NCBI GenBank assembly: GCA_016795105.1
Contig: JAEUIH010000039.1
Span: 1-64,000, forward strand
Direction of reading: 5' to 3'
DNA: 64,000 nt
Source of the DNA: Planctomyces sp.
Lineage (GTDB): Bacteria; Planctomycetota; Planctomycetia; Planctomycetales; Planctomycetaceae
The notes beneath the pieces were generated by a model. The model did no database searches and was not told the DNA's origin. It saw only the letters and a list, made by a program, of their open reading frames with translations. This document shows, piece after piece, positions 1 through 64,000 of this stretch (within the stretch, counting starts at the first letter, position 1; the number at the start of each line of letters is the position of its first letter). The position numbers and the translations under genes are program-made.

Positions 1-103
1 CAGTCAGATCAGTCAGATCAGTCAGATCAGTCAGATCAGTCAGATCAGTCGGATCAGTCGGATCAGTCGGATCAGTCAGATCAGTCAGATCAGTCAGATC
101 AGT
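1..103. repeat. 9-bp tandem repeat (GATCAGTCR)n at left edge
   Basis: Ten complete copies of GATCAGTCA or GATCAGTCG lie at 7-96, flanked by partial copies (1-6 and 97-103); the array continues beyond the left edge. The only variation is A/G at the last base, with three G-type units clustered in the middle, which suggests amplification of neighbouring units. On the plus strand, frame 1 reads Asp-Gln-Ser repeats and stays open to a TAG at 247-249. The last partial unit supplies the stop codon of the thuA-like gene on the minus strand. The unit is closely related to the coding repeat at 33516-33827. Confidence 0.95.
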
Positions 104-1004
104 TTGCTGTCTGTACTGCGTACTTTCGAGCGGACGTTTTGTCAGCAGTCGGAAAGTCGCTCGGGATTTCAACCGTGACCTTGCCGGTTGCAGCCCATTC
201 GGTGCCGCGTTGCAGAGTTGTGATGAACCCGACGCACTCCTGCGAATAGTCGGCATGCCCCATCGGCGTATGGAACACTCTTCCTTTCCCATACGACACG
301 GTGAAAATCATCGGCTCGTGACGGCCGGTGCCGCCGGTTGAGGGATCGCTGAAGGCTGTGGCGAGAACATTCATGTTGATGGCTGGGCCGCGAAGTGAAT
401 CGTAGAGCTCGTCCTTGGTATGCATCCATTCCGTTGGCATACCAACCGTAATCGGATGTTCGCGATCGCGGATCACCACTGAGAATTCATGTTGAGATCC
501 GTGACTTCCTCCATTTCCTGGAGAGGTGTCGCGGATCAGGTCACCGGCTTCATTCGTATAGATAAATGGCCCACTTTCAGCTGTTCGGCCGTTCCATCCT
601 CCAAGCCCGATCATTTCGTTGTATTCTTTCCACTGGCCGAATGCATTGTTTGCAGCATGGACAATCACAAGACCACCACCGGCATGAACGTAGTCGGTGA
701 GAGATTTTTGAGTTTCTTTCGGCCAGTCGGCCCCATTGTAGTTTGAGAGCACAACTGCATAGTTCCCAAATTCGGGATGAAAATCGGGATCCGTGCCCTG
801 GGGCTTTGTAGTTGCAATATCTACTGTGAAGAGTTTTGTTTCTTCGAGGTAGCTCTTCATCATTTGAGTCGTTTGGGGCCAGACAGCGTGATTATTTTGG
901 CCATCGACGATCAGGACTTTAAGGGGTTCTTCAGTTTTCGCAGGAACGCCAGAGAGGATCACCGAAACAGCAACCGCTACGCACGCCCAGAACTTTCGTT
1001 TCAT
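99..1004 (-). CDS. ThuA-like domain protein, secreted
   Basis: This 301-residue protein begins with a clear signal peptide (Lys/Arg, then a hydrophobic stretch, then cleavage near PAKTEE). It continues as a ThuA-like, class I glutamine-amidotransferase-fold domain: KVLIVDGQNNH near residue 28, the strand VVLSNYNGADWP, GGGLVIVHAANN, and a C-terminal MGHADYSQEC segment. In planctomycetes such proteins are exported and associated with sugar use, but the reaction is unknown. I chose the ATG at 1002-1004 because an AGGAG lies just upstream and the signal peptide starts there; an upstream ATG would add 34 non-signal residues. The stop codon falls inside the left-edge 9-bp microsatellite. It is divergent from the HTH-EIIA gene. 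Confidence 0.85.
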   Translation of the reverse strand: MKRKFWACVAVAVSVILSGVPAKTEEPLKVLIVDGQNNHAVWPQTTQMMKSYLEETKLFTVDIATTKPQGTDPDFHPEFGNYAVVLSNYNGADWPKETQKSLTDYVHAGGGLVIVHAANNAFGQWKEYNEMIGLGGWNGRTAESGPFIYTNEAGDLIRDTSPGNGGSHGSQHEFSVVIRDREHPITVGMPTEWMHTKDELYDSLRGPAINMNVLATAFSDPSTGGTGRHEPMIFTVSYGKGRVFHTPMGHADYSQECVGFITTLQRGTEWAATGKVTVEIPSDFPTADKTSARKYAVQTAN

Positions 1005-1197
1005 AGTTTTCAACTCCTGTGTCCCTGAATTGGATCGATATGATTGCTTCCGATTGTTGTAGCTGAAGCGGAACCGGGTCGCAAACTGTGAATCTCGGAT
1101 GAACACTGGAATTCAGTGGCGACAAGTGGTGGAATCGGCACTATAAAGTGAGGCCTACATTTCCTCCTGCCACCATTCTCTTCGATCTTTGCCAGCC

Positions 1198-1899
1198 ATG
1201 TCTCGTGATTTTTATACAATTGAAGAGTTGGCGCAGCTTCTGGGGCGGGACCGTCGTCAGGTAGAGAAGATGATCAACCGCGGCCTTGTACCGGGCCGGC
1301 GAGTAGGTGGTGAGTGGCGATTCAACGAGATTGAGATTACTCACTGGCTGGAAAAAGAACTCCGCGACTTCGATGACGACGGGCTTGCTCAACTGGAGCA
1401 GTCGCAGCAGTCCGAAGAGCTTGGCGAGTCGGCAGTTTCGAGTCTGCTGAGAGTAGAGGCCTGTGAAGTACCACTTGACGGGTCGACAAAGCCATCAGTC
1501 CTTCAGGCATTAATTGAACTCGCTGGTCGGTCCTGGCAGGTTTGGGATCCGGCAGCGATCTTGAAAGCGGTGAAGGAACGCGAGGAGGTCATGTCGACCG
1601 GGTTTGAAAATGGTGTGGCAATTCCTCACCCCAGAAATCCTCAGCCAGATGCTCTGGGCCAGTCGATTATTGCATTCGGACGCACGTATTCCGGCATTCC
1701 GTTTGGTGCCCCGAAACGGGCACTCACAGATCTGTTCTTTCTTGTGCTGGCTCGCGATTCGGCGACCCACCTGCAGATTCTTGCGAGGTTGGGGAGAATG
1801 ATGCAGCAGCCAGGGTTTCTGGAGCAATTGCGAGAAGCGGAAACTGGGCCGTCGGCTTATGACATTATTTGTGAAACGGACCGCCTGATCGGTGCATAA
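1198..1899 (+). CDS. Excisionase-type HTH fused to PTS EIIA-like (PTS_EIIA_2) domain
   Basis: A 233-residue cytoplasmic protein with two domains. Residues 3-55 form a MerR/excisionase-type winged HTH (YTIEELAQLLGRDRRQVEKM, then the wing GGEWRFNEIEI). After a Gln/Glu-rich linker, residues about 95-230 match the fructose/mannitol/nitrogen EIIA family, with the phospho-acceptor histidine in AIPHPRN (about residue 144) and the downstream LFFLVLARDSATHLQILARL segment. Known EIIA-Ntr proteins sense phosphotransfer rather than transport sugar, so a phosphorylation-controlled DNA-binding regulator is a reasonable inference. No EI, HPr or permease gene is nearby. An in-frame TTG at 1189 is an alternative start. 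The 3' end overlaps the convergent glycosyltransferase gene by 35 bp. Confidence 0.85.
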   Translation: MSRDFYTIEELAQLLGRDRRQVEKMINRGLVPGRRVGGEWRFNEIEITHWLEKELRDFDDDGLAQLEQSQQSEELGESAVSSLLRVEACEVPLDGSTKPSVLQALIELAGRSWQVWDPAAILKAVKEREEVMSTGFENGVAIPHPRNPQPDALGQSIIAFGRTYSGIPFGAPKRALTDLFFLVLARDSATHLQILARLGRMMQQPGFLEQLREAETGPSAYDIICETDRLIGA

Positions 1900-3202
1900 G
1901 AGCATTGGGCAGTTTGCTGCAGAGTTGAAGCACGAGTCGGATTCCGGCGCCTGCCATGAGGTATGTTCCAAAGAGCAGCGGGACTACGAACCGGCCTTCT
2001 ACGGACCAGGTTGCTGCGATAGAGAGTGCATTTGCAGCATGAAGTCCAGCGACGATTCGAGACTCACACTGGTGGGCTGAGGAGATCCAGCCAGCGAGTG
2101 ACAGGATGAAGATCAGAAAACTAACCGAGTTTCGTGGGCGATATTCGTTCCAGATCTTCATCGCCCCGAGCTGAAACGACTCTGTGGGATGTCGTCGAAT
2201 CCACTCAGTTGCCTGACGCCGACTATAGTCTGCGCGGGCAATTTCACGCTGCAGACGGGTGTCATGATCTGCTTCAACGGATTTGAAGAAATCGACTTGA
2301 TCGAGTGGAAACCAAACTCCCTTTCTTCTGAACGCTTCATCACTGAATCCAGCAGAGATTTCCATCATGCCCTGGGCACCAAGCGGCATAAGTCTGTCGA
2401 GTACTACAATGTTCCTTATACCCCACGGAAGACAGACGAGGCACGTTGCAATCAACGCGGTGCCTCCATGCCGGAGTGACTTTGCTCGAAGCAGCAGGAG
2501 GAACAAAACAGCGAGTCCAGGAAGCCAGAGGATGGTCACGGACCGGCACTGGATGCACAAACCAAAGATCAGGCCTGTCAGGCTGGCGATCTTCCAGTTT
2601 GGGGTTTGGGCCAGTTTCCACAGTGACGCGGTCAGGGCCATTGCAAGGAAAATTGAAAGCGATTCCGTCAGGAGAGCCCGTGAATAGAGCCGAACACGGA
2701 AATCCAGGATCAGGAACACCAAAACCGTGACCAGAGCTGTGGATTTTCCGTAACGCCTGGCGAGTACAAAGAACACCGACGCGCCTGTGGCCGCCATGAG
2801 GAAGCAGTTCAGTATTCTCGCGGCAAAGAACTGTCTGCCGAAGCATTGATTGAAAAGAGACAGTATGCCGGGAAACAAAGGAGGGCGATGTGTCACCAGT
2901 CCCGCTTCGCTCTGTGGAAGTTTCATGAGCTCGGGCTGATCGATTGCCTCGGTGTCGTAAGGGCTTCGAAACTCTGGTACGGAGAAGTCTTCTCGAAACC
3001 CGCGGTGATTGGCAAGTTCCCATGCGATCGAGTCATACGATGGTTCATCACCAGTGGCAGACGGAGGTTTGTTGATTCCGAATCGCAGAGCGATGTTTGA
3101 AATGAGCACGACAAAGATGATGAGGCCGACTGCGATCGTCCACTTCAGAGAGTAATTTTCTGAAGAGCGTGTGTTGTGAGCAGTTGTTGCAGGGTGTGAC
3201 AT
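1865..3202 (-). CDS. GT39/ArnT-like membrane glycosyltransferase
   Basis: A 445-residue polytopic membrane protein with about ten hydrophobic helices. The first helix (residues 22-42) is followed by the acidic external loop GDEPSYDSIAWEL, whose Asp-Glu pair is the hallmark of dolichyl/undecaprenyl-phosphate-sugar dependent GT-C enzymes (PMT/ArnT, Pfam PMT_2 type). The motif THRPPLFPGIL and the following helices fit the same family. Such enzymes transfer a sugar from a polyprenyl carrier to a protein or lipid on the outer face of the membrane; donor and acceptor cannot be told here. It starts 9 bp after the end of the exonuclease gene, so the two are probably co-transcribed. Confidence 0.75.
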   Translation of the reverse strand: MSHPATTAHNTRSSENYSLKWTIAVGLIIFVVLISNIALRFGINKPPSATGDEPSYDSIAWELANHRGFREDFSVPEFRSPYDTEAIDQPELMKLPQSEAGLVTHRPPLFPGILSLFNQCFGRQFFAARILNCFLMAATGASVFFVLARRYGKSTALVTVLVFLILDFRVRLYSRALLTESLSIFLAMALTASLWKLAQTPNWKIASLTGLIFGLCIQCRSVTILWLPGLAVLFLLLLRAKSLRHGGTALIATCLVCLPWGIRNIVVLDRLMPLGAQGMMEISAGFSDEAFRRKGVWFPLDQVDFFKSVEADHDTRLQREIARADYSRRQATEWIRRHPTESFQLGAMKIWNEYRPRNSVSFLIFILSLAGWISSAHQCESRIVAGLHAANALSIAATWSVEGRFVVPLLFGTYLMAGAGIRLVLQLCSKLPNALMHRSGGPFHK

Positions 3203-3211
3203 CAGCTGTAC

Positions 3212-3919
3212 TCACAGCCACGAATGGAAATCTGCACGCGAAGGTGGGTTTGACATCCATGACGTATCTGGTTTTGGCAGGTCGGCCGCCTGATCGACAG
3301 GCAGCCATCCCTCCGTGAGTGGCATCGAACTGACTGTTCCTTTTCGAGTTGTCCACTGGAACTTCTTCTTTTCCTTTGCCTTGAGAAACACGGCCATTGT
3401 TGTGCGGACATCCTGAGCAACATAATCCATAACTTGTGAGTGCTGACCATTGGCCCAGAGTTGTGGAGCATCGATCCCTTCGACTCCCTCCAGCTTTCCG
3501 TCGACCCCAAGCCCGGTTGCTGCACTCTGAAGCGACACTGGAAAACCTTTTTCACAGACGACATGAAACATCATGTCGATATGACTGCGAGCAATCGACC
3601 GACACTCTGAAAGCATGCCGGACTCTTCTGCAAGTACATCAAGATCGAAGGAGAGGCCGTTCCATGAAACCGGGATGACGCCTTCGTTCAAGCCTGAAAA
3701 CATAAAGCTGATGAATTCCGCTACATCTTTCTGGCTCATTCTGGGAGCCGGATTCCCCGACGCATCACGAGAATGCCAGACTCGAGGGTCTGTTTCATCA
3801 CTCCGCATTGATGCGATGCATGTGATGCCAAGAGGGCGGTGAGGTTTCCAGTTGAACTCCGGGCCAGGGACAATACAGGCCGTTTCGATGTCAAACGCGA
3901 TGTAGAGTTGCTTCGCCAA
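3212..3919 (-). CDS. DEDD-family 3'-5' exonuclease-like (RNase H fold) protein
   Basis: A 235-residue protein with the three exonuclease motifs in order: Exo I FDIET (residues 9-13), Exo II SWNGLSFDLDVL (Asp near residue 112), and Exo III YVAQD (about residues 184-188), which places it in the DEDDy subgroup. Such proteins remove nucleotides from 3' ends; the substrate is unknown. It has no polymerase domain. The best start is TTG at 3917-3919, which has GAGG six bases upstream; the first ATG lies inside the domain. It is the first gene of a two-gene unit with the GT39-like gene. Confidence 0.75.
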   Translation of the reverse strand: MAKQLYIAFDIETACIVPGPEFNWKPHRPLGITCIASMRSDETDPRVWHSRDASGNPAPRMSQKDVAEFISFMFSGLNEGVIPVSWNGLSFDLDVLAEESGMLSECRSIARSHIDMMFHVVCEKGFPVSLQSAATGLGVDGKLEGVEGIDAPQLWANGQHSQVMDYVAQDVRTTMAVFLKAKEKKKFQWTTRKGTVSSMPLTEGWLPVDQAADLPKPDTSWMSNPPSRADFHSWL

Positions 3920-4000
3920 TTGAGACCTCGTGTGAGCAATTGAGAGTCAGGAAAATCAGAAGAGATCGAAACAGAACAGGTCAGAGCCGAATGGAAGGAG

Positions 4001-7000
4001 TTATTCCGTTTCGGGGAAAAGCTGAACGGCTTTCTGTCGAATGATTGCGTCTGAGTGTGATCGGAGTGCATTGCGAGTTGACTGATCGATTTGTTCTGTC
4101 GTGAGTTCCTGAGATTCGATTGCTTTGAGGAGTCGCTGGGTTCTTGGTGTGGTTCGAAGAAGAGCTGCCACGGCAAGAGTCCTGTTGTAGTCGGAGAAGT
4201 GGCCAATGTTCTCCGCAATGGCAATACCTGCGTCGGCCGCCGCCATGTCGCTCAGGCCGCTGATCGCACCCATCTGAAGTTCATCATTGATACAGGGAGA
4301 CAGGTAGCGAACCAGTTGTCGACCATGGACTTCAAAAGACTCCATGGCGATCATCCGGAGTGCATCGTAGCGAGTGCCACTCCGAACCATTTCGTTGTCG
4401 GACATAATCGAGGCCTGAGCGATGGAGTGATCCCATCGGGCTGACAGATCGTTGTTCCCTGCAATCAGGCGATCAAGTCGGTCTCTGGGCCAGACGCCGG
4501 TCTGGCTGATGCCGTTGATGATACCTCCACCAACAACAACTGACTGCCAGTCCCGAAGTGGCTGATCAGTTCCAGGAAGTGAGGCGTCGAGGATGGCAAG
4601 GAGTTCTTTAGAATCATTGCGTTTTCCGGCAGCAATCGCGACTCGCCAGATCCACGGTATCCTGCGATATTCTTCTTCGTCTGCCTTGCCGAGTCCTTTC
4701 GCCATTTCTGTGATGAGTTCTGCTGAGAGTGCCGGGTGCTGAGCAATGAGCTGCTCGCGGTCTGACTGAGAGACTGAGTCATCCAGCAGTAACTTCGCGA
4801 TTTGAGTCGGATTGTCGGTCCTGATGATGGATTCTGATGCGGCCGCCATGGGAGGTGAATGCCCATCAGGAACCAGAGCGACAGTTCTGAGATCGAGCAG
4901 AGCGGGGCCCCTGAAGGATCGTTCGGGGCGCAGGGTGAGTCGATGAGTGCCTGCGGGGAGCGTTAGCCTTCCGATGAGAGCCGGACGATACTTATCCCAG
5001 CCGCCGGTGGACTGCACTACAAACAGAAGTGGTTCTGAGGAGCCATCTATCTGAAGAGTATTACCTGCTGAATCACTATGACACGAGTAGTCAAGCCAGA
5101 CATCAAGAGTCTGTTCCATCTCCAGTGTCAATGTCCATGCTGCAGCATCGTTGACCCCATGCCAATAGCCGATGTTATGAAACGGTGAATCGCTTTCGTA
5201 GGCAATGTCGCCACCATAGATTGCCGCAGATGATGCAGGCAGAATGAACTGGCCGTTCTGATCCGCAGAGATTGTCTGAGGCATGTTCCCGGTAAAGGAC
5301 TTAGGAGGAGGTCCAAGTTCCATCAGCCATGTGATCAGGTCTGCCAGCTGTTGTTTTGTGATATCTTTCTCAATGCCTTCCGGCATCGCAGACCGACCTG
5401 TATTCCTGAATTCTTCAATCTGATTTCTGAGCAGAACGTGTTCACGTCCTTCCTGCTCGCGAAGAGTGAGACTTGTCGAAGTTTCTGAAATCAGAATTCC
5501 GTTGACAGTGCGTCCATCGTCGAGAGCTGCCACATAGCTGTTGTAGCGAGCATCGACATCTCGGTTAGGGTCCAGTATCGCTGTCAGCAGGAAACTGCCG
5601 GACCGTGTGGTGAGTGCTGCAAGGTTTGGGCCAACATCGTATCCGATATTGTCGAGTTTGTGGCAGATGCTGCATCGCTTATTGAAAACGGCCCTTCCGT
5701 CTGCTGCATTTCCGGGGAGCCGAAGAACATCCTGCCAGTCCCTCACAAGCTGCTGGCGATTTGAAAAACCGTATGTGAGCAATAGAGTCGCCTGATCAAG
5801 AACGGATCCCTCAAGCCCATTCAGCAACTGTTCTCGATCTGCGGCGGACAGGTCATCGGCGTTGAGGGCTCGTGATTTCAGTGCATCGACGACAAGGGGC
5901 TTCCATGAGGATCGAGACAAAAGTCCTCGGATTGCTCTCGTTCTCAATGCGGGTGTGGTGCGGGAAAGGCAGTTGAGCAGACTGTTTGCATCGTTGAGGC
6001 CTCCGCGGCGGGTGAGTGCATCGATGGCTGCTTCCTGAATAGAAACCGGAGACTGCGGGGAGACTTTGTCGGCAAGAAGGAGACTGTCGGACTCTTCCGG
6101 CTGCCCGAGTATGCTGGTGGAGGCGGGGCCATTGAGTCCGGACAGGAGTGAAATGGCACCGATTATTTTCTCCGTATCGGAGCTGTCGGAAACAAGTCTG
6201 CGGGCGGAATCCAGCATGGATTTACCCTGAACAGCGACTGTCGAGTCTTTCCAGAGTTCTGATTTGAGTGGTCTGCGATCGAGTCCTCGCAGCAAATCGG
6301 CGAATGCAGTGTACTGCCATGTTCTCCGTTCTCCCGGAGTATCCAGAACTGATTTGAAGACTTCAGAAACGGAGTCTTCGTCGGCCAGTCCTGCGGCAGA
6401 GGCGATCAGGTCATTGCGGAGTTGCGGCGGAAGTCCTTCGCTCCCCAGAATTGTTTTCAGAACTGCCGGAAGGTTCTTTGTATTGAGCGATGAAAGAGCT
6501 GCGGCCGTAAGCCACGAATTGTCTGAATGCAGGGCCAGTTTTGCGATGATGGGAGCAGCATCCGGATGATCCGTATTTCCAAGTGAGTATGCCAGCTGCA
6601 GTTTGACTTCAGGTGCCGGGTCATCGGATAGGCTGAGAACGATACTTCGCAGAGTCTCAGATTGACTCAGCAGTGATTCGCTGAGTCGGACAGCATGTCG
6701 ACGGACTTCACCGTGCGGATCTTTGAGAGCGGATTGCAGGGCATCCTGAGAGAGCAGATTCAGGTGATTCAGAGTACAGAGTGCTGAAAGTCGTGCTGCG
6801 GGCCATGGACTTTTAGTAAGGATCCTGCTGAGTTCTTCCCGGACAGCGGGAAGATCAGTTTCCGGCAGAATTTCCCATGCGAGCTTCTGCTGAATCAAAT
6901 CGCGAGTCGTACCGTTGGGGGTATTCAGAGCTGCTGCCAGCAATGCGGGTTGAGTCGTATCAGCATGTTGCCATGTATGCAATCTTCCATTTTTTGGAAC

Positions 7001-9520
7001 CACCCGATAGATCCGGCCGCGGTCATTTCCCGAGAAGACGTTCAGTTCCGCAAGAGTTTCATCCGGAATCCAGCGAGGATGTTCGATCACGTAGCGGTAC
7101 ATATCAACGATCCACAATCCGCCATCAGGGCCGGTTCGCGCCTGTACCGGACGGAACCAGCGATCAGTGGAAGTCAGGAAGTCGGTTGTTTGTTCGTTTG
7201 GTGCACGCTGACCTCGAATGACCACACCATCGCGAGTGAGCTGTTGACGATAGACAAGCTGATTGACGGGCTCACATGTGAATGAATTGTTGGAGTAATC
7301 GTCTCCAAGCAAAGAATCGCGGTAGATGCCAACACCACAGGCTGCCGTTGCTGCTCCTGCGGGACCGGAGAGTTTGAAGAGTACCAGATTGCTGGCGGGA
7401 AAGAGTTTTCCAGCGTTATCTCCGGAAGGGACGGAGACTGAGGTCGCGGCCGGCCGAATGAACGGGTTTCTTCGCATGTAATGTTCATCGACAGGATAAT
7501 GTCGAATCAGGCTGCTGTTGTCACAACCATACCAGTTACCCCAGTCATCGCGAACTCGGCTTTGTTGAGTTCTCCCGGTCACGGGTTCGATCATACCCGT
7601 ATCGGGGTTGAGTCGAAAATCCCGGTCGGTGACATCTACTATTTCTCCGCGTTCATTGGTAATACGCCCTCCGAACAGTCCTGAAGATCCGTAGAGCCAG
7701 TGATCAAGACCCCACTGCAGACTGTTGACCCGAGCCTGTCCATTGTGAGTTGCAAAGCCGGAAAAGAGGACGCGGCTCACGTCGGCCTTAGAGTCTCCAT
7801 CCGTGTCTTCGGCGTAGATAATATTCGGAGCATCACAAATCAGAGCTCCGTTTCGCCAGACTTTGACATCGGTTGGATATCGAAGTCCATCCAGGAAAAC
7901 GGTGGCGGTGTCGAATCGGCCATCACCATCGGAATCAGTCAGGACTCGGATTTCACTGGATTCAGAGAACTCTTCTTCAACACCATGAGCGTAGTCGTTC
8001 ATCTGGCAGACCCAAAGTCGTCCATCGAGCCCAAAGTCAATCGCAACCGGGTCGGTGATCAGTGGCTCTGAAGCCACCAGTTCGATCTTCAGGTTGTCGT
8101 GAGTTGTCATGCATTTCAGAGATTCCTCCGGCGATTTTGGTGGAATGCCCTGAGTACCCTCCTGAATGTGAAAGCTTTCCGGAACCTGTTGCATGACTTC
8201 GTTGACGATTCTCTGTTCAAGTCCCCCTTTGAGAGTCGTGGGCAGAGCAAAGTAAGGGATTTCTGCGCCTCCGCCATAGCCACCTTCTGCAACCAGGCGT
8301 TCTGAAGGTATGTATGCGCCGAAGTCATTACTGTAACCGTGAATCCAAAGCTGTTCCGGGTTGAGGTGTTTTCTGAGTCGAATGGAATAGTCCACGCAGA
8401 CTTCTCCAGCGAGAAACACCATGCAGAGCTGGTCGCCGAAGGAGATCGTCTGAATGGGATATGGCAGCGATGTGGGCAATGTTGCGCCCATGCGAAGTTT
8501 TTCAAGCTGCGTCAGTGCGTTATAGCCTGGAGCCCCTCCCTTTGCGGCAAGCGCCTCGTATTCGGACTGAGTTGGAAGGGGGTTGAATTCAAGTTCAATT
8601 CGATTCAACGAGGAATGGATATCGCTGCTCAGCGGTGACAATCCGTAATTGATCAGACGCTGAATCTCTGAAGCAATTTCAACACCCTGTTGTTCAGCGA
8701 TCTCAGTTTTGTCACCGGTAACACCTGATGATGGGTTCTGATCAGAGCCGCATCCGATGGACACCATTCCAACAGCGTTCGGAAAGAGTCGTTCAAGGGA
8801 AGCTGCTGCGTATCCAGCCCAGTCGCCACTGATCAGGTTGTGCGACAGGGTGACGCAGTGACATGCATAACTTGTGTAGATCGCCGTGATCTCATCGGAT
8901 CCATTTCGGACAACCAGCACAGGCAGGCTGTGGTCAGTCGGTCCGCCGGCGGTCCGGCGGTTGACAGCAAAGCCGGTACTTCCCGTACCCCACTCCAGAC
9001 GTGCGGGCTGCATCTTTTGAATCGCTTCGAGGATTACAGACTCCAGAGCATTGGTGAGCTCTTCCGTGTATTGGTCGATATGAGCCTGATGTTCAGGTGG
9101 GATCGGTTCAGCGAAGATGTTGTCTGACGCTCCATTGACTTTGGGAGCACTGTGAGTGTGAGTAAAGGTCAGGGCGATCTGATGACGTGACACACCCGTC
9201 TTTGAGGAGACTCGTCGAGCAACTTCGTCGACCATTGAGAGCCGAATACCGAGGTTATCAAGAGTCACGATCACAACGGACGCTTCCGGGGGGGCTGCTG
9301 CATGTCTGATCGCAAGTGCTTTGGCCCAGATCGGCTGTGAAATGCCTTCAGATTCCTTCTTCCGGACAGCGAAGCCGTTCAGACGAATTGGGTAATCGGG
9401 AGAGACGTTGTGTGCGGCAGCTCCTGCGAAGTACGGCAGAGCTTCACCGGCGGCAGACGTGCTGCCGGTGATAAGGGCTACGAGTGTCAGAATGGCTGAA
9501 GCCAGCAAAGAAGTACGCAT
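4001..9520 (-). CDS. Giant secreted fusion: ceramidase-like + PVC-type dehydrogenase + HEAT repeats + CxxCH haem domain
   Basis: This 1839-residue protein has a signal peptide (MRTSLLASAILTLVALITG). Residues about 30-460 resemble the N-terminal part of neutral/alkaline ceramidases, with TFTHTHSAP and a conserved CGSDQNP loop. Residues about 480-860 match the planctomycete membrane-bound dehydrogenase (PVC-type) beta-propeller: EPLITDPVAIDFGLDGRLWV, several DSDGDG Ca-type loops, and VDMYRYVIEHP. An alpha-helical HEAT-like stretch follows (about 870-1230). A c-type haem motif CSICH then sits in a typical planctomycete haem-binding domain ending in PEGIEKDITKQQLADLITWL. The C-terminal part has a CBM-like jelly roll and further HEAT-like helices. 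The ATG at 9518-9520 gives the clean signal peptide. Substrate unknown. Confidence 0.85.
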   Translation of the reverse strand: MRTSLLASAILTLVALITGSTSAAGEALPYFAGAAAHNVSPDYPIRLNGFAVRKKESEGISQPIWAKALAIRHAAAPPEASVVIVTLDNLGIRLSMVDEVARRVSSKTGVSRHQIALTFTHTHSAPKVNGASDNIFAEPIPPEHQAHIDQYTEELTNALESVILEAIQKMQPARLEWGTGSTGFAVNRRTAGGPTDHSLPVLVVRNGSDEITAIYTSYACHCVTLSHNLISGDWAGYAAASLERLFPNAVGMVSIGCGSDQNPSSGVTGDKTEIAEQQGVEIASEIQRLINYGLSPLSSDIHSSLNRIELEFNPLPTQSEYEALAAKGGAPGYNALTQLEKLRMGATLPTSLPYPIQTISFGDQLCMVFLAGEVCVDYSIRLRKHLNPEQLWIHGYSNDFGAYIPSERLVAEGGYGGGAEIPYFALPTTLKGGLEQRIVNEVMQQVPESFHIQEGTQGIPPKSPEESLKCMTTHDNLKIELVASEPLITDPVAIDFGLDGRLWVCQMNDYAHGVEEEFSESSEIRVLTDSDGDGRFDTATVFLDGLRYPTDVKVWRNGALICDAPNIIYAEDTDGDSKADVSRVLFSGFATHNGQARVNSLQWGLDHWLYGSSGLFGGRITNERGEIVDVTDRDFRLNPDTGMIEPVTGRTQQSRVRDDWGNWYGCDNSSLIRHYPVDEHYMRRNPFIRPAATSVSVPSGDNAGKLFPASNLVLFKLSGPAGAATAACGVGIYRDSLLGDDYSNNSFTCEPVNQLVYRQQLTRDGVVIRGQRAPNEQTTDFLTSTDRWFRPVQARTGPDGGLWIVDMYRYVIEHPRWIPDETLAELNVFSGNDRGRIYRVVPKNGRLHTWQHADTTQPALLAAALNTPNGTTRDLIQQKLAWEILPETDLPAVREELSRILTKSPWPAARLSALCTLNHLNLLSQDALQSALKDPHGEVRRHAVRLSESLLSQSETLRSIVLSLSDDPAPEVKLQLAYSLGNTDHPDAAPIIAKLALHSDNSWLTAAALSSLNTKNLPAVLKTILGSEGLPPQLRNDLIASAAGLADEDSVSEVFKSVLDTPGERRTWQYTAFADLLRGLDRRPLKSELWKDSTVAVQGKSMLDSARRLVSDSSDTEKIIGAISLLSGLNGPASTSILGQPEESDSLLLADKVSPQSPVSIQEAAIDALTRRGGLNDANSLLNCLSRTTPALRTRAIRGLLSRSSWKPLVVDALKSRALNADDLSAADREQLLNGLEGSVLDQATLLLTYGFSNRQQLVRDWQDVLRLPGNAADGRAVFNKRCSICHKLDNIGYDVGPNLAALTTRSGSFLLTAILDPNRDVDARYNSYVAALDDGRTVNGILISETSTSLTLREQEGREHVLLRNQIEEFRNTGRSAMPEGIEKDITKQQLADLITWLMELGPPPKSFTGNMPQTISADQNGQFILPASSAAIYGGDIAYESDSPFHNIGYWHGVNDAAAWTLTLEMEQTLDVWLDYSCHSDSAGNTLQIDGSSEPLLFVVQSTGGWDKYRPALIGRLTLPAGTHRLTLRPERSFRGPALLDLRTVALVPDGHSPPMAAASESIIRTDNPTQIAKLLLDDSVSQSDREQLIAQHPALSAELITEMAKGLGKADEEEYRRIPWIWRVAIAAGKRNDSKELLAILDASLPGTDQPLRDWQSVVVGGGIINGISQTGVWPRDRLDRLIAGNNDLSARWDHSIAQASIMSDNEMVRSGTRYDALRMIAMESFEVHGRQLVRYLSPCINDELQMGAISGLSDMAAADAGIAIAENIGHFSDYNRTLAVAALLRTTPRTQRLLKAIESQELTTEQIDQSTRNALRSHSDAIIRQKAVQLFPETE

Positions 9521-9635
9521 CGGATGTACCCTGATCAAACCGCGTTAAAGAGCAGCAGGTACTTCGGATGTTGGCAGTTGCCGATCCATTCATCAAGTGG
9601 GAGGCGGCATTCAGCAGAATGAATTCAGAATGGCA

Positions 9636-11435
9636 TCAAAACGGCCAGACCACAGGAATCAAAATTAAGGATATGATCAGCAGGATCAAATTGAGAGGGA
9701 CTCCCACTTTGACAAAGTCGCTGAATCGATATCCACCTGGCCCAAAGACCATCATATGGGTTTGATAGCCAACAGGAGATGCAAACGAAAAGGATGCAGC
9801 AAGAGCGACAGTCATAACGAAGGGGCGAGGACTGGAATCTGTGAGAGCTGCTGCCTGCAACGCAAATGGAAATGCGAGTGCAGCAGCACCGTTGTTGGTG
9901 ATCAGTTCTGTCAGGAACATGGTCATGATATAGATTGCTGCCAGAGTTGCTCTTGGACCCAGTGGCTGAGTCCAGTCAACGATTTGACCTGAGATGTATC
10001 GAGCAGCTCCGGTTTCGTCGAGGGCTGCTCCGAGGCCGAACGATGCGCCAATTGAGATCAGGACGGGCCATTCGATTGCCTGGCGTGCATCGGATGCGGA
10101 CATGCAGCGAGTTACGATCATCAGACCGCCCGCCACAAAAGCGCCGAGCATAGCGGTTTCACTCGAGCCGAAAAACATTGCGACGAGCAGCCCGGCAAAA
10201 ACCACCAGCGATACCCACCAGCGATCATGTCGCAGTGACTGAGATCCAGCAACATCGCTGACCAGATAGAAGTCCGGGTTATTGCGATGAGCCTGAGCGA
10301 AATTTGGCCCAACCTGCAGGAGTAACGTATCGCCGGACTCAAGGCGGACATCGCCGATCTTTGTTGTCAGACGTTCGCCATTGCGATGGATGGCCACGAT
10401 CGCGGCATTGTAGTGTGAACGAAACTGAGCTTCCTTGACGGTCTGGCCAACGAGCGGAGAAGAACGACTGACAACGGCTTCGCAGAGTCTCTTCCTGCGC
10501 TGTTCCTGAGCCGACTGGTCCGTTGTTTCACCCGCTGGCTCGAGTCCTGGGATCTTCTTGAGGTCAACGATTGTGCTGACCACGCCGGTGAACACAAGCC
10601 GGTCTTCCGCTGAGAGTACCGTATCCGGACTGACTGGCGTGAGTACTGTTCCCTGTCGATCGATTTCAGTGAGAAATAAGCCGGGAAGCCGCCTCAGGCC
10701 TGCCACTTCAACGCTCTGCCCAACGAGTCGACAACCAGGAGTGACTACCATTTCAACGAGGTATTCTCGGCGAGTGTCTCCGAATTGCTCAATGAGTTCC
10801 TTACGTTCGGGCAGCAGGCGGCGACCTATGGTCAGCAGGTAGATCGAACCAACGATCGCGCATGGTACTCCCACATAACCGATTTCAAAGAATCCCATCT
10901 CCGGAAGAGCTTCGGCAGTGACGACCTTGTTCGCAACAGCTTCTGCCATCTTGCCGTCAACGACAAGATTTGTACTGGTACCGATCTTGGAACAAACTCC
11001 GCCAAGAATCGTCAGGAACGAAAGTGGGATCAGCAGTTTCGATGGTGCAATTCGATTCTTCCGGCACCATGACAAAACCACCGGAATCATCATTGCAACA
11101 ATCGGCGTGTTATTCAGGAAGGCTGACGTTGCGACACAGACCAGCGTGAGCATCAACAATCCGCCTAGCTCGGTTCGAACTGGTCCCAGGACTTTGCTGC
11201 CGATCATGTCCACAACGCCGGTTTCCCGCAGGCCGGCAGTTACGAGGAACAGTGCACCGACCATCAGAAACGAATTGCTGATGAATCCCGAGAATGCTTT
11301 TTGTGGAGAAAGAATGTCAAGCAGCGACAGCAGAATAATTGCCGCCATGAACACGAGGTCGGCCGGCTTTTCGCGGATCAGGGCCACCAGCACGCAGATT
11401 GTCACTATGACGGTGATCCAGGCTTCCTGTGACAT
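9636..11435 (-). CDS. SLC13/DASS-type permease with two TrkA-C (RCK_C) domains
   Basis: A 599-residue membrane protein. The N-terminal half (residues about 5-205) has several transmembrane helices with the re-entrant FLNNTPIVAMMIPVV motif of the ion-transporter superfamily. Two cytoplasmic TrkA-C modules follow (about 215-280 and 305-370: GCRLVGQSVEVAGLR and SPLVGQTVKEAQFR). The C-terminal half carries the second helix bundle with ITNNGAAALAFPFALQAA. This SNT/ITN-N-(T/G)A pattern is typical of SLC13-like transporters that import dicarboxylates or sulfate with sodium; the real substrate is not evident. A GTG two codons upstream (11439-11441) is an alternative start. It stands alone on the minus strand. 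Confidence 0.85.
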   Translation of the reverse strand: MSQEAWITVIVTICVLVALIREKPADLVFMAAIILLSLLDILSPQKAFSGFISNSFLMVGALFLVTAGLRETGVVDMIGSKVLGPVRTELGGLLMLTLVCVATSAFLNNTPIVAMMIPVVLSWCRKNRIAPSKLLIPLSFLTILGGVCSKIGTSTNLVVDGKMAEAVANKVVTAEALPEMGFFEIGYVGVPCAIVGSIYLLTIGRRLLPERKELIEQFGDTRREYLVEMVVTPGCRLVGQSVEVAGLRRLPGLFLTEIDRQGTVLTPVSPDTVLSAEDRLVFTGVVSTIVDLKKIPGLEPAGETTDQSAQEQRRKRLCEAVVSRSSPLVGQTVKEAQFRSHYNAAIVAIHRNGERLTTKIGDVRLESGDTLLLQVGPNFAQAHRNNPDFYLVSDVAGSQSLRHDRWWVSLVVFAGLLVAMFFGSSETAMLGAFVAGGLMIVTRCMSASDARQAIEWPVLISIGASFGLGAALDETGAARYISGQIVDWTQPLGPRATLAAIYIMTMFLTELITNNGAAALAFPFALQAAALTDSSPRPFVMTVALAASFSFASPVGYQTHMMVFGPGGYRFSDFVKVGVPLNLILLIISLILIPVVWPF

Positions 11436-11610
11436 AACCACGTTTCGTTTCTGTTGCGGATTTCAGAGCTCAATCCTGCATATTTCACGGATTTCCAGAT
11501 CCCGGTCTGGTGTGCGTTCAGATTTGCAGACAAGCCGTGAAATCTAACGAAAATCGAGGGTTTCCGCTACAGAAGGATCCCATCCGGTCTGAGCAATTCA
11601 GCGCGATTTG

Positions 11611-13050
11611 TCAGTTCTTTCCGAGGAGTTGTTCCAGTGAGCAAACGCCGGATTTGATCGCATCGTTGAGTTCATCCGAATCGAGTGCGATCAGCGGACT
11701 GATCTCCACTGGCGTTTCGTCAGCGAGGTTGAATCCTGCCACTTTGAGCCACTGTCGGCCGATGCGGGAGAGTGCACTGCGAGCGGTGGCAGGGGAATCA
11801 GTTCCCTGTCCGTTCTTTACAGGATTGAATTCGCGATCTCGATTGCCCTCAACGATCAAAGTCTTTGGAGCGAGTGGAAGTGCATCAAAGATGAATCTCT
11901 CAAACTTAATACCATTTAGTTCAGAGGATCCGGCGGGTGGGGCAGGTTGTCCGTTTTCATCGATGCACGCGACTCGCTTTTTGGCAAGGTGCAGAGGAAG
12001 TCGGCAACCCTCTTCAGCAAGTGTTTCGAGGAACGGGCGAGAGAACATATGAATGGCGGTGTTCCCGGCCCAGAAGATCCACTGGCCGGTTTCGTCTTCT
12101 TTGGCTGCCTGAGAAGGGGTCAGTTCACTGTATTCAATGATTTGAGTCTGGCCATCAACTTCGACAAGTACGCCCATCCGTTCTGTGGGCGACGCTTTTC
12201 TGACAACGTTGGTGGACAATGAGGACTGATGATCTGCATGGAATCCTGTGAAGGCCGGGTCGCATAGAATCACAGTTGGGTTATCGACCTGATGGTAGAA
12301 GACGTGCTGGATACCTTCGTCTTTCATTTGCCTGAGAAGTCCTGCATTGCTGAGGCCGCTCACCAGACCGCCATGACCGTCGGGAGACAGACAAATGGCG
12401 GAGGTTGATTCCAGCAGGACTTTGCCGGTTGATGCGTCAACTGCAGGCATGCAACCCTGTTGAAAGAACACGACTCGGTCCGGATTCAGTCCGAAGAAAT
12501 TTTGAGCCTGGAAAAACTGGACTGTTTCGGAATGGGTTGCATCGCTGGTCATTATCATCCACAGGATGGAAGTCTGATGGCGACGATTGCGAGCAAGAAT
12601 TTGTTCGGCAAAGATCTGAAACAGAGATCTCTGCGAGATGGGGCCAATCGGATAAAGGCCCTTCGGGTGTTCGAAGCCGAGCCTGCTTCCCTGACCACCT
12701 GCGACGGTAATGACACCAACCTGTCCATCTTTCAGGAGTTGTTCACCGAGTTGAGCTGCTCGTTTCCATTCACCGGCGTCTGCGTCTGATGATGGTTGAC
12801 GGACGACAGATGCCGGGGCCTTAGCTTTATCGGCTCGATTCGCCTGGGGCTCTGCATCAGTTTGTTCAAGCCCCTTCCGCAAAGTCGTCTGAATCAGTTC
12901 AAAATCAATCGATCGAATTTGATCGGCCAGCTGCTGCTGTTGTGCGGCATTCAGTGAATCCCAAAATTGAACAAGGTGCAGCTGGTTGAAGGATTTCAGG
13001 GTCTGCAGCAGGTCCGCGGGCACGTTCCGGTTCATTAAAGCATCATTCAT
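11611..13050 (-). CDS. UDP-N-acetylhexosamine pyrophosphorylase-like (UDPGP family)
   Basis: A 479-residue cytoplasmic nucleotidyltransferase of the UDPGP family. The nucleotide-binding signature VAGGQGSRLG (about residue 95) is followed by HPKGLYPIGP, WMIMTSDATHSET, FFQQGCMPAVD, and SPDGHGGLVSGLSNAGLL. The HQVDNP segment and KFERFIFDALP near the C terminus are those of eukaryotic-type UAP1/AGX enzymes that make UDP-GlcNAc or UDP-GalNAc from the sugar 1-phosphate and UTP. It is unlike bacterial GlmU, which carries an acyltransferase domain. The product probably feeds cell-wall or lipid A synthesis; the divergent neighbour is lpxK. An in-frame TTG at 13086 would lengthen it by 12 residues. Confidence 0.85.
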   Translation of the reverse strand: MNDALMNRNVPADLLQTLKSFNQLHLVQFWDSLNAAQQQQLADQIRSIDFELIQTTLRKGLEQTDAEPQANRADKAKAPASVVRQPSSDADAGEWKRAAQLGEQLLKDGQVGVITVAGGQGSRLGFEHPKGLYPIGPISQRSLFQIFAEQILARNRRHQTSILWMIMTSDATHSETVQFFQAQNFFGLNPDRVVFFQQGCMPAVDASTGKVLLESTSAICLSPDGHGGLVSGLSNAGLLRQMKDEGIQHVFYHQVDNPTVILCDPAFTGFHADHQSSLSTNVVRKASPTERMGVLVEVDGQTQIIEYSELTPSQAAKEDETGQWIFWAGNTAIHMFSRPFLETLAEEGCRLPLHLAKKRVACIDENGQPAPPAGSSELNGIKFERFIFDALPLAPKTLIVEGNRDREFNPVKNGQGTDSPATARSALSRIGRQWLKVAGFNLADETPVEISPLIALDSDELNDAIKSGVCSLEQLLGKN

Positions 13051-13380
13051 AAAACGCAGGTCAGGGAATTGTGTGTGCTTCGCCAATTGCCGATGATGTC
13101 TGGATGCCGACAGGTTGATGACGATACCTCGTACTGTTTAAGTGTCAATTTTCTGATGAATGATGTCGGAAGAATCCTGTGGGAACCAGGCGAATTGGCG
13201 GGAAGAGTTCAAAACGATGCCAAAAGGCAACGTTGTGTGTGCCGAGATTCAGGGACGACGGACTGAATTCACGGATTTACAGAAACCGGGTAAGATGTAT
13301 GCAATTGATTTCCGGGTTCAGCAATTTTCCGTTTCGGTCATAGTTTCTGTTCCGATCACTGTCAGGCAAGTCATCGCAAC

Positions 13381-14481
13381 GTGGATCAGTTTTTTCGTTA
13401 TCTGGACGGACGTGCATCGGGCGTCGATGCGGTTCTCATACGTGGTCTTCTGCGTGGGGGCGCATATCTTTACGGTATGGCGATAGCCATCCGGAACCTG
13501 GCTTATGATCGAGGATGGAAGAAGGCCTGCACGTCAGAGATTCCGGTTGTCAGTGTTGGTAATATCACAACCGGGGGGACTGGTAAGACGCCGTTTGTGG
13601 CACTTGTAGTTTCGGAGCTGCAGCGAGCAGGAGTGACGCCAGGTATTGTCAGCCGAGGCTATGGGGCGGATTCCAGTGGCGTCAATGATGAGAAACGAGT
13701 CCTGGATCGGCTTTGTCCGGGTGTTCCTCATCGACAGAATGCTCATCGAGCAGCTTCGATTGTGCAGTTGATTGAGGAGTCCGGAGTGAACAGTATCGTC
13801 ATGGACGATGGATTCCAGCACCGGGCGATGGCGAGGGACCTGGACATCGTTCTGGTCGATGCCTGCAATCCGTTTGGATATGGATACCTGCTTCCTCGCG
13901 GACTGCTGAGGGAGCCGATTCATTCACTTCGCCGAGCTTCTCTGATCTTGTTGACTCGATGCAGTCTCGTTTCAGAAAAGGAACTGGACGAAACGGAACG
14001 AGTGATTCGAAATGAACTCAAAGAAGAATCGATACCGATTCTGCGAACGATGTTTGAGCCGACGGATCTCATCAGCCTGAAGTCCGAGCGGAAATCTGTT
14101 CAAGAATTGTCTGAACAATCATGCTGGTTGATGTGCGGAATTGGAAATCCGGATGCGTTTCAGTCTACATGTCAGGCCGCGGGTTTGAAGATTGTGGGGC
14201 AGTCCGTGTTTCCGGATCACCATCATTATCGAAGGGCCGACATTGAGCGAGTCCTGGAGCAGGCTCGGAATCAGGGCGCAGAGAATATCATTACAACATT
14301 GAAGGATCTGGTGAAACTTCCAGTGAATGAGGATCCTGTCTGGGCTCTGAATATTCAGCCAAAGTTCAGTTGTTCAACAGATGAGACTACCTTTCGAGCT
14401 GCATTGGAACGGACAATTGCTGCGTCATCGAATGGAAAATTCGCCAAAACAGACTGTCCGAAGGTTGCTGGTACTCAATAA
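13381..14481 (+). CDS. lpxK: Tetraacyldisaccharide 4'-kinase
   Basis: A 366-residue inner-membrane-associated kinase that phosphorylates the 4' position of the lipid A disaccharide. Its features are typical of LpxK: an N-terminal membrane-contacting helix, a P-loop in GNITTGGTGKTPF (about residue 61), SRGYGADSSG, MDDGFQHRAMARDLDIVLVD, LPRGLLREP and FPDHHHYRRADIE. The length matches the family. The start is a GTG with only a weak ribosome binding site. Its presence indicates synthesis of 4'-phosphorylated lipid A and thus a Gram-negative outer membrane, in line with current views of planctomycete envelopes. No other lpx gene is in the window. Confidence 0.92.
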   Translation: MDQFFRYLDGRASGVDAVLIRGLLRGGAYLYGMAIAIRNLAYDRGWKKACTSEIPVVSVGNITTGGTGKTPFVALVVSELQRAGVTPGIVSRGYGADSSGVNDEKRVLDRLCPGVPHRQNAHRAASIVQLIEESGVNSIVMDDGFQHRAMARDLDIVLVDACNPFGYGYLLPRGLLREPIHSLRRASLILLTRCSLVSEKELDETERVIRNELKEESIPILRTMFEPTDLISLKSERKSVQELSEQSCWLMCGIGNPDAFQSTCQAAGLKIVGQSVFPDHHHYRRADIERVLEQARNQGAENIITTLKDLVKLPVNEDPVWALNIQPKFSCSTDETTFRAALERTIAASSNGKFAKTDCPKVAGTQ

Positions 14482-14584
14482 TCCCATGCGATATTCGTGT
14501 CTTCAGCATCGCTCAGCTGCTGAAATTCAGACCGAATCGAGGATTAATGACAAATACTAGAGACGAGGGAATAGAGTCCAGTTC

Positions 14585-16009
14585 ATGATACAGCCTATTG
14601 AATCACGTCCTCAAACGCTTTCGCAATTGCGAGCATCAGGATGGACCTCGCGGTCGGTGAAAGAAGAGATTCGGACGAACTTTGAAGCGATGCTGGCGCA
14701 GGGGCGAGAGTTGTTCCCTGGGATTATCGGTTACGACAATACGGTGATCCCGGAAATCAGCCTGGCGTTACTGGCCGGTCATGACATGTTGTTCCTCGGA
14801 GAAAAGGGGCAGGGCAAAAGTCGGTTGATGAGAAGCCTTCCTCAGTTCCTCGATGACGCCATCCCGTATCTGGATCTGCCCGGCTGTCCTGTACACGAGG
14901 ATCCGTACCTGCCGATCACGACGCAGGGAAAGCGATATCTTGCAGACACTCCTGAGGATGAAGTACGAATTGCATGGTGGCAGCGATCGGATCGCTACGC
15001 AGAGCGGCTGTCACCCGGGACGCGATTTGCAGACATCATTGGAGAAATCGATCCTGCGATGCTGGCTGCGGGAACTCGAATGTCGGCGGAGGATGCACTG
15101 CATTTTGGGTTGATTCCGCGAATGCATCGAGGTCTTTTTGCGATGAATGAACTTCCCGAACTCGACGAACTTGTGCAGGTGGGATTGTTCAATATTCTGG
15201 AAGAACGTGACGTTCAGATCCGTGGATTTCCGATCCAGTTCGATCTGGATGTGATGATTCTGTTCTCGGCGAATCCTTCAACGTATAACCGCAGCGGTAA
15301 GGTGATTCCCCAGTTGAAGGATCGAATCGGGAGCATTATTCACACGCACTATCCGGCAGAACGAGACTCCGGAATTCAGATCATGGAGCAGGAGTGCAGC
15401 ATTCCACTGGATGGAAACACTCCGGTTGTCATTCCATTTTTTATGAAGCAGATCATCGAGGAAGTGAGCCGTGCTGCTCGAAAAAGCCGCTATGTGGATC
15501 AGCAGTCCGGAGTGAGCGCTCGTTTCAGTATCGCGAACTATCAGACCATGATCGCGAGTGCTCGACGTCGCGGTGCGGTTCTGGGCGAGAAGCCAGCCGT
15601 ACCTCGGATCAGCGATCTTGGGCATCTCTACTCATCGTCGCTCGGTAAGCTTGAGCTTGATCTGATGGGAAGTCATCAGATGAGTGAGCGACAGGTGCTG
15701 GACTCGATCATCGCGGAAGCGATTCGGACGGTATTTTCCGAATACGTTGAACAGCATGGACTCGAACAAATCGGTCAGATTTTCTCAAAGGGAGTGAAGA
15801 TTGAGGTCGGCGATATGTTACCGAGTGAGCACTACGAAACGCTCCTTCGTCGGGTTCCGCCGGTGTGGGACAAGGCGTTTGAGGTGAATGCTTCGGAGAG
15901 TTCGGCCGTTCGTGCGTCCTGTGTCGAATTCGTTCTTGCCGGATTATATGCGACTGACCGAATCAGTCGTGCCCAGCGTCATGGGGTCGTAACCTACGAA
16001 ATTGGGTGA
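14585..16009 (+). CDS. MoxR/ChlI-like AAA+ ATPase
   Basis: A 474-residue AAA+ protein. The Walker A is [11 protein letters not shown] (about residue 77). The [12 protein letters not shown] segment (about residue 180) is in the Walker B position, followed by the [20 protein letters not shown] segment and sensor-1-type [13 protein letters not shown], as in magnesium-chelatase-like ATPases. The C-terminal third is helical. Related stand-alone ATPases usually work with a von Willebrand-factor A protein as a chaperone or chelatase, but no such partner lies next to it. It begins about 100 bp after lpxK on the same strand. Function beyond ATP hydrolysis is not assignable. Confidence 0.8.
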
Positions 16010-16108
16010 TCCGGTGATTGGATTTTTCGAGGGGTTGGATACATTGAACATTGTCCGTTGATTGCATCTTCTCTGAAATCCCCGCAATTCCCGCCGCGGA
16101 GCCCGCCC

Positions 16109-18241
16109 ATGTCGTCCCCGTGGAATAAACAATTGGTCCCTGGTCAGAAGACCGATCTTCATCTTTCGAAGATCGCAGTTGTTGTGATTTCGTTACTGTT
16201 GCTGAATGCTGGAACGAGTGACGGTATGGCGCATGCTCAGGATGCTGCTGCAGGTGCAACTGCCGGTGCAGGACAGGGTGCTCCACCAGAGAATCCGTTC
16301 CCGCAGGCCGTGCCGGTGCCGGAAGGGATTTTGGACGGCGGGACCGAATGGCTGAACACGGGCGAGCCTCTTTCACTGCGTCAGCTGAGAGGGAAGGTGG
16401 TCCTGATCGACTTCTGGACGTATTGCTGCATCAACTGCATGCACGTCCTGCCGGACCTCAAGTATCTTGAAGAAAAGTACGGCAAACAGCTGGTGGTCAT
16501 TGGAGTCCATTCAGCGAAGTTCGACAACGAAAAGGTGTCGGACAACATTCGCAATGCGATCATGCGGTATGAAATTCATCATCCGGTTGTGAACGACAGT
16601 GAGATGTCGATCTGGCGCAAGTTCGGGACTCGAGCATGGCCAACCCTGGCGCTCATTGATCCGGAAGGCAACTATATCGGTTCGCAGGGAGGAGAGGGCA
16701 ACCGCGAGTTGTTTGATGCCGTGATCGGGAAGGTGATTGAGTATCATCGCTGGAAGGGAACGCTGGATGAAACTCCTCTCGTGTTCCGGATGGAATCAGA
16801 CAAAGCCACACCGACACCATTGCGATTTCCGGGCAAAGTCCTGGCAGATCCTGCATCACAGCGGGTCTTTATTTCAGACAGCAATCACAACCGGATCGTC
16901 GTCGCCGGGATGGACGGGCAGCTGCAGGATATCATTGGATCGGGACGTATCGGCAGGGCTGACGGCAGTTATGCTGAGGCGGAGTTTGATCATCCGCAGG
17001 GCATGGCACTCGTCGGACAGCAGTTGTTTGTCGCCGATACCGACAATCACATGATTCGAGTTGTAAATCTGGAAACGAAAGTCGTTGCCACACTGGCAGG
17101 AACTGGACGACAGGGGCGTCCGGGCGTTCCGCCAACACCTTCGTTACTGACGACTGACCTGAACAGCCCATGGTCAATTGCTCATACAGGTGGTAATCTC
17201 TATATCGCGATGGCTGGTCCGCATCAGATTTGGGGGCACCGACTGGGAACCGAGGAGATTGGACCCTGGGCCGGATCCGGTCGGGAAGACGTGATTAATG
17301 GCAGCCGGGAAGAATCCGCGTTTGCACAGCCTTCCGAAATCATTGTCGACGATAGTGGCAGCTGGCTGTATGTTGTGGACAGTGAAGGATCTGCGGTACG
17401 CAAGGTTCCTGTGGATGCCGACGGAGTTGTGTCGACGATTGCCGGCACATCTGAATTGCCTCGTGGTCAATCGCTGTTTGCGTTTGGGGATGTCGACGCT
17501 GTCGGGGCGAAAGCCCGTTTCCAGCACCCTCTGGGGATCGCAATGTACGGTGAGAAGCTCCTCGTTGCTGACTCGTACAATCACAAGATTCGCTCTATAC
17601 AGCTGAAGAACAATCGAGTGTCGACCCTGATTGGAAAGGGCAAGCCGGGGAATACTCTGGACCCGCCACTGCTCAATGAACCCGGTGGACTTTCCATCGC
17701 CGGAGATCTGCTGTTTGTTGCTGATACCAACAACAATCGAATCTGTGTGATTGATCTCAAGACAGAGCAGATGACCGAATTTGTTGTTCAGGGCCTGACT
17801 CCTCCATCTCCGTCCAAATCTGCGACTGTGCCTGAGGAACCCAATGCCGAAGAGTTACCGGCTGTCAATCAGAAGTCCGGAACGCCCGTCAGAGTCATTG
17901 TCGATCTTGCCATTCCGGAAGGGTACAAGCTGAATGATCTGGCACCAGTAACGTGGGAAGTGTTCGCAATTGGCGAGCAGGCGATTGTGCCGACAGAAAT
18001 CCTTGGTGTCCGGGATGAAGCGGTTGTTTCTGAAAAGTCGGCTCAATTTGTAATCCCTGTGTCAGCTGAAGCCGGAACTGCCCAGTTGCTGATTCGAATG
18101 AGCTACGGGTATTGTCAGCAGGATTCAACTCTGTGCAAACTGGCATCCGGTGCCTGGAAGTTGAGTCTGACGACTACAGAAGAGGGGCCCGATTCAGAGC
18201 TTCGGATTCGATTTGCCCCGGAAGTCGCAAAGACACCGTAG
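16109..18241 (+). CDS. Secreted thioredoxin-like + NHL-repeat protein (NHLRC2-like)
   Basis: A 710-residue exported protein. After a signal sequence or anchor (about residues 20-45) comes a TlpA/redoxin-like thioredoxin fold with the active-site region WTYCCINCMHVLPDL (about residues 115-130), where CINC is the candidate redox pair preceded by another Cys. Residues about 245-580 form NHL-type beta-propeller repeats, each with a DSNHNRI, DTDNHMIRV, DSYNHKIRS or DTNNNRICV blade motif. A beta-rich C-terminal domain follows. The same order is seen in NHLRC2-like proteins. Its role is probably periplasmic thiol chemistry or protein binding. The ATG at 16109 places the signal sequence near the N terminus; the extension from 16058 is unlikely. 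Confidence 0.85.
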   Translation: MSSPWNKQLVPGQKTDLHLSKIAVVVISLLLLNAGTSDGMAHAQDAAAGATAGAGQGAPPENPFPQAVPVPEGILDGGTEWLNTGEPLSLRQLRGKVVLIDFWTYCCINCMHVLPDLKYLEEKYGKQLVVIGVHSAKFDNEKVSDNIRNAIMRYEIHHPVVNDSEMSIWRKFGTRAWPTLALIDPEGNYIGSQGGEGNRELFDAVIGKVIEYHRWKGTLDETPLVFRMESDKATPTPLRFPGKVLADPASQRVFISDSNHNRIVVAGMDGQLQDIIGSGRIGRADGSYAEAEFDHPQGMALVGQQLFVADTDNHMIRVVNLETKVVATLAGTGRQGRPGVPPTPSLLTTDLNSPWSIAHTGGNLYIAMAGPHQIWGHRLGTEEIGPWAGSGREDVINGSREESAFAQPSEIIVDDSGSWLYVVDSEGSAVRKVPVDADGVVSTIAGTSELPRGQSLFAFGDVDAVGAKARFQHPLGIAMYGEKLLVADSYNHKIRSIQLKNNRVSTLIGKGKPGNTLDPPLLNEPGGLSIAGDLLFVADTNNNRICVIDLKTEQMTEFVVQGLTPPSPSKSATVPEEPNAEELPAVNQKSGTPVRVIVDLAIPEGYKLNDLAPVTWEVFAIGEQAIVPTEILGVRDEAVVSEKSAQFVIPVSAEAGTAQLLIRMSYGYCQQDSTLCKLASGAWKLSLTTTEEGPDSELRIRFAPEVAKTP

Positions 18242-18502
18242 GTGGTTTCAGGCGATTTTTGATTTTTAGCAGATTCGTTTGAACGAAGGCGGCCGCCGGG
18301 GAACTTCATTCTGCCGTCCGGTGCATGAGAATGTCTTATGCATCGGGGGAAACTTAATGTTCGTTCCGCTCCGGTGATTTCAGGTATTGTCGTTGCGATC
18401 GCAGGCTACCGGCGCCGGACTCGGCATTTGGATTCGAAACCAGAGGAATCTCAGTCGCCACATAGGTCCTGACGTCAGTCACTTTGCCAGGAATGAGTTC
18501 GC

Positions 18503-18757
18503 ATGAAACTGCTTGTTCAGCGTGTCATTAGCTTTGTTGCAGTTATGTTGTGTTCCGGATTGTCGTATGCCGACATTCCTCTGGATCGCCCTCCCGTTCA
18601 GGAACCGATCCCCGAGCCAACAACGGTTACTACGCCGGAGCCAACAATGATTACTACGGGAGACGACTTTTCTATGTGGATGCAGTTTCTTGCCGGAGCC
18701 CTGGTGATTGCAGGTATTTTGGCCACAGTCGTGATTCTGCGGAGACGCAAGGCTTGA
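18503..18757 (+). CDS. Small exported protein with C-terminal membrane anchor
   Basis: An 84-residue protein with a signal peptide (MKLLVQRVISFVAVMLCSGL, cleavage after SYA), a short Pro/Thr/Glu-rich segment (residues 25-52) and a C-terminal hydrophobic helix (about 58-79) ending in RRRKA. This tripartite layout resembles surface proteins with a sorting-type tail, though no recognised sorting motif is seen. It is the first gene of a three-gene unit: its TGA overlaps the TTG start of the next gene by two bases. Function unknown. Confidence 0.7.
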   Translation: MKLLVQRVISFVAVMLCSGLSYADIPLDRPPVQEPIPEPTTVTTPEPTMITTGDDFSMWMQFLAGALVIAGILATVVILRRRKA

Positions 18758-19776
18758 GCACTGCGACTGAGCAACTGCCCATTCAACGTTCCGGACACTG
18801 GTTTGCTCTGGGGTTAGCGGTGTTTGGTGCTGCAGCATTCCTGCTGACGCAGCAACTGCCTTTAACGGTTTCGATGGTTGCTGTATTCCTGTTTGCTGGT
18901 CCTCACAACTATCTCGAATTTCGGTATTTCCTGACGAGGCTTCCAGCCCGTGCAGGAAAGCTCAAAGGTTACTTCTGCCTGTCGATCGCCGGGGTGCTCG
19001 CGCTATCGATGTTCTACCCGGCGATCTCTATGCTGGCGACCAGATTTCGATGGTCGAGTCAGACACTCCTGGTTGTGTTCGGTCTGTGGAACACTGTCTT
19101 CATCGGCTGGGTGGCTGGTTTGGCATGGATCCGCAGCCGGCAGCCACCAAGGCACGACTGGTGGTTCATTCTGCCTTCGGCCATCTTCTGTACAGGATTG
19201 TCGTGGTTTCAGCCGATCGCACTGCCTTTATTGATGGTGTTTGCACATCCATTGATGGGGCTGTGGATACTTGATCGAGAACTGACCCGAAGTCGCCCTG
19301 GCTGGAAGATTGCCTATCGCAGTTTTCTGCTGAGTGTTCCGATCGTAGTTCTGGTGTTCGTTCTGGTGCCTTCGACGACCGGTCGTGCAGGGACGATCGA
19401 TCAGGGGTTTGTCTCCGGCATGATTCAGATGCAGATCAGCCGTCATGTAGGTGCGGATTTATTTCCTGGTGACCTTGGACAGCGTCTTATCGGACTGCAT
19501 GCGTTTCTGGAACTGATGCACTACGGAGTGTGGATCGTTGCAATTCCGATCGCCAGTGGTCGAGTGTTTTCACATCCGTTTCAGGTGGTGCCGTTGATGC
19601 GCGCTGCCGCTGGAACTCGACGCAGCGTTCAGATGTTGTTGACTTTCAGTCTGCTGATCGTGGTAGTCTTATGGTTCGGCTTCATCGCGGACTACAGTCA
19701 GACGCGTGATCTCTATTTTACTGTTGCGACTCTGCATGTGTTTGCCGAAATACCATTTCTCCTGAGACTGCTCTGA
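18754..19776 (+). CDS. Conserved polytopic membrane protein of unknown function
   Basis: A 340-residue protein with roughly nine to ten hydrophobic helices. The frame stays open upstream, but that part reads as a shadow of the preceding gene. The most likely start is TTG at 18754-18756, coupled to the preceding stop (TTGA overlap). Histidines sit in or beside membrane helices at AGPHNYLEFRYF, FAHPLMGLW, GLHAFLELMHYGVW and TLHVFAEIPFLL. That spacing could bind a metal or haem, but I do not recognise a characterised family. It is translationally coupled to genes on both sides. Confidence 0.65.
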   Translation: MSTATEQLPIQRSGHWFALGLAVFGAAAFLLTQQLPLTVSMVAVFLFAGPHNYLEFRYFLTRLPARAGKLKGYFCLSIAGVLALSMFYPAISMLATRFRWSSQTLLVVFGLWNTVFIGWVAGLAWIRSRQPPRHDWWFILPSAIFCTGLSWFQPIALPLLMVFAHPLMGLWILDRELTRSRPGWKIAYRSFLLSVPIVVLVFVLVPSTTGRAGTIDQGFVSGMIQMQISRHVGADLFPGDLGQRLIGLHAFLELMHYGVWIVAIPIASGRVFSHPFQVVPLMRAAAGTRRSVQMLLTFSLLIVVVLWFGFIADYSQTRDLYFTVATLHVFAEIPFLLRLL

Positions 19777-19777
19777 C

Positions 19778-20200
19778 ATGGAAATGATCGCCATGATCAG
19801 TGCTGAAACATGGATGCTGTTGATACTGGGGTACACTCTGACGGTGCTGATTGAGGTCCCGGTGATGTGTGTGGGACTCTCCGCTGAATATTCGATCCGA
19901 GATCGCTGGATTTCCGGATTGCTGCTGACTGCATTTACGTATCCGTTTGTCGTTTTGATCCTGCCGGCAATGATGAGTCTTGCGGGTATTCAAAGTCGAC
20001 TGGTGTACCTGTTGGTTGCGGAAACGTGGGCGCCGGTTGGTGAGGTGTTGTTGTTTCGATATCTGCATCGAATTCCGATGAGGAAGGCGGTAGATCGAAA
20101 TGCGGCTGTGATTGTAATTGCCAATTTGTGCTCATTTGCAGCTGGCGAGGCCGGGCTGAGTCGCTGGATCCATGAGATCTCAAGCAAGGTCCTGCGGTGA
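19778..20200 (+). CDS. Small conserved membrane protein
   Basis: A 140-residue membrane protein with four predicted helices. Acidic residues lie within or at the edges of helices (TVLIEVPVMC, LLVAETWAPVGEVLLF, SFAAGEAGLS). It starts one base after the preceding stop and is the last gene of the operon at 18503-20200. The conserved Glu pattern recalls small membrane proteins of unknown function that are common in planctomycetes. It may form a complex with the 340-residue protein; that is inference from gene order only. Confidence 0.6.
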   Translation: MEMIAMISAETWMLLILGYTLTVLIEVPVMCVGLSAEYSIRDRWISGLLLTAFTYPFVVLILPAMMSLAGIQSRLVYLLVAETWAPVGEVLLFRYLHRIPMRKAVDRNAAVIVIANLCSFAAGEAGLSRWIHEISSKVLR

Positions 20201-20397
20201 GAGGGCAGTGCAGGGAGCCGTCGCGTGCCGGGAGACTGATGGCCGGGGCGAGTCTTCGAAAGACTGTGGGGAACAGCGGTGTTACTTACACGAGTGAATG
20301 GCGTTCAAGCGAGCAACGTGTGATTCAGGTGCTGCGGGCCGATCCATAATTAGTCAGGATCTTTGTCAGCCGATCAAATCCGGGAAGAAGAAAAATC

Positions 20398-20540
20398 AGA
20401 TCGAAGAGAGAAGAGCGGCATCCCTGCCGCAGCGCCATCCATGGATGAGCTCCTTGGCCAGTCGCGTGCTTGAGTGAGTAAGCGACCTGAAGGGGACCTG
20501 CAGTTTGAGTGAGTAGGTACGCTCTTCTCTACTTCGATCT
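20398..20540. repeat. Long inverted repeat in gene-free spacer 20201-20574
   Basis: The spacer between the membrane operon and mraZ holds no credible gene. It contains near-perfect inverted arms at 20398-20417 and 20520-20540, which differ by one inserted base, separated by about 102 bp. Inside are a CATCCATGGATG palindrome and two copies of TTGAGTGAGTA (about 20470 and 20504). The element lies downstream of mraZ and downstream of the membrane operon. It could be a transcript-ending cruciform, a small mobile-element remnant or a structured RNA. There is no T-tract. Confidence 0.6.
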
Positions 20541-20574
20541 GTTCTGCTTCCGGAACAGTGAAAGTGGGGTTGGG

Positions 20575-21045
20575 TTACTGGGTCAGCTGTTTGAACAGAT
20601 CACCAAAATCGGGCATTTCCTGTTTGAGAACATCGAGCCAGACTTCGGGGTTCCAGATTTCGACACAGATAACAGCACCGACAACAACAACTTCCTTTCC
20701 TGCGGCGACACCGAGGAAGGATCGAAATCCTTCCGGGACGAGGAGGCGGGAACGGTTTGCAAGTTTTGTGGATGTGTGTCGAGTGGAGAGCAGTCGGCCG
20801 AGTCTTTGAACATCACCCCATCGCTGTTCCATGCGACCGGAGTTGATTTTCTGTTTAAGCAGGCTGATCCCGCTGTCCAGTCTTTGCTGCCAGTCTTCCT
20901 GTTTCCAGAGACTGAGGCATCCGGCACGCTCTTTCGCAACGATAACACCACCTTCATCGTCGGAAATTTCCGAAACGAATTCTGGTGGTAATTGCAGGCG
21001 AAATCGATCGTCGATCGTTCTATGATGTTCGCCTGTCAGAAACAT
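20575..21045 (-). CDS. mraZ: Transcriptional regulator MraZ (orphan)
   Basis: A 156-residue protein with two SpoVT/AbrB-like halves, as expected for Mra[21 protein letters not shown] at the N terminus with [19 protein letters not shown], and then [15 protein letters not shown] with [18 protein letters not shown]. MraZ normally heads the division and cell wall (dcw) cluster and represses it. Here it is followed by no rsmH, ftsL or mur gene: downstream is a gene-free spacer and then genes on the opposite strand. Its upstream region holds two inverted-repeat candidates (21178-21236). Planctomycetes divide without FtsZ, so the regulon of this copy is an open question. Confidence 0.85.
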
Positions 21046-21177
21046 TGGAACTGTCTTTGACCTGAGGTCACAAGAGTGAGCGACTGTGAAGCCGATCGGA
21101 CTGAAACGACTGACGGTAAAACCGGTTGGTTGTCATGCAGCTGTTGTCATGCAACTGCTGTCAGATGCATACACTAC

Positions 21178-21236
21178 TGGGTCGAAAACCCACTTTCAAC
21201 TGATTTTCAAAGATCATTTTGGGCACAAATCCCACT
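21178..21236 (-). promoter_or_regulatory. Paired inverted-repeat operator candidates upstream of mraZ
   Basis: Two 17-bp sites, 21178-21194 and 21220-21236, share the form TGGG-N7-CCCA followed by CT. Their starts are exactly 42 bp apart, which is four helical turns. They lie 130-190 bp upstream of mraZ in the 566-bp spacer shared with the divergent 353-residue gene, and no other feature was found in that spacer. Known MraZ proteins bind TGGGN half-sites in direct repeats; here the half-sites are inverted, so binding by this MraZ is only a hypothesis. Confidence 0.45.
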
Positions 21237-21612
21237 GCCGCGAAGATTAGGCGGGGACTCCGACAACGGCAAGTTACCGGGCTGTGGATTCTTCCGAATT
21301 TACCGGAAACGTAGTTGGCGTCCGCGTCGGTTTGCTGAGGTTTGGAGCTTCAGGAGATTTGGGAAAAATCCAGAGGTGCCTGCAAAGGTCTGTGCAGAGT
21401 CCGTTCTGCGTTCTCCCTGACGGATGGGTAAAGATTGACATCTGCAAAGAAGAGTCAGGTGATCGTGACGGCATTTGGCAAATTCACTGCGCTTCAGGTC
21501 AGTGTTCCCAAAGCCGGGGCCGGAGACGTGATAGGGTTGAGCTCGAAACAACTCGATTTGCCTTCCCCATAATGTCATCACCACCCGCCATTGAGAGTCA
21601 GGATCAGAGCCG

Positions 21613-22674
21613 ATGAGCAAGGTCAAACCATTCCTCTTCGGAAGTCTGCTGGGTGCCGCAACAATGTTCGGTGCCATGCAGTTTCATGTCGTGCGTTCCC
21701 ATGATGGGTTTCAGTTTGTTCCTCGAACGCCCCAACACTCACTGGGTCTGGCTTACGCGGACATTCGCAACTGGAATGCAACGCAGTGGACCGATCGACC
21801 GGAACTGGCTCGCGCCCTGATGGCACACGGTTCATCCGATTTGATTGCTCAGTCGGTTGCAGACAGTCTCGCTGATTCTGTCAGTGCCGAGAGCGCAACA
21901 CTGGATCAGCTCCGCACATTTCTGAATAAGGCATCTGACGGTACCGAGGTCAAAGATGTTGAAACCTTCAAGATCCCGGGGATAGAGCCACTTCGCTCAG
22001 AAGACTCCGCTCCATCGGGTTTCGAAGGTCTCAAAGTACCCGCCGCTGAAGCTCGACGACCAAATGCGGCCGATGCGTTCCGAGTTGCCGGCAGCGACGC
22101 GGCGACGGTGCCCGCTCCAAGGGAGAAAAGTCGTTTCTCCGCAGACGACATTCTGGGAGCTGAAGAGAGCCCCTTTAATGAAGTGCCATCCGAGACTTCT
22201 TCGAAGAACCCAGGTGCTCCTGCCGGTGCTTCCGGGGCTGTCCCGTCGTCGGTGAAAGAGTCCAAGTCATTCACTGATGCCGTATTCGGACCGTCTGCAT
22301 CGACAGGCGGGGCGTCAGCCAGCGGAGCCACATCAGCCGGAACAGCAGCGGGGACAAATCCCTCACGCAGTACACAGCCGACAACTGGATCTGGTTCATC
22401 TTCAACAGCAAAGGCAGCAGCTCCATTTGAGGATGTGACAGCGGATTTGGAAAGTCGAGCACGCTCTGCTCTCAGTCGTGCTCAATCCAGTCTGCAGGGT
22501 AAAGCTTCAGAAACAACATCGGCAGTCCGCGAAGGTTCAGGTCAGTATGTTCGTGAACAATTGAAGACTGCGACTGATGCGGCCGCCGAGTCAGTTTCTG
22601 CTGCAGTGAAGTCGAATACATCGGCCGAAACCCTGGAGGCACTTCAGGGAAAGTTCGACCCATTTCTTGAGTAG
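21613..22674 (+). CDS. Membrane-anchored, mostly disordered protein
   Basis: A 353-residue protein with an N-terminal hydrophobic segment (residues 6-22, PFLFGSLLGAATMFGAM) acting as signal or anchor. A short conserved region follows (FQFVPRTPQHSLGLAYADIR, NWNATQWTDRPELARALMAHG). Residues about 120-280 are low-complexity, rich in Ala, Ser, Gly, Pro and Thr. The helical C terminus contains SRARSALSRAQSSLQGKA. The layout suggests a cell-envelope protein with a flexible tether. It ends 8 bp before the convergent metallohydrolase gene. I do not recognise a characterised family. Confidence 0.7.
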   Translation: MSKVKPFLFGSLLGAATMFGAMQFHVVRSHDGFQFVPRTPQHSLGLAYADIRNWNATQWTDRPELARALMAHGSSDLIAQSVADSLADSVSAESATLDQLRTFLNKASDGTEVKDVETFKIPGIEPLRSEDSAPSGFEGLKVPAAEARRPNAADAFRVAGSDAATVPAPREKSRFSADDILGAEESPFNEVPSETSSKNPGAPAGASGAVPSSVKESKSFTDAVFGPSASTGGASASGATSAGTAAGTNPSRSTQPTTGSGSSSTAKAAAPFEDVTADLESRARSALSRAQSSLQGKASETTSAVREGSGQYVREQLKTATDAAAESVSAAVKSNTSAETLEALQGKFDPFLE

Positions 22675-22682
22675 CCGATCAG

Positions 22683-25121
22683 CTATTCATCAGCAATCGA
22701 TTCGTCCCGAATACTACGATAAGTCTCAGCCGCTTTTTCGTACGCCGCCTTTGCAGCGTCGCGTTCTTCCGGACGAATTTGATTTTGTTTTGAGTTCCAG
22801 CAGACATCAACAGCCTTCTCGCACCATTCGGCACTTCGGCGACTTGCACGGATCGGACGCTTGTCGACATGAACAAAGACCGGATTGGTGTGAACGGATG
22901 GCAGGATTCGTACAGCAATCCATGAAGAGTGCTGCACTTGCACAGGAATGTTGAAGGATTCGACATGTCCGTCCGCCAGCAGTTCCTGTGTGGCCGCGAC
23001 TTTACCGTTGACGATGATTTCGACAGGCACGCTGCGAGTATTTCCGATTCGACTGCGTTCTACGTGCCAATACGGTTTATCATCGAGTCGACGATTTCGA
23101 ATGGATTCCGTTTCGGGAGTTGGCTGAGCTTCAAGGAGTGCGGCTGCATCAAACTGAACGAGTACTTCAGCGGGTTGTGGCAGATCAAGTCGACTGACGT
23201 TGCCATCGCTGGTGCGTTCTCCGACTTTTCGATCGTTGACTCGGAAGTCGATGATATGGCTCAGTCCGTCACCGCAATAGCTGCGACCATCGCGAAGTCC
23301 TTCAATCCAGCGATCATAGGAGAGTTCCTCTCCGGGGTTGAGACGAACATAGATTCGCCCGAGTCCAACGCGATCGCCGTAGATACACGGAAAGTCTGTT
23401 TCGCCACTGATTCGTGATGTCATCCCGCAGTTCAGCGTGTGGTACCAGATATTTAGTTCCCAGATGGCCGGGGTGTCCACTGCCGAGATAAAGTCGCAGA
23501 CATCGTGGGCGGCGGTGACAATGAATTCGTTGGCCCCAATTCCATCGAACTGCGGCATTGCGTAATCGGGCAATGTATCGGCGGCGCGGCCCTGCCATTC
23601 ATTCTGAGCACCACCCCATGGACGTTTGGTAAACTGACGACTGCCGTCCGGCATCAGATCGGGAAGGGCAAGGCCCCAGCCACTATGGCTGTATCCGACA
23701 ACGCCACCCTGTTCGCGTCCCCATTTCAGCACGGGCAGGGTCCAGCTTGGCCATTGTTCAATTCGCTGAGTTCCAGGGTAGTCATCTTCGTTCAGTTTCA
23801 GCAGGCACAAATGGCCTGCGTGAGAGGAGGGGAAGCCGCTGACTTCCACGTCATATCTCATCAGATAGCGATTTGTGGATAACGGGGAGATTCGGCCTTC
23901 AAAGAATTCCTTCTGTGTATACCAGCAGGGCCCCCAGCTGAGGACACAGCCCACGTTGAGATCCTCGCCAAGGATATGCCTCATCATGGCATCCGGGCCA
24001 ACGCCTTCTGTTGGGCTGTCGTAGTGGGCACAGCCGGCCGCATGGACATGGTGATCGCCCGAAAACCAGCCGCGGTCTGCAAGATGGATCCAGCGTTTCA
24101 GCTGAACGGACAATTCAAATTCCTTCTGATCGGGAATCGTGACCTGCTGAATCTGAGGCAGATACTCCGGACCGCGGTTGGCAATAATCCTGTAGTTCCC
24201 CGGCGGAAGCTCGACAGTCTCACCTTCCGATCGATAAATCTGATGATGGAAAAAGAAATCCGGGGCGAGTCTTCTTGAAGGGTGAGGGTAGATTCGTCCC
24301 TGCTCATCCCGTATGACAAGTGAAGCAGTCGTTGGACTGTCATCTGTGTCTCTGATCTTCAGGCGAACGCTCGTGGCGGGATGACATTCAAACAGGATCG
24401 GAACGGCATTTCGAAATCCAATATCCTGGGTACCGGCGCCAACATGAAACGAGAGTGCTGCTTCTCGATGGCCGGCATCCCGGCTGAACAGCTGAATGAC
24501 ACAATATTCCAGTGCGAGTCCTGAGAGCCTTTCTTTGAGTGGTTCGCGGCGAAGCATGGCGAGCTCCAGAAAGCGTCCCGGAACGTCTTCTGTATTCACT
24601 AGCTGCTGGTCCGTTCGCGGTTGTTCTCGAGCCCCTTTTCCCTGTTGATAGACAGGAGCTGCGTTGGGGCTTTCAGCTTCCAGCTTTGGATTGATGCCCG
24701 CTTCATTGTGAACCTTGACAAGAAACGTACGCCAGCCCTGCTGAATGAGTTCCTTCTTTGCGGGACCTTCGGAAACCTTAACGCGACTTTCCGGATTGAT
24801 GTTCACATATGCCACGCACAAAGGGTCCAGTACCTTCTGGACCTGTCTGGAGACTGCAATGTCTGTTTCCGCTTTCAACGCAGTTCGTAGTGCTGTGATG
24901 GTTTCAGCAGAGAATGGAGTGCCTGCAAAGTCCATCGCTTCAATCAATCGCTCAGTAGCTGCAATCAGAGGCTGCCGTTCGACTCCGGCGACTTGCGGTA
25001 GTTCGTCACCAAAGGTCTGCAGAGAAAACAGGGGCACGACGAGGGCAAACAGCCTCAGCCGGAGCGCTGAGACAAGAGTGCAGTGAATCACACCAACGAA
25101 ATGCCGTGCTGAACTGACCAT
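22683..25121 (-). CDS. CehA/McbA-family (PHP-like) metallohydrolase, secreted
   Basis: An 812-residue exported protein. The start at 25119-25121 is preceded by AGGAAG and yields a signal sequence (LRLRLFALVVPLFSLQTFG); the frame is open for a further 119 upstream codons that look non-coding. The N-terminal third is unique. The central region has beta-rich carboxypeptidase-regulatory-like sequence (PPGNYRIIANRGPEY). The catalytic domain begins at WFSGDHHVHAAG (HxH), continues through GYSHSGWGLALP and ends near AHDVCDFISAVDTPAIWELN, as in CehA/McbA-type PHP hydrolases that use two or three metal ions. Substrate unknown. Confidence 0.8.
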   Translation of the reverse strand: MVSSARHFVGVIHCTLVSALRLRLFALVVPLFSLQTFGDELPQVAGVERQPLIAATERLIEAMDFAGTPFSAETITALRTALKAETDIAVSRQVQKVLDPLCVAYVNINPESRVKVSEGPAKKELIQQGWRTFLVKVHNEAGINPKLEAESPNAAPVYQQGKGAREQPRTDQQLVNTEDVPGRFLELAMLRREPLKERLSGLALEYCVIQLFSRDAGHREAALSFHVGAGTQDIGFRNAVPILFECHPATSVRLKIRDTDDSPTTASLVIRDEQGRIYPHPSRRLAPDFFFHHQIYRSEGETVELPPGNYRIIANRGPEYLPQIQQVTIPDQKEFELSVQLKRWIHLADRGWFSGDHHVHAAGCAHYDSPTEGVGPDAMMRHILGEDLNVGCVLSWGPCWYTQKEFFEGRISPLSTNRYLMRYDVEVSGFPSSHAGHLCLLKLNEDDYPGTQRIEQWPSWTLPVLKWGREQGGVVGYSHSGWGLALPDLMPDGSRQFTKRPWGGAQNEWQGRAADTLPDYAMPQFDGIGANEFIVTAAHDVCDFISAVDTPAIWELNIWYHTLNCGMTSRISGETDFPCIYGDRVGLGRIYVRLNPGEELSYDRWIEGLRDGRSYCGDGLSHIIDFRVNDRKVGERTSDGNVSRLDLPQPAEVLVQFDAAALLEAQPTPETESIRNRRLDDKPYWHVERSRIGNTRSVPVEIIVNGKVAATQELLADGHVESFNIPVQVQHSSWIAVRILPSVHTNPVFVHVDKRPIRASRRSAEWCEKAVDVCWNSKQNQIRPEERDAAKAAYEKAAETYRSIRDESIADE

Positions 25122-25413
25122 GAGTCTTCCTCGCTGAAGCGTCCGAGTTTCGCGTCTCCTGCCACGGGCAGGGGGGGGCCGATGCTGCCGGAGTTTACCG
25201 GAAGGCGCGAGGAACGGCCAATTCGTGGGGATTTGTAAATACGAATGTACGAATTGGAGCGATTTCTTTGGCAGAGCTATTGAAATTTTTCCCGAAGATT
25301 GCCGCTTCTGTGATTTTCGTGATGACTCAGGGTGTTCCCTGGACAATGAAATCCAGATTTCCGTTTTTGATCGCGAACGCAGAGATGCTTTTAACGCCGA
25401 GGATCGAGGTTCC

Positions 25414-25680
25414 ATGACGTCTGCCGCCAAATCCAGTCGCAGTGCACATCGGAAGCTGGATTCAAAGCTGAAGGTCACCTACCGCTGCGGATTCTGCCGC
25501 GATCCACTGATGCCTGCGCCTTTGAAGGGTATCGGATGGGTATTGGCGATCTTTGGGATCCGCGATCACTTCTGTCCCCATTGTTTTCAGCTGAAGCCTC
25601 GTCCATGGGGATGGCTCAAAGTTGTGCTTTGGCCCGTCTTTATGGTCATGAAGTTCTTCAAGGCTCTGAGAGATCGCTGA
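25414..25680 (+). CDS. Small zinc-ribbon/membrane protein
   Basis: An 88-residue protein starting at the ATG at 25414, which has GAGG upstream; the longer frame from 25225 has a poor N terminus. Two Cys pairs, CGFC (about residue 26) and CPHC (about residue 54), can form a zinc ribbon. Between and after them lie hydrophobic stretches (GIGWVLAIFGI, WLKVVLWPVFMVMKFF) and a basic C terminus. It may be a membrane-associated redox or zinc protein. No known family assigned. Confidence 0.6.
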   Translation: MTSAAKSSRSAHRKLDSKLKVTYRCGFCRDPLMPAPLKGIGWVLAIFGIRDHFCPHCFQLKPRPWGWLKVVLWPVFMVMKFFKALRDR

Positions 25681-25693
25681 GCTGGCACGCGTT

Positions 25694-25858
25694 CTATGAT
25701 TCTCTGAGTTTCGTCCCAAGGCCGAAGATGATGACACCGACAAGCAAAACAGCGGGCATCACAATCAGGTGGAACTGGATGAAGATTTGAGCGATCACAA
25801 GGGACGGCAGTCCCCCAAGTGCAATCAGCTGAAGTCCCATCCCAAGATATTGTTTCAT
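25694..25858 (-). CDS. Small membrane protein (54 aa)
   Basis: A 54-residue hydrophobic protein with two predicted helices (LGMGLQLIALGGLPSLVIAQ and LIVMPAVLLVGVIIFGLGTK) and a charged C terminus. The ATG at 25856-25858 is preceded by AGGAGG about 10 bases upstream, which supports translation of this short form. It is convergent with the zinc-ribbon gene and downstream of nothing obvious. Function unknown. Confidence 0.55.
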   Translation of the reverse strand: MKQYLGMGLQLIALGGLPSLVIAQIFIQFHLIVMPAVLLVGVIIFGLGTKLRES

Positions 25859-25979
25859 GGAAGTATGAATCCTCCTGCACCTGCCTGAAGCACATTGAAT
25901 CTGAATCCGGACTTTAAACAGAGAAGCCCGAAACCAAGCGGTCTCGGGCTTCATGCATTTGAGGTCTATTGAGACCAGA

Positions 25980-26738
25980 TTACTTCTTTTTCAACTTTGC
26001 CACATCAACAGTGATTGGCTTCAGTTCAGCAACTTCACCGTCCTTCACAGTGATCTTAAACTTACGGTCAATGTAGAGGGCGGTTTCATGCCAGATCACG
26101 CATTCGTGTTCGCCAACAGGAAGGTTCTCGATCTTGAACTTCCCTTCCTTATCGGTAACTGCAGCATATGGATGATCGACGATCAACCAGTAGCCAAGCA
26201 TCCATGGGTGGTAGTCACACTTCACCTGGATTGGAAGACGTTCGCCGACTTTGCAGTCGATCATTACGCCGGAACCCTTCGGAGTATTTGGAGCGACAAC
26301 CAGGTTCTGTCCCTGATTCTTGATCGGGAACGTATGCGTGTTGTGAGCAACTGCGTCGCTGGAAATGACTTCCACAGACTGACCGGCTCGAACGATCATC
26401 GCGTGCGGAAGAAACGCACACGCCTTCTGGTCCATCAGAACCGACTTTTCAGTCGGTGTCTTCAGATCCGGATGAATGGCCTTTGGGGCTTTTGAAAGAT
26501 AAATAAAGACGTTGGCAAGGCCCTTCGAGTCTTTATCAGCAACTACATCTTCCGAGTAAGTGTCCGCTACTGCACAAACTTCGGCGTCCTTCACAGGAGC
26601 ACCTTTCTTGTGCAGCAGAACGGGTTCAGGGACCGCACCATTGATGACTACTTGCCCCGAAACCCCGCCCCAGCCATCGGCAAGAGCAGCGGTTGAACAC
26701 AACAGTCCACAAGCTGCCGTCAGCAACCATTTTTTCAT
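25980..26738 (-). CDS. Secreted cupredoxin-like protein
   Basis: A 252-residue protein with a signal peptide (MKKWLLTAACGLLCSTAALA). It has the type of beta-sandwich found in methylamine-utilisation or plastocyanin-like proteins: AMIVRAGQSVEVISSD, then VAHNTHTFPI, then VKCDYHPWMLGYWLIVDHPY. The early His (AVAHNTH) and the C-x2-H-x2-M element in the C-terminal loop are the expected copper ligands, though the loop is shorter than in plastocyanin. The C-terminal 60 residues look like a carboxypeptidase-regulatory-like domain (YAAVTDKEGKFKIENLPVGE). It is probably a periplasmic electron carrier. The 5' side borders a 1.08-kb gene-poor region. Confidence 0.75.
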   Translation of the reverse strand: MKKWLLTAACGLLCSTAALADGWGGVSGQVVINGAVPEPVLLHKKGAPVKDAEVCAVADTYSEDVVADKDSKGLANVFIYLSKAPKAIHPDLKTPTEKSVLMDQKACAFLPHAMIVRAGQSVEVISSDAVAHNTHTFPIKNQGQNLVVAPNTPKGSGVMIDCKVGERLPIQVKCDYHPWMLGYWLIVDHPYAAVTDKEGKFKIENLPVGEHECVIWHETALYIDRKFKITVKDGEVAELKPITVDVAKLKKK

Positions 26739-26996
26739 GAGTATCTATCTCCACAAGTCTTAAAAAACAACGCAGCAGCAAGGCGACGAAATCGAGGCCT
26801 GATGACTTACGCTCCACATCGGCATTTTACGACGATCTGCACCAAATGTCGAACGCCGATTTTCCCGGAACTCCGAATGAGACCGGAACCTTCTCAGTCG
26901 CGGGAACCTTGATTTTACCCGAAAAATTGCGAGAAAGTGAAACTGCTGCGATTCCCGTGCAGGTTTTCTCGACCACGAACAGTTGAGTTCTAGTTG

Positions 26997-27204
26997 AGCC
27001 GCAGAGGTTTACAGGACGTGTAGATTCCAGACCGGCGCTCCACTTGCGTAAAGCCAGATGGGGGCGAGTGCAGGCAGGGCTGGCATTTTAACCACGAAAC
27101 ACACGAAATTCACGAAAGAATCGCAATCGGGCACTTCTGCAATTCTTCCGTCTCTTCCGCGTCTTCCGTGGTCAAAACGCCAACCCTGCCTGCGATTCGA
27201 ATTC
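26997..27204. repeat. Intergenic repeat element, copy 1 of family NSN
   Basis: This element begins with GAGCCGCAGAGGTTT and ends with a 27-bp segment (27178-27204: CGCCAACCC then TGCCTGCGATTCGAATTC) that recurs identically at 41782-41808. The interior holds CACGAAA-type short repeats (about 27090-27120) and cttccgtctcttccgcgtcttccg, a degenerate direct repeat. It sits in the gene-free interval 26739-27818. The rest of that interval contains a 15-bp tandem duplication at 27345-27374, a REP-like hairpin at 27433-27456, and no credible open reading frame. Confidence 0.7.
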
Positions 27205-27432
27205 GAAACCACAAACTCTGAGGTTGAATGAATTCAGTTGGCAGGTTCAGGTTCAGCGGGCCGGTGCATCGTCGCAAGGCCCCGGTTTCAGTGGCACAGG
27301 AATTACAAAAAGGCCCGGAGCGTCGACACACCACCACTCCGTTGCTTCGAGGTGTAGAACTTCGAGGTGTAGAACCCACCACAGTCGCAATGTGTCAGCC
27401 CCCCGGGCTTTTGTGCTGCTGTCTGGTTCTAA

Positions 27433-27456
27433 AGCCCGTGACTTACGCCACGGGCT
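27433..27456. repeat. REP-like palindrome AGCCCGTG-N8-CACGGGCT
   Basis: Perfect 8-bp arms around an 8-base loop, in a gene-free interval. Palindromes with this AGCCCGTG core are widespread between planctomycete genes. A half-site (AAAGCCCGTGGC) recurs near 40010. Confidence 0.75.
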
Positions 27457-27772
27457 AACGATGTATCGGCCCCCCGGGCCTGAATCGCCGGCAGTGTCTG
27501 TCGTGAAGTTTTGCAATAGACCACTGTTTCATGCAGCGTAATTGGTCACCACGAAAGACACGAACCACAGGAAAAATCACAATCGGGCACTTCTGCGATT
27601 CTTCCGTCTGCTGGTTTCCCTGAATCTACTGGATAACGAACAACCCCAGTGCCATTTTGTGCTCGCGATCATGCCCAGTGCTAACGGTGGTGGTTCTCGT
27701 AGTTAGATTCATTAAGTACACGTGTGAGGCGTGGCTTCTCGTTACCATTGCAAATGCGGTCCCAATCGGTAA

Positions 27773-27805
27773 CACTAGGTGTGCATCATTGGTTTGCACC
27801 TAGTG
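27773..27805 (+). promoter_or_regulatory. Hairpin in the leader of comM
   Basis: CACTAGGTG at 27773-27781 pairs with CACCTAGTG at 27797-27805 around a 15-base loop. The hairpin ends just before the likely Shine-Dalgarno (TGAGG, 27806-27810) and 13 bases before the ATG at 27819. Formation could change ribosome access. A related sequence beginning GTGTGAGGC occurs at about 27722 and again at 27803, suggesting a local duplication. Confidence 0.5.
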
Positions 27806-27818
27806 TGAGGCTGGTCTC

Positions 27819-29357
27819 ATGTTATCGCGGTTGTCAACTTATACGATCTTTGGCATTGAAGCGCTGTCTGTCGAAGTGGAAGTGGATATTTCTCCGGGAG
27901 CCATGCCGAAGACCATCCTCGTCGGGCTGGCGGAAGCCGCCGTAAAAGAGAGCATTCATCGGATCGAGCGTGCTTTGGTGAACAGCGGTTACCGTCGTCC
28001 CGTGGATCGTATTGTGATCAACCTCTCACCTGCGGATCTGCCGAAGGACGCTGCCAGTCTGGATCTTCCGATCGCACTTGGACTGCTGGTCGCCGACGAT
28101 CAGGTTCAGCCGGACACGGAACGCCGGATTTCCTACATTGGCGAGCTGGCGCTGGATGGCAGCGTCCGAGCAGTTCGCGGCGCACTTTCGATGGCACTTG
28201 CAGCTCGTGACGCAGGGATGACTCACATTGTTGTTCCTTCGGGGAATGCTCTGGAAGCAGCGGTCGTGGAGGGAATCGATGTGATTTCTGTGGGCGTATT
28301 GCCCGAAGCTGTCGGCTTTATGACCGGCCAGCTGATGCTCGATCCTGTTCGGTTCAGCTGGCAGGATGCTCGTCGCAGTTACGGTGTCTATGACATTGAT
28401 TACGTTGATGTCAAAGGTCAGGAGGCCGCAAAGCGTGCTGTCACGGTTGCCGCGGCCGGGTGTCACCATCTGTTGATGATTGGCTCACCCGGGACTGGAA
28501 AGACTCTGCTCTCTCAAAGGCTGTGCACGATTCTTCCCGAGCTCGAACCAGAAGAAAGTCTCGAGACGACACGGATCTATAGTGCGGTTGCACGTCTTGA
28601 GCCGGGTCAGCCACTGCTTCTGCGTCGGCCATTTCGATCTCCTCACCATACGATCAGCGAAGCCGGTCTCGTTGGCGGTGGCAGCATTCCACAGCCGGGA
28701 GAGATTAGTCTTTCACACAATGGGATTCTGTTTCTGGATGAGCTTCCGGAATTCAATCGGAGGACTCTTGAAGTCATGCGTCAGCCGCTCGAAGATCACT
28801 GCGTCACAATTTCGCGAGCGATGGGAAGCGTCACGTTTCCAGCCAACGTGATGCTGGTGGCTGCGATGAATCCTTGTCCCTGCGGATTTCGAGGAGACCC
28901 AAATCGTCAGTGTGGATGTCTGCCATTGCAGGTGGATCGCTATCTGGGAAAGATCAGCGGACCGTTGCTCGATCGAATCGACATTCATATCGAAGTACCG
29001 GCAGTTCCGTTTCATGAGCTGTCGGAGAAGACAGAAGGAACGTCCAGTGAGACGATGCGAGAAGCCGTGGTGGAAGCAAGGGAACGGCAACGAAGCAGAT
29101 TTGAAGGTTTGAAGACTCGAGTCAATGGAAAAATGCGACCTCCGCAGATTCGTCGCTTCTGCCGGCTGGATAGCGAAGGCGAGCAGATGCTGAAAGCCGC
29201 CATGGAGGAACTGGGTCTATCTGCTCGGGCTCATGACAAGATTCTCCGGATCAGCCGTACGATCGCAGACCTTGCCGGTTGCGAAGACATCGCTGCTCAT
29301 CACCTGCAGGAGGCCATCAATTACCGAGCCCTCGATCGCAGCTGCTGGCAGCAGTGA
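27819..29357 (+). CDS. comM: YifB/ComM family Mg-chelatase-like AAA ATPase
   Basis: A 512-residue protein of the YifB/ComM family. It has an N-terminal Lon-protease-like fold domain (LVGLAEAAVKESIHRI; RIVINLSPADLPKDAASLDL), a Walker A GSPGTGKTLL (about residue 224), the SPHHTISEAGLVGGG and LSHNGILFLDELPEF segments (Walker B), a zinc-binding region MNPCPCGF...CGC, and LDRIDIHIEVP. ComM is a hexameric helicase that drives branch migration of integrating DNA during natural transformation. Length is standard. The leader contains a hairpin (27773-27805). It converges with the TPR gene, leaving one base between them. Confidence 0.93.
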   Translation: MLSRLSTYTIFGIEALSVEVEVDISPGAMPKTILVGLAEAAVKESIHRIERALVNSGYRRPVDRIVINLSPADLPKDAASLDLPIALGLLVADDQVQPDTERRISYIGELALDGSVRAVRGALSMALAARDAGMTHIVVPSGNALEAAVVEGIDVISVGVLPEAVGFMTGQLMLDPVRFSWQDARRSYGVYDIDYVDVKGQEAAKRAVTVAAAGCHHLLMIGSPGTGKTLLSQRLCTILPELEPEESLETTRIYSAVARLEPGQPLLLRRPFRSPHHTISEAGLVGGGSIPQPGEISLSHNGILFLDELPEFNRRTLEVMRQPLEDHCVTISRAMGSVTFPANVMLVAAMNPCPCGFRGDPNRQCGCLPLQVDRYLGKISGPLLDRIDIHIEVPAVPFHELSEKTEGTSSETMREAVVEARERQRSRFEGLKTRVNGKMRPPQIRRFCRLDSEGEQMLKAAMEELGLSARAHDKILRISRTIADLAGCEDIAAHHLQEAINYRALDRSCWQQ

Positions 29358-29358
29358 T

Positions 29359-29676
29359 TCAGGTCGATCGAATCATGTTGAGGAATCCGAGCATTTCTCC
29401 GGATGCATGAGCATTTCCCTGGCGTTCGGCTTCTTTGATTCCTCGTTCATAGGTTGCGATGGCGTCCGCAGTTCTGCCAAGCTTCGTCAATTGCTGACCC
29501 GCCATCAGGAATGCCGGAACATACGGGGTTGAATCACTCTGAAGTCCGACCAGCAGTTCAAGACTGCGTTCAGGATTCCCTTCTTTCTCAAGTTCCAGTC
29601 CCAGCATATAACGGAGTGTCTGGTCATTGGGCGTATCAATCAGCATCGCTTCAAGTTTTTCACGCCGTGTCGGCAT
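29359..29676 (-). CDS. Small tetratricopeptide-repeat protein
   Basis: A 105-residue, all-helical cytoplasmic protein with two to three TPR-like units: TLRYMLGLELEKEGNPERSL, then PAFLMAGQQLTKLGRTADAI with the following ATYERGIKEA. TPR units mediate protein-protein contacts; the partner is unknown. AGAGAAG is positioned as a ribosome binding site upstream of the ATG at 29674-29676. Confidence 0.8.
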   Translation of the reverse strand: MPTRREKLEAMLIDTPNDQTLRYMLGLELEKEGNPERSLELLVGLQSDSTPYVPAFLMAGQQLTKLGRTADAIATYERGIKEAERQGNAHASGEMLGFLNMIRST

Positions 29677-29929
29677 TTTGCTTCTCTTTCAAGAGTCTGC
29701 GGGGAGTCTTATGGTCTCAGCAGGGCTGAAATTTACTGCTGTCTCGTTTGGTGCGTTATAGGCAACTGGACGACAAAGCACAGCGCTGAACCGGCGTGTC
29801 AATGAAAAACGCACGCCCGGTCGCTAAGCTCACCCGTCATCGGCATCGGAGAGACTGCAAACGAATTGCGGGTTCTGTGCAGTCGAGGACTTTGTAGAGA
29901 ATCTTGGGCGGGAAATCAGGAGACGGATT

Positions 29930-30880
29930 ATGCTCGGACTGGTGGCAGTACAGGGGGAGAGAGCAATGCAGGGACGGGCAGGGATCGGGCGGACGGCACA
30001 CGGAGTGTGCCTGCTGCTTTTTTGGGTTTGCCTTGCCGGTCAGGCGTATGGGGAGTACTTGCTGGAGCAGGGGATCACTTATCGAACGGATGTTGAGCTT
30101 CCCGATGGCCAGGCGGATCGACTTACACTGGATGTATACGTTCCGAAAGACAAACCAGGCTTCTCAACGGTCGTCTGGTTTCACGGAGGTGGATTGACTC
30201 AGGGACGAAAAGAAATCCCTGCTGCTTTGAAGGAGCGAGGAATTGCGGTTGTCGCTGCCAATTATCGACTCAGTCCTGGTGTTAAGGCGCCAGCCTATAT
30301 TGAAGACGCTGCGGCTGCTGTGGCATGGGTGTTCAGGAACATCTCGAAGTATGGTGGTTCCCGGGATCGGATTTTTGTCAGCGGTCATTCCGCGGGCGGA
30401 TACCTCAGTGCCATGGTTGGACTGGATCAGCGGTGGCTGAAAGCCCACGACATAGACGCAAATCGCATCGCTGGACTGATTCCATTCAGTGGTCAGTGCA
30501 TTACTCACTTTACAATTCGCAGTGAGCGGGGAGTTTCCGATAAGCAGGCTGTGATCGATGAGTACGCACCGTTGTTTCATGTTCGTTCAGATGCGCCGCC
30601 GATGTTACTGATTTCAGGCGATCGAGAGATGGAGCTGCTTGGCCGATACGAGGAAAATGCGTATCTGGCGAGAATGATGAAGGTTGCAGGCCACCAGGGA
30701 ACGACGCTCTATGAGTTGCAGGGATTTGATCATGGCGGAATGGCAACTCCCGCGTTTCCTTTACTGCTGAGATTTGTGGAGCAGCGTTCTTCCTTGATTT
30801 CTGAAAATGTGTCCATCAATAATGTTGGTTCCTTAAGTCCAACGTTTTCGGAAAGTCGCGGCGATGATTGTCGGAATTGA
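29930..30880 (+). CDS. Secreted alpha/beta-hydrolase (carboxylesterase/lipase-like)
   Basis: A 316-residue esterase-like protein. After a signal sequence (VCLLLFWVCLAGQAYG) it shows the HGGG oxyanion motif (VVWFHGGGLTQGRKE, about residue 84), the nucleophile elbow GHSAGGY (Ser about residue 154), an Asp in LLISGDREMELLG and the His in GFDHGGM, as in hormone-sensitive-lipase-type esterases. Two starts compete: ATG 29930 (AGGAG upstream) and ATG 29966 (GGGGGAGAG upstream). A REP-like repeat at 29988-30018 codes for part of the signal peptide. The 3' end overlaps the Hsp70 gene by 17 bp, so the two may be one transcript. Confidence 0.85.
   Translation: MLGLVAVQGERAMQGRAGIGRTAHGVCLLLFWVCLAGQAYGEYLLEQGITYRTDVELPDGQADRLTLDVYVPKDKPGFSTVVWFHGGGLTQGRKEIPAALKERGIAVVAANYRLSPGVKAPAYIEDAAAAVAWVFRNISKYGGSRDRIFVSGHSAGGYLSAMVGLDQRWLKAHDIDANRIAGLIPFSGQCITHFTIRSERGVSDKQAVIDEYAPLFHVRSDAPPMLLISGDREMELLGRYEENAYLARMMKVAGHQGTTLYELQGFDHGGMATPAFPLLLRFVEQRSSLISENVSINNVGSLSPTFSESRGDDCRN
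29988..30018 (+). repeat. REP-like unit inside the esterase signal-peptide coding region
   Basis: The unit begins GGGCGGACGGCACACGG and runs to about 30018 (GTGTGCCTGCTGC). It matches the palindromic unit at 61692-61722 in all but a few bases. Other copies are at 61327-61353 and 61862-61892. It lies in frame in the signal-peptide codons of the esterase gene. Confidence 0.7.
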
Positions 30881-32606
30881 TCTTGGGACGACGAATTCGC
30901 TGATTGGCTGGATGTCCCCTTCGGGCCCGGAACTTATACCCAACGTACTGGGGGAGCTGCTGACACCTTCTGCAGTCGGTGTTGATCATGGCGGGGAGCT
31001 GGTCGTTGGAGCCGGAGCGAAGTCTCTACAGGTCACTCATCCGGAACGATGTGCTGCGGTCTTCAAGCGATCGATGGGGACAGAGACTCGGCTCACTCTG
31101 GCGGGAAGGGTGTTTTCGCCGGAGGAGTTATCATCACTGGTTCTGAGATCGTTGCGGCAGGACGCTGAAAGGCATCTAAACCAAACGATTGAAGAAGCGG
31201 TGATCACAGTTCCTGCGTACTTCAACGATATTCAGAGAAAGGCCACGGTTCGGGCGGGAGAGCTTGCAGGTTTTCGAGTTCGTCGCATCATTAACGAACC
31301 AACGGCCGCAGCCATAGCTTATGGACTCCACGAAACTACCGCAGAGCGTATCGCGGTCGTGTACGACCTTGGAGGCGGAACGTTTGACGTTTCTGTGATG
31401 GATCAGTTTGAAGGTGTGCTGGAAGTTAAAGCATCCGCGGGAGAGGTCTTTCTGGGCGGAGAGGATTTTACTCGAGCTCTTGCCGGAAAAATCCTGAGTT
31501 CGAAAGGGCACAGTTTTGAGCAGATGGAGGCGCGGTATCCTCGACTGGTTGCACGGCTTCTCTACGAGTGCGAAAACGCAAAGCGTCGTTTGTCGACTCA
31601 GGAGACGGCAAGTATCCGATTGCCGGATGCGGAAGGCGTGATTCATGAGAAGTGCGAAAATGTCACTGTTAGTGTTTCAGAATTCGCGGAGCTGACAGCG
31701 CCACTAATCCACCGATCTCGGCTTCCGCTTCAGCGAGCACTTTCGGATGCAGGAATCCGGCCTTCGCAGGTTCATGAGGTCATACTGGTCGGAGGCGCGA
31801 CGCGGATGCCTCAGGTACGATCAATGCTCGAAGTTGTGTTCGGCAAACCACCACGGATGTCACTGAATCCTGACCATGTTGTTGCCATAGGTGCGGCTGT
31901 TCAGGCCGCACTCGTTTCGCGCGACGGAAGTGTTTCAGAAATTGTGGTCACTGACGTAGCGCCGTTTACTCTGGGCGTTGAAGTGTCTCATGAGTTTCAG
32001 GGGCACTATCGTTCCGGCTATTTTCTTCCTCTGATCAGCAGAAACACGCCAGTGCCCGTGAGTCGTTCTGAGATCCTTTCGACGATTCGTGCAAACCAGA
32101 CAGTAATTCAGCTGAAGATTTATCAGGGTGAATCGCGCCGCGTTGAGGATAACGTTCGAATTGGCGAATTGAGTGTCAATGGGATACCTTCGGGGCCTCC
32201 AGGACAGTCGATCAGCGTTCGGTTTACCTACGATCAGAACGGAATTCTTGAAGTCGATGCGATGGTTCAGGAAACCGGGGCGAAATTTTCAACCGTGATT
32301 CTTCAGGGAACCGCATCTCTGACCAGCGAACAAATTCGTACGGCTCTTGAGAAAATGCAGTCGCTGAAGTTTCATCCGCGGGACAAGGAAGAAAACCGTT
32401 ACATTTTGTTGACGGCCGATCGGCTCTATCGAGAACTACCCCCCCGATTCCGGGACATCCTGGGTTCTCTGGTGCTCGAATTTGAAGACTCGCTGGAATC
32501 TCAGGATCCGGCGAGGATTGAGGAATCGAGGAGTCAGTTACAGCAGTTTATGAAGAACGTGGATCCGGGTTCCGGACCGGACTCAGAATCGTGGAACTGG
32601 TCATGA
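30864..32606 (+). CDS. HscC-type Hsp70 chaperone
   Basis: A 580-residue Hsp70. The ATPase domain has IDLGTTNS (residues 4-11), VITVPAYFNDIQRKAT, INEPTAAAIAYGL, VYDLGGGTFDVSVM and VILVGGATRMPQVRSML. The substrate-binding domain begins VTDVAPFTLGVEV and continues through YQGESRRVEDNVRIGEL. The lid is short, and the total is nearer to HscC (about 556) than to DnaK (about 638). No dnaJ/grpE is adjacent; instead two unusual genes follow with minimal spacing (ATGA overlap with the next gene, then 16 bp). In E. coli, hscC is neighbour to the J-domain genes djlB and djlC, a comparable arrangement. It is probably a specialised chaperone for a limited set of clients. Confidence 0.9.
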   Translation: MIVGIDLGTTNSLIGWMSPSGPELIPNVLGELLTPSAVGVDHGGELVVGAGAKSLQVTHPERCAAVFKRSMGTETRLTLAGRVFSPEELSSLVLRSLRQDAERHLNQTIEEAVITVPAYFNDIQRKATVRAGELAGFRVRRIINEPTAAAIAYGLHETTAERIAVVYDLGGGTFDVSVMDQFEGVLEVKASAGEVFLGGEDFTRALAGKILSSKGHSFEQMEARYPRLVARLLYECENAKRRLSTQETASIRLPDAEGVIHEKCENVTVSVSEFAELTAPLIHRSRLPLQRALSDAGIRPSQVHEVILVGGATRMPQVRSMLEVVFGKPPRMSLNPDHVVAIGAAVQAALVSRDGSVSEIVVTDVAPFTLGVEVSHEFQGHYRSGYFLPLISRNTPVPVSRSEILSTIRANQTVIQLKIYQGESRRVEDNVRIGELSVNGIPSGPPGQSISVRFTYDQNGILEVDAMVQETGAKFSTVILQGTASLTSEQIRTALEKMQSLKFHPRDKEENRYILLTADRLYRELPPRFRDILGSLVLEFEDSLESQDPARIEESRSQLQQFMKNVDPGSGPDSESWNWS

Positions 32607-33304
32607 ACGCGATTCGCCGAAACGCCGTTCTGCGACAGATGGGTTCTGAAGATTCCCTGGATCAGCAGCTCTTTCATCGAAGGGTTTGTGATGTCCTGTC
32701 AGAGGAAGAGTTTTGTCCGGAGTTTCGAGATCACGAAGCGTTTCTTCGAGCGTTCAGGAATGATACGGCCGGTCATAGTACGGCGATGGATTTCGATGAA
32801 GCCGTCGCAATGGCGGATGTGCGGAACGCATTGAGAGCACTTCCCCATCTTGATGTCGCTCAGCAGGCACAGGAGCTTGCTCGCCTCGAGAGAAAGGCTG
32901 CTCGACTTCCGGCAATTCGATGGTACCTGCAGATGTACCGAGTCGGTGCCTATGGAACGGGTAGTCATAAGGCGGAAGGGGTCAGTGGTAGTCCTGCGGA
33001 AGCGGCAGATCGGCGTCGAGCCAGACTGGTTGAGGCTCGCAGCAGTGTTGGAGACTTATCTAAAGCATATGCTCAGGCGGTCGAGGAGTTTGTTCTGAAA
33101 GCTCGACAGGTATCGTCGCTCGCTGCTCAGACAGCAGAACCTTCGCCAGGTGCCGGTGTTCATTCGTGGGGCGATTTGTCTGCCGACCCACAGGATCAAT
33201 CAGCAGATGGTTCTGGCTTGAGTGGAACCGGTTGTGGTGTCGCGGTCTTTATCGTGGTGACCTTAATGTTGATCCGATTCCTGCTTAAGGTTTTCATTTA
33301 CTAG
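32603..33304 (+). CDS. Unknown protein with C-terminal TM, in Hsp70 operon
   Basis: A 233-residue protein whose start codon overlaps the Hsp70 stop (ATGA), implying translational coupling. The body is helical and charged: YLQMYRVGAYGTGSHK lies about residues 108-123, and DRRRARLVEARSSVGDLSK is coiled-coil-like. After a Ser/Gly/Asp-rich linker the last 25 residues form a membrane helix (CGVAVFIVVTLMLIRFLLK). This topology could tether the chaperone pair to the membrane. No J motif or characterised domain is visible. An in-frame GTG at 32591 would add four residues. Confidence 0.7.
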   Translation: MNAIRRNAVLRQMGSEDSLDQQLFHRRVCDVLSEEEFCPEFRDHEAFLRAFRNDTAGHSTAMDFDEAVAMADVRNALRALPHLDVAQQAQELARLERKAARLPAIRWYLQMYRVGAYGTGSHKAEGVSGSPAEAADRRRARLVEARSSVGDLSKAYAQAVEEFVLKARQVSSLAAQTAEPSPGAGVHSWGDLSADPQDQSADGSGLSGTGCGVAVFIVVTLMLIRFLLKVFIY

Positions 33305-33320
33305 GGCCAGGCTTCATTTC

Positions 33321-34982
33321 ATGAATCAACCTCCCGAAGAGCAGGGCCCAAGTTCGGAAGAACTGCGGAAGTTAAGAAACCTCCGCAATCGAAAGGAGAT
33401 TCGCCGCGCCTACGCTACCTTGATCCATCGCTATCCGCCAGAGACGCACGGTCATGTATTTCAGCAGATTAGAAACGCGTATGACTATGCGCTTCGAAAT
33501 GCAAGTGATGATGCAGATCAGACGGATCAGACGGATCGGACAGATCGGACAGATCGGACAGATCGGACAGATCAGACGGATCGGACAGATCAGACAGATC
33601 AGACAGATCAGACAGATCAGACAGATCGGACAGATCAGACAGATCGGACAGATCAGACAGATCAGACAGATCAGACGGATCGGACGGATCGGACGGATCG
33701 GACGGATCGGACGGATCAGACGGATCGGACGGATCGGACGGATCAGACGGATCAGACGGATCAGACAGATCGGACGGATCGGACGGATCGGACGGATCGG
33801 ACAGATCGGACAGATCGGACAGATCGGCAGCCTCCTGGAGAGGCCAATATCAGGACTCGAGCGGAGCGGCTGCGGACAGAGCTGAACAACATCTGGTCAG
33901 AATTCAGGGAGTTTCCATCAGCACGATTGCTGAGCAAGGCGATTCGGTGCACCGAATATGGGGATGCTCTTCCGGATGCATTTTTGATGACATACTGGAT
34001 GCATGCGCTGAACGCTCCGGATTCATCTCAACAGCTTCCTGTGCGATGGCTCATGAAAGGACTGGCACGATTTCCGGATGACGTTCGCTTTGGGACTCTG
34101 CTCGCTCGTGAACTCGAACTCACTCCGACATTTTGGTCCAACCCTGACTTCTGGTGGATTGTCTCAAAGCCACCTCTTCGGGCAGGAGCGTGGCGTTATC
34201 TGACAGAGCGATGGCGACTTCTTTGTGATCGACGATTGTGGCTGCAGTTAAGGCGAGAGCTCGATGTGGTCTCAGGTGAGCTGTCGATTTCGCGGCCTGA
34301 AGAGTGGCACAAGTTAATGGTCGAGTTGCTGGAATATGCAGCGTTATCCATCGGCGATGATGGTACGCAGTTATTGCGATACGTTTCTCGAATCGTAAAT
34401 CAGATCTCTGTTGCAAAGACACTGAATGCGAGGCTTGATACGACGGACATGCTGATGCACGTCCGTGCGATTCGGGAATCGGAAAAAGAGACAGATCCGA
34501 TTTTCCGGCTGCTGGTGTCACAGCGTCATTCAGTGAGGTCGGGATTTCGAGAAGCGATCTTTGCAATTGTGTCGTTTCAGTTGCATCAGCCCGATTTTCT
34601 TCTTGAGAAGATTCAGAAGCTTGCCACCGATCATCCACTCATCTTTCAGTTATTGGGGACCTACCTTCCGCTGCTGGATACTCGGGCCGAACATCGTACT
34701 GAGCGTCGCAGAAAGTTAAAGGGAGCTGAACTTCCGTCCTATGAGCTTTACTGCAATTCCGCATACGATGTTTTCCGGAAACAGTTGCTGAAAGACTGCT
34801 GCGTCTGGTGTATGGAGCCCACCACGATTCTTGAAATACTCGAACGACATGCAGCGTCTGCTCACACGGAGTTAGCAAAGCAGATACGCAGCCATATTTC
34901 GGAGTTCCGTTCGGATCGCGTCCTGCAGGTGACCTGTGAGTTGTTCTACTCGTTTCTTATTTCTCTTTCTGACGTGACGTGA
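33321..34982 (+). CDS. J-like protein with (Asp-Gln/Arg-Thr)34 repeat linker
   Basis: A 553-residue protein. Residues about 12-60 look like a J-domain core without HPD: NRKEIRRAYATLIHRYPPE, then THGHVFQQIRNAYDYAL, as in DjlB/DjlC-like partners of HscC. Residues 66-169 are 34 copies of Asp-(Gln/Arg)-Thr plus a partial unit, encoded by the 9-bp array at 33516-33827. Residues 170-553 are helical and not recognised (e.g. WLKMGLARFPDDVRFGTLLA-like segments WLMKGLARFPDD and DVRFGTLLARELEL). It is 16 bp downstream of the TM gene and is the last gene of the operon. The 3' end overlaps the convergent oxidase gene by 26 bp. A GATC-rich repeat in a coding region may vary in length between strains without breaking frame. 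Confidence 0.75.
   Translation: MNQPPEEQGPSSEELRKLRNLRNRKEIRRAYATLIHRYPPETHGHVFQQIRNAYDYALRNASDDADQTDQTDRTDRTDRTDRTDQTDRTDQTDQTDQTDQTDRTDQTDRTDQTDQTDQTDRTDRTDRTDRTDQTDRTDRTDQTDQTDQTDRTDRTDRTDRTDRTDRTDRQPPGEANIRTRAERLRTELNNIWSEFREFPSARLLSKAIRCTEYGDALPDAFLMTYWMHALNAPDSSQQLPVRWLMKGLARFPDDVRFGTLLARELELTPTFWSNPDFWWIVSKPPLRAGAWRYLTERWRLLCDRRLWLQLRRELDVVSGELSISRPEEWHKLMVELLEYAALSIGDDGTQLLRYVSRIVNQISVAKTLNARLDTTDMLMHVRAIRESEKETDPIFRLLVSQRHSVRSGFREAIFAIVSFQLHQPDFLLEKIQKLATDHPLIFQLLGTYLPLLDTRAEHRTERRRKLKGAELPSYELYCNSAYDVFRKQLLKDCCVWCMEPTTILEILERHAASAHTELAKQIRSHISEFRSDRVLQVTCELFYSFLISLSDVT
33516..33827 (+). repeat. In-frame 9-bp microsatellite (GATCRGACR)34
   Basis: Thirty-four full units and a partial one. 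Only two positions vary: CAG/CGG (Gln/Arg) and ACA/ACG (Thr, silent). Units in the first half mostly end in A and those in the second half mostly in G, which shows block-wise local duplication. GATC occurs in every unit. The left-edge array (1-103) differs by having TC in place of AC in the third codon. Confidence 0.97.
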
Positions 34983-35961
34983 GTGAACAGACTTCGTCAG
35001 CACAGCCCCACGCGACAGTAAAGCCACCACCCCCGTGACCATAGTTGTGGATCACTGTTCGGCCAGCTGTCGGGTATTCCGCGTCGAGTCGAACCTCAGA
35101 TCTTCCAGGGCGCAATCCGACATGTGAATCGAGGAATTGTGCGTTGGAAAGGTCAGGAGCCACTTCAGTACAGCTCAGGATAATCTGACGGGTTTCTTCG
35201 TCTGACGGTTGAGTATCCCAGTTGTCGCGCTGAGAAGTCCCTCCAAGAACCACATCATTCGTTCGTGGCAGGATCAATGTAAACTGAGGGCCGTTCCGGT
35301 AGATTCGAATTGATGTGTGATTCAGCTTCGAAGAAGTCATCCGCACGACCTGACCGCGAATTGGAAACACGGTGGAATCCGCGGCAAGGTCTCTCGCGCC
35401 AATTCCGGAACAGTTGACGATGAGAGAGAACGTATCAAACAGTTCCTCCAACGTGGTCAGTCGCTGAATCCGAAACTCGCCGCCCAGCTGGATGATCTGG
35501 TTCCGAAGAAACGGCATGAACGTGGGGACATCAATCACCGGCAGAGTGACTTCATAAGCATCAGTGCAATTGAGACCCAAAGCCTTGCCATCAATTGGTG
35601 TCCACGAATCCAGCAGATCGCGGGCGTAGGTGCATTCATCCGGATCGACGCAATATCTCCGATGGAGTTCGAAGTGCACGCCGGAACCCTCGATATTTGC
35701 GAGTCTGCGATACTCCCAAAGTGAATCTGCGGCCCATTTGCGAACTCGATCTTCCGGGTACAGCTGATGAGGCCACCAGTAGGCACCAGCAGACATGGAT
35801 GTCGTGGCGCTGAATTCGTCTTGGGAGTAAATCACAACCTGGCAGCCAGTTTGGAGGAGTCGCACTGCTGAAGTCAGTCCAATGACACCCTGGCCGATCA
35901 CTGCAACCGGCGGATTCGCTGAATTTGGCCGATTTTTCTGTTGGGACGCGTTTCTGGACAC
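34957..35961 (-). CDS. D-amino-acid-oxidase-like FAD enzyme
   Basis: A 334-residue flavoprotein of the DAO family. The N-terminal dinucleotide fold is VAVIGQGVIGLTSAVRL. GAYWWPHQLYPED, IRGQVVRM, the RIYRNGPQFTLILPRTND substrate region, VVLGGTSQRDNW, GLRPGRSEVRLD and the C-terminal HNYGHGGGGFTVAWGCA are all characteristic of D-amino acid oxidases, which deaminate D-amino acids to oxo acids with H2O2. I chose GTG 35959-35961 (GGAGG 11 bases upstream) because the frame further upstream crosses a promoter and the next gene. A candidate role is recycling of D-amino acids from cell wall. The 3' end overlaps the J-like gene by 26 bp. Confidence 0.85.
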   Translation of the reverse strand: MSRNASQQKNRPNSANPPVAVIGQGVIGLTSAVRLLQTGCQVVIYSQDEFSATTSMSAGAYWWPHQLYPEDRVRKWAADSLWEYRRLANIEGSGVHFELHRRYCVDPDECTYARDLLDSWTPIDGKALGLNCTDAYEVTLPVIDVPTFMPFLRNQIIQLGGEFRIQRLTTLEELFDTFSLIVNCSGIGARDLAADSTVFPIRGQVVRMTSSKLNHTSIRIYRNGPQFTLILPRTNDVVLGGTSQRDNWDTQPSDEETRQIILSCTEVAPDLSNAQFLDSHVGLRPGRSEVRLDAEYPTAGRTVIHNYGHGGGGFTVAWGCADEVCSLTSRQKEK

Positions 35962-35979
35962 GCTGATTGAAGCCTCCGA

Positions 35980-36007
35980 TTGACTCCTGCCGAATTTCCT
36001 GTATTCT
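35980..36007 (+). promoter_or_regulatory. Sigma-70-type promoter candidate
   Basis: TTGACT (35980-35985) and TATTCT (36002-36007) with a 16-bp spacer. This would start a transcript about 45 bases before the 55-residue gene at 36058. The opposite-strand ribosome binding site of the oxidase lies in the same short interval. Confidence 0.5.
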
Positions 36008-36057
36008 ACGTGGCTCGATTTTACCGTTGTGTTTATAACGTTCAGGATTGTGGTGTT

Positions 36058-36225
36058 ATGGGTCGTACAGAAAGAACTCGCGAAATTGCTCGCCGACGTA
36101 AGCGTAAAGTCCAGCTGAAGAAGATGCGAGCTCGCCACGCTGCTGCAACCAACGAAGGCGACAAGGCTCTGATCGAAGCAAAAGTCCGCAGAATGAGCCC
36201 TTTTTTGGTGCTCGCTGCTGAGTAG
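36058..36225 (+). CDS. Small basic conserved planctomycete protein (DUF6800-like)
   Basis: A 55-residue, strongly basic protein starting MGRTERTREIARRRKRKVQL and ending KVRRMSPFLVLAAE. The pattern (basic helix, then an acidic/Ala helix, then (R/K)xSPF) matches what I remember of DUF6800, a short family found in planctomycetes. The charge suggests nucleic-acid or ribosome contact, but no function is known. A plausible promoter sits just upstream. Confidence 0.65.
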   Translation: MGRTERTREIARRRKRKVQLKKMRARHAAATNEGDKALIEAKVRRMSPFLVLAAE

Positions 36226-36264
36226 TTTCGACTTTCTGGTGCACTGAGGCAGTGCGCTAAGGGG

Positions 36265-36326
36265 GCGGGACGGCCAGGAATGGCCATGCTGCGGAAGCCA
36301 CGGGACGGCCAGGAATGGCCATCCTA
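36265..36326. repeat. Tandem REP-like units GGACGGCCAGGAATGGCCAT
   Basis: Two copies (about 36267-36288 and 36302-36323) of GGACGGCCAGGAATGGCCAT, separated by 15 bases. Each holds the palindrome GGCCAGGAATGGCC with a two-base mismatch. They follow the 55-residue gene within the 327-bp gene-free interval 36226-36552. No other feature was seen there. Confidence 0.75.
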
Positions 36327-36552
36327 CATTTTGGGCGACATGACTTTTATGGGTTATGTCGCTTTTTGCTGCGCCAAGGGTTGGTTTTGATGCGCACCTG
36401 ATCGGGTGGATCGCACGTTATGGTTGACAGGCGTTCTTGAGTTTTCGCTGAAATCTCTGAACTGCACCTCTCTAGTCTGGAAAACCCAGGAAATGCCGGT
36501 AGTTTGCCGGGCTTGGGGAATTGCCGATGGCTTGAAAAAGAGGTGCTTGTAC

Positions 36553-39500
36553 ATGCCGCGAAATGAAAGCGTCCTGCTGCAGAAGTTTCCGTTTCTGGGA
36601 TTGGTTGTCGTTTTTGCGGCACAGGCATTCATAGCGACCGGGGCGTTTGGTCAACCGGTTGCGGCTATTGGGGTCGATCAAACGTCGGAGAAGAAGGAGG
36701 GACTGACCTCAAATCCTCCGGCCGTATGGGCATTGACGAATGCTCGGCTCGTGATTCGCCCGGAACAGACCATAGAGAGCGGAACGATCATCGTTCGTCA
36801 GGGCAAGATCGAAGCGGCCGGGGCAAACGTTCAAGTGCCGGCCGATGCTCGAGTTCTCGATATGTCGGGCAAAACGATTTACCCAGGGTTTGTAGATGCA
36901 TATTCAGAGCAGCCGATTGTTACAGATGGACTGCTGAAGACAGCCCGTTACTGGAACACAAATATCACGCCGCAATTGAAAGTTGCCGATCAGATCGAAG
37001 ATGGCAGTGCGGTAAACGATGGATTGCGGAAGCAGGGGTTTGTTGCTCGACTCGTCGCACCGGCAGATGGAATCATCCGTGGGCAGAGTTCATTGTTGTC
37101 GACAGGCTCGGGTTCTCCAAATACAACAATCGTTGCTCGCGACGTTGCACAGCATGCTGAGCTGACCGTTGCTCGAAGAATGCGAGCCGGTTATCCGGGC
37201 AGTCCAATGGGAGCTGTTGCGCTGGCACGTCAGGCAATGTACGATGCTCAGTGGTACCGCGATGCATGGCGAGCAGCCAACGCCGACCCCGCGCTTGCTC
37301 GGCCTGAAACAAACGATGCACTTGCCGCTCTGATTCCGGTGCTTGAAGGTCAGACGCCGTTGATTGTTGAGACATCGAGTGAAGTGTTCTTTCTGCGAGC
37401 AGAAGCGTTCGCAGCAGAGTTCGGTTTGAACATAGTCATTCGAGGGAGCGGTCGGGAGTATCGCAGGCTGGATGAGATTCGTCAGACAGGCCGGGTTGTG
37501 ATTTTGCCGGTTGCATTTCCAACAGCTCCGAGCGTTGGAACCATGGAAGCAGCTGAAGAAGTTTCCCTGGAATCGATGATGCATTGGGACCATGCACCGG
37601 AGAACCCTGCACGTCTGGAAGCAGCTGGGGTTCGATTTGCATTTTGCACTGATCGACTTGAATCGACTGGTGATTTTCTGAAGTCTGTGCGTAAGGCCGT
37701 GCAGCGAGGCCTGACACCTCAGACAGCCCTGCGTGCCATGACGACAATTCCCGCAGAGCTGTACCATGTTCAGGACCAGCTGGGCTCAATTGAGCGCGGT
37801 CATCTTGCGAGTTTCGTGGTAACAGACGGCGACTTGTTTGGTGAGAAAACGAAGATCCTGGAGACGTGGGTTTCCGGCAGTCGTTATGCACATCAGACAG
37901 ACCCGGTAAGGACTGTCTCTGGTCAGTATGAAGTCCGCATTCCTGGTCAGGAGAAGACTCCCGGACCTGTCTTTATTGATTTTGCAGAGTCGGACGGCAA
38001 GGTCACCGGGAAAATTTCACGATCGAAGATTGAAGCCCCAGCAAAACCAGAAGCTCGCTCAAAGGACCAATCAGCTTCAGAGAAACCGGAATCCGGTGAA
38101 ACGAAATCCGACGAAAACGCAGAAAACAAACCAGCTGAAAAACCTGCTGACCAGCCAACAGAGAAATCTGGTGAAAAGGCAGAAAGCCGAAAGTCGGAGG
38201 TACTTAGTCTGTCAGGAGTGAGTCTGTCGGATACAACTCTGACAGCAAGCGTGGATGCAAAAGACTGGGGTCTGGAAGGGATGACTCGCATTACGCTCGT
38301 CTTTTCTGATCCTGCACAGGATGTGACCGATCGATCGGTCGGGGTAGGGCGAGTCACCTGGCCGGACGGCACGAGCCTGAGTGGCGGAGTGTTCCGATTG
38401 CCAAAGGAACAAAAGGCCGAAGCCGTGCCAGAGAAGGGCCCGGACGCTGTGGCAGATACGAGCCCGGCAGTTGTTGATGGAGAAAAGGGCAAGCCAGCAG
38501 ACGGAGAAAAGGGCAAGACAACTGAAGGTGAGAAGTCTGTTACAAAGAAGGAAGCAGCTTCATACCCTGTGAATTATCCACTCGGTGCATATGGTCGTAC
38601 TGAGATGCCTGGAACACCAGCACGGGTTGCATTTGTTCATGGGACGATCTGGACCTGCGGTCCTGATGGAGTCATTGAAGACGGGACACTGCTGGTCGGT
38701 GATGGTCGAATCATTGCGGTTGGCAAGGACATCGTGATTCCTGAGGGAACAGAGGTCATCGACGTTCGCGGTATGCACTTGTCACCGGGGATGATTGACT
38801 GTCATTCGCATACTGCAACTGACGGTGGTGTCAACGAATCAACGCAGGCAATCACCTGTGAGGTGCGGATCGGTGACTTCATTGATGCAGACGACATGAC
38901 GATTTACCGACAGTTGGCGGGTGGAGTGACTGCAGCCAATGTCCTGCATGGCTCTGCAAATCCAGTTGGCGGACAGAATCAGGTCATCAAGCTGCGTTGG
39001 GGTATGACCGGAGAACAATTGAAGTTTGTGGAGGCACCATCCGGTGTTAAGTTTGCTCTGGGTGAGAACGTGAAGCAGAGCAATCGTTCAGAAGGCTCAG
39101 AGCGTTACCCGCAGACTCGCATGGGTGTTGAACAGATTTATCGTGACGCGTTCCAGGCCGCAAAAGAATATGCGGTCCGGATGGATGCATGGGAGAAGGA
39201 CCGCAGAGGTCTTCCGCCTCGGCGCGATCTTGAGTTGGATGCACTTCGAGAAATCATCGAGGGACGTCGCTGGATCCATTGTCACAGTTATCGACAGGAT
39301 GAAATTCTGGCACTGATCAGAATTCTGGATGAATACAAAATCCGAATTGGAACCTTCCAGCACATTCTGGAAGGCTACAAAGTCGCCGACGAGATGGCTC
39401 GAGCCGGTGCCATGGCATCTGCGTTTTCTGACTGGTGGGCATACAAGATGGAAGTGCAGGATGCGATACCGTATGCCGGTGCTTTGATGCACAACGCGGG

Positions 39501-39984
39501 AGTCGTTGTTTCATTCAATTCGGATGACGGCGAACTGGCTCGGCATCTGAACCAGGAAGCTGCGAAAGCCGTGAAATATGGCGGTGTATCGCGTGAAGAG
39601 GCTTTGAAGTTTGTGACGCTGAATCCCGCGAAGCAGTTGAGAATTGACCAGTACGTCGGTTCCCTCGAAGCCGGTAAACATGCCGACATCGTGGTCTGGA
39701 GTGGTGATCCTCTGTCTAACTTTTCTCGATGCGAACAGACGTGGATCGATGGACGTCCATTTTTCCGCCGGCAGGACGACGAACAGATGCAGAAGCAGGC
39801 AATGGAAATGCGAAATACGCTGATTCAGAAAATACTGTCGTCGGGCCAGAAGATGCGCGAGCCAGGCGAAGGTGGTCGAGATCGAAATCCTTCAGATGAG
39901 TGGCCGAGATTTGACGAGTTCTGCCATCACTTTCATCAGATGGAGCGAGTCCGTTTGCTGGAAGAGCAGCAGAACAGCCGGTAA
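36553..39984 (+). CDS. Double amidohydrolase-domain protein, secreted
   Basis: A 1143-residue exported protein; the ATG at 36553 gives a signal sequence (GLVVVFAAQAFIATGAFG). Domain 1 (about residues 60-470) has the amidohydrolase frame (SGKTIYPGFVDAYSE) but lacks the HxH motif. A long linker (about 470-680) is rich in Lys, Glu, Pro and Asp. Domain 2 (about 690-1100) keeps an intact set: MIDCHSHTATDGG (HxH), WIHCHSYRQDE, TFQHILEGYK, FNSDDGELARHL, and a KHADIVVWSGDPLS tail. Thus domain 2 is likely catalytic on a peptide- or imidazolone-like substrate, domain 1 structural. A paralogue follows directly. Confidence 0.85.
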   Translation: MPRNESVLLQKFPFLGLVVVFAAQAFIATGAFGQPVAAIGVDQTSEKKEGLTSNPPAVWALTNARLVIRPEQTIESGTIIVRQGKIEAAGANVQVPADARVLDMSGKTIYPGFVDAYSEQPIVTDGLLKTARYWNTNITPQLKVADQIEDGSAVNDGLRKQGFVARLVAPADGIIRGQSSLLSTGSGSPNTTIVARDVAQHAELTVARRMRAGYPGSPMGAVALARQAMYDAQWYRDAWRAANADPALARPETNDALAALIPVLEGQTPLIVETSSEVFFLRAEAFAAEFGLNIVIRGSGREYRRLDEIRQTGRVVILPVAFPTAPSVGTMEAAEEVSLESMMHWDHAPENPARLEAAGVRFAFCTDRLESTGDFLKSVRKAVQRGLTPQTALRAMTTIPAELYHVQDQLGSIERGHLASFVVTDGDLFGEKTKILETWVSGSRYAHQTDPVRTVSGQYEVRIPGQEKTPGPVFIDFAESDGKVTGKISRSKIEAPAKPEARSKDQSASEKPESGETKSDENAENKPAEKPADQPTEKSGEKAESRKSEVLSLSGVSLSDTTLTASVDAKDWGLEGMTRITLVFSDPAQDVTDRSVGVGRVTWPDGTSLSGGVFRLPKEQKAEAVPEKGPDAVADTSPAVVDGEKGKPADGEKGKTTEGEKSVTKKEAASYPVNYPLGAYGRTEMPGTPARVAFVHGTIWTCGPDGVIEDGTLLVGDGRIIAVGKDIVIPEGTEVIDVRGMHLSPGMIDCHSHTATDGGVNESTQAITCEVRIGDFIDADDMTIYRQLAGGVTAANVLHGSANPVGGQNQVIKLRWGMTGEQLKFVEAPSGVKFALGENVKQSNRSEGSERYPQTRMGVEQIYRDAFQAAKEYAVRMDAWEKDRRGLPPRRDLELDALREIIEGRRWIHCHSYRQDEILALIRILDEYKIRIGTFQHILEGYKVADEMARAGAMASAFSDWWAYKMEVQDAIPYAGALMHNAGVVVSFNSDDGELARHLNQEAAKAVKYGGVSREEALKFVTLNPAKQLRIDQYVGSLEAGKHADIVVWSGDPLSNFSRCEQTWIDGRPFFRRQDDEQMQKQAMEMRNTLIQKILSSGQKMREPGEGGRDRNPSDEWPRFDEFCHHFHQMERVRLLEEQQNSR

Positions 39985-40150
39985 ATCGACGGAAGGCTGT
40001 TCAGGCAAAGCCCGTGGCATGTGAGTGAAGAGTGCTGTGTAGCTGGCCCTGATGTGTTTACTGATTGAGATGCGTCAACTGATTGAGAGGCGTCGAATGA
40101 TGTTCTTTAAGTCGAATACGGTTCAGGGGTATGTGACATCAGAGGGTTGT

Positions 40151-41512
40151 ATGAACGTTAAAGCCCTTGTGTCAGGGATGCTAAATCGCCGCAATCTGAT
40201 GACTTTGCTGGCGACTGCAGTGCTCGGGGCGTCAGCGACCGCCGTCAGCGGATCCGACGTGATCCCGGGAGCTCCTCAGAAGAAGCCCGTTGTGTTGAAG
40301 AACGGGGTGATTCACACGGTGTCCGGAGCACCAATCTCTGATGGGATGCTGATTTTTGATCAGGGCCGGATTACGGAGATCGGGACTGGACTGACAATTC
40401 CGGCAGACGCCGAAGTGATTGATCTGAAAGGTAAGGATGTCTGGCCGAGTATGATCGAAGCGCATTCGCAAATTGGTCTGACTGAAATCGCGTCGGTCCG
40501 CGCGACGATTGACTATGCAGAAACGGGCAGCCTGAATCCCAATGTCAGTGCTCATGTGGCCGTCAATCCGGACAGCGAACTGATTCCTGTAACGCGGGCA
40601 AATGGGGTGTTGATTGCATTGAGTGCTCCGATGGGCGGACTTGTGAGCGGCAAGGCTTCTGTGATGCAGCTGGATGGCTGGACATATGAAGACATGACAT
40701 TGAAGGCGGACGCAGCGATGGTTGTGAACTGGCCACGGATGACAGCTCCATCCTTCCGGGGTTTTCGTCCTCAGGAAGCACCGTCTGATGAAGGCGGCAA
40801 TCAAGGTTTAAAATCGCTGCGAGACCTGTTCGATCAGGCCCGCGCCTATCAGAAGGCTCGATCAGCAGGTTCAGCAGATCAGCGCTACGATATTCGACTT
40901 GAAGCGATGCAACCCGTCATTGAAGGGAAGACGCCTCTGTATGTGACTGCCAACAGAGTCCGCGAAATTCAGTCCGCGGTTTCATTTTCCGCTGAGCAGA
41001 AGGTAAGAATGATCCTGTTTGGCGGAGCAGATGCAGAGTTGTGTGCTGATTTGCTCAAGCAGCATCAGATTCCGGTCGTGATCGATTCAATTCATCGGCT
41101 GCCGTCCCGAAGTCATGAAGCCTATGATTCTTCGTACACACTTCCTGAACGACTGCGACGAGCGGGTGTGAAGTTCTGTATCTCCGGGTCTTCACGAGCA
41201 GAGACCTATAACGTTCGCAACCTGCCGTACCAGGCAGCAACAGCAGTTGCCTATGGGTTGCCATACGAAGACGGAGTTCGAGCTGTGACGATCTATCCAG
41301 CAGAGATTCTGGGGATTGCGGATCGAGTCGGTACTCTGGACAAAGGTAAAGATGCAACGTTGTTTGTGTGCGACGGCGATCCCCTCGAGACAGATACTCA
41401 GGTGGAGATGGCCTGGGTGCAGGGGCGGCGAGTTGACCTGAACAGTCGACATCGGCAGTTGTACGAGAAGTACAGCGAGAAGTATCGTCAGTTGAAGGCT
41501 GCCGGGAAGTAA
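40151..41512 (+). CDS. Degenerate amidohydrolase-like protein, secreted
   Basis: A 453-residue exported paralogue of domain 1 of the preceding gene. The ATG at 40151 has AGAGGG upstream and yields a Tat-like signal (NRRNLMTLLATAVLGASATA). The strand pattern VVLKNGVIHTVSG..ISDGMLIFDQGRITEIG is that of amidohydrolases. The metal motif is reduced to MIEAHSQIGL with one His, and the expected Asp and His motifs later are not seen (FCISGSSRAETYN). The tail KDATLFVCDGDPLETD is retained. It is probably a partner or binding protein for the catalytic neighbour rather than an enzyme. Confidence 0.75.
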   Translation: MNVKALVSGMLNRRNLMTLLATAVLGASATAVSGSDVIPGAPQKKPVVLKNGVIHTVSGAPISDGMLIFDQGRITEIGTGLTIPADAEVIDLKGKDVWPSMIEAHSQIGLTEIASVRATIDYAETGSLNPNVSAHVAVNPDSELIPVTRANGVLIALSAPMGGLVSGKASVMQLDGWTYEDMTLKADAAMVVNWPRMTAPSFRGFRPQEAPSDEGGNQGLKSLRDLFDQARAYQKARSAGSADQRYDIRLEAMQPVIEGKTPLYVTANRVREIQSAVSFSAEQKVRMILFGGADAELCADLLKQHQIPVVIDSIHRLPSRSHEAYDSSYTLPERLRRAGVKFCISGSSRAETYNVRNLPYQAATAVAYGLPYEDGVRAVTIYPAEILGIADRVGTLDKGKDATLFVCDGDPLETDTQVEMAWVQGRRVDLNSRHRQLYEKYSEKYRQLKAAGK

Positions 41513-41552
41513 GCCGCTGAATGTCACTGGACTTCTAACCGTTGAATTCCTT

Positions 41553-41808
41553 TCGAGCCGCAAAGGTTTCATGGGGCGAGTTGCGTAGGTTGTTTGGTAC
41601 TGGCGTTTTGCATAGCGAGGATGGCAGTGAGTTGATTCCGACTGCATCCCTCGCGTAGCCAGCGTGATTGGTAACCACGAAATACACATCCGCCCAAAAA
41701 GTACTCATCACGCTCCGCCGTGATGACGAGTCCCCGATCCGCTCCTCGTAGACGTCCTCTGAATGGATGGCTTCCAGCGTGCGCCAACCCTGCCTGCGAT
41801 TCGAATTC
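41553..41808. repeat. Intergenic repeat element, copy 2 of family NSN
   Basis: This starts with GAGCCGCAAAGGTTTCATGG and ends with the same 27-bp segment (41782-41808) as the element at 26997-27204. Inside is a 28-bp unit (41698-41725) that recurs exactly at 47087-47114 and contains the hairpin CATCACG-CTCCGC-CGTGATG. The element fills most of the gene-free interval 41513-41981; no gene is credible in it. Confidence 0.75.
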
Positions 41809-41981
41809 AACCAACTGTTCGACTCCCTCGACTGAACCTGGTTATGGCTGTACGAACCGAAGTCTCGCTATGCAGTTCGTGTTCATTGCATCGTCGAAGC
41901 TGACCAGGTAGTCTCCGTGCCGCGGGCCTGAAACAGTTCGGTCCGCTGGGATACATCATTCTTAATCAGTCAGGACGAGCA

Positions 41982-42191
41982 ATGTCAGACGTGAAGATCA
42001 ATATTCGTGACAATGGGCCATTGCTGGTCACTGGCCCGGTCTCTTTGTGTGACGCCTCCGGAGCTCAATTTAATCTGGGCGGCAAAGAAACGATTGCGTT
42101 GTGCCGTTGTGGTGCGTCAGCGAACCGTCCCTTCTGTGATGGTGCCCACAATCGTTGCGGCTTCCAGTCTGCCGAGCGTGCTCCGCAGTAG
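41982..42191 (+). CDS. CDGSH iron-sulfur domain protein
   Basis: A 69-residue protein with the CDGSH-type [2Fe-2S] ligand set: CRCGASANRPFCDGAH (residues about 41-56; three Cys and one His in C-x-C...C-x2-x-H spacing). Such small proteins hold a labile [2Fe-2S] cluster and act in iron or redox metabolism. AGGACGAG precedes the ATG. It stands between a repeat element and the hydrolase gene downstream. Confidence 0.9.
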   Translation: MSDVKINIRDNGPLLVTGPVSLCDASGAQFNLGGKETIALCRCGASANRPFCDGAHNRCGFQSAERAPQ

Positions 42192-42275
42192 CCCACCGCC
42201 AACCAAAAGGCGTGGTGAGCTGATTTTCTGCTGAGTTGAGACCGAATCGGACACAGCTGTTCAGGGGCGAGTTCC

Positions 42276-44243
42276 ATGCTGCGCAGATGTTTGTTGCTTT
42301 TGACCTGTCTGTTCACAATGAGTTTCCTCGAACGAGGTCAGGTGAATGCACAACATCCCCCGGCTCCCGAAGTGCTTCATCAGCTTGAGAGGCAGCATCT
42401 GGCGCTGCGAGCCGGCGTAGAGGAGTTACGACAGCTGCCTTTGATGGAGACTCGGAGTGGTCGTCATCTCTTCGCAGACGTGGCCATCTTTGAGAAGGCT
42501 GCCGAGTGGATGCTCCGGCATGAAGAGTTTTATCAACCCGCTTATATTGACCAGTTGTCAGCAGTCATCGAGCTTGGACGAAAGCGGGCCGAACAGCTCC
42601 GAAATGGGAGACCGTATTGGGGTGGTGTTTCCGGCAAATCGTATGTGTGCGGATTTGTCAGCCGAGTTGATGGTTCGGTTCAACCCTATGCGCTGACGTT
42701 GCCGGAAGGAATCAGTCCAGCCGACAGTAAACGCTGGCCGCTGCATGTGGTGCTGCATGGACGCGCGAACGAGATGAATGAAGTGAACTTCATCTTCCGT
42801 CATGAAAAAGATGCGAGAGCTTCTGCAGCAGACTGGATTCAGCTGGACGTCTACGGACGTGGCAGCAACGCATATCGCTGGGCCGGAGAAACCGATGTAT
42901 TTGAAGCGATTGCTGATGTTAAGAGTCGCTTTCGAATCGATGAGAATCGAGTGACCCTGCACGGATTCTCCATGGGCGGAGCCGGGGCATGGCATCTTGG
43001 CATGCATTACCCACATATATGGAGTTCCGTTGGGCCGGGAGCCGGATTTGTTGATTTCTATAAGTACCAAAAGAAGATGGAGCAGCTTCCGCTTTGGCAG
43101 CATCGGAGTCTGGGGATTTACGACGCAGTAGACTATGCCCTGAATGCTTCGAATGTTCCGGTGTGCACGTATGGAGGTGAGCTTGATCCTCAGTTGCTGG
43201 CCAGTACTACCATGCGGGATGCAGCAGCAGAACTTGGTGTGTCGATCAAGGTGATCATTGGTCCGGGGATGGGACACAAATTTGACGAAGCGAGCCTTCG
43301 TGAATTCATGGCGTTTCACATCGAGAAATCGGCAGCCGGCAAGCCGATGTTCAACGAACGCCGTGAGATTCGGTTCACCACCAGGACACTACGATACAAC
43401 AGTTGTGACTGGGTAACGATTGAAGAAGTTGAACAGGTTTATGAGCCGTCAACGATTGAGGCCCGAATCCAGGATGATGGCACGGTACAGATTTCCGCAC
43501 AGAACGTTTCCGCATTTCGAGTTTCACGCGATATCGCGGAAGAGGTTAAGATCGAGGGCAAGCGTCTTCCGTGTCGATCGGCAGCAGACGGGCTGTTGCC
43601 TGATGTTTATTATCAGCGAGGTTCGGAAGGCTGGGATGTCGTTGGATATGCGGAGTCTCGGGCGTTTTCAGGGAATCCTGAGCGTCATAAGCGTCATGGT
43701 CTTCAGGGACCGATCGACGATGCGTTTATGGATTCATTCCTTTGCGTGCGTGGAACGGGGACTGCGTGGAGTTCGGAGACACAGGCCTGGTCGGATCAGA
43801 TTCGGGAACAGTTTTCCAAAGACTTCGATTTCTGGATGCGGGGCAGGATACCGGTCATCGACGATCGTTCGGTGACGGACGAGATGATTGCCGACAACAA
43901 TATTATTCTGTTTGGAGATCCCGGATCGAACTCGGTGCTCAGCAAACTCGTTGGCGAACTTCCGATTGAATGGACGAAAGAATTGATTCAAGCGGGTAAT
44001 CAGGAGTGGAGCACTTCCGAAGCGGGGTTGAGTCTGATTTACCCGAATCCCCTGAATCCTCGACGCTATGTGGTCATCAACTCGGGGTACACCATGACAG
44101 CTGCGGACTTTAAGTCGTCGAATGCCTGGTTGTTTCCTCGCCTGGGAGACATCGCGATTCGTCGGTTGAAGGTTCAGGCAGGAGAGGAAGAGATTCTGTG
44201 GGCAGAACACTTCGACTCTTCGTGGAAACTGCCGAGTCGCTGA
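42276..44243 (+). CDS. Prolyl-oligopeptidase-family serine hydrolase, secreted
   Basis: A 655-residue protein with a signal sequence (MLRRCLLLLTCLFTMSF). The catalytic alpha/beta-hydrolase fold spans about residues 125-355: VVLHGRANEMNEVNF near the oxyanion strand, GFSMGGAGAWHLGMHY (nucleophile Ser about residue 233), VCTYGGELDPQLLAS (Asp) and GPGMGHKF (His). The N-terminal 120 residues are helical. The C-terminal 290 residues are beta-rich. This fits secreted planctomycete esterase/peptidase proteins of unknown substrate. It ends about 30 bp before a terminator-like hairpin that serves the opposite strand. Confidence 0.8.
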   Translation: MLRRCLLLLTCLFTMSFLERGQVNAQHPPAPEVLHQLERQHLALRAGVEELRQLPLMETRSGRHLFADVAIFEKAAEWMLRHEEFYQPAYIDQLSAVIELGRKRAEQLRNGRPYWGGVSGKSYVCGFVSRVDGSVQPYALTLPEGISPADSKRWPLHVVLHGRANEMNEVNFIFRHEKDARASAADWIQLDVYGRGSNAYRWAGETDVFEAIADVKSRFRIDENRVTLHGFSMGGAGAWHLGMHYPHIWSSVGPGAGFVDFYKYQKKMEQLPLWQHRSLGIYDAVDYALNASNVPVCTYGGELDPQLLASTTMRDAAAELGVSIKVIIGPGMGHKFDEASLREFMAFHIEKSAAGKPMFNERREIRFTTRTLRYNSCDWVTIEEVEQVYEPSTIEARIQDDGTVQISAQNVSAFRVSRDIAEEVKIEGKRLPCRSAADGLLPDVYYQRGSEGWDVVGYAESRAFSGNPERHKRHGLQGPIDDAFMDSFLCVRGTGTAWSSETQAWSDQIREQFSKDFDFWMRGRIPVIDDRSVTDEMIADNNIILFGDPGSNSVLSKLVGELPIEWTKELIQAGNQEWSTSEAGLSLIYPNPLNPRRYVVINSGYTMTAADFKSSNAWLFPRLGDIAIRRLKVQAGEEEILWAEHFDSSWKLPSR

Positions 44244-44263
44244 CGAGCGGTTGAAGTGGAGCG

Positions 44264-44295
44264 CAAAAAAAGGGCACCGGTATGAAACCGGTGCC
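44264..44295 (-). terminator. Rho-independent terminator
   Basis: Perfect 9-bp stem GGCACCGGT (44273-44281) / ACCGGTGCC (44287-44295), loop ATGAA. The seven A bases at 44265-44271 are a T-tract on the minus strand, so it ends transcripts from the minus-strand gene at 44474-45706. Confidence 0.85.
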
Positions 44296-44473
44296 GCGAG
44301 GGGACGCATCATCAACAACACACAGGGATAGGATCGTGGGATAGGAGGAAAGAAGGGAAGGGGGAGGGGATAGGATCCGAACGTTGTCACGGGGAGTGAC
44401 AGCGGTTGTGAGTCGAGAAGAGTCCGGGTCTGAACAAGAACTAAAGGAGCGGGGAGGAGTCGGGAGGGATGGA

Positions 44474-45706
44474 CTAATTTGCAGCTTTTGTCTCGGCGAG
44501 CGAAACCTTAGTAGCTGGTTTATCGTTCAGATTTGCGAGGCGTTCTGCGGTGGAGCGATTTGCGGCCTTCCATCCAGAAGATGAAGCAGTCTTGAGACCA
44601 GTTCGAGCTGGCGACGATTCGTAGATCGGTGGTTTTGCAAGTGTTTCCGTGCTGCGTCGGACGCCTGAACCAAACGGAGGGATGTCTGCAGCCGGGGCAG
44701 GGTTCAGTTGAGGTGTGTCAGCAGGGAAGGTTCGCTCAAGTCCAGTACCGGTTGCGTCGGTACCGGATGGTTCGTTTCGCCGGAAGTTGCTGGAACCAGT
44801 TCGAGGATTTCCGTCGCTTGGGAACGGTTCTGCGTCGGCACTTCGAGCCCCACCGCCAATTGGGTCGGGAGTTGGGTCAGCACTTGCACTTCGAGAGCGG
44901 GTGTTGTCGATGATCGGGTAGCCATAAGCAGTTGCTACGCCACCGTAGTAAGGTGCAAAAGCAGTTGCTCCAAAGCCAGGTGCATAGGCGACTGAGGTTC
45001 CGATTGGAACGGTGCGATATGCAGTCTGCGGTCGCATGACGGTGACGTCTTCTTTGCGGTATGCCAGTTTCTGTACGGCTACCTTTTCCATCTTTCGTTC
45101 GGCCACCATTTCAGTTTCAGCAACGGTCACCTTGCGAGTCCCGTGGATGGCAACCTGCCTGACCTGTGGGACATTGCATGTCACCATGTTTGGGACATAC
45201 TGTCGCGAAGTGGTGTAACTGGGCATGAAGGCAGTTTGAAACGAGTAACCGGTTCGGTTCAGCCAGCCGATGACTCCTGGTCGAGGGTCGACCTGACATG
45301 GAGTACAGCGGGAGATTGGGTGATACTGAGTCACCCAGCGACCGAGATCGCGATTCACAGTTCGATATTCCGTGACGTTCTGATAAGCGACTGTTGGCAC
45401 TTCAACTTCTCGTTGACGTGTCACCGGTCGATAAACAGTCACTTCCCGTTCTTCGTATGCGGTTTCGTAGTAGGGGACTTCGACAGTTTGTTTTTCACGA
45501 GTATAAGTCGTGACGGGAACTGTCTGATAGCAGGTCGAGTAGACCGGCTGAATCGGAGTGCAGTTCGCCATAGGAGCTGCGGCAACTGCAGGAGTACCGC
45601 AGCTGGAGCAGCCATTGTTGTAGAACTGTGCAGCGGTTGGACGTGAATACGATCCCATCGTGATCGCAGTCACAAAGGTTGCCAGCAGAATTCTTCTGGA
45701 CAGCAT
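44474..45706 (-). CDS. Secreted Tyr/Val-rich repeat protein
   Basis: A 410-residue exported protein (signal sequence near SRRILLATFVTAITMG; GGAAGAAG upstream of ATG 45704-45706). Residues about 50-260 consist of short beta-strand-like repeats with alternating Val/Thr and Tyr/Arg: PVTTYTREKQTVEVPYY, EEREVTVYRPVTRQREVEVP, VTEYRTVN. Cys pairs occur near the N terminus (NNGCSSCG) and in a CTPCQ. The C-terminal part is low-complexity and Pro/Ser-rich. Similar surface proteins are common in planctomycetes; the function is unknown. A terminator lies about 180 bases past the stop. Confidence 0.7.
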   Translation of the reverse strand: MLSRRILLATFVTAITMGSYSRPTAAQFYNNGCSSCGTPAVAAAPMANCTPIQPVYSTCYQTVPVTTYTREKQTVEVPYYETAYEEREVTVYRPVTRQREVEVPTVAYQNVTEYRTVNRDLGRWVTQYHPISRCTPCQVDPRPGVIGWLNRTGYSFQTAFMPSYTTSRQYVPNMVTCNVPQVRQVAIHGTRKVTVAETEMVAERKMEKVAVQKLAYRKEDVTVMRPQTAYRTVPIGTSVAYAPGFGATAFAPYYGGVATAYGYPIIDNTRSRSASADPTPDPIGGGARSADAEPFPSDGNPRTGSSNFRRNEPSGTDATGTGLERTFPADTPQLNPAPAADIPPFGSGVRRSTETLAKPPIYESSPARTGLKTASSSGWKAANRSTAERLANLNDKPATKVSLAETKAAN

Positions 45707-46003
45707 GAGCTTCTTCCCTGAAGAAAGTGTCACGAGCGCGCAGTCGCCAAATCCGTTTTGGACTGTTGCGGGCGGGTGAGACGAACAGAATCGTGAGGTG
45801 AGAGGGATGGTGAAAAAGCAACCGGCAAAAACCGGTCACTAATCACCAGGTGAGAACTGCAGAAAGGTGTTTTGTGTTGCAGGTGTCTGGCCGAATCTGC
45901 CGGGTCACACGCTGCGTGAGGCGGTGATGTACTCAAAATTCCGGAATTGGGTCAATACCTGTTAAAGTCGGAATTGAGATTCTTTGCGAGAGGTGCTCAA
46001 AAC

Positions 46004-46051
46004 AACTGAAAACCACCGAGTCCGGGTGGTCTGATCGGCAGAAACTGCCGA
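46004..46051 (-). terminator. Twin hairpins downstream of tadA
   Basis: In the gene-free interval 45707-46135, two adjacent perfect stems occur: ACCACC (46012-46017) / GGTGGT (46025-46030) and TCGGCAG (46035-46041) / CTGCCGA (46045-46051). On the minus strand the first is followed by TTTTCAGTTGTTTT, a weak T-tract. They lie about 85 bases after the tadA stop. The rest of the interval has no gene. Confidence 0.45.
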
Positions 46052-46135
46052 TGACAAAATCAATCCGGCAGTTCTGGCAGTTGATTTGGCGAAACTGGAC
46101 CTGTCGATCGAGCGCAAGTCGGCAGAAAACGGGCG

Positions 46136-46630
46136 TCATTTCTTCCCGAGTGCTCGCTGTTGCCGGAAAAATTCCTGAAGTATTGCTTTTGAGTCTTCCT
46201 GCATGATGCCACCAAGCACTGTGCATTGGTGGTTGAGCCGCGGATCTTCAGTAATTCTGTAGAGCGTATGGCAAGCACCGCCCTTGGGATCGCTGGTGCC
46301 ATAGATAACTGTTGGAATTCTGGCCTGAACGATCGCTCCGGCACACATTGGACAGGGTTCGAGTGTGACATAGAGAGTACAGTCGAGAAGCCGCCATGTG
46401 CCCAGTACTTCTGCTGCCTGTGTGATCGCGATCATTTCTGCGTGAGCCGTTGGATCATTCAGTGTTTCACGCTGATTATAAGCCTCCGCAATGATTCGCT
46501 CATTGTTGTGGACAATGACACAGCCGACAGGAACTTCGTTCTGATCAAACGCAATGACGGCCTGATCAAGTGCCTTTTTCATCCACTGGTCGTGTGGCAG
46601 GAGTGGATTTGATGGAAACACATCAATCAT
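46136..46630 (-). CDS. tadA: tRNA-specific adenosine deaminase
   Basis: A 164-residue protein. The zinc-binding deaminase signature is complete: PTAHAEMIA (His ligand and catalytic Glu) and [11 protein letters not shown] (two Cys ligands). [21 protein letters not shown] is typical of TadA, which converts A34 to inosine in tRNA-Arg. The ATG at 46628-46630 matches the usual N terminus; the frame is open upstream. Two near-identical 20-bp direct repeats (46683-46702 and 46718-46737) lie in its upstream region. Confidence 0.9.
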
Positions 46631-46682
46631 TGCGATTTGTTCCGTGATGCTTGCAGTTGGGGTTCTGGAATTTACAGCTGAC

Positions 46683-46737
46683 GATTGTAAAAATTGCAAA
46701 GCTCAGCATGGCTGCTGGATTGTAAGAATTGCAAAGC
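46683..46737 (-). promoter_or_regulatory. Direct repeats upstream of tadA
   Basis: Two 20-bp copies of GATTGTAARAATTGCAAAGC with one mismatch (A/G), 35 bp start to start. They lie 53-107 bp upstream of the tadA start. This may be a duplicated operator or a simple sequence duplication. Confidence 0.4.
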
Positions 46738-46905
46738 AAGCAGATTCAAGGGTGATACCGAAATCCGCCGGAATCGGTGCTGGGTTTTTGTTTCTGATGC
46801 AAGTCGTTGATCCGCAAGGGTTTGTTGTATTCGGTTCTGAATACTCTGCGATAATTCTTGCCGAAGGAATCCGTTTGGCACATCAGTTGCTAATACTTTC
46901 TGGCG

Positions 46906-47074
46906 AGAGAGAGTGGGCTATGAGATCAAATCTCCTGAGCCCGGCTGCCTTGAGAAAGCAGCATAGAGAGAGACGGAGGAACGCCTGAGAAACGTATCCT
47001 CGCTGGCAGTTGTCGAGACCAGCTGCCACCTGAAAAAGGCCATCGGAATCGAAATGATCCGATCGGCCTTTTTT
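46906..47074 (+). ncRNA. Candidate structured RNA (five hairpins, terminator)
   Basis: No gene is credible in 46631-47322, but 46915-47074 holds five consecutive stems on the plus strand. They are GGGCT/AGCCC enclosing GAGAT/ATCTC (46915-46942), GCTGC/GCAGC (46944-46962), GAGGA-ACG/CGT-A-TCCTC (46976-47001), TGGCAG/CTGCCA (47004-47028), and a terminator GGCC-ATCGGA/TCCGAT-C-GGCC followed by six T (47038-47074). The loops of stems two and three share TGAGAAA. A TAATAC box at 46891-46896 could be the -10 element. I do not recognise the fold; 6S, SRP and TPP riboswitch were considered and do not fit. Confidence 0.4.
47033..47074 (+). terminator. Rho-independent terminator
   Basis: A 10-bp stem with one bulge (47038-47047 with 47058-47068), flanked by AAAAA on the left and TTTTTT on the right. 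It could act in both directions. It is the 3' end of the candidate RNA. Confidence 0.75.
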
Positions 47075-47086
47075 CATGCGCGCTAC

Positions 47087-47135
47087 AAAGTACTCATCAC
47101 GCTCCGCCGTGATGTCGAACCCTGCCTGCGACTCG
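47087..47135. repeat. Intergenic repeat fragment of family NSN
   Basis: The 28-bp unit at 47087-47114 is identical to 41698-41725. It is followed at once by a partial copy of the family end (GAACCCTGCCTGCGACTCG). Compared with the copy at 41.6 kb, the intervening bases are deleted. Confidence 0.75.
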
Positions 47136-47322
47136 CCACACAGCCTCCCGACCCACCGTGACGGCCACCGCACAGCAGACAGAAACAGTATTTTCGGTTT
47201 GCGGTCAAAGAACGCTCTATTGCTTGCGAATCGCTGGCAATACTTCATCATTCCCATCTGATCATTTACAGTGCCATATTAGCAAATCATTGCGGGTAAC
47301 TTAGAACGGTAAGGGATCAGTC

Positions 47323-47925
47323 ATGAGCGGAGATCCGTTTTCGTCGGGCGAGCGAAATTCATCCGGAGATCAGGGGAATCTCTACGCATTTGAGTCTCGT
47401 CAGGCCACCCCGATCAATGACTTTGGTGTGGGATCGATCCGACAGGTTCCAACGCTGGCAATCCTGATGTCAGTGCAGGGCGGGCTGACGATTGCATATG
47501 GCCTGATGATGGTTGCGCTCGGCTTTGTGATGCCGTACTTCATGAGAATGTCAGCAGCCAATGCGGGCAACATGCCCGGCGGTGGCCAACCGATGCCGGC
47601 GGAAGTGGAATGGATTATGGTGATTGTTTATGGAGGCATGGGGCTATTCTTCCTGACTCTGGGAGGCTTCACTGTTTTCTCCGGGCTGAGGCTTTACCGG
47701 TTTCAGAGTCGCGTCATGGGCATGGTCACACTGGGTGCTGGATTGCTCAGCCTGTTCAACTGTTATTGTTTTCCAACGGCACTTGGGCTTGCCATCTACG
47801 GATTTATTGTGCTGACGAAGCCCGCCGTGATGAAGGCGTTTGAGATTGCACAAGGCGGTTCGATGACGGCTGATGAGCTGGTTGGCGCCGTACAGCAGCG
47901 AATTCGAGATGGTCTATTGCAGTAG
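47323..47925 (+). CDS. Membrane protein of unknown function
   Basis: A 200-residue protein with a polar N terminus and about four membrane helices (LAILMSVQGGLTIAYGLMMV, WIMVIVYGGMGLFFLTLGGF, VMGMVTLGAGLLSLFNCY, FPTALGLAIYGFIVLTKP). A soluble helical C terminus follows (SMTADELVGAVQQRIRDGLL). It is 32 bp upstream of the CPBP protease gene, so probably co-transcribed. The layout recalls short planctomycete DUF4190/DUF4064-like membrane proteins; no function is known. Confidence 0.75.
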   Translation: MSGDPFSSGERNSSGDQGNLYAFESRQATPINDFGVGSIRQVPTLAILMSVQGGLTIAYGLMMVALGFVMPYFMRMSAANAGNMPGGGQPMPAEVEWIMVIVYGGMGLFFLTLGGFTVFSGLRLYRFQSRVMGMVTLGAGLLSLFNCYCFPTALGLAIYGFIVLTKPAVMKAFEIAQGGSMTADELVGAVQQRIRDGLLQ

Positions 47926-47957
47926 TTCGATACTCAGGCAATACCGGTACAGCGAAG

Positions 47958-48569
47958 ATGAACGAAGACAGTCCCGCAAGTTCACCGATGACGCAGTCGC
48001 AGTTTATGAATGGTGCTGCGGCGTTCGAAGGCGGGCTGTTGATTTTGTCGTTCGTTCTTGGATGGATTGCGTCAACCAGTCCCACGGAGAATCTGTATTG
48101 GTCGGCTGAAGACCTGGGCTACGGTTTTCTGGCCACGATTCCGATGCTGTTGTTTGGAGCCGCAGCGTTTCTGTCGCAGTCGTCGGCGATGTCCGGCATT
48201 CGTGAGTTTCTGCGTGAGGCGATTGGGCCTTACCTCGCAGCCTGCCGTATCTGGGACTTGTTTCTGCTGGCTTTGCTGGCAGGTGTTTGTGAAGAAGCGC
48301 TGTTTCGGGGCTTCTTGTATTTCTGGATGGTCGACTGGAATGCGACCCTGGCCGTTGTGATCTGTAATCTGGTCTTCGCAGCAACTCACGCGATTACGCC
48401 GATGTATGCTCTTCTGGCAGGATTCCTGGGATTATACCTGACAGCACTCGTCGCTGCGGACCCCACACCCAATCTATTGATCCCGATCACCGCCCATACA
48501 CTCTACGATCTGATTGGTTTTCTCGTCGTTGTCTGGGACTACCGCAGAAACTCGGGACCGAATTTATAA
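47958..48569 (+). CDS. CPBP-family intramembrane metalloprotease
   Basis: A 203-residue polytopic membrane protein with the CPBP (CAAX protease / bacteriocin processing) motifs in order: EEALFRGFLY, NLVFAATHA and ITAHTLYDLIG. The Glu pair and the His residues would bind the metal. Bacterial members process lipoproteins, signal peptides or bacteriocins. It follows the 200-residue membrane gene; the 3' end borders a repeat island. Confidence 0.85.
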   Translation: MNEDSPASSPMTQSQFMNGAAAFEGGLLILSFVLGWIASTSPTENLYWSAEDLGYGFLATIPMLLFGAAAFLSQSSAMSGIREFLREAIGPYLAACRIWDLFLLALLAGVCEEALFRGFLYFWMVDWNATLAVVICNLVFAATHAITPMYALLAGFLGLYLTALVAADPTPNLLIPITAHTLYDLIGFLVVVWDYRRNSGPNL

Positions 48570-48730
48570 CGCGAGAGAATCAGCTGGAAGCACCAGGTTT
48601 CGATCATGAGAGCCGAGCGGGCTTGTCGGGAAATGGAACGCAGAGACGGGGAGGCGCAAGGACGCAGAGAAGGCAAGCACAGAGCGAGTACGAGTACGAG
48701 TACCGCGTTGCGGAGTACGAGTACGAAGGT
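48570..48730. repeat. Repeat island unit, copy 1 (GAGACGSGGAGGCGCA family)
   Basis: Right after the CPBP gene, a mosaic begins. CGATCATGAGAGCCGAGCGG (48601-) is shared with about 52719 and, with changes, 49228. An ACGCAGAGACGGGGAGGCGCAAGG block follows, then GAGTACGAGTAC repeats. The block has no reading frame with coding character. It is the first of four related copies in 48.6-53.1 kb. Confidence 0.7.
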
Positions 48731-48758
48731 TACGTTTTTTGGAGTTGCAGTGCGATTC

Positions 48759-49002
48759 AACCCCAACGGGGTTTCACAACAAAGCCTGGGGTCGCCGCCC
48801 AGCGGCGCACCCCAGGAAATTCAGCAGCGGACACCCCGAACCCCAACGGGGTTCCACAGATTCGAATCCGCTGCACGACAACTCCGCAACGGTGTCAGTC
48901 TTGTGGAACCCCGTTGGGGTTCGCTAGCATTTGCGTCACCTGACCTGGGGTGCGCCGTTGTCACGGCGACCCCAGGCTTTGTTGTGCGACCCCGTTGGGG
49001 TC
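48759..49002. repeat. Cluster of palindromic REP units (ACCCCAACGGGGT)
   Basis: Four 15-bp palindrome copies lie at 48759-48773, 48839-48853, 48907-48921 and 48988-49002 (the last two in reverse orientation). They alternate with two larger hairpins of CCTGGGGT...ACCCCAGG type at 48785-48816 and 48944-48975. This resembles a BIME-like cluster of paired inverted REPs. No gene is visible from 48570 to 50026. Confidence 0.8.
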
Positions 49003-49159
49003 AATCGCAGAATCGCAAAGGCGAACCATGCCATGCAGCTGCATTGTTATTGTTGCGCAGGTGATCGCGGTTGCGGTCGATTTGGAGTGGCAGGTTTTAA
49101 CCGCGGTTTGCGCGGATCGCTCGGATGAATTGCGCGCTGGAGCGATTGTTGAACCCCCA

Positions 49160-49340
49160 GCGTTCCTCGTACTCAGTGAAACGGTACTTGTACTCGAAAA
49201 GACACTGTTAAACGCACCAGTTGTCGGTCATGAGAATCGAGAGGGCTTGTCGGGAAAAGATAACGAAGAGATGCGAAGAGCGATCACACGCTTGTTCCAT
49301 GGAGCGGTTTGCGAGTCTCGGAGAGACTCGCCTACGTTGC
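49160..49340. repeat. Repeat island unit, copy 2
   Basis: Contains CTCGTACTCAGTGAAACGGTA, the GTCGGTCATGAGAATCGAGAGG segment, and a terminal perfect hairpin GCGAGTCTC-GGA-GAGACTCGC (49312-49332) followed by CTACG. The same hairpin and flank recur at 53082-53106. Confidence 0.7.
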
Positions 49341-49556
49341 CGGTTTCCAACCGCCACGACATTTTGGCGTTCAGTCAATAGAAATCGAGCTGAACTCTCA
49401 TCGATTCTGGTTGTCATAAAAAATGCGATTCGATTTGGTTGGACGGCGGTCGCTGAAAGCAAATTGCCATACGTAGAATTCGGGGGATGAAACCAATGGG
49501 TGAGTCACCCAGAGGTGTGAAGCGCGCGGACCGCCGTTCAGGTCTTGAAGACTCAA

Positions 49557-49593
49557 CTTCCGCAATAGCGTTCTGCTACAAGCGTTGCGGAAG
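49557..49593. repeat. Inverted repeat CTTCCGCAA/TTGCGGAAG
   Basis: Perfect 9-bp arms at 49557-49565 and 49585-49593, loop 19 bases, in gene-free DNA. Not a terminator, since no T-tract follows. Confidence 0.6.
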
Positions 49594-49716
49594 CAGCTTC
49601 GCCAGAACCAATTGCAGAAAACATCTGTGCTAGGCAGAATGACAGTGTTAGACAGAACGAAACTGTTCGGCCCGATTCTTAGTTTCTTTCGAATACCTGT
49701 TTTGGCAACCATCCGT

Positions 49717-49900
49717 CGTGCTCGTGCTCAGTCGCGTAGCGACGGTGCTCGTGCTCGTAATCGAAAACAGCCCTGGCGACACCCTGGAACTTTGATTTCG
49801 AATGGCGATAAAATTCGTTGTGATTGCTGAGTCGGATGCAGTTCATCGTACTGGAATCGAGTACAATTACGAGCACCGCTCCGCTGAGCACGAGCACGAA
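49717..49900. mobile_element. MITE-like element with imperfect terminal inverted repeats
   Basis: A left arm of about 48 bp (49717-49764: CGTGCTCGTGCTCAG, then a GTAGCGACGGTGCTCG core and GTAATCGA) is matched by an inverted right arm (49856-49900: TCGAGTACAATTACGAGC to CTGAGCACGAGCACGA). There is no open frame inside. Size (about 185 bp) and structure fit a miniature inverted-repeat element or a folded non-coding unit. It adjoins the attC-like site at 49920. Confidence 0.5.
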
Positions 49901-49919
49901 TCATGAACCAATGAAACAC

Positions 49920-50012
49920 CAGAACCAAACCATGCACGGGAGTGGCGGTGGCCAGCGTTTGAAAAAAAAATCAAAACCAACGCCTGCCGCCCCGTGATGC
50001 GGGACGTTATGC
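49920..50012 (+). repeat. attC-like recombination site 1
   Basis: About 93 bp that can fold as one long imperfect hairpin with extra-helical bases on one side. It has an R''-like AACCAAAC at 49923, an arm GCACGGG..GGCGG..AGCGTT (about 49934-49959), an A-rich centre, a second arm AACGCCTGCCGCCCCGTG (about 49978-49996), GATGCGGGAC, and an R'-like GTTATGC (50006-50012). The SUKH gene begins 14 bases after it. That is the expected geometry of an integron cassette boundary. No integrase gene is seen. Confidence 0.5.
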
Positions 50013-50026
50013 GGTGAGAGTAAGCT

Positions 50027-50485
50027 ATGACTGAACAGGAATTACAGAGCCTCGAAGAGCGAGTCGGCTCAATACTCCCTCAGGTTTATCGCGCACTGCT
50101 GCTGGAGTTTCCACCCGAGCTAAGGGTCGCAAATCGTCTCGATTACGAAGACGAAAACGGTGAGCCGGTGATGTTTGCGACATCAGACCGAGAACTCTGT
50201 GATTCGCTGGAGTCTCTGGTAGCCCTGAACTTTGATGATCCTGAGAATTACCAGTTCAGCGCCAAACTTGAAAAATGGCCCGATGCATTTTTCATTATAG
50301 GCAGTAATGATTCCGGCGGTGTGTGGGCGATCAATTTGAATGACGACAATGCCGCGGTACACTTTGCCGATCAATCGACAAGCATTTTTGACCCCGAAAC
50401 CGACGGGCTTGAGGGATACTTCGAGCAAGAGGCTCCTTCAGTTCGTAATTGGGCTGACCGCCTGATCGCGGCGCACCGGAGCTAA
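50027..50485 (+). CDS. SMI1/KNR4 (SUKH) family protein
   Basis: A 152-residue acidic protein with the SUKH fold pattern: LEERVGSILPQVYRALLLEFPPELR at the start, WPDAFFIIGSNDSGGVWAIN in the middle and VHFADQSTSIF, then NWADRLIA at the end. SUKH proteins are often immunity proteins against polymorphic toxins, but stand-alone copies exist. No toxin gene is adjacent. It begins just after an attC-like site and is flanked by gene-free DNA, as in an integron cassette. (The first quoted segment spans residues 9-33.). Confidence 0.8.
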   Translation: MTEQELQSLEERVGSILPQVYRALLLEFPPELRVANRLDYEDENGEPVMFATSDRELCDSLESLVALNFDDPENYQFSAKLEKWPDAFFIIGSNDSGGVWAINLNDDNAAVHFADQSTSIFDPETDGLEGYFEQEAPSVRNWADRLIAAHRS

Positions 50486-50968
50486 GGCGCGATACTGACG
50501 AATCCGCATAACCATGAGACTTTGACTTGGCAACGATCGGAGTGAGCGTGTGGTTCTACGGATTGGGGTGGAGCGGAGAGTGCCAGTGAATGAACGAGCC
50601 CCTGGAGCCGAGGCTCAAGGCCCTTTTTCAGGAAGCCAGGTGGCTAATGTTGGCAGCTCGGAGAGCGATCCTGCACACCCGGAGGCGTGATTCAGAAATC
50701 GTGGCGACTCGGTTGCGGAGCCACGCCGCTGCCCAGCCGGAGTGTCCAGCCTCGATGCAGCAAGACGAGTCGATTCAACATTTCGGGTTCGAGTTCCCTC
50801 GTGTTGATTTCCTGCGTCCTTCTGGTTGCCGCTGTTCTTTGCTGTGGCCAAAGTTTTAGTTTTTTTTCATTGAGTACAAACAGAGCATCCGCTGGTATTC
50901 TACGCATAAAGATCTGCCCCGTCCCCCGCCGAGTTGCGGTCCTGCTTTTTCCACTTCCCAATACTCTG
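50486..50968. other. Gene-free interval
   Basis: Between the SUKH and hydrolase genes, 480 bp without a credible gene. Short frames occur (50590-50859 plus, 50615-50851 minus) but lack ribosome sites and coding character. A GAGCCGAGGCTC palindrome is near 50607. A possible decayed attC (TGGCAAC near 50528, GTTGGCA near 50650) has matching outer boxes but no pairing inside. Confidence 0.5.
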
Positions 50969-51778
50969 ATGCACGAAGCTTGCACAATCACGAAACGAAA
51001 GCCAACACCGGTTCGCCGCTGGATTCGTCGTGGCTTTATCACTTGGGCGATTATTGCGACAGGCTGGCTTGCCAACTCTGTACGTACTCAGGGTGTTCAT
51101 CCTTCGCTTCTGGAAAACAGTGCTGCGGTATCCGTCGTCGACGATGGCATGTCAATTGAGTTTCGGCCCGAGAACCATGGGGGTGATACGGCGATTGTTT
51201 TTATCTGTGGATCGGGAATCGGCGCCGAAGCATATGCTCCCCTGCTGCGACCCATCGCGGAGGCCGGGTATCCGGTATTCGTGGTGAGATTACCGATGAG
51301 ATTTGCTCCATTGGAATCTCACAAGCAGGGAGCCATTGATCGTGTGTTCTCTCTCATGAAAGGGCATCCGGAGATTTCGCGTTGGGTTGTTTCCGGGCAT
51401 TCCCTCGGGGCCGCTATCGCGTGTCGAGTCGTCGAGGCTGAGCCTTCCACGATTGCGGGCTTAGTGCTGTTAGGTTCAACTCACCCCAAACGAGCTGACC
51501 TGTCATGGTGTCAATTTCCCGTAACGAAAGTCTACGCATCAAATGATGGCATTGCTCCATCTTCCAAAGTTATCGCGAATAAGGACTTGCTTCCAAAAAG
51601 CACGAAATGGGTGGAGATCGATGGCGGGAACCATTCGCAGTTCGGCCACTACGGCCATCAACTCTTCGACGGCTCGGCAACCATCACCCGCAGCGATCAG
51701 CAGGAAATCGCTCGTTCAGCTATGATGGACGTTGTTCAGGACGTCGCCGAAAATCGAGTCGAACCAACAGGGCTTTGA
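50969..51778 (+). CDS. Alpha/beta-hydrolase (fold-5 type), membrane-anchored
   Basis: A 269-residue protein starting at ATG 50969, with a basic N terminus and a membrane helix (GFITWAIIATGWLAN). It follows the pattern of the alpha/beta hydrolase fold-5 family: IVFICGSGIGAEAYAPLLRP, VRLPMRFAPLES, the nucleophile motif VVSGHSLGAAIA (Ser about residue 143), VYASNDGIAPSS and the C-terminal GGNHSQFGHYG (His). Substrate unknown. It lies between two attC-like sites, though 256 bp before the second, so its status as a cassette gene is uncertain. Confidence 0.8.
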   Translation: MHEACTITKRKPTPVRRWIRRGFITWAIIATGWLANSVRTQGVHPSLLENSAAVSVVDDGMSIEFRPENHGGDTAIVFICGSGIGAEAYAPLLRPIAEAGYPVFVVRLPMRFAPLESHKQGAIDRVFSLMKGHPEISRWVVSGHSLGAAIACRVVEAEPSTIAGLVLLGSTHPKRADLSWCQFPVTKVYASNDGIAPSSKVIANKDLLPKSTKWVEIDGGNHSQFGHYGHQLFDGSATITRSDQQEIARSAMMDVVQDVAENRVEPTGL

Positions 51779-52033
51779 CTTCGCGACGTTGGGAGAGATC
51801 GCGTGGTTTAGCGGATCGGATGTGGAGTAGGGAGGACAGGTGGAAGAACGAGCTGGTTCAGCGTCTTGCTCTCGAGCTGCATCGCAATAATTTTTCCGGT
51901 ATCGTTTCTGACAGTCAGTAAAAACGGAGCATCTGCGGCGCTCCCCTCAGACAGAGCGACCACTCCCGATTGCCAGACATGAACCCTTCACAGTACAATT
52001 CGCACTCGACATAGTCCGCCGCGATAACGGCTT

Positions 52034-52124
52034 ACTTGAACACTCTCATGCAACGGAGCCGGCGGTCGGGCCGGTTTTGAGATTAACGCGTCTCGCGCCG
52101 GTCCGCTGATGCGAGTCGTTCGCA
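52034..52124 (+). repeat. attC-like recombination site 2
   Basis: About 91 bp with R''-like CTTGAAC (about 52035-52041) and R'-like GTTCGCA (52118-52124), which are largely complementary. The arms ACTC-(TCAT)GCA-ACGGA-GCCGGCG and (inverted) CGCCGGTCCGCTGATGCGAGTC pair with unpaired bases on one strand. The following gene starts 17 bases downstream. The rest of 51779-52033 holds nothing recognisable. Confidence 0.45.
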
Positions 52125-52141
52125 AGGAAATACTGAAGCAG

Positions 52142-52672
52142 ATGCCAGTCAATCATTCGAGCCCCAGTCGACTCTGTATGGTTGTTGCCCTGCGATTCTG
52201 TCTCGTTTTTCTTCTCAATATGTGGCTAATCGCACAATTCATGCTGTTGGACGGCCAAATCGCATTGCCAATCGGCACGTTCAAAGTGTGCGGTGATCCG
52301 GGCGGAGCCTATTTCGGCTATCTTCCTCCGCAACCGTTAATTGGAGTCAATCCGGAGCTTCGACTCATTGACTATTCATCAACTCAGACGTTGGTCAATG
52401 TGCGAGACGGTCTTGAGAAAAATCGCCGCTCCATTCTTCAGTTGCCGGGGCTCCGCGTGTGGCGGTCGATTCTCTCGCTGGCACATTTTGATCGGATCGT
52501 GGTGTACGTTGGCTACTACGTCCTGCTGTTTACAATCTTGATGGCAGATGTGGCTTTTCATCGTCGCACCGTTAAGGTCCTTGTGCAACGACTAGCTGCA
52601 AGGATGGCAACATCTGGTGAACAACGCGATAGCGATCTCCCCCACATTCTTCCTCGTACTCGTACTCAGTGA
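52142..52672 (+). CDS. Unknown membrane protein
   Basis: A 176-residue protein with an N-terminal helix (LRFCLVFLLNMWLIAQFMLL) and another near residues 130-150 (VVYVGYYVLLFTILMADV). The external loop contains TFKVCGDPGGAYFGYLPPQP. I start it at ATG 52142, after the attC-like site, rather than ATG 52109 inside it; AGGA lies upstream. The last residues (LPRTRTQ) and stop codon come from a repeat-island unit that begins near 52645, so the original C terminus may have been replaced. Function unknown. Confidence 0.5.
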   Translation: MPVNHSSPSRLCMVVALRFCLVFLLNMWLIAQFMLLDGQIALPIGTFKVCGDPGGAYFGYLPPQPLIGVNPELRLIDYSSTQTLVNVRDGLEKNRRSILQLPGLRVWRSILSLAHFDRIVVYVGYYVLLFTILMADVAFHRRTVKVLVQRLAARMATSGEQRDSDLPHILPRTRTQ

Positions 52673-52850
52673 AACGGTACTCGTACTCGAAACGACCCCG
52701 TTGAACGCGCCAGTTTTCGATCATGAGAGCCGAGCGGGTTTGTCGGAAAAGATAACGCAGAGACGCGGAGGCGCAAGGGCGCAGAGAAGGCAGGATAAAG
52801 ACGAATTCATTCTTTGCGTCTCTGCGCCTCCCCGCCTCTGCGTTAAATTT
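52645..52850. repeat. Repeat island unit, copy 3, with long hairpin
   Basis: CCTCGTACTCGTACTCAGTG at about 52653 starts the unit. It includes TTTTCGATCATGAGAGCCGA (as at 48.6 kb) and an imperfect inverted pair, 52755-52789 (AACGCAGAGACGCGGAGGCG...) with 52815-52848 (...GCGCCTCCCCGCCTCTGCGTT). This would form a hairpin of over 30 bp. It ends the unknown membrane gene. Confidence 0.75.
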
Positions 52851-52917
52851 TTCAGATTGCCGCGACATGCCTGAAACCGAAATCAGAAAAGTGAGCCTGA
52901 ACGTTACTGGAAAAGAC

Positions 52918-53106
52918 AACGCAGAGACGCGAAGGCGCAAGGGCGCAGAGAAGGCAAGCACAGAGCGAGTACGAGTACCGCTTTGCTGAGTACGAGTACG
53001 AAGGCTGTATCTTTTATGGCTGTAGCCGCGTCTCTCCGAGACGCGAAGAGTGTTCACACGCTCGTTCCATGGAGTGGTTTGCGAGTCTCGGAGAGACTCG
53101 CCTACG
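52918..53106. repeat. Repeat island unit, copy 4
   Basis: A further copy: AACGCAGAGACGCGAAGGCG, GAGTACGAGTACCGCTTTGC, the hairpin CGCGTCTC-TCC-GAGACGCG (about 53030-53048), and GCGAGTCTC-GGA-GAGACTCGC (53082-53102) as at 49.3 kb. The end of the repeat coincides with the stop codon of holA (53102-53104). Confidence 0.75.
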
Positions 53107-54100
53107 GGACGGTGCCGGAGAGTCTGAGGAACAGGCGTTCGAGGATTACTTTGCCGTCGAGTTTGCTGCCGCCCTTGAGATCATGATCGGCTTCGAGCAA
53201 CAACTGCAGGATTCGACTGGCTCGTTCAAAGCCAATTCTTCGAAGGTAGGCTTCAGATGGCTGAACAGCAATGGCGAAGACTCCTGCTCGCTGTAGTGCA
53301 TCCGGAAGCGGAACGCCGGTTCTTGCGGCTTCTGTGGCGATCGCGAGTTTGCGAAACGAAAACGTTGTTCCACCCAGCACCTTGACCGGATGATCACCTG
53401 ACTGAATCAGTTTGTTGAGGCATTCGATTGCTCGACCAGGTTTGCCGTCCCTGATTGCATCGAGCATGACCCAGGTGGTTTCGAGTCTCCAGCCGCCAAC
53501 AATTTTTTCGACGTCTGAAATGGTGATCGTCGGCAGATCTCCGACGTATGCTGCCAGCTTGCTGATTTCCTGATAGAGCAGTCCGAGACTGTCGCCGGCG
53601 AGTTGAATGGTGAGAGCAGCGGCTTCCCGGTCAATCGCTTTTTGAAATCCGGTGCGTGCCGTTTCCTGCACCCACTTTACAAGAGTCGCACCTTTCAGTT
53701 CCGTGCATTCAATGATCAGTCCAATCTGATCAATCGCTTTGTAGAGCTTGGTTGTTTTCTGGAACGTACGAACATCAAGAATCAATACGGACGACTTCGA
53801 AGGTTTCGCAACATACTTTTCGAGGGCGGTTCGATGTTCTGTAACGAAGCTGTCCGCATCTTCAATCAGTACAATTCGCTGATCGCCGAACATGGATCGA
53901 GTTCGTAGTTCCTCCATCACATCCTGAAGCTCAGTGGTGGCTCCGGGCAGACGGCTGAGAGAGTAATCCTCGTCGTTTGGATTGCAGCCCGGAAGCAGGT
54001 TGAGCGATTCCACTTTGAGGAACCGTTCTTCGCCCATCAGCACGATCACCGGCAGGGGATCTCGCTTTTTCTTTTCTGCGAGGAACTCAGTCGCGTGCAT
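53102..54100 (-). CDS. holA: DNA polymerase III subunit delta
   Basis: A 332-residue clamp-loader subunit. PVIVLMGEERFLKVESLNLL at the N terminus, the MFGDQRIVLIEDAD strand, and the middle Lid and C-terminal collar domains (LVKWVQETARTGFQKAIDRE, LLYQEISKLAAYVGD, NKLIQSGDHPVKVLGGTTFS) are as in HolA. The delta subunit opens the beta clamp for loading at replication forks. I start at ATG 54098-54100. The stop codon sits at the edge of a repeat unit, so the last residues may be altered by its insertion. The gene lies 134 bp downstream of dgt in the same direction. Confidence 0.88.
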   Translation of the reverse strand: MHATEFLAEKKKRDPLPVIVLMGEERFLKVESLNLLPGCNPNDEDYSLSRLPGATTELQDVMEELRTRSMFGDQRIVLIEDADSFVTEHRTALEKYVAKPSKSSVLILDVRTFQKTTKLYKAIDQIGLIIECTELKGATLVKWVQETARTGFQKAIDREAAALTIQLAGDSLGLLYQEISKLAAYVGDLPTITISDVEKIVGGWRLETTWVMLDAIRDGKPGRAIECLNKLIQSGDHPVKVLGGTTFSFRKLAIATEAARTGVPLPDALQRAGVFAIAVQPSEAYLRRIGFERASRILQLLLEADHDLKGGSKLDGKVILERLFLRLSGTVP

Positions 54101-54234
54101 AGTGACCGGCGCTTTTCGGAACAAGGATCAGCGTCGGGGAACTGATCCCCGCCGACAGGAACAAAGTCTGAATCCGCAGGATAGCAAAACCCTTTGAGAA
54201 TCTCATCCTGGCGGAGTTGTCGATTTCTCTCTGA

Positions 54235-55545
54235 CTACAGGATATTTCCGTAGCCGGTGAGCTTTTGAAACTGTTCCATACAGAAACGGTCCGTCATTCC
54301 GGAGACAGCGTCAGTGCAGGCCAGCAGTTTCTGATAGGTCGTGGCATCGTCTGCGATCCTGAGACTAAACAGCGACAGGAGATGGTCTTCGAGCCGATTC
54401 GGTCGTTGTGCCAGGACAGCACTGGCCAGCATTTCCAGCAGCCCCTGAATGGCTCGATAACCACCAACCTCAAGCTCAAGAACGCGAGGGCTTCGAAACA
54501 CTTTATCGAAGACGACAGACTTGGCGGTCTGATATGCGTCTCTTGCAGGGCAAAGATCGACCAGAGAGCTGGCGAAAGTCCCTTCGAGGATTTCAGAGAA
54601 ATGTGATCGGAACACAACCGCAGCCTGCTGGACGAGTCGATTGATGGCGAGGGCTCGCGCCATAGCCAGTCGGTCGTCATCGGGAATTGAGTCCGTGCGA
54701 CGTTCCGGCGGCGCGATTCGTTCGAGGATGCCGATTCCTTCTGCGAGCGGGATGGCACCCGACTTGCAACCGTCTTCAAGATCGATAATGACGTAGCAGA
54801 TATCATCGGCCGCTTCGGACAGCCATGCAAGCGGGTGTCTGGAGAATTCGCCAGACGCTTCCAGTGATCGTCCGGAAGCCTCAAACACTGCGGAGAACAA
54901 AGTCCAGTCGTCCTGAAAGACGCCATGTTTTCGATATCGGGATTTACCGGGAGTCAAAGACGGTCGCGGATACTTGATGACCGCTCCGAGGCTTGCAGCC
55001 GTGAGCCGCATGCCACCATATCGATTTGCCATCTGAAGTCGTGTGAGGACTCGAAACGACTGAGCATTGCCTTCGAACTTCAGCAGGTCTTGTCGTTCCG
55101 CGGGCGTTAGAGGGTTGTCGGGATGTGTCATGATCCAGTTGTGAGCCCAGTCCTGAATCGCACGTTCGCCAAAATGTCCGAACGGGGGATTACCGATATC
55201 ATGGGCGAGGCATGCTGTCGCCACAATGGCCTCGAAGTCACCCTGAGCAATCTGCTCTTTGAGTCCGGACTGATCCCCGTCATAGATTTCTGTGGCCAGT
55301 GATCGTCCAACGCATGAGACTTCGAGGCTGTGAGTCAGGCGTCGTCGAGTATAATCAGACTTGGGGAACGGGACGACCTGTGTTTTATCGCTGAGTCGGC
55401 GAAAGGCGCTCGAGAAGATGATCCGATCGTAGTCTTTATGGAACTCCGAACGCCGTTGTGCTTCCACAGGCGATGTTGCTGCAGTACGAGAACCGATCCT
55501 GCCGGGCGACAGGAACGGTGACCATGGCGATTGAGGGGCAGTCAT
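54235..55545 (-). CDS. dgt: Deoxyguanosinetriphosphate triphosphohydrolase (dGTPase-like)
   Basis: A 436-residue HD-domain enzyme. RRRLTHSLEVSCVGRSLA supplies the first His, and CLAHDIGNPPFGHFGE is the HD motif with its second conserved His. SEAADDICYVIIDLEDG supplies the later Asp. The FHKDYDRIIFSSAFRRL and KTQVV signature at the N terminus is typical of dGTPases. The enzyme cuts dNTPs to deoxynucleoside and triphosphate and so controls dNTP pools. Its start overlaps the pyk stop by ATGA, so the two are translationally coupled. Confidence 0.92.
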   Translation of the reverse strand: MTAPQSPWSPFLSPGRIGSRTAATSPVEAQRRSEFHKDYDRIIFSSAFRRLSDKTQVVPFPKSDYTRRRLTHSLEVSCVGRSLATEIYDGDQSGLKEQIAQGDFEAIVATACLAHDIGNPPFGHFGERAIQDWAHNWIMTHPDNPLTPAERQDLLKFEGNAQSFRVLTRLQMANRYGGMRLTAASLGAVIKYPRPSLTPGKSRYRKHGVFQDDWTLFSAVFEASGRSLEASGEFSRHPLAWLSEAADDICYVIIDLEDGCKSGAIPLAEGIGILERIAPPERRTDSIPDDDRLAMARALAINRLVQQAAVVFRSHFSEILEGTFASSLVDLCPARDAYQTAKSVVFDKVFRSPRVLELEVGGYRAIQGLLEMLASAVLAQRPNRLEDHLLSLFSLRIADDATTYQKLLACTDAVSGMTDRFCMEQFQKLTGYGNIL

Positions 55546-57014
55546 GGCAATACGTGAACCATCACAAGGTCATGAGTTTCACCAAGCCAGTTGGTATGTC
55601 CAACGACGACAACTTTACTGCCTGATCGCAGCATGTCATGTTGAGCGCCCCACTGGACAACAAACTGCAGCAGAGCATCTGCTGACTGGCGAACCAGTTT
55701 ACTGAGAATTGGCGTGACGCCCCAGTAGAGGCACATTCGTCGAGCCACTTCATCGCGGTCTGTAATCGCGAGGATCGGGACTCTGCCTCGATGGCGCGAA
55801 AGTGCGAGGGCAGTTCTGCCGGTTACAGTGGCTACCACGATCAGGTCGGCATCAAGGTAATCAGCAGCGGCAATGGCTCCGCGAGTGACTGCTTCTGTGA
55901 TTGGTCTGGCTCGTCTCGATTCTTCTGCCTTCAGTTCCTGAAGATCGTGTGGCTGAACCAGTGGCTCTGCTTCAGCGGCGATGCGATCCATCATGCGAAC
56001 ACACTGGACGGGGTTTTGCCCGATGGCAGTTTCGCCGGAGAGCATCACGGCGTCGGTGCCGTCGATTACAGCGTTGGCAACGTCAGTGACTTCCGCTCGG
56101 GTTGGCAGATCATTGTTCTGCATACTATCGAGCATTTGAGTTGCTGTGATAACCGGGATTCTGAATTCGTTGCAGCGACGGATGATCTGCTTCTGCAGAA
56201 TCGGAACTCTGCTGATTTCTGCTTCGACACCCAGATCGCCGCGAGCAACCATCACGGCGTCGGCAGCATGGAGGATGTTATCGAGGTCGGCGATCGCTTC
56301 AGTCTTTTCAATCTTAGCAACCACCAGCGGGCGGACAGCCGGCGAATGGGCATCAATCAGCTGGTGAAGCATCAGAATGTCATCGGCCTGCCGTACGAAG
56401 CTCAACCCAATGAAGTCCAGTTTCTGTTGAAGCGCCCACGCCAGGTCCTGCCGGTCTTTGGTGGTCACGCTGGGAGTACTGAGAGCCACGCCCGGAAGAT
56501 TCACACCCTGACGACTGCGAACTTTGCCGGCCTGAGTCACCGTACAACGAACCCATGCCGCATCCGGTGACTTTTCGAAGACGACCATCGCCACTGTTCC
56601 GTCAGCAAGGAGGATTCGATCACCGATTCGCACATCATCAATCAGGGGTTCATAGGTGCACGTGAGGTCGGTGGGGTCATTGGATTCTGTTCCTCTGATG
56701 AACCGAAATGCTGCGCCTTCAGTGCATTGAACATCGCCACCTGAGATTTCGCCAAGTCGGATTTTGGGTCCGGAGAGGTCACCCAGAATGCCTACCGGGC
56801 AGCCCAGTTCACTGGCGACCTGTCGAATCAGGCGGACTCGTTCCTCGAGCCACTCATACTGTCCGTGAGCAAAGTTGAGTCGGAAGATGTCCACACCGGA
56901 GGCGACAAGCTGTCTGAGGACATCGATCGATTCGCAGGCCGGGCCGACGGTGGCAATGATGCGGGTCTTCACGAGTCGATTTCGAGAAGTGGGACGTTGC
57001 GAGACAGGAGTCAT
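55542..57014 (-). CDS. pyk: Pyruvate kinase
   Basis: A 490-residue enzyme: RIIATVGPACESIDVLRQLV, DIFRLNFAHGQYEWLEE, GDLSGPKIRLGE, the VAKIEKTEAIADLDNIL Lys region, VMVARGDLGVE, ATQMLDSM and MLSGETAIGQNP. The C-terminal allosteric domain is present (VVATVTGRTALALSRHRGRV, HVLP). It converts phosphoenolpyruvate and ADP to pyruvate and ATP. It overlaps dgt by ATGA and lies 58 bp after the small gene at 57073-57381, so a four-gene unit with holA is likely. Confidence 0.95.
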   Translation of the reverse strand: MTPVSQRPTSRNRLVKTRIIATVGPACESIDVLRQLVASGVDIFRLNFAHGQYEWLEERVRLIRQVASELGCPVGILGDLSGPKIRLGEISGGDVQCTEGAAFRFIRGTESNDPTDLTCTYEPLIDDVRIGDRILLADGTVAMVVFEKSPDAAWVRCTVTQAGKVRSRQGVNLPGVALSTPSVTTKDRQDLAWALQQKLDFIGLSFVRQADDILMLHQLIDAHSPAVRPLVVAKIEKTEAIADLDNILHAADAVMVARGDLGVEAEISRVPILQKQIIRRCNEFRIPVITATQMLDSMQNNDLPTRAEVTDVANAVIDGTDAVMLSGETAIGQNPVQCVRMMDRIAAEAEPLVQPHDLQELKAEESRRARPITEAVTRGAIAAADYLDADLIVVATVTGRTALALSRHRGRVPILAITDRDEVARRMCLYWGVTPILSKLVRQSADALLQFVVQWGAQHDMLRSGSKVVVVGHTNWLGETHDLVMVHVLP

Positions 57015-57072
57015 CGGAGATTCCGTGGAGAAAATGCAGGACCGTATAAATCACTAGAGCCCGTATAAATCA

Positions 57073-57381
57073 CTAGAGGTGGACAGGAATAAATCGTTCG
57101 ACTTCCCCGTCGGCAGCGCGTTCGGGAGGATCAATCCAGGGGATTGGCTGTTGTTCCGAATTGAATTTGGTGATGGCCCACTTGAATTGTCGAGTAATCG
57201 CCATCAGGACATCTCGTTCGGAGTTCCCGGAAGCGTTGATATTCGGCAAATTTGCGGAACGACCATGAATTTTGCGGGTTTCCGGGTCTGTTTTCAGAAT
57301 TGCAATACAATTAAAAACCGGTGCAGAGCCCGAGCCGCAGCTTGAGTCGGTCACGACCGGCAGCTGAGGAGGCTGCTTCAT
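57073..57381 (-). CDS. Small conserved planctomycete-type protein
   Basis: A 102-residue protein starting at ATG 57379-57381. Notable segments are SSCGSGSAPVFNCIAILKTD, IHGRSANLPNINASGNSERD, VLMAITRQFKWAITKF and the ending ERFIPVHL. The pattern is one I recall from uncharacterised planctomycete proteins, often next to metabolic genes. Alternating strand/helix suggests a compact alpha/beta fold. A 19-bp tandem duplication (57042-57059 and 57061-57078) overlaps its stop codon. It is the first gene of the pyk-dgt unit. Confidence 0.65.
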   Translation of the reverse strand: MKQPPQLPVVTDSSCGSGSAPVFNCIAILKTDPETRKIHGRSANLPNINASGNSERDVLMAITRQFKWAITKFNSEQQPIPWIDPPERAADGEVERFIPVHL

Positions 57382-57423
57382 GACATCATCCAGATTGTCT
57401 GAGACAGAAACGGGTAAACCACG

Positions 57424-57485
57424 TGACGAACACCTTTTTGGCGGTGTGACGAATTTGGCGGTGTGACGAACGCCTTTTTGGCGGT
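57424..57485 (+). repeat. Triplicated TGACGAA-N-TTTGGCGGT units
   Basis: Copies of TGACGAAcacctttttGGCGGTG (57424-), a shortened TGACGAATTTGGCGGTG (57447-) and TGACGAACGCCTTTTTGGCG (57463-) lie in the divergent promoter region between the 102-residue gene and the squalene-cyclase-like gene. They may be regulatory or a slippage product. Confidence 0.6.
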
Positions 57486-57561
57486 AACATAGTCGATCAC
57501 ACCGGGTGTCGTCTATTGGACTCGGTTTGTTCACTGATCGGCCGGATATCGAGGAAATCGG

Positions 57562-58743
57562 ATGAAAAAGTCTTCGAACAGAGAGTGCTTCTGTTTTGTT
57601 CACACGGGTTTCAACTGTTGTGTTCACATGGGCTTAAAATGGACTCTGGCAGTTCTGATGTTCTTCGTTTCTCCTGTGCCCGGCTCTGCTCTGGCTCAGA
57701 CAGATTCACAAACTGCCACGCAGTCCCCGAAGATCAAGCAGATGAAGGGTCGAGCGATTCAGTTTCTGGAGGTTACTCAGAGTCCTGACGGCTCGTGGAC
57801 AAATCCTGATTCTGTGGGCATCACTGGACTTGTGACATCGGCGTTGCTTCGATCAGGCAAGCCGGTTGATGATCCGATGGTCGCAAAAGGGCTGAAGTTT
57901 CTTCTGTCACATCAGCAGTCGACGGGAGGCATTCATGCTCTGGCAAGTCGGCATCAGAACTACGAGACGTGTATTGCACTGCTGGCTCTTGCAGAGGCAA
58001 ATCAGGATGGGCGGTATACGGAATCGATTGAGAAGGCCGAAAGTTTCCTGAGAGGTCTGCAGTGGGATGAGGGTGAAGGGATCGAGTCGTCTGATGGTGC
58101 CTATGGTGGCGGCGGGTATGACAGCAAGCAGCGACCGGACATGTCGAATACTCAGTTTTTGATTGAGGCCCTGAAGAAAGCGGGAGTCGCCGAAGACGAT
58201 CCCGCGATGCAGAAGGCGGTTGTGTTTGTCTCGCGTGCTCAGAACCTCGAATCCGTTCACAACTCACTGCCATATGCCGGCAAGGTGAACGATGGTGGAT
58301 TCATTTATACTCCGGCGAAGGGTGGTGAATCCAAAGCGGGTGCGACTGAAAATGGCGGGCACAAGTCTTATGGAAGTATCACCTATGCGGGGTTGAAGAG
58401 TCTGATCTTTGCGGGATTGAAACAGGATGATCCGCGAATTCAGGCGGCGAAGGGCTGGATCAGGTCCAATTATACTCTGAGAGAGAACCCGGGCATGGGA
58501 CAGCAGGGGCTCTTCTATTACTTTCACACATTTTCAAAGACGATGTCAGTCCTGGAGATTGACCGTTTTGAAGACGCTGCGGGCCAGCAGCATGACTGGC
58601 GAGCGGAGCTTGTAGAGCGGCTGGGAGAGTTGCAGCAGGAGAATGGCAGTTGGGTGAACCCCGCGGATCGATGGTACGAAGGCGATCCGAATCTCGTCAC
58701 AGCATACTGCCTGATTGCATTGAGCTACTGCGACGGCCATTAG
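57562..58743 (+). CDS. Prenyltransferase/squalene-oxidase-repeat protein, secreted
   Basis: A 393-residue protein with QW-like repeats of the terpene cyclase superfamily: DGSWTNPDSVGITGLVTSAL, GGIHALASRHQNYETCIAL, YGSITYAGLKSLIFAGL and NGSWVNPADRWYEGDPNLVT. The alpha-barrel is without the DxDD catalytic motif, so it is probably not a cyclase; binding of lipids or peptides is possible. A signal sequence is present (WTLAVLMFFVSPVPGSALA). ATG 57562 has GAGGAAA upstream; ATG 57628 would give a shorter signal peptide. The repeats at 57424-57485 lie before it. Confidence 0.8.
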   Translation: MKKSSNRECFCFVHTGFNCCVHMGLKWTLAVLMFFVSPVPGSALAQTDSQTATQSPKIKQMKGRAIQFLEVTQSPDGSWTNPDSVGITGLVTSALLRSGKPVDDPMVAKGLKFLLSHQQSTGGIHALASRHQNYETCIALLALAEANQDGRYTESIEKAESFLRGLQWDEGEGIESSDGAYGGGGYDSKQRPDMSNTQFLIEALKKAGVAEDDPAMQKAVVFVSRAQNLESVHNSLPYAGKVNDGGFIYTPAKGGESKAGATENGGHKSYGSITYAGLKSLIFAGLKQDDPRIQAAKGWIRSNYTLRENPGMGQQGLFYYFHTFSKTMSVLEIDRFEDAAGQQHDWRAELVERLGELQQENGSWVNPADRWYEGDPNLVTAYCLIALSYCDGH

Positions 58744-58870
58744 CGGGCCGGAACCCGGAATGCCGAGTGCCGGAAACCGAGTTAACAGAGCCTGCGAAAT
58801 GCGGTTCCACGTTGCTGATTCGGCTGAAGAGACAAGTTCGTTTCGATTTGGAAAACAGGAGTAAGGTCCG

Positions 58871-59575
58871 ATGCCGGTTGATAAATCCGGTGCCAGAATT
58901 CGACAGATGTTCGGCGAGATTGCGGTTCGATATGACTTTATGAACCACTTTCTGTCTGCTGGCACTGACATTTACTGGCGCTGGCAGACAGTGCGGCTTG
59001 CTCGACCGTTCAATCAGAGTCCGATGCTGGATGTCTGCACTGGTACAGGCGACCTTGCCTTTGCGTTCAGGAAACAGCTCACGGCAGACGTGCCGGTTTT
59101 CGGTACGGACTTTACACATGGCATGTTGAAGCTTGCTGAGAAAAAGCGACTGGATCGGAACGTGGTGTTCGTGGAAGCCGACACGCTGTCGCTGCCGTTT
59201 CCGGACGAAATGTTTCAGGTTGTTTCTGTGGCCTTTGGGCTACGGAATGTCTCCAGCACGATTGGTGGTTTGAAAGAGATGGCTCGAGTATGTCAGCCCG
59301 GAGGGAAGGTGCTGGTGCTGGAGTTCAGTCTTCCGGACAACCGTATGCTCAGTCGAATCTACCAATGGTATTTTCGAAATGTGCTTCCGAAGCTGGGGCA
59401 ACTGCTGGTGAGAAATCGGCAGGCGGCCTATGAATATCTTCCTCAGTCTGTGTCAGAGTTTCCGAGTGGATCACAGTTGACCGGGTTGATGGAAGAGGCT
59501 GGTCTGGAGAAAACGTCGTTTCGAAAGCTCACCGGCGGCATTGCAACGGTGTATCTCGGCCACAAACCGTTATAA
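58871..59575 (+). CDS. ubiE: Demethylmenaquinone / ubiquinone C-methyltransferase
   Basis: A 234-residue class I methyltransferase: RIRQMFGEIAVRYDFMNHFL and GTDIYWRW (UbiE signature 1), SAM-binding LDVCTGTGDLAF, DFTHGMLKLAEKK, DTLSLPFPDEMFQVVSVAFG with LRNVSS, and KVLVLEFSLPDN (signature 2). It adds the C-2 methyl group of menaquinone (MenG) or the C-2 methyl in ubiquinone synthesis; menaquinone is more likely in planctomycetes. AGGAG lies upstream of ATG 58871. Confidence 0.92.
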   Translation: MPVDKSGARIRQMFGEIAVRYDFMNHFLSAGTDIYWRWQTVRLARPFNQSPMLDVCTGTGDLAFAFRKQLTADVPVFGTDFTHGMLKLAEKKRLDRNVVFVEADTLSLPFPDEMFQVVSVAFGLRNVSSTIGGLKEMARVCQPGGKVLVLEFSLPDNRMLSRIYQWYFRNVLPKLGQLLVRNRQAAYEYLPQSVSEFPSGSQLTGLMEEAGLEKTSFRKLTGGIATVYLGHKPL

Positions 59576-59749
59576 CCGGCAAACAATTCCCTGAACGAAC
59601 ACTGCAAATTTTTTCTTTCCAATTGACTTTTCGCCAATTGACACAGGGTCACCCCCCACTTCATCCTCAAAACCGAACGCTCTCATTCGGGAGTGTCAGC
59701 TGCAGACATAGTGAGCTGTGGATGAAATTCTGAGACAAAGGGGATGACA

Positions 59750-60232
59750 ATGAAGAGGCGTGCACTGGTGATGGCACTCACGCTGGCTGTCTGCCACGTG
59801 GCGGCTTCCGGCAGCATGATGGCTGAAGAGTTCCAGGTGACCGAAAACTGGTCGATCGACATTACACCAGCTCAGAAAGTGCCGGCTCAGCCGTCAGTTT
59901 CCGGCGGAGCGGGAACCGTTGAGGTTGGGGGCGACGCGGCTGTTCAGCCTGTCGTGCGAGTGGATTCTGCCGAGTATCAGAGAATCTACCGATCGATCCC
60001 GTTCAATCGGGCCGAGTACAATGCGAATCCAAATTATCGGCACGATTCCGCCATGGAAATTCTGACCGGGAATGCTCGGCATCAGACAATTATTCGCCGC
60101 GAAACAACTGCAGTGGTTCCGGTGACTCAGACTTCACCGGTTGGTGCAGTTCCGTACCGTTACAACAATCCGTCTCGCGGCCTGAACTACTACTTCTATT
60201 TTCCGTACTGGAACTACCGCGGAATTTACTAG
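59750..60232 (+). CDS. Secreted protein of unknown function
   Basis: A 160-residue exported protein; ATG 59750 has GGGG six bases upstream and starts MKRRALVMALTLAVCHVAAS. The mature part has QVTENWSIDITPA, a Gly/Val-rich segment, YRSIPFNRAEYNANPNYRHD and an aromatic C terminus with YYFYFPYWNYRGIY. It looks like a small surface or periplasmic protein typical of planctomycetes. Two CCAATTGAC copies 15 bp apart (59619 and 59634) lie upstream and a strong terminator downstream. Confidence 0.7.
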   Translation: MKRRALVMALTLAVCHVAASGSMMAEEFQVTENWSIDITPAQKVPAQPSVSGGAGTVEVGGDAAVQPVVRVDSAEYQRIYRSIPFNRAEYNANPNYRHDSAMEILTGNARHQTIIRRETTAVVPVTQTSPVGAVPYRYNNPSRGLNYYFYFPYWNYRGIY

Positions 60233-60277
60233 ACCTGAAAAATCCGCGTGAACGAAAACGCCGATTGCTTTCAAAGA

Positions 60278-60303
60278 GGCCCGTCTCAGGACGGGCCTTT
60301 TTT
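60278..60303 (+). terminator. Rho-independent terminator
   Basis: Perfect 8-bp stem GGCCCGTC (60278-60285) / GACGGGCC (60290-60297), loop TCAG, followed by TTTTTT (60298-60303). It ends the transcript of the secreted-protein gene. Confidence 0.9.
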
Positions 60304-60375
60304 GTTGGACCTGGTATGATGTTGTTCGTGCCGGGGAAGTTTCATTTCACTGCGGGCCTGCGGGAGTGCTGACCG

Positions 60376-61251
60376 ATGCGTTGGAAGGGGCGGGAACAGA
60401 GTTCAAACGTCGAAGATCGTCGCGGAATGTCACCGAAGATGGCTATGGGTGGCGGCGGTGGGTTGATTCTGGTGATTGTAGTTCTGCTGCTCCGTCAGTT
60501 GGGTGCGCCGCCGGAGGTCGAAAACCTGGCGAGGCAGATCGTGGAGCAGCGGCAGCAGGCTGCTCCTGCAGGTGGAAATGCGGAAGGCGTTGACGACGAA
60601 GCAAAAGAGTTCGTCAGTGTGGTGCTGGCAGATACCGAAAAGGTATGGAGTCAGTTGTTTGCAGAACATGTCAGCGGTGGCGGATATAAGGAACCACAGC
60701 TGGTGCTGTACCGGCAGGGCACCAAAACCGGATGTGGGTTCGGCAGCGCGGAGATGGGGCCGTTCTATTGTCCTCGGGATCAAACCATCTACGTCGATCC
60801 GTCCTTCTTCAATGAGCTTGCTGAACGTCACAGGGCTCCGGGAGATTTTGCTCAGGCGTATGTGATCGCTCATGAAGTTGCTCACCATGTGCAGCGGCTG
60901 CTGGGCTTCAGTGACCCTGTCGACGAGGCTCGACAGTCAGGTGATAAGACGCTCATCAATCAGATGTCGGTTCGTCTCGAGCTGCAGGCTGACTTCCTTG
61001 CTGGTGTGTGGGCTCATCATGCAGATAAACACTTCAATATACTTGAGGCAGGTGACGTCGAAGAAGCGATTCGTGCTGCGAATCAAATTGGCGACGATAC
61101 GCTTCAGAAAGAAGCAACCGGGCGAGTCATACCTGAACGATTTACTCATGGTACGTCAAAACAGCGAGCGAAATGGTTTCGCCTTGGGCAGACCTCCGGC
61201 CGACTGGAAGACGCTGTGAAACTTTTTGAAGAACCATATGACCGGTTGTGA
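60376..61251 (+). CDS. ypfJ: YpfJ/KPN_02809-family neutral zinc metallopeptidase
   Basis: A 291-residue membrane-anchored protein: basic N terminus, a Gly-rich then hydrophobic helix (GGGLILVIVVLLL), and a zincin domain with IAHEVAHHVQRLL (HExxH-like HEVAHH) and a later VRLELQADFLAGVWAHH where E/D probably is the third ligand. Length and motifs match the KPN_02809/YpfJ family of putative neutral metallopeptidases. The biological substrate is unknown. A strong terminator lies before it, so it has its own promoter. Confidence 0.9.
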   Translation: MRWKGREQSSNVEDRRGMSPKMAMGGGGGLILVIVVLLLRQLGAPPEVENLARQIVEQRQQAAPAGGNAEGVDDEAKEFVSVVLADTEKVWSQLFAEHVSGGGYKEPQLVLYRQGTKTGCGFGSAEMGPFYCPRDQTIYVDPSFFNELAERHRAPGDFAQAYVIAHEVAHHVQRLLGFSDPVDEARQSGDKTLINQMSVRLELQADFLAGVWAHHADKHFNILEAGDVEEAIRAANQIGDDTLQKEATGRVIPERFTHGTSKQRAKWFRLGQTSGRLEDAVKLFEEPYDRL

Positions 61252-61381
61252 TCACCGGGCTGGTCGAAGTGTTCCCGGTGCTTATAACAGGAAGTACAAA
61301 ACTACTGTCGTTGATGTCCCGAAAGTTGCAGGCACTCTCCGAGTGCCGTCCGCAGGCACCTGTTTGTGTGGGAGAAGTGTC

Positions 61382-61582
61382 ATGGGCGACCTGGTGATGA
61401 GAATTTCAACGTTTGTTCAGCGTGGGTTCATTTGCCAGCGCTGCGGAATTGAGATCGACGGCGAGTTGACGGGTGAACCCCGGACGTGTCAGTGTTGCGA
61501 AGAGCTGGACGCAGCGAATCGACGTGAAGAGCAGGCTGGGCAGAACCCACCGGAGCGTCGACGTCTGGCAGCTCGGCCTTAG
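61382..61582 (+). CDS. Zinc-ribbon miniprotein
   Basis: A 66-residue protein: ICQRCGIEIDGE and TCQCCEELDAA provide a C-x2-C ... C-x-C-C cluster that could bind one zinc. The C terminus is polar and basic. GGGAGAAG precedes ATG 61382. A longer frame from 61226 would overlap ypfJ and runs through a REP-like unit (61327-61353), which I take as non-coding. No known function. Confidence 0.55.
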   Translation: MGDLVMRISTFVQRGFICQRCGIEIDGELTGEPRTCQCCEELDAANRREEQAGQNPPERRRLAARP

Positions 61583-61639
61583 GTTGAGGCTGCGGGAAGG
61601 GGTTCCGCACGGAGAATGCAGGCTGCGTGTGTTTCTGCC

Positions 61640-61892
61640 GGGAGAATGGTGGGCAGGGGATTGGCGGGCAGGGGTGTGGCGGGCAGGGGTGTGGCGGACG
61701 GCACTCGGAGAGTGCCTGCTACTGTAGCAGGCAGACTCCGTCTGCCGTCCGCGTCGTTCCTGGCTAAGTGTCGAGTGACGAAGAAGGCAGGGGAATCACG
61801 AACAGTGAGTCGCCGACGTTACTAGACTGGTGAGGTGCGAGTAGCACTCGACCAGCATTCGTGGGCGGACGGCACTCGGAGAGTGTCTGCTA
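61640..61892. repeat. REP-like units GGCGGACGGCACTCGGAGAG
   Basis: Tandem GGCGGGCAGGGGTGT-type units (about 61640-61692) precede a palindromic unit GGCGGACGGCACTCGGAGAG (to about 61722), a facing arm GTAGCAGGCAGACTCCGTCT (to about 61760) and a further copy at 61862-61892. Reverse copy at 61327-61353, divergent copy at 29988-30018 in the esterase gene. The interval 61583-62035 has no gene. Confidence 0.75.
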
Positions 61893-62035
61893 CTTTGGGG
61901 CATCTCAGGGGCGGGAATTGGGGTGCTTCAGAGGAACTGCACTTGGATTCTTTGGGCTGACTTGTAGGATTTGCGTGTGGAGAGCGAGCCGCACTCAGCG
62001 GTCACGTTGCTGACCGAGGTTCCGGCGTACTACGA

Positions 62036-62662
62036 ATGAGGTCCTCGTTTCGAACCCTGATCGTTCGAATTTCAAAGATTCGAATGCCGAAGTTTGGGAA
62101 TCGCAAGATCATCAGCCTGGCGATTCTGGGTTCGATTTGCGCCTTGATTGTGCCGTTTCCAGTGGTTCTTCGAGGTGTCCCGCTGGAGGGACCTGCCGGG
62201 AGTTCGGAGACGGAGAAGGAAGCCGGGGAGGCATTTCCCTGTCAGGATCGGCCATGTGGGTGTCGGACTGCGAAGCAGTGCTGGAAACAATGTTGCTGCT
62301 TCACGAATGCTCAAAAAATTGCCTGGGCGAAAAGCCGTGGAGTTCAGGTTCCGGACTTCGTTGTGGTTGCAGCAGCAAACGAGATGAAGAGTGAGGGTTC
62401 GAAGAAGTCCTGTTGTTCTCGACGAGTTGAGAAAGTTGAAGGCAGCAAGGACCTGCCTCGCAGAAAGTATGTGATCGGAATCATGGCTGAGGAGTGTCAG
62501 GGGCTGAACTGGTTGATGGCGTCCGTCCCTGTTGTCTCTTCGCAGCCGTTACAGCTGATCAGGCAAAATGGTTGTGAAGTTTACAATCTGATTGATGTGA
62601 CATCTGAAACATTGCCCGAGATGCCGACAGACGCAACGCGGTTACCTCCCCGAATCGGTTGA
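62036..62662 (+). CDS. Cys-rich exported protein of planctomycete type
   Basis: A 208-residue protein. A membrane or signal helix (IISLAILGSICALIVPFPVV) is followed by a Cys cluster FPCQDRPCGCRTAKQCWKQC plus two further Cys (six to eight Cys within 25 residues), then NAQKIAWAKSRGVQVPDF. A second pair (KKSCCSRR) follows. I recall the CGC-x(4)-QCW-x(2)-CCC pattern from uncharacterised planctomycete proteins; it could bind metal or form disulfides outside the membrane. The start at ATG 62036 is the only one giving the helix near the N terminus. Confidence 0.65.
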   Translation: MRSSFRTLIVRISKIRMPKFGNRKIISLAILGSICALIVPFPVVLRGVPLEGPAGSSETEKEAGEAFPCQDRPCGCRTAKQCWKQCCCFTNAQKIAWAKSRGVQVPDFVVVAAANEMKSEGSKKSCCSRRVEKVEGSKDLPRRKYVIGIMAEECQGLNWLMASVPVVSSQPLQLIRQNGCEVYNLIDVTSETLPEMPTDATRLPPRIG

Positions 62663-62867
62663 AATCGATCAAATCATCGATTTGAGACCGGGATTATCGG
62701 GAGCCGCGCAGCCTGCGTTTGCGCGCTCATCCGGGCGTTCGGTTCGCTCTCCACAAAGCTTCTGTTGCGTTCGTGGTGAGCGCGCTAGCCTGGGCTGCTG
62801 CTGCCTTTAGTCATCTATTGAAGACGACCTGTACGTGAAGTTTCGTACATGTTGGGGAATGTTAGAA
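62663..62867. repeat. Palindromic intergenic sequence
   Basis: GCGCGCTCA (62721-62729) and TGAGCGCGC (62777-62785) form a 9-bp inverted repeat around 47 bases. A small TCAAATC-AT-CGATTTGA-type palindrome lies near 62669-62687. It is a gene-free spacer with REP-like character. Confidence 0.55.
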
Positions 62868-63728
62868 ATGACAACATCGAATCAGAAGAGTTCTGTGAAC
62901 GAGTCACCTGAAGGTGGAAAGCGTTCTGCCGGGACAAAGCTCTTTCTTGGCATGCTGGCTGCAGTCGGCTGCCTTTATTCTGTGATACTGGGGTATCACG
63001 TCATGAACCCGGTCGAGACTGTGGTTGATGATTCCGCACTCCTCGAACAGTGCCGCCAGCTCTGTCTGAAGTATGGACTCGTGACAACCGGTCACGTCAG
63101 GAACGATGCGGAGGCATATCTTGTTGCTGCGGGGAAAGTGAAACTCAGTCAGGGGATCATGGAGCTGCTGTCGGATCCGAAGTTTACTCCGATCGCTTCT
63201 GAGGAGCATGCTCTGATCCACATGTCTGCCCCCGAGTTTTCACTCAAAGACGATCATGGAGACCTGAAGTCGTTAAGTACTCTCGGAAAGAACCGCCCGG
63301 TTGTAGTCGTGTTCTATCTGGGCTATGGCTGCAGTCACTGCGTCGCTCAACTGATTGGGATTGAACAGGATCTGCACTACTTTCGGGAACTGGATGTCGA
63401 TGTCGTGGCCATTAGTTCTGATAGCCCGGAATACACAACGGAACGATTTGCAGAGTATGGTCGATTTACGTATTCGGTACTTTCTGATCCTGACAACGCA
63501 GTTGCGTCAAGCTGGGGCGTATTCAAGCCGGCAGATGGCGACAAAGATGAAATTCGAATGCACGGGACATTCGTTGTTGACCGCAAGGGCGAAGTGATCT
63601 GGGCGGAAACCGGCGCGGAACCATTTCTGGATAATCGCACCTTGCTGAGTGTGCTTGCCCGGTCTCAGGGATTGCTGCCCGGCGTATCGCAGGCTGAATC
63701 AGGCGAACCCAGCCGCGACATTCGCTGA
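62868..63728 (+). CDS. Membrane-anchored redoxin (peroxiredoxin-like)
   Basis: A 286-residue protein with an N-terminal anchor (LFLGMLAAVGCLYSVILGYHV), a helical region, then an AhpC/TSA-type thioredoxin fold: MSAPEFSLKDDHGD, VVVFYLGYGCSHCVAQLIG (CSHC in place of the usual PVCT), VVAISSDSP, YSVLSDPDNAVASSWGVFKP and GTFVVDRKGEVIW. It probably reduces peroxides or disulfides in the periplasm. I use ATG 62868 (GGGGA ten bases upstream); ATG 62835 and 62859 are alternatives. Confidence 0.8.
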   Translation: MTTSNQKSSVNESPEGGKRSAGTKLFLGMLAAVGCLYSVILGYHVMNPVETVVDDSALLEQCRQLCLKYGLVTTGHVRNDAEAYLVAAGKVKLSQGIMELLSDPKFTPIASEEHALIHMSAPEFSLKDDHGDLKSLSTLGKNRPVVVVFYLGYGCSHCVAQLIGIEQDLHYFRELDVDVVAISSDSPEYTTERFAEYGRFTYSVLSDPDNAVASSWGVFKPADGDKDEIRMHGTFVVDRKGEVIWAETGAEPFLDNRTLLSVLARSQGLLPGVSQAESGEPSRDIR

Positions 63729-63820
63729 CTCTGATTATGACAGCGATTGTGATTTGGGTAGCATCCGGGTTGCTCAGCATCTACTGAGATATCCTGTTTT
63801 CGAGTCATGGGAGTTTATCA

Positions 63821-64000
63821 ATGAATCCTGTGTTGTTCATACTGGCGATTTGTTTCCCTGTGGATTCTTCCGCATGGCCCGGGTTTCTGGGTGCAGGCGC
63901 TTCACCGATTGATCCTGCTTCGATTCCATTGACGTGGACTCAGGAAAAGAACATTGCATGGGACGCATCGCTGCCCGGACATGGACAATCAAGTCCCGTC
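63821..64000 (+). CDS. PQQ-like beta-propeller protein (partial, 5' end)
   Basis: The first 60 codons of a gene cut by the right edge. It begins with a short signal sequence (MNPVLFILAICFPVDSSA), then WPGFLGAGASPID, LTWTQEKNIAWDASLPGHGQ and SSPV. This start is typical of planctomycete PQQ-binding-like beta-propeller proteins (outer membrane assembly / quinoprotein-like). GGGAG precedes the ATG. Stop lies outside the window. Confidence 0.7.
   Translation, partial: MNPVLFILAICFPVDSSAWPGFLGAGASPIDPASIPLTWTQEKNIAWDASLPGHGQSSPV

Follow-up and report, generated by a model that had tools for sequence, protein, structure and literature searches.

Two kinds of attC-targeting element, group IIC-attC introns and IS1111-attC elements, were the only ones found in the open-access literature that we searched. 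Group IIC-attC introns enter attC at its R'' foot (TTGT/T), in the orientation opposite to the cassettes (PMC7923331) and keep outward promoters (PMC8876359), while IS1111-attC elements target one end of attC (Tetu and Holmes 2008; Post and Hall 2009, cited in PMC11187229). A Shewanella integron carries the IS91-like element ISShvi3, which has been noted beside attC; the paper describing it states no target rule and reports no case of an IS that interrupts an attC site (PMC9229058). Members of the IS91 family keep a GAAC/CAAG target tetranucleotide at one end. A cluster of attC sites lacking an integron integrase is called a CALIN in the definition of IntegronFinder 2 (PMC9024848). Here, we analyzed a window, meaning the whole stretch of 64,000 nucleotides under study, which is contig C324 of a planctomycete genome of 8.9 Mb in 391 contigs. 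It carries a small CALIN in the intergenic region between the CPBP gene and holA, with two or three cassettes (SUKH, ORF3 and probably a hydrolase). This cassette CALIN has likely been invaded at its attC sites by an element, here called E, which is present as two decayed, internally deleted copies.

The genome falls in the genus of Fuerstiella (Planctomycetota), together with the MAGs Fuerstiella sp. Bin_49_1 (G001) and Planctomyces sp. F1-80-MAGs062 (G002). In G001, CPBP (9434-10048) and holA (10150-11178) are separated by a gap of 102 bp, in which no attC, SUKH, hydrolase or ORF3 was found, and in the window the distance from CPBP to holA is 4.5 kb; the cassette group of the window is therefore an insertion. 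Fixed positions of these genes in orthologous regions, which would have refuted the original prediction of an integrase-less cassette region, are contradicted by G001, where holA is the neighbour of CPBP. Dispersed repeats (GTACTCGTACTCG units, CGCAGAGACGCGAAGGCGCAAGGGCGCAGAG and GAGTCTCGGAGAGACTCGCCTAC) lie at 48639-49335 and 52656-53105, and within the window they form these two clusters only, on either side of the cassette island. A long, near-perfect palindrome (CCCGAACCCCAACGGGGTTCCACA...TGTGGAACCCCGTTGGGGTTCG) occupies 48835-48925, with a related copy close by (48759-48988). This palindrome and another strong one at 52750-52848 were rejected as attC sites: both repeats are symmetrical and lack extrahelical bases, and the attC model does not match them.

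Two attC sites were identified on the forward strand. Site 1 (49919-50012) is bounded by R'' CCAGAAC (49919-49925) and R' GTTATGC (50006-50012), and site 2 (52035-52124) by R'' CTTGAAC (52035-52041) and R' GTTCGCA (52118-52124). They were scored with a covariance model, R1, trained on 48 attC sites from elsewhere in this genome, none of them in the window; IntegronFinder's own model was not the one used. The proportion of paired cells in the R1 stem is 94.8% as compared to 72% in shuffles, with 210 double changes versus 66. Site 1 reached 53.3 bits (E 4.5e-13) and site 2 reached 67.6 bits (E 3e-17), and beyond them the best match of this model in the window had an E of 1.3, nothing convincing. 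An Rfam search of the window gave no match. At both sites, the R'' and R' boxes end in AAC and GTT, the two paired arms follow the R''-L''-L'-R' build, and the extrahelical bases are confined to the 5' arm (CATgCA...GGAg; CATgCAaCGGAg versus CATCAgCGGA), which is the polarity of canonical attC. The bottom strand of site 2 folds into one hairpin with the R box (folding z -2.5, 6 of 200 shuffles equally low), while the folding energy of site 1 is unremarkable (z -0.2), and on energy alone site 2 is the sole standout. Both sites are genuine attC; their recombination by an integron integrase is inferred from sequence. The original prediction had claimed attC architecture for them, with boxes GTTATGC and GTTCGCA at the 3' side and unpaired bases on one strand of the arms only. 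These claims held against a model built without the window and supported by covariation, with both sites matched by the model and only site 2 standing out in the bottom-strand folding.

The genome contains at least 96 attC sites, most of which belong to large arrays with a head-to-tail order; the number is a lower bound from 108 scored candidates. A structural scan of related contigs showed dozens of sites of ~90 nt that share this build and follow one another head to tail at intervals of a few hundred bases (C337, 15.5-33.6 kb; C7, 0.3-19.5 kb; C35, 5-14 kb; C111, 257-273 kb). In this genome (G000), attC arrays were observed in contigs C337, C7, C35, C111, C103, C360, C12 and C23. R1 attC sites also occur in 28 of the 40 genomes of a sample of relatives (lower bounds). 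In several relatives (G009 C170, G013 C3, G018 C90 and G007 C1) R1-type sites adjoin a full, divergent IntI, and they are therefore attCs that belong with real integron integrases.

No integron integrase was found in the window, and a TIGR02249 (IntI) search of the genome gave no match above the cut-off and none at E<=1e-40. The weaker matches in the genome are Xer-type or other tyrosine recombinases; among the promising ones, those that were translated were rejected as Xer-like or as a truncated E recombinase (256 aa). An IntI might have been missed because the assembly consists of 391 contigs. Full IntI proteins above the cut-off are found in the same-genus genomes G001 and G003, and likewise in 38 of 150 family genomes. 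The arrays without detectable integrase are likely to represent parts of one large, fragmented integron or else several big CALINs.

Along the arrays, the first bases of a cassette are complementary to its own R'', as in the start/R'' pairs GTTCGCC-GGCGAAC, GTTATGA-TCATAAC, GTTCGCT-AGCGAAC and GTTCTGG-CCAGAAC of C337. The R' of site 1 is the start of the SUKH cassette (GTTATGCGG, 50006-50014, forward strand), which is the exact reverse complement, at 9/9 positions, of the R'' box of the cassette's own attC (CCGCATAAC, 50504-50512, forward). The gene of this cassette (50027-50485, forward) encodes a solitary SMI1/KNR4-type immunity-like protein of 152 aa (PF09346, E 1.8e-7, above the gathering cut-off). 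No hairpin lies behind its R'' box, and the left end of one copy of E, copy A, directly adjoins it. An alpha/beta hydrolase ORF follows (50687-51778, forward; PF12695, E 5.6e-40), the true start of which is likely near 50968, and at the end of this gene there is an R''-like box, GAGTCGAAC (51756-51764, forward), positioned before the left end of a second copy, copy B. The own attCs of SUKH and the hydrolase seemed absent because the element copies sit between R'' and hairpin. The hydrolase is only a probable cassette, since no cassette start matching its R''-like box was found. ORF3 (52142-52672, forward; 176 aa) is a membrane-type cassette gene that begins 17 nt behind the R' of site 2 and matches no family in Pfam or NCBIfam. 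Its 3' attC is missing: no matching R'' box was found downstream, and its end enters the dispersed repeats.

The cluster meets the definition of a CALIN in the number of attC sites (two, 2.0 kb apart), in their structure (R''-L''-L'-R', GTT in R', extrahelical bases on the 5' arm) and in the absence of a nearby integron integrase, as far as a fragmented assembly allows; the cassette genes lie shortly after R'. It departs from a CALIN in that its attC hairpins are split by element copies. Several claims of the original prediction are settled here. A solitary SUKH gene in a cassette held, as did gene starts 14 and 17 bases behind the 3' boxes (SUKH at 50027, ORF3 at 52142) and an integrase-less, CALIN-type region, with no IntI detected in the window or genome-wide. 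That the two sites bracket SUKH and a hydrolase held only in part, as this is not one two-gene cassette and each gene ends at its own R''-type box. The SUKH R'' box and both element copies had been missed. Without IntI, we infer that the cassettes would stay immobile unless an integrase came in trans. By itself, the CALIN of the window adds a member to a known class; the element that it exposed matters more.

The attC-like segment behind SUKH, designated type B, recurs in the genome, as does the segment before site 2, and the two are the ends of a single element, E. Copy A (50513 to ~50893, reverse strand), recognized by BLAST to other genome copies, is decayed: it has a left type B end (50513-50632) and a remnant of the 5' region of a recombinase gene to ~50893, the right end is lost, and the right limit was judged by eye. 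Copy B (51765-52040, reverse strand), behind the hydrolase, is 276 bp long, internally deleted (MITE-like) and located at AA|C of R''. It keeps both ends, which are like those of other copies, and BLAST gave 13 further matches in the genome. This copy is the left edge of site 2 and contributes CTTGAA of its R'' box; the 5' box CTTGAAC, which had been described as only partly matched, is so because the inserted element supplies it. The subterminal hairpin CCGCCGCGATAACGG (52016-52030), at the recombinase end of the element, is conserved among other copies and here differs by one base. Copy B also contains a sigma-70-like promoter, TTGCCA-N18-TACAAT (51970-51999, forward; 10/12 consensus), which points outward toward site 2 and ORF3 and rests on the consensus match alone. 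The same TTGCCA-N18-TACAAT, facing the next cassette, is kept in most E copies of the genome.

All 22 left ends of E are preceded by a variable RYYYAAC. The R'' to the left of E is complementary to the cassette start at 8-9 of nine positions in 10 of ~18 testable copies, and the R'' of the cassette is therefore intact beside E. Behind the recombinase (right) end, an attC follows in register in 21 of 25 copies from four genus members, not all of them independent events because copies may have common ancestry, and in 13 of the 21 copies examined in other genera. With ~100 attCs in 9 Mb, this placement cannot be chance. The located attC copies are all at R'' and all inverted relative to the cassettes (34/34 for each). 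As copies outside attC exist (in a DUF4157 gene, at L161, L170 and L180, and at eight loci of other genera), attC is preferred and not required. The recombinase end of a full-length E in G002 (L074; contig C112, 1043) was observed within a gene of the DUF4157 type, where it lies at an AAC codon and not at an attC. Whether non-attC targets are hairpins, as for group IIC introns, was considered and is not claimed: only L161 departs clearly from shuffles (z -3.6), and most do not.

An exact empty site was available for one relative. On the E. coli IncC plasmid RCS41_p, a full-length relative of E (recombinase 39% identical) lies inverted between aadA1 and the attC hairpin, with the junctions TGTCTAA|CAAATAAGG...GCGGCTTCGTTCAA|CAATTCGTTC. 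The empty aadA1 attC site, TGTCTAA|CAATTCG, equals the joined flanks at 91/91 bases, and the uninterrupted aadA1 attC has matches at >=99% in at least 1872 plasmid records. The junction falls precisely at AA|C of R'', with TAAC as the target. The junctions together with this empty site show that E enters directly behind R'' (RYYYAA), ahead of the C with which the hairpin side begins. The same ends and junction rule were found at the attCs of Salinivibrio and of two Photobacterium plasmids; at the E copies of P. ganghwense and Herpetosiphon no attC was evident at the insertion. The split aadA1 cassette belongs to a class 1 integron, cmlA1-aadA1-E-qacEdelta1-sul1, on this E. coli IncC plasmid (L214, NZ_LT985243.1), and most of this E relative occurs in one plasmid record only in the collection searched. 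On Herpetosiphon aurantiacus pHAU01 (L218), an E relative lies between caspase-like and NACHT-domain genes. We found no description of the AA|C targeting rule in the open-access literature searched; subscription journals were mostly outside this search, and an earlier account is possible.

Near-complete copies of E encode a tyrosine recombinase on the strand opposite to the cassettes. In G002, the recombinase (75% identical) is followed by an IS91-family transposase, and the full-length copy L074 matches NF033538 (301 bits) and the Pfam families Phage_integrase, Y2_Tnp and Zn_Tnp_IS91 (PF04986, PF14319). The recombinase and the IS91 transposase are complete in L074, in RCS41_p and in vibrios. 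No IS91 transposase of this kind was found in the window copies or in their own genome, where the copies are internally deleted. Against TIGR02249, the E recombinase scores 164.2 bits with a cut-off of 265 and is matched in two stretches, leaving the IntI-specific region unmatched; weaker copies cover positions 3-181 and 237-303 only. The E recombinase is not IntI. We rejected a decayed integron platform (intI-Pc-attI) as the source of the recombinase remnants and of the conserved stretch preceding site 2: the G002 homologue is followed by an IS91 transposase and is below the IntI cut-off.

At least two body types have common E ends. The right end consists of the hairpin CCGCCGCG..AGCGG plus CTTACTTGAAC. 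The ends of an E circle form an attC-like pair, CTTGAAC...GTTCARG in planctomycetes and GTTCAAC...GTTGAAC in RCS41_p, with a predicted circle junction of CTTGAA|CCAATAAGG. The covariation of the type B stem is modest (8 double changes versus 2.2 in shuffles). E itself satisfies the cassette rule that the start is complementary to its own R'', but not that of direct orientation at R' (G|TT), its attC copies being inverted and at R''. An E that seems intact, having its recombinase and the two ends (L143, JANSWS010000307.1, 4896-7507), was observed within an attC array of another planctomycete MAG, and a mini copy of ~165 bp (L099, G001 C43, 2123-2290), with two element ends round a unique core, is still at attC.

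Among the described systems, group IIC-attC introns resemble E in using the R'' foot (TTGT/T, as compared to TTG|TT for E), in their inverted orientation, in parting the gene from its attC, in their outward promoters, and in occurring also in CALINs and outside attC (PMC7923331, PMC8876359). They differ in enzyme, as the introns consist of a ribozyme and a reverse transcriptase, whereas the enzymes of E are a tyrosine recombinase and an IS91 transposase; the window gave no Rfam match, and the E proteins belong to Phage_integrase and Y2_Tnp. IS1111-attC elements use an RNA-guided DEDD transposase (PMC11187229), which E, with its tyrosine recombinase and Y2 transposase, does not have. The IS91 family, including ISShvi3, shares the Y2/IS91 transposase with full-length E, but E junctions keep no GAAC/CAAG target. 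IntI is a tyrosine recombinase acting round attC (AA|C and G|TT), as we infer for the E recombinase, but it differs in its model score and in the IntI-specific region.

The target, orientation, precision and protein content of E are shown. Catalysis by its recombinase, E circles and promoter use are inferred, and no activity has been shown. In the mechanism that we propose, a folded attC would receive an E circle at its R'' foot through a single crossover at AA|C made by the E recombinase. The cassette R'' would be left whole and E would provide a new R'', leaving a legal R'' on both sides and an array that is formally legal. An outward promoter in E, inferred from its sequence, may drive the cassette behind it. 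A bolder reading is that E encodes a second attC recombinase, distinct from IntI, which uses the R'' foot, and that E is a self-mobile cassette landing in integron arrays of at least two phyla and bringing promoters to silent cassettes. We offer this reading tentatively, with the balance tipping slightly against it.

Two alternatives to invasion by means of the E recombinase are unlikely. In the first, the Y2 transposase would insert the element by IS91-type rolling-circle transposition, with an element end abutting a GAAC/CAAG target. The IS91 transposase of full-length copies speaks for this view, as does the fact that planctomycete E copies terminate in GAAC. However, the full cassette R'', including TAAC, is kept on the left, and an original GAAC would be unfit for the cassette starts. 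In RCS41_p the target is TCTAAC and the element brings its own TTCAA, so the tetranucleotide does not represent a target that was kept. GAAC targeting was rejected because of cassette-start complementarity and the aadA1 empty site. In the second, IntI itself would integrate E in the form of a cassette circle, with R'' serving as a double-stranded attG-like target. The E circle contains an attC-like site, and IntI-mediated cassette insertion at attG, outside attI and attC, has been reported (Loot et al. 2024, cited in PMC11023631). Against this, all 34 attC copies are inverted at R'' and none is direct at R', the arrangement favoured by IntI; moreover, E encodes its own recombinase and no IntI was detected in the genome.

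A third alternative, that there is no inserted element, is very unlikely. Type B would be another attC type, the body an ordinary cassette, and the junctions would result from IntI shuffling at R' (G|TT). It is supported by the attC-like folding of type B with some covariation (G-C to C-G, 6 sequences) and by the fit of the type B R' GTTCARG to the body R'' CTTGAAC under the cassette rule. However, the conserved unit is type B plus body, with a variable R'' on the left and a variable hairpin on the right, whereas shuffling would conserve body plus hairpin, and the uninterrupted aadA1 site breaks at AA|C, not G|TT. A reading of both sites as chance hairpins or terminator-like ones, for which only the ordinary folding stability of site 1 speaks, is all but excluded by E values of 3e-17 and 4.5e-13 from a model with deep covariation and by the exact complementarity between cassette start and R''.

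For invasion by E, our preferred reading, these results place beside the group IIC introns a family that uses the same R'' foot and the same inverted orientation with another type of enzyme, and that ranges over planctomycetes, vibrios and a class 1 resistance integron on an IncC plasmid. The putative outward promoters in short, deleted copies bear on the expression and retention of cassettes that are far from Pc or in integrase-less clusters. The E recombinase would offer a partner for comparison with IntI on the choice of strand and foot.
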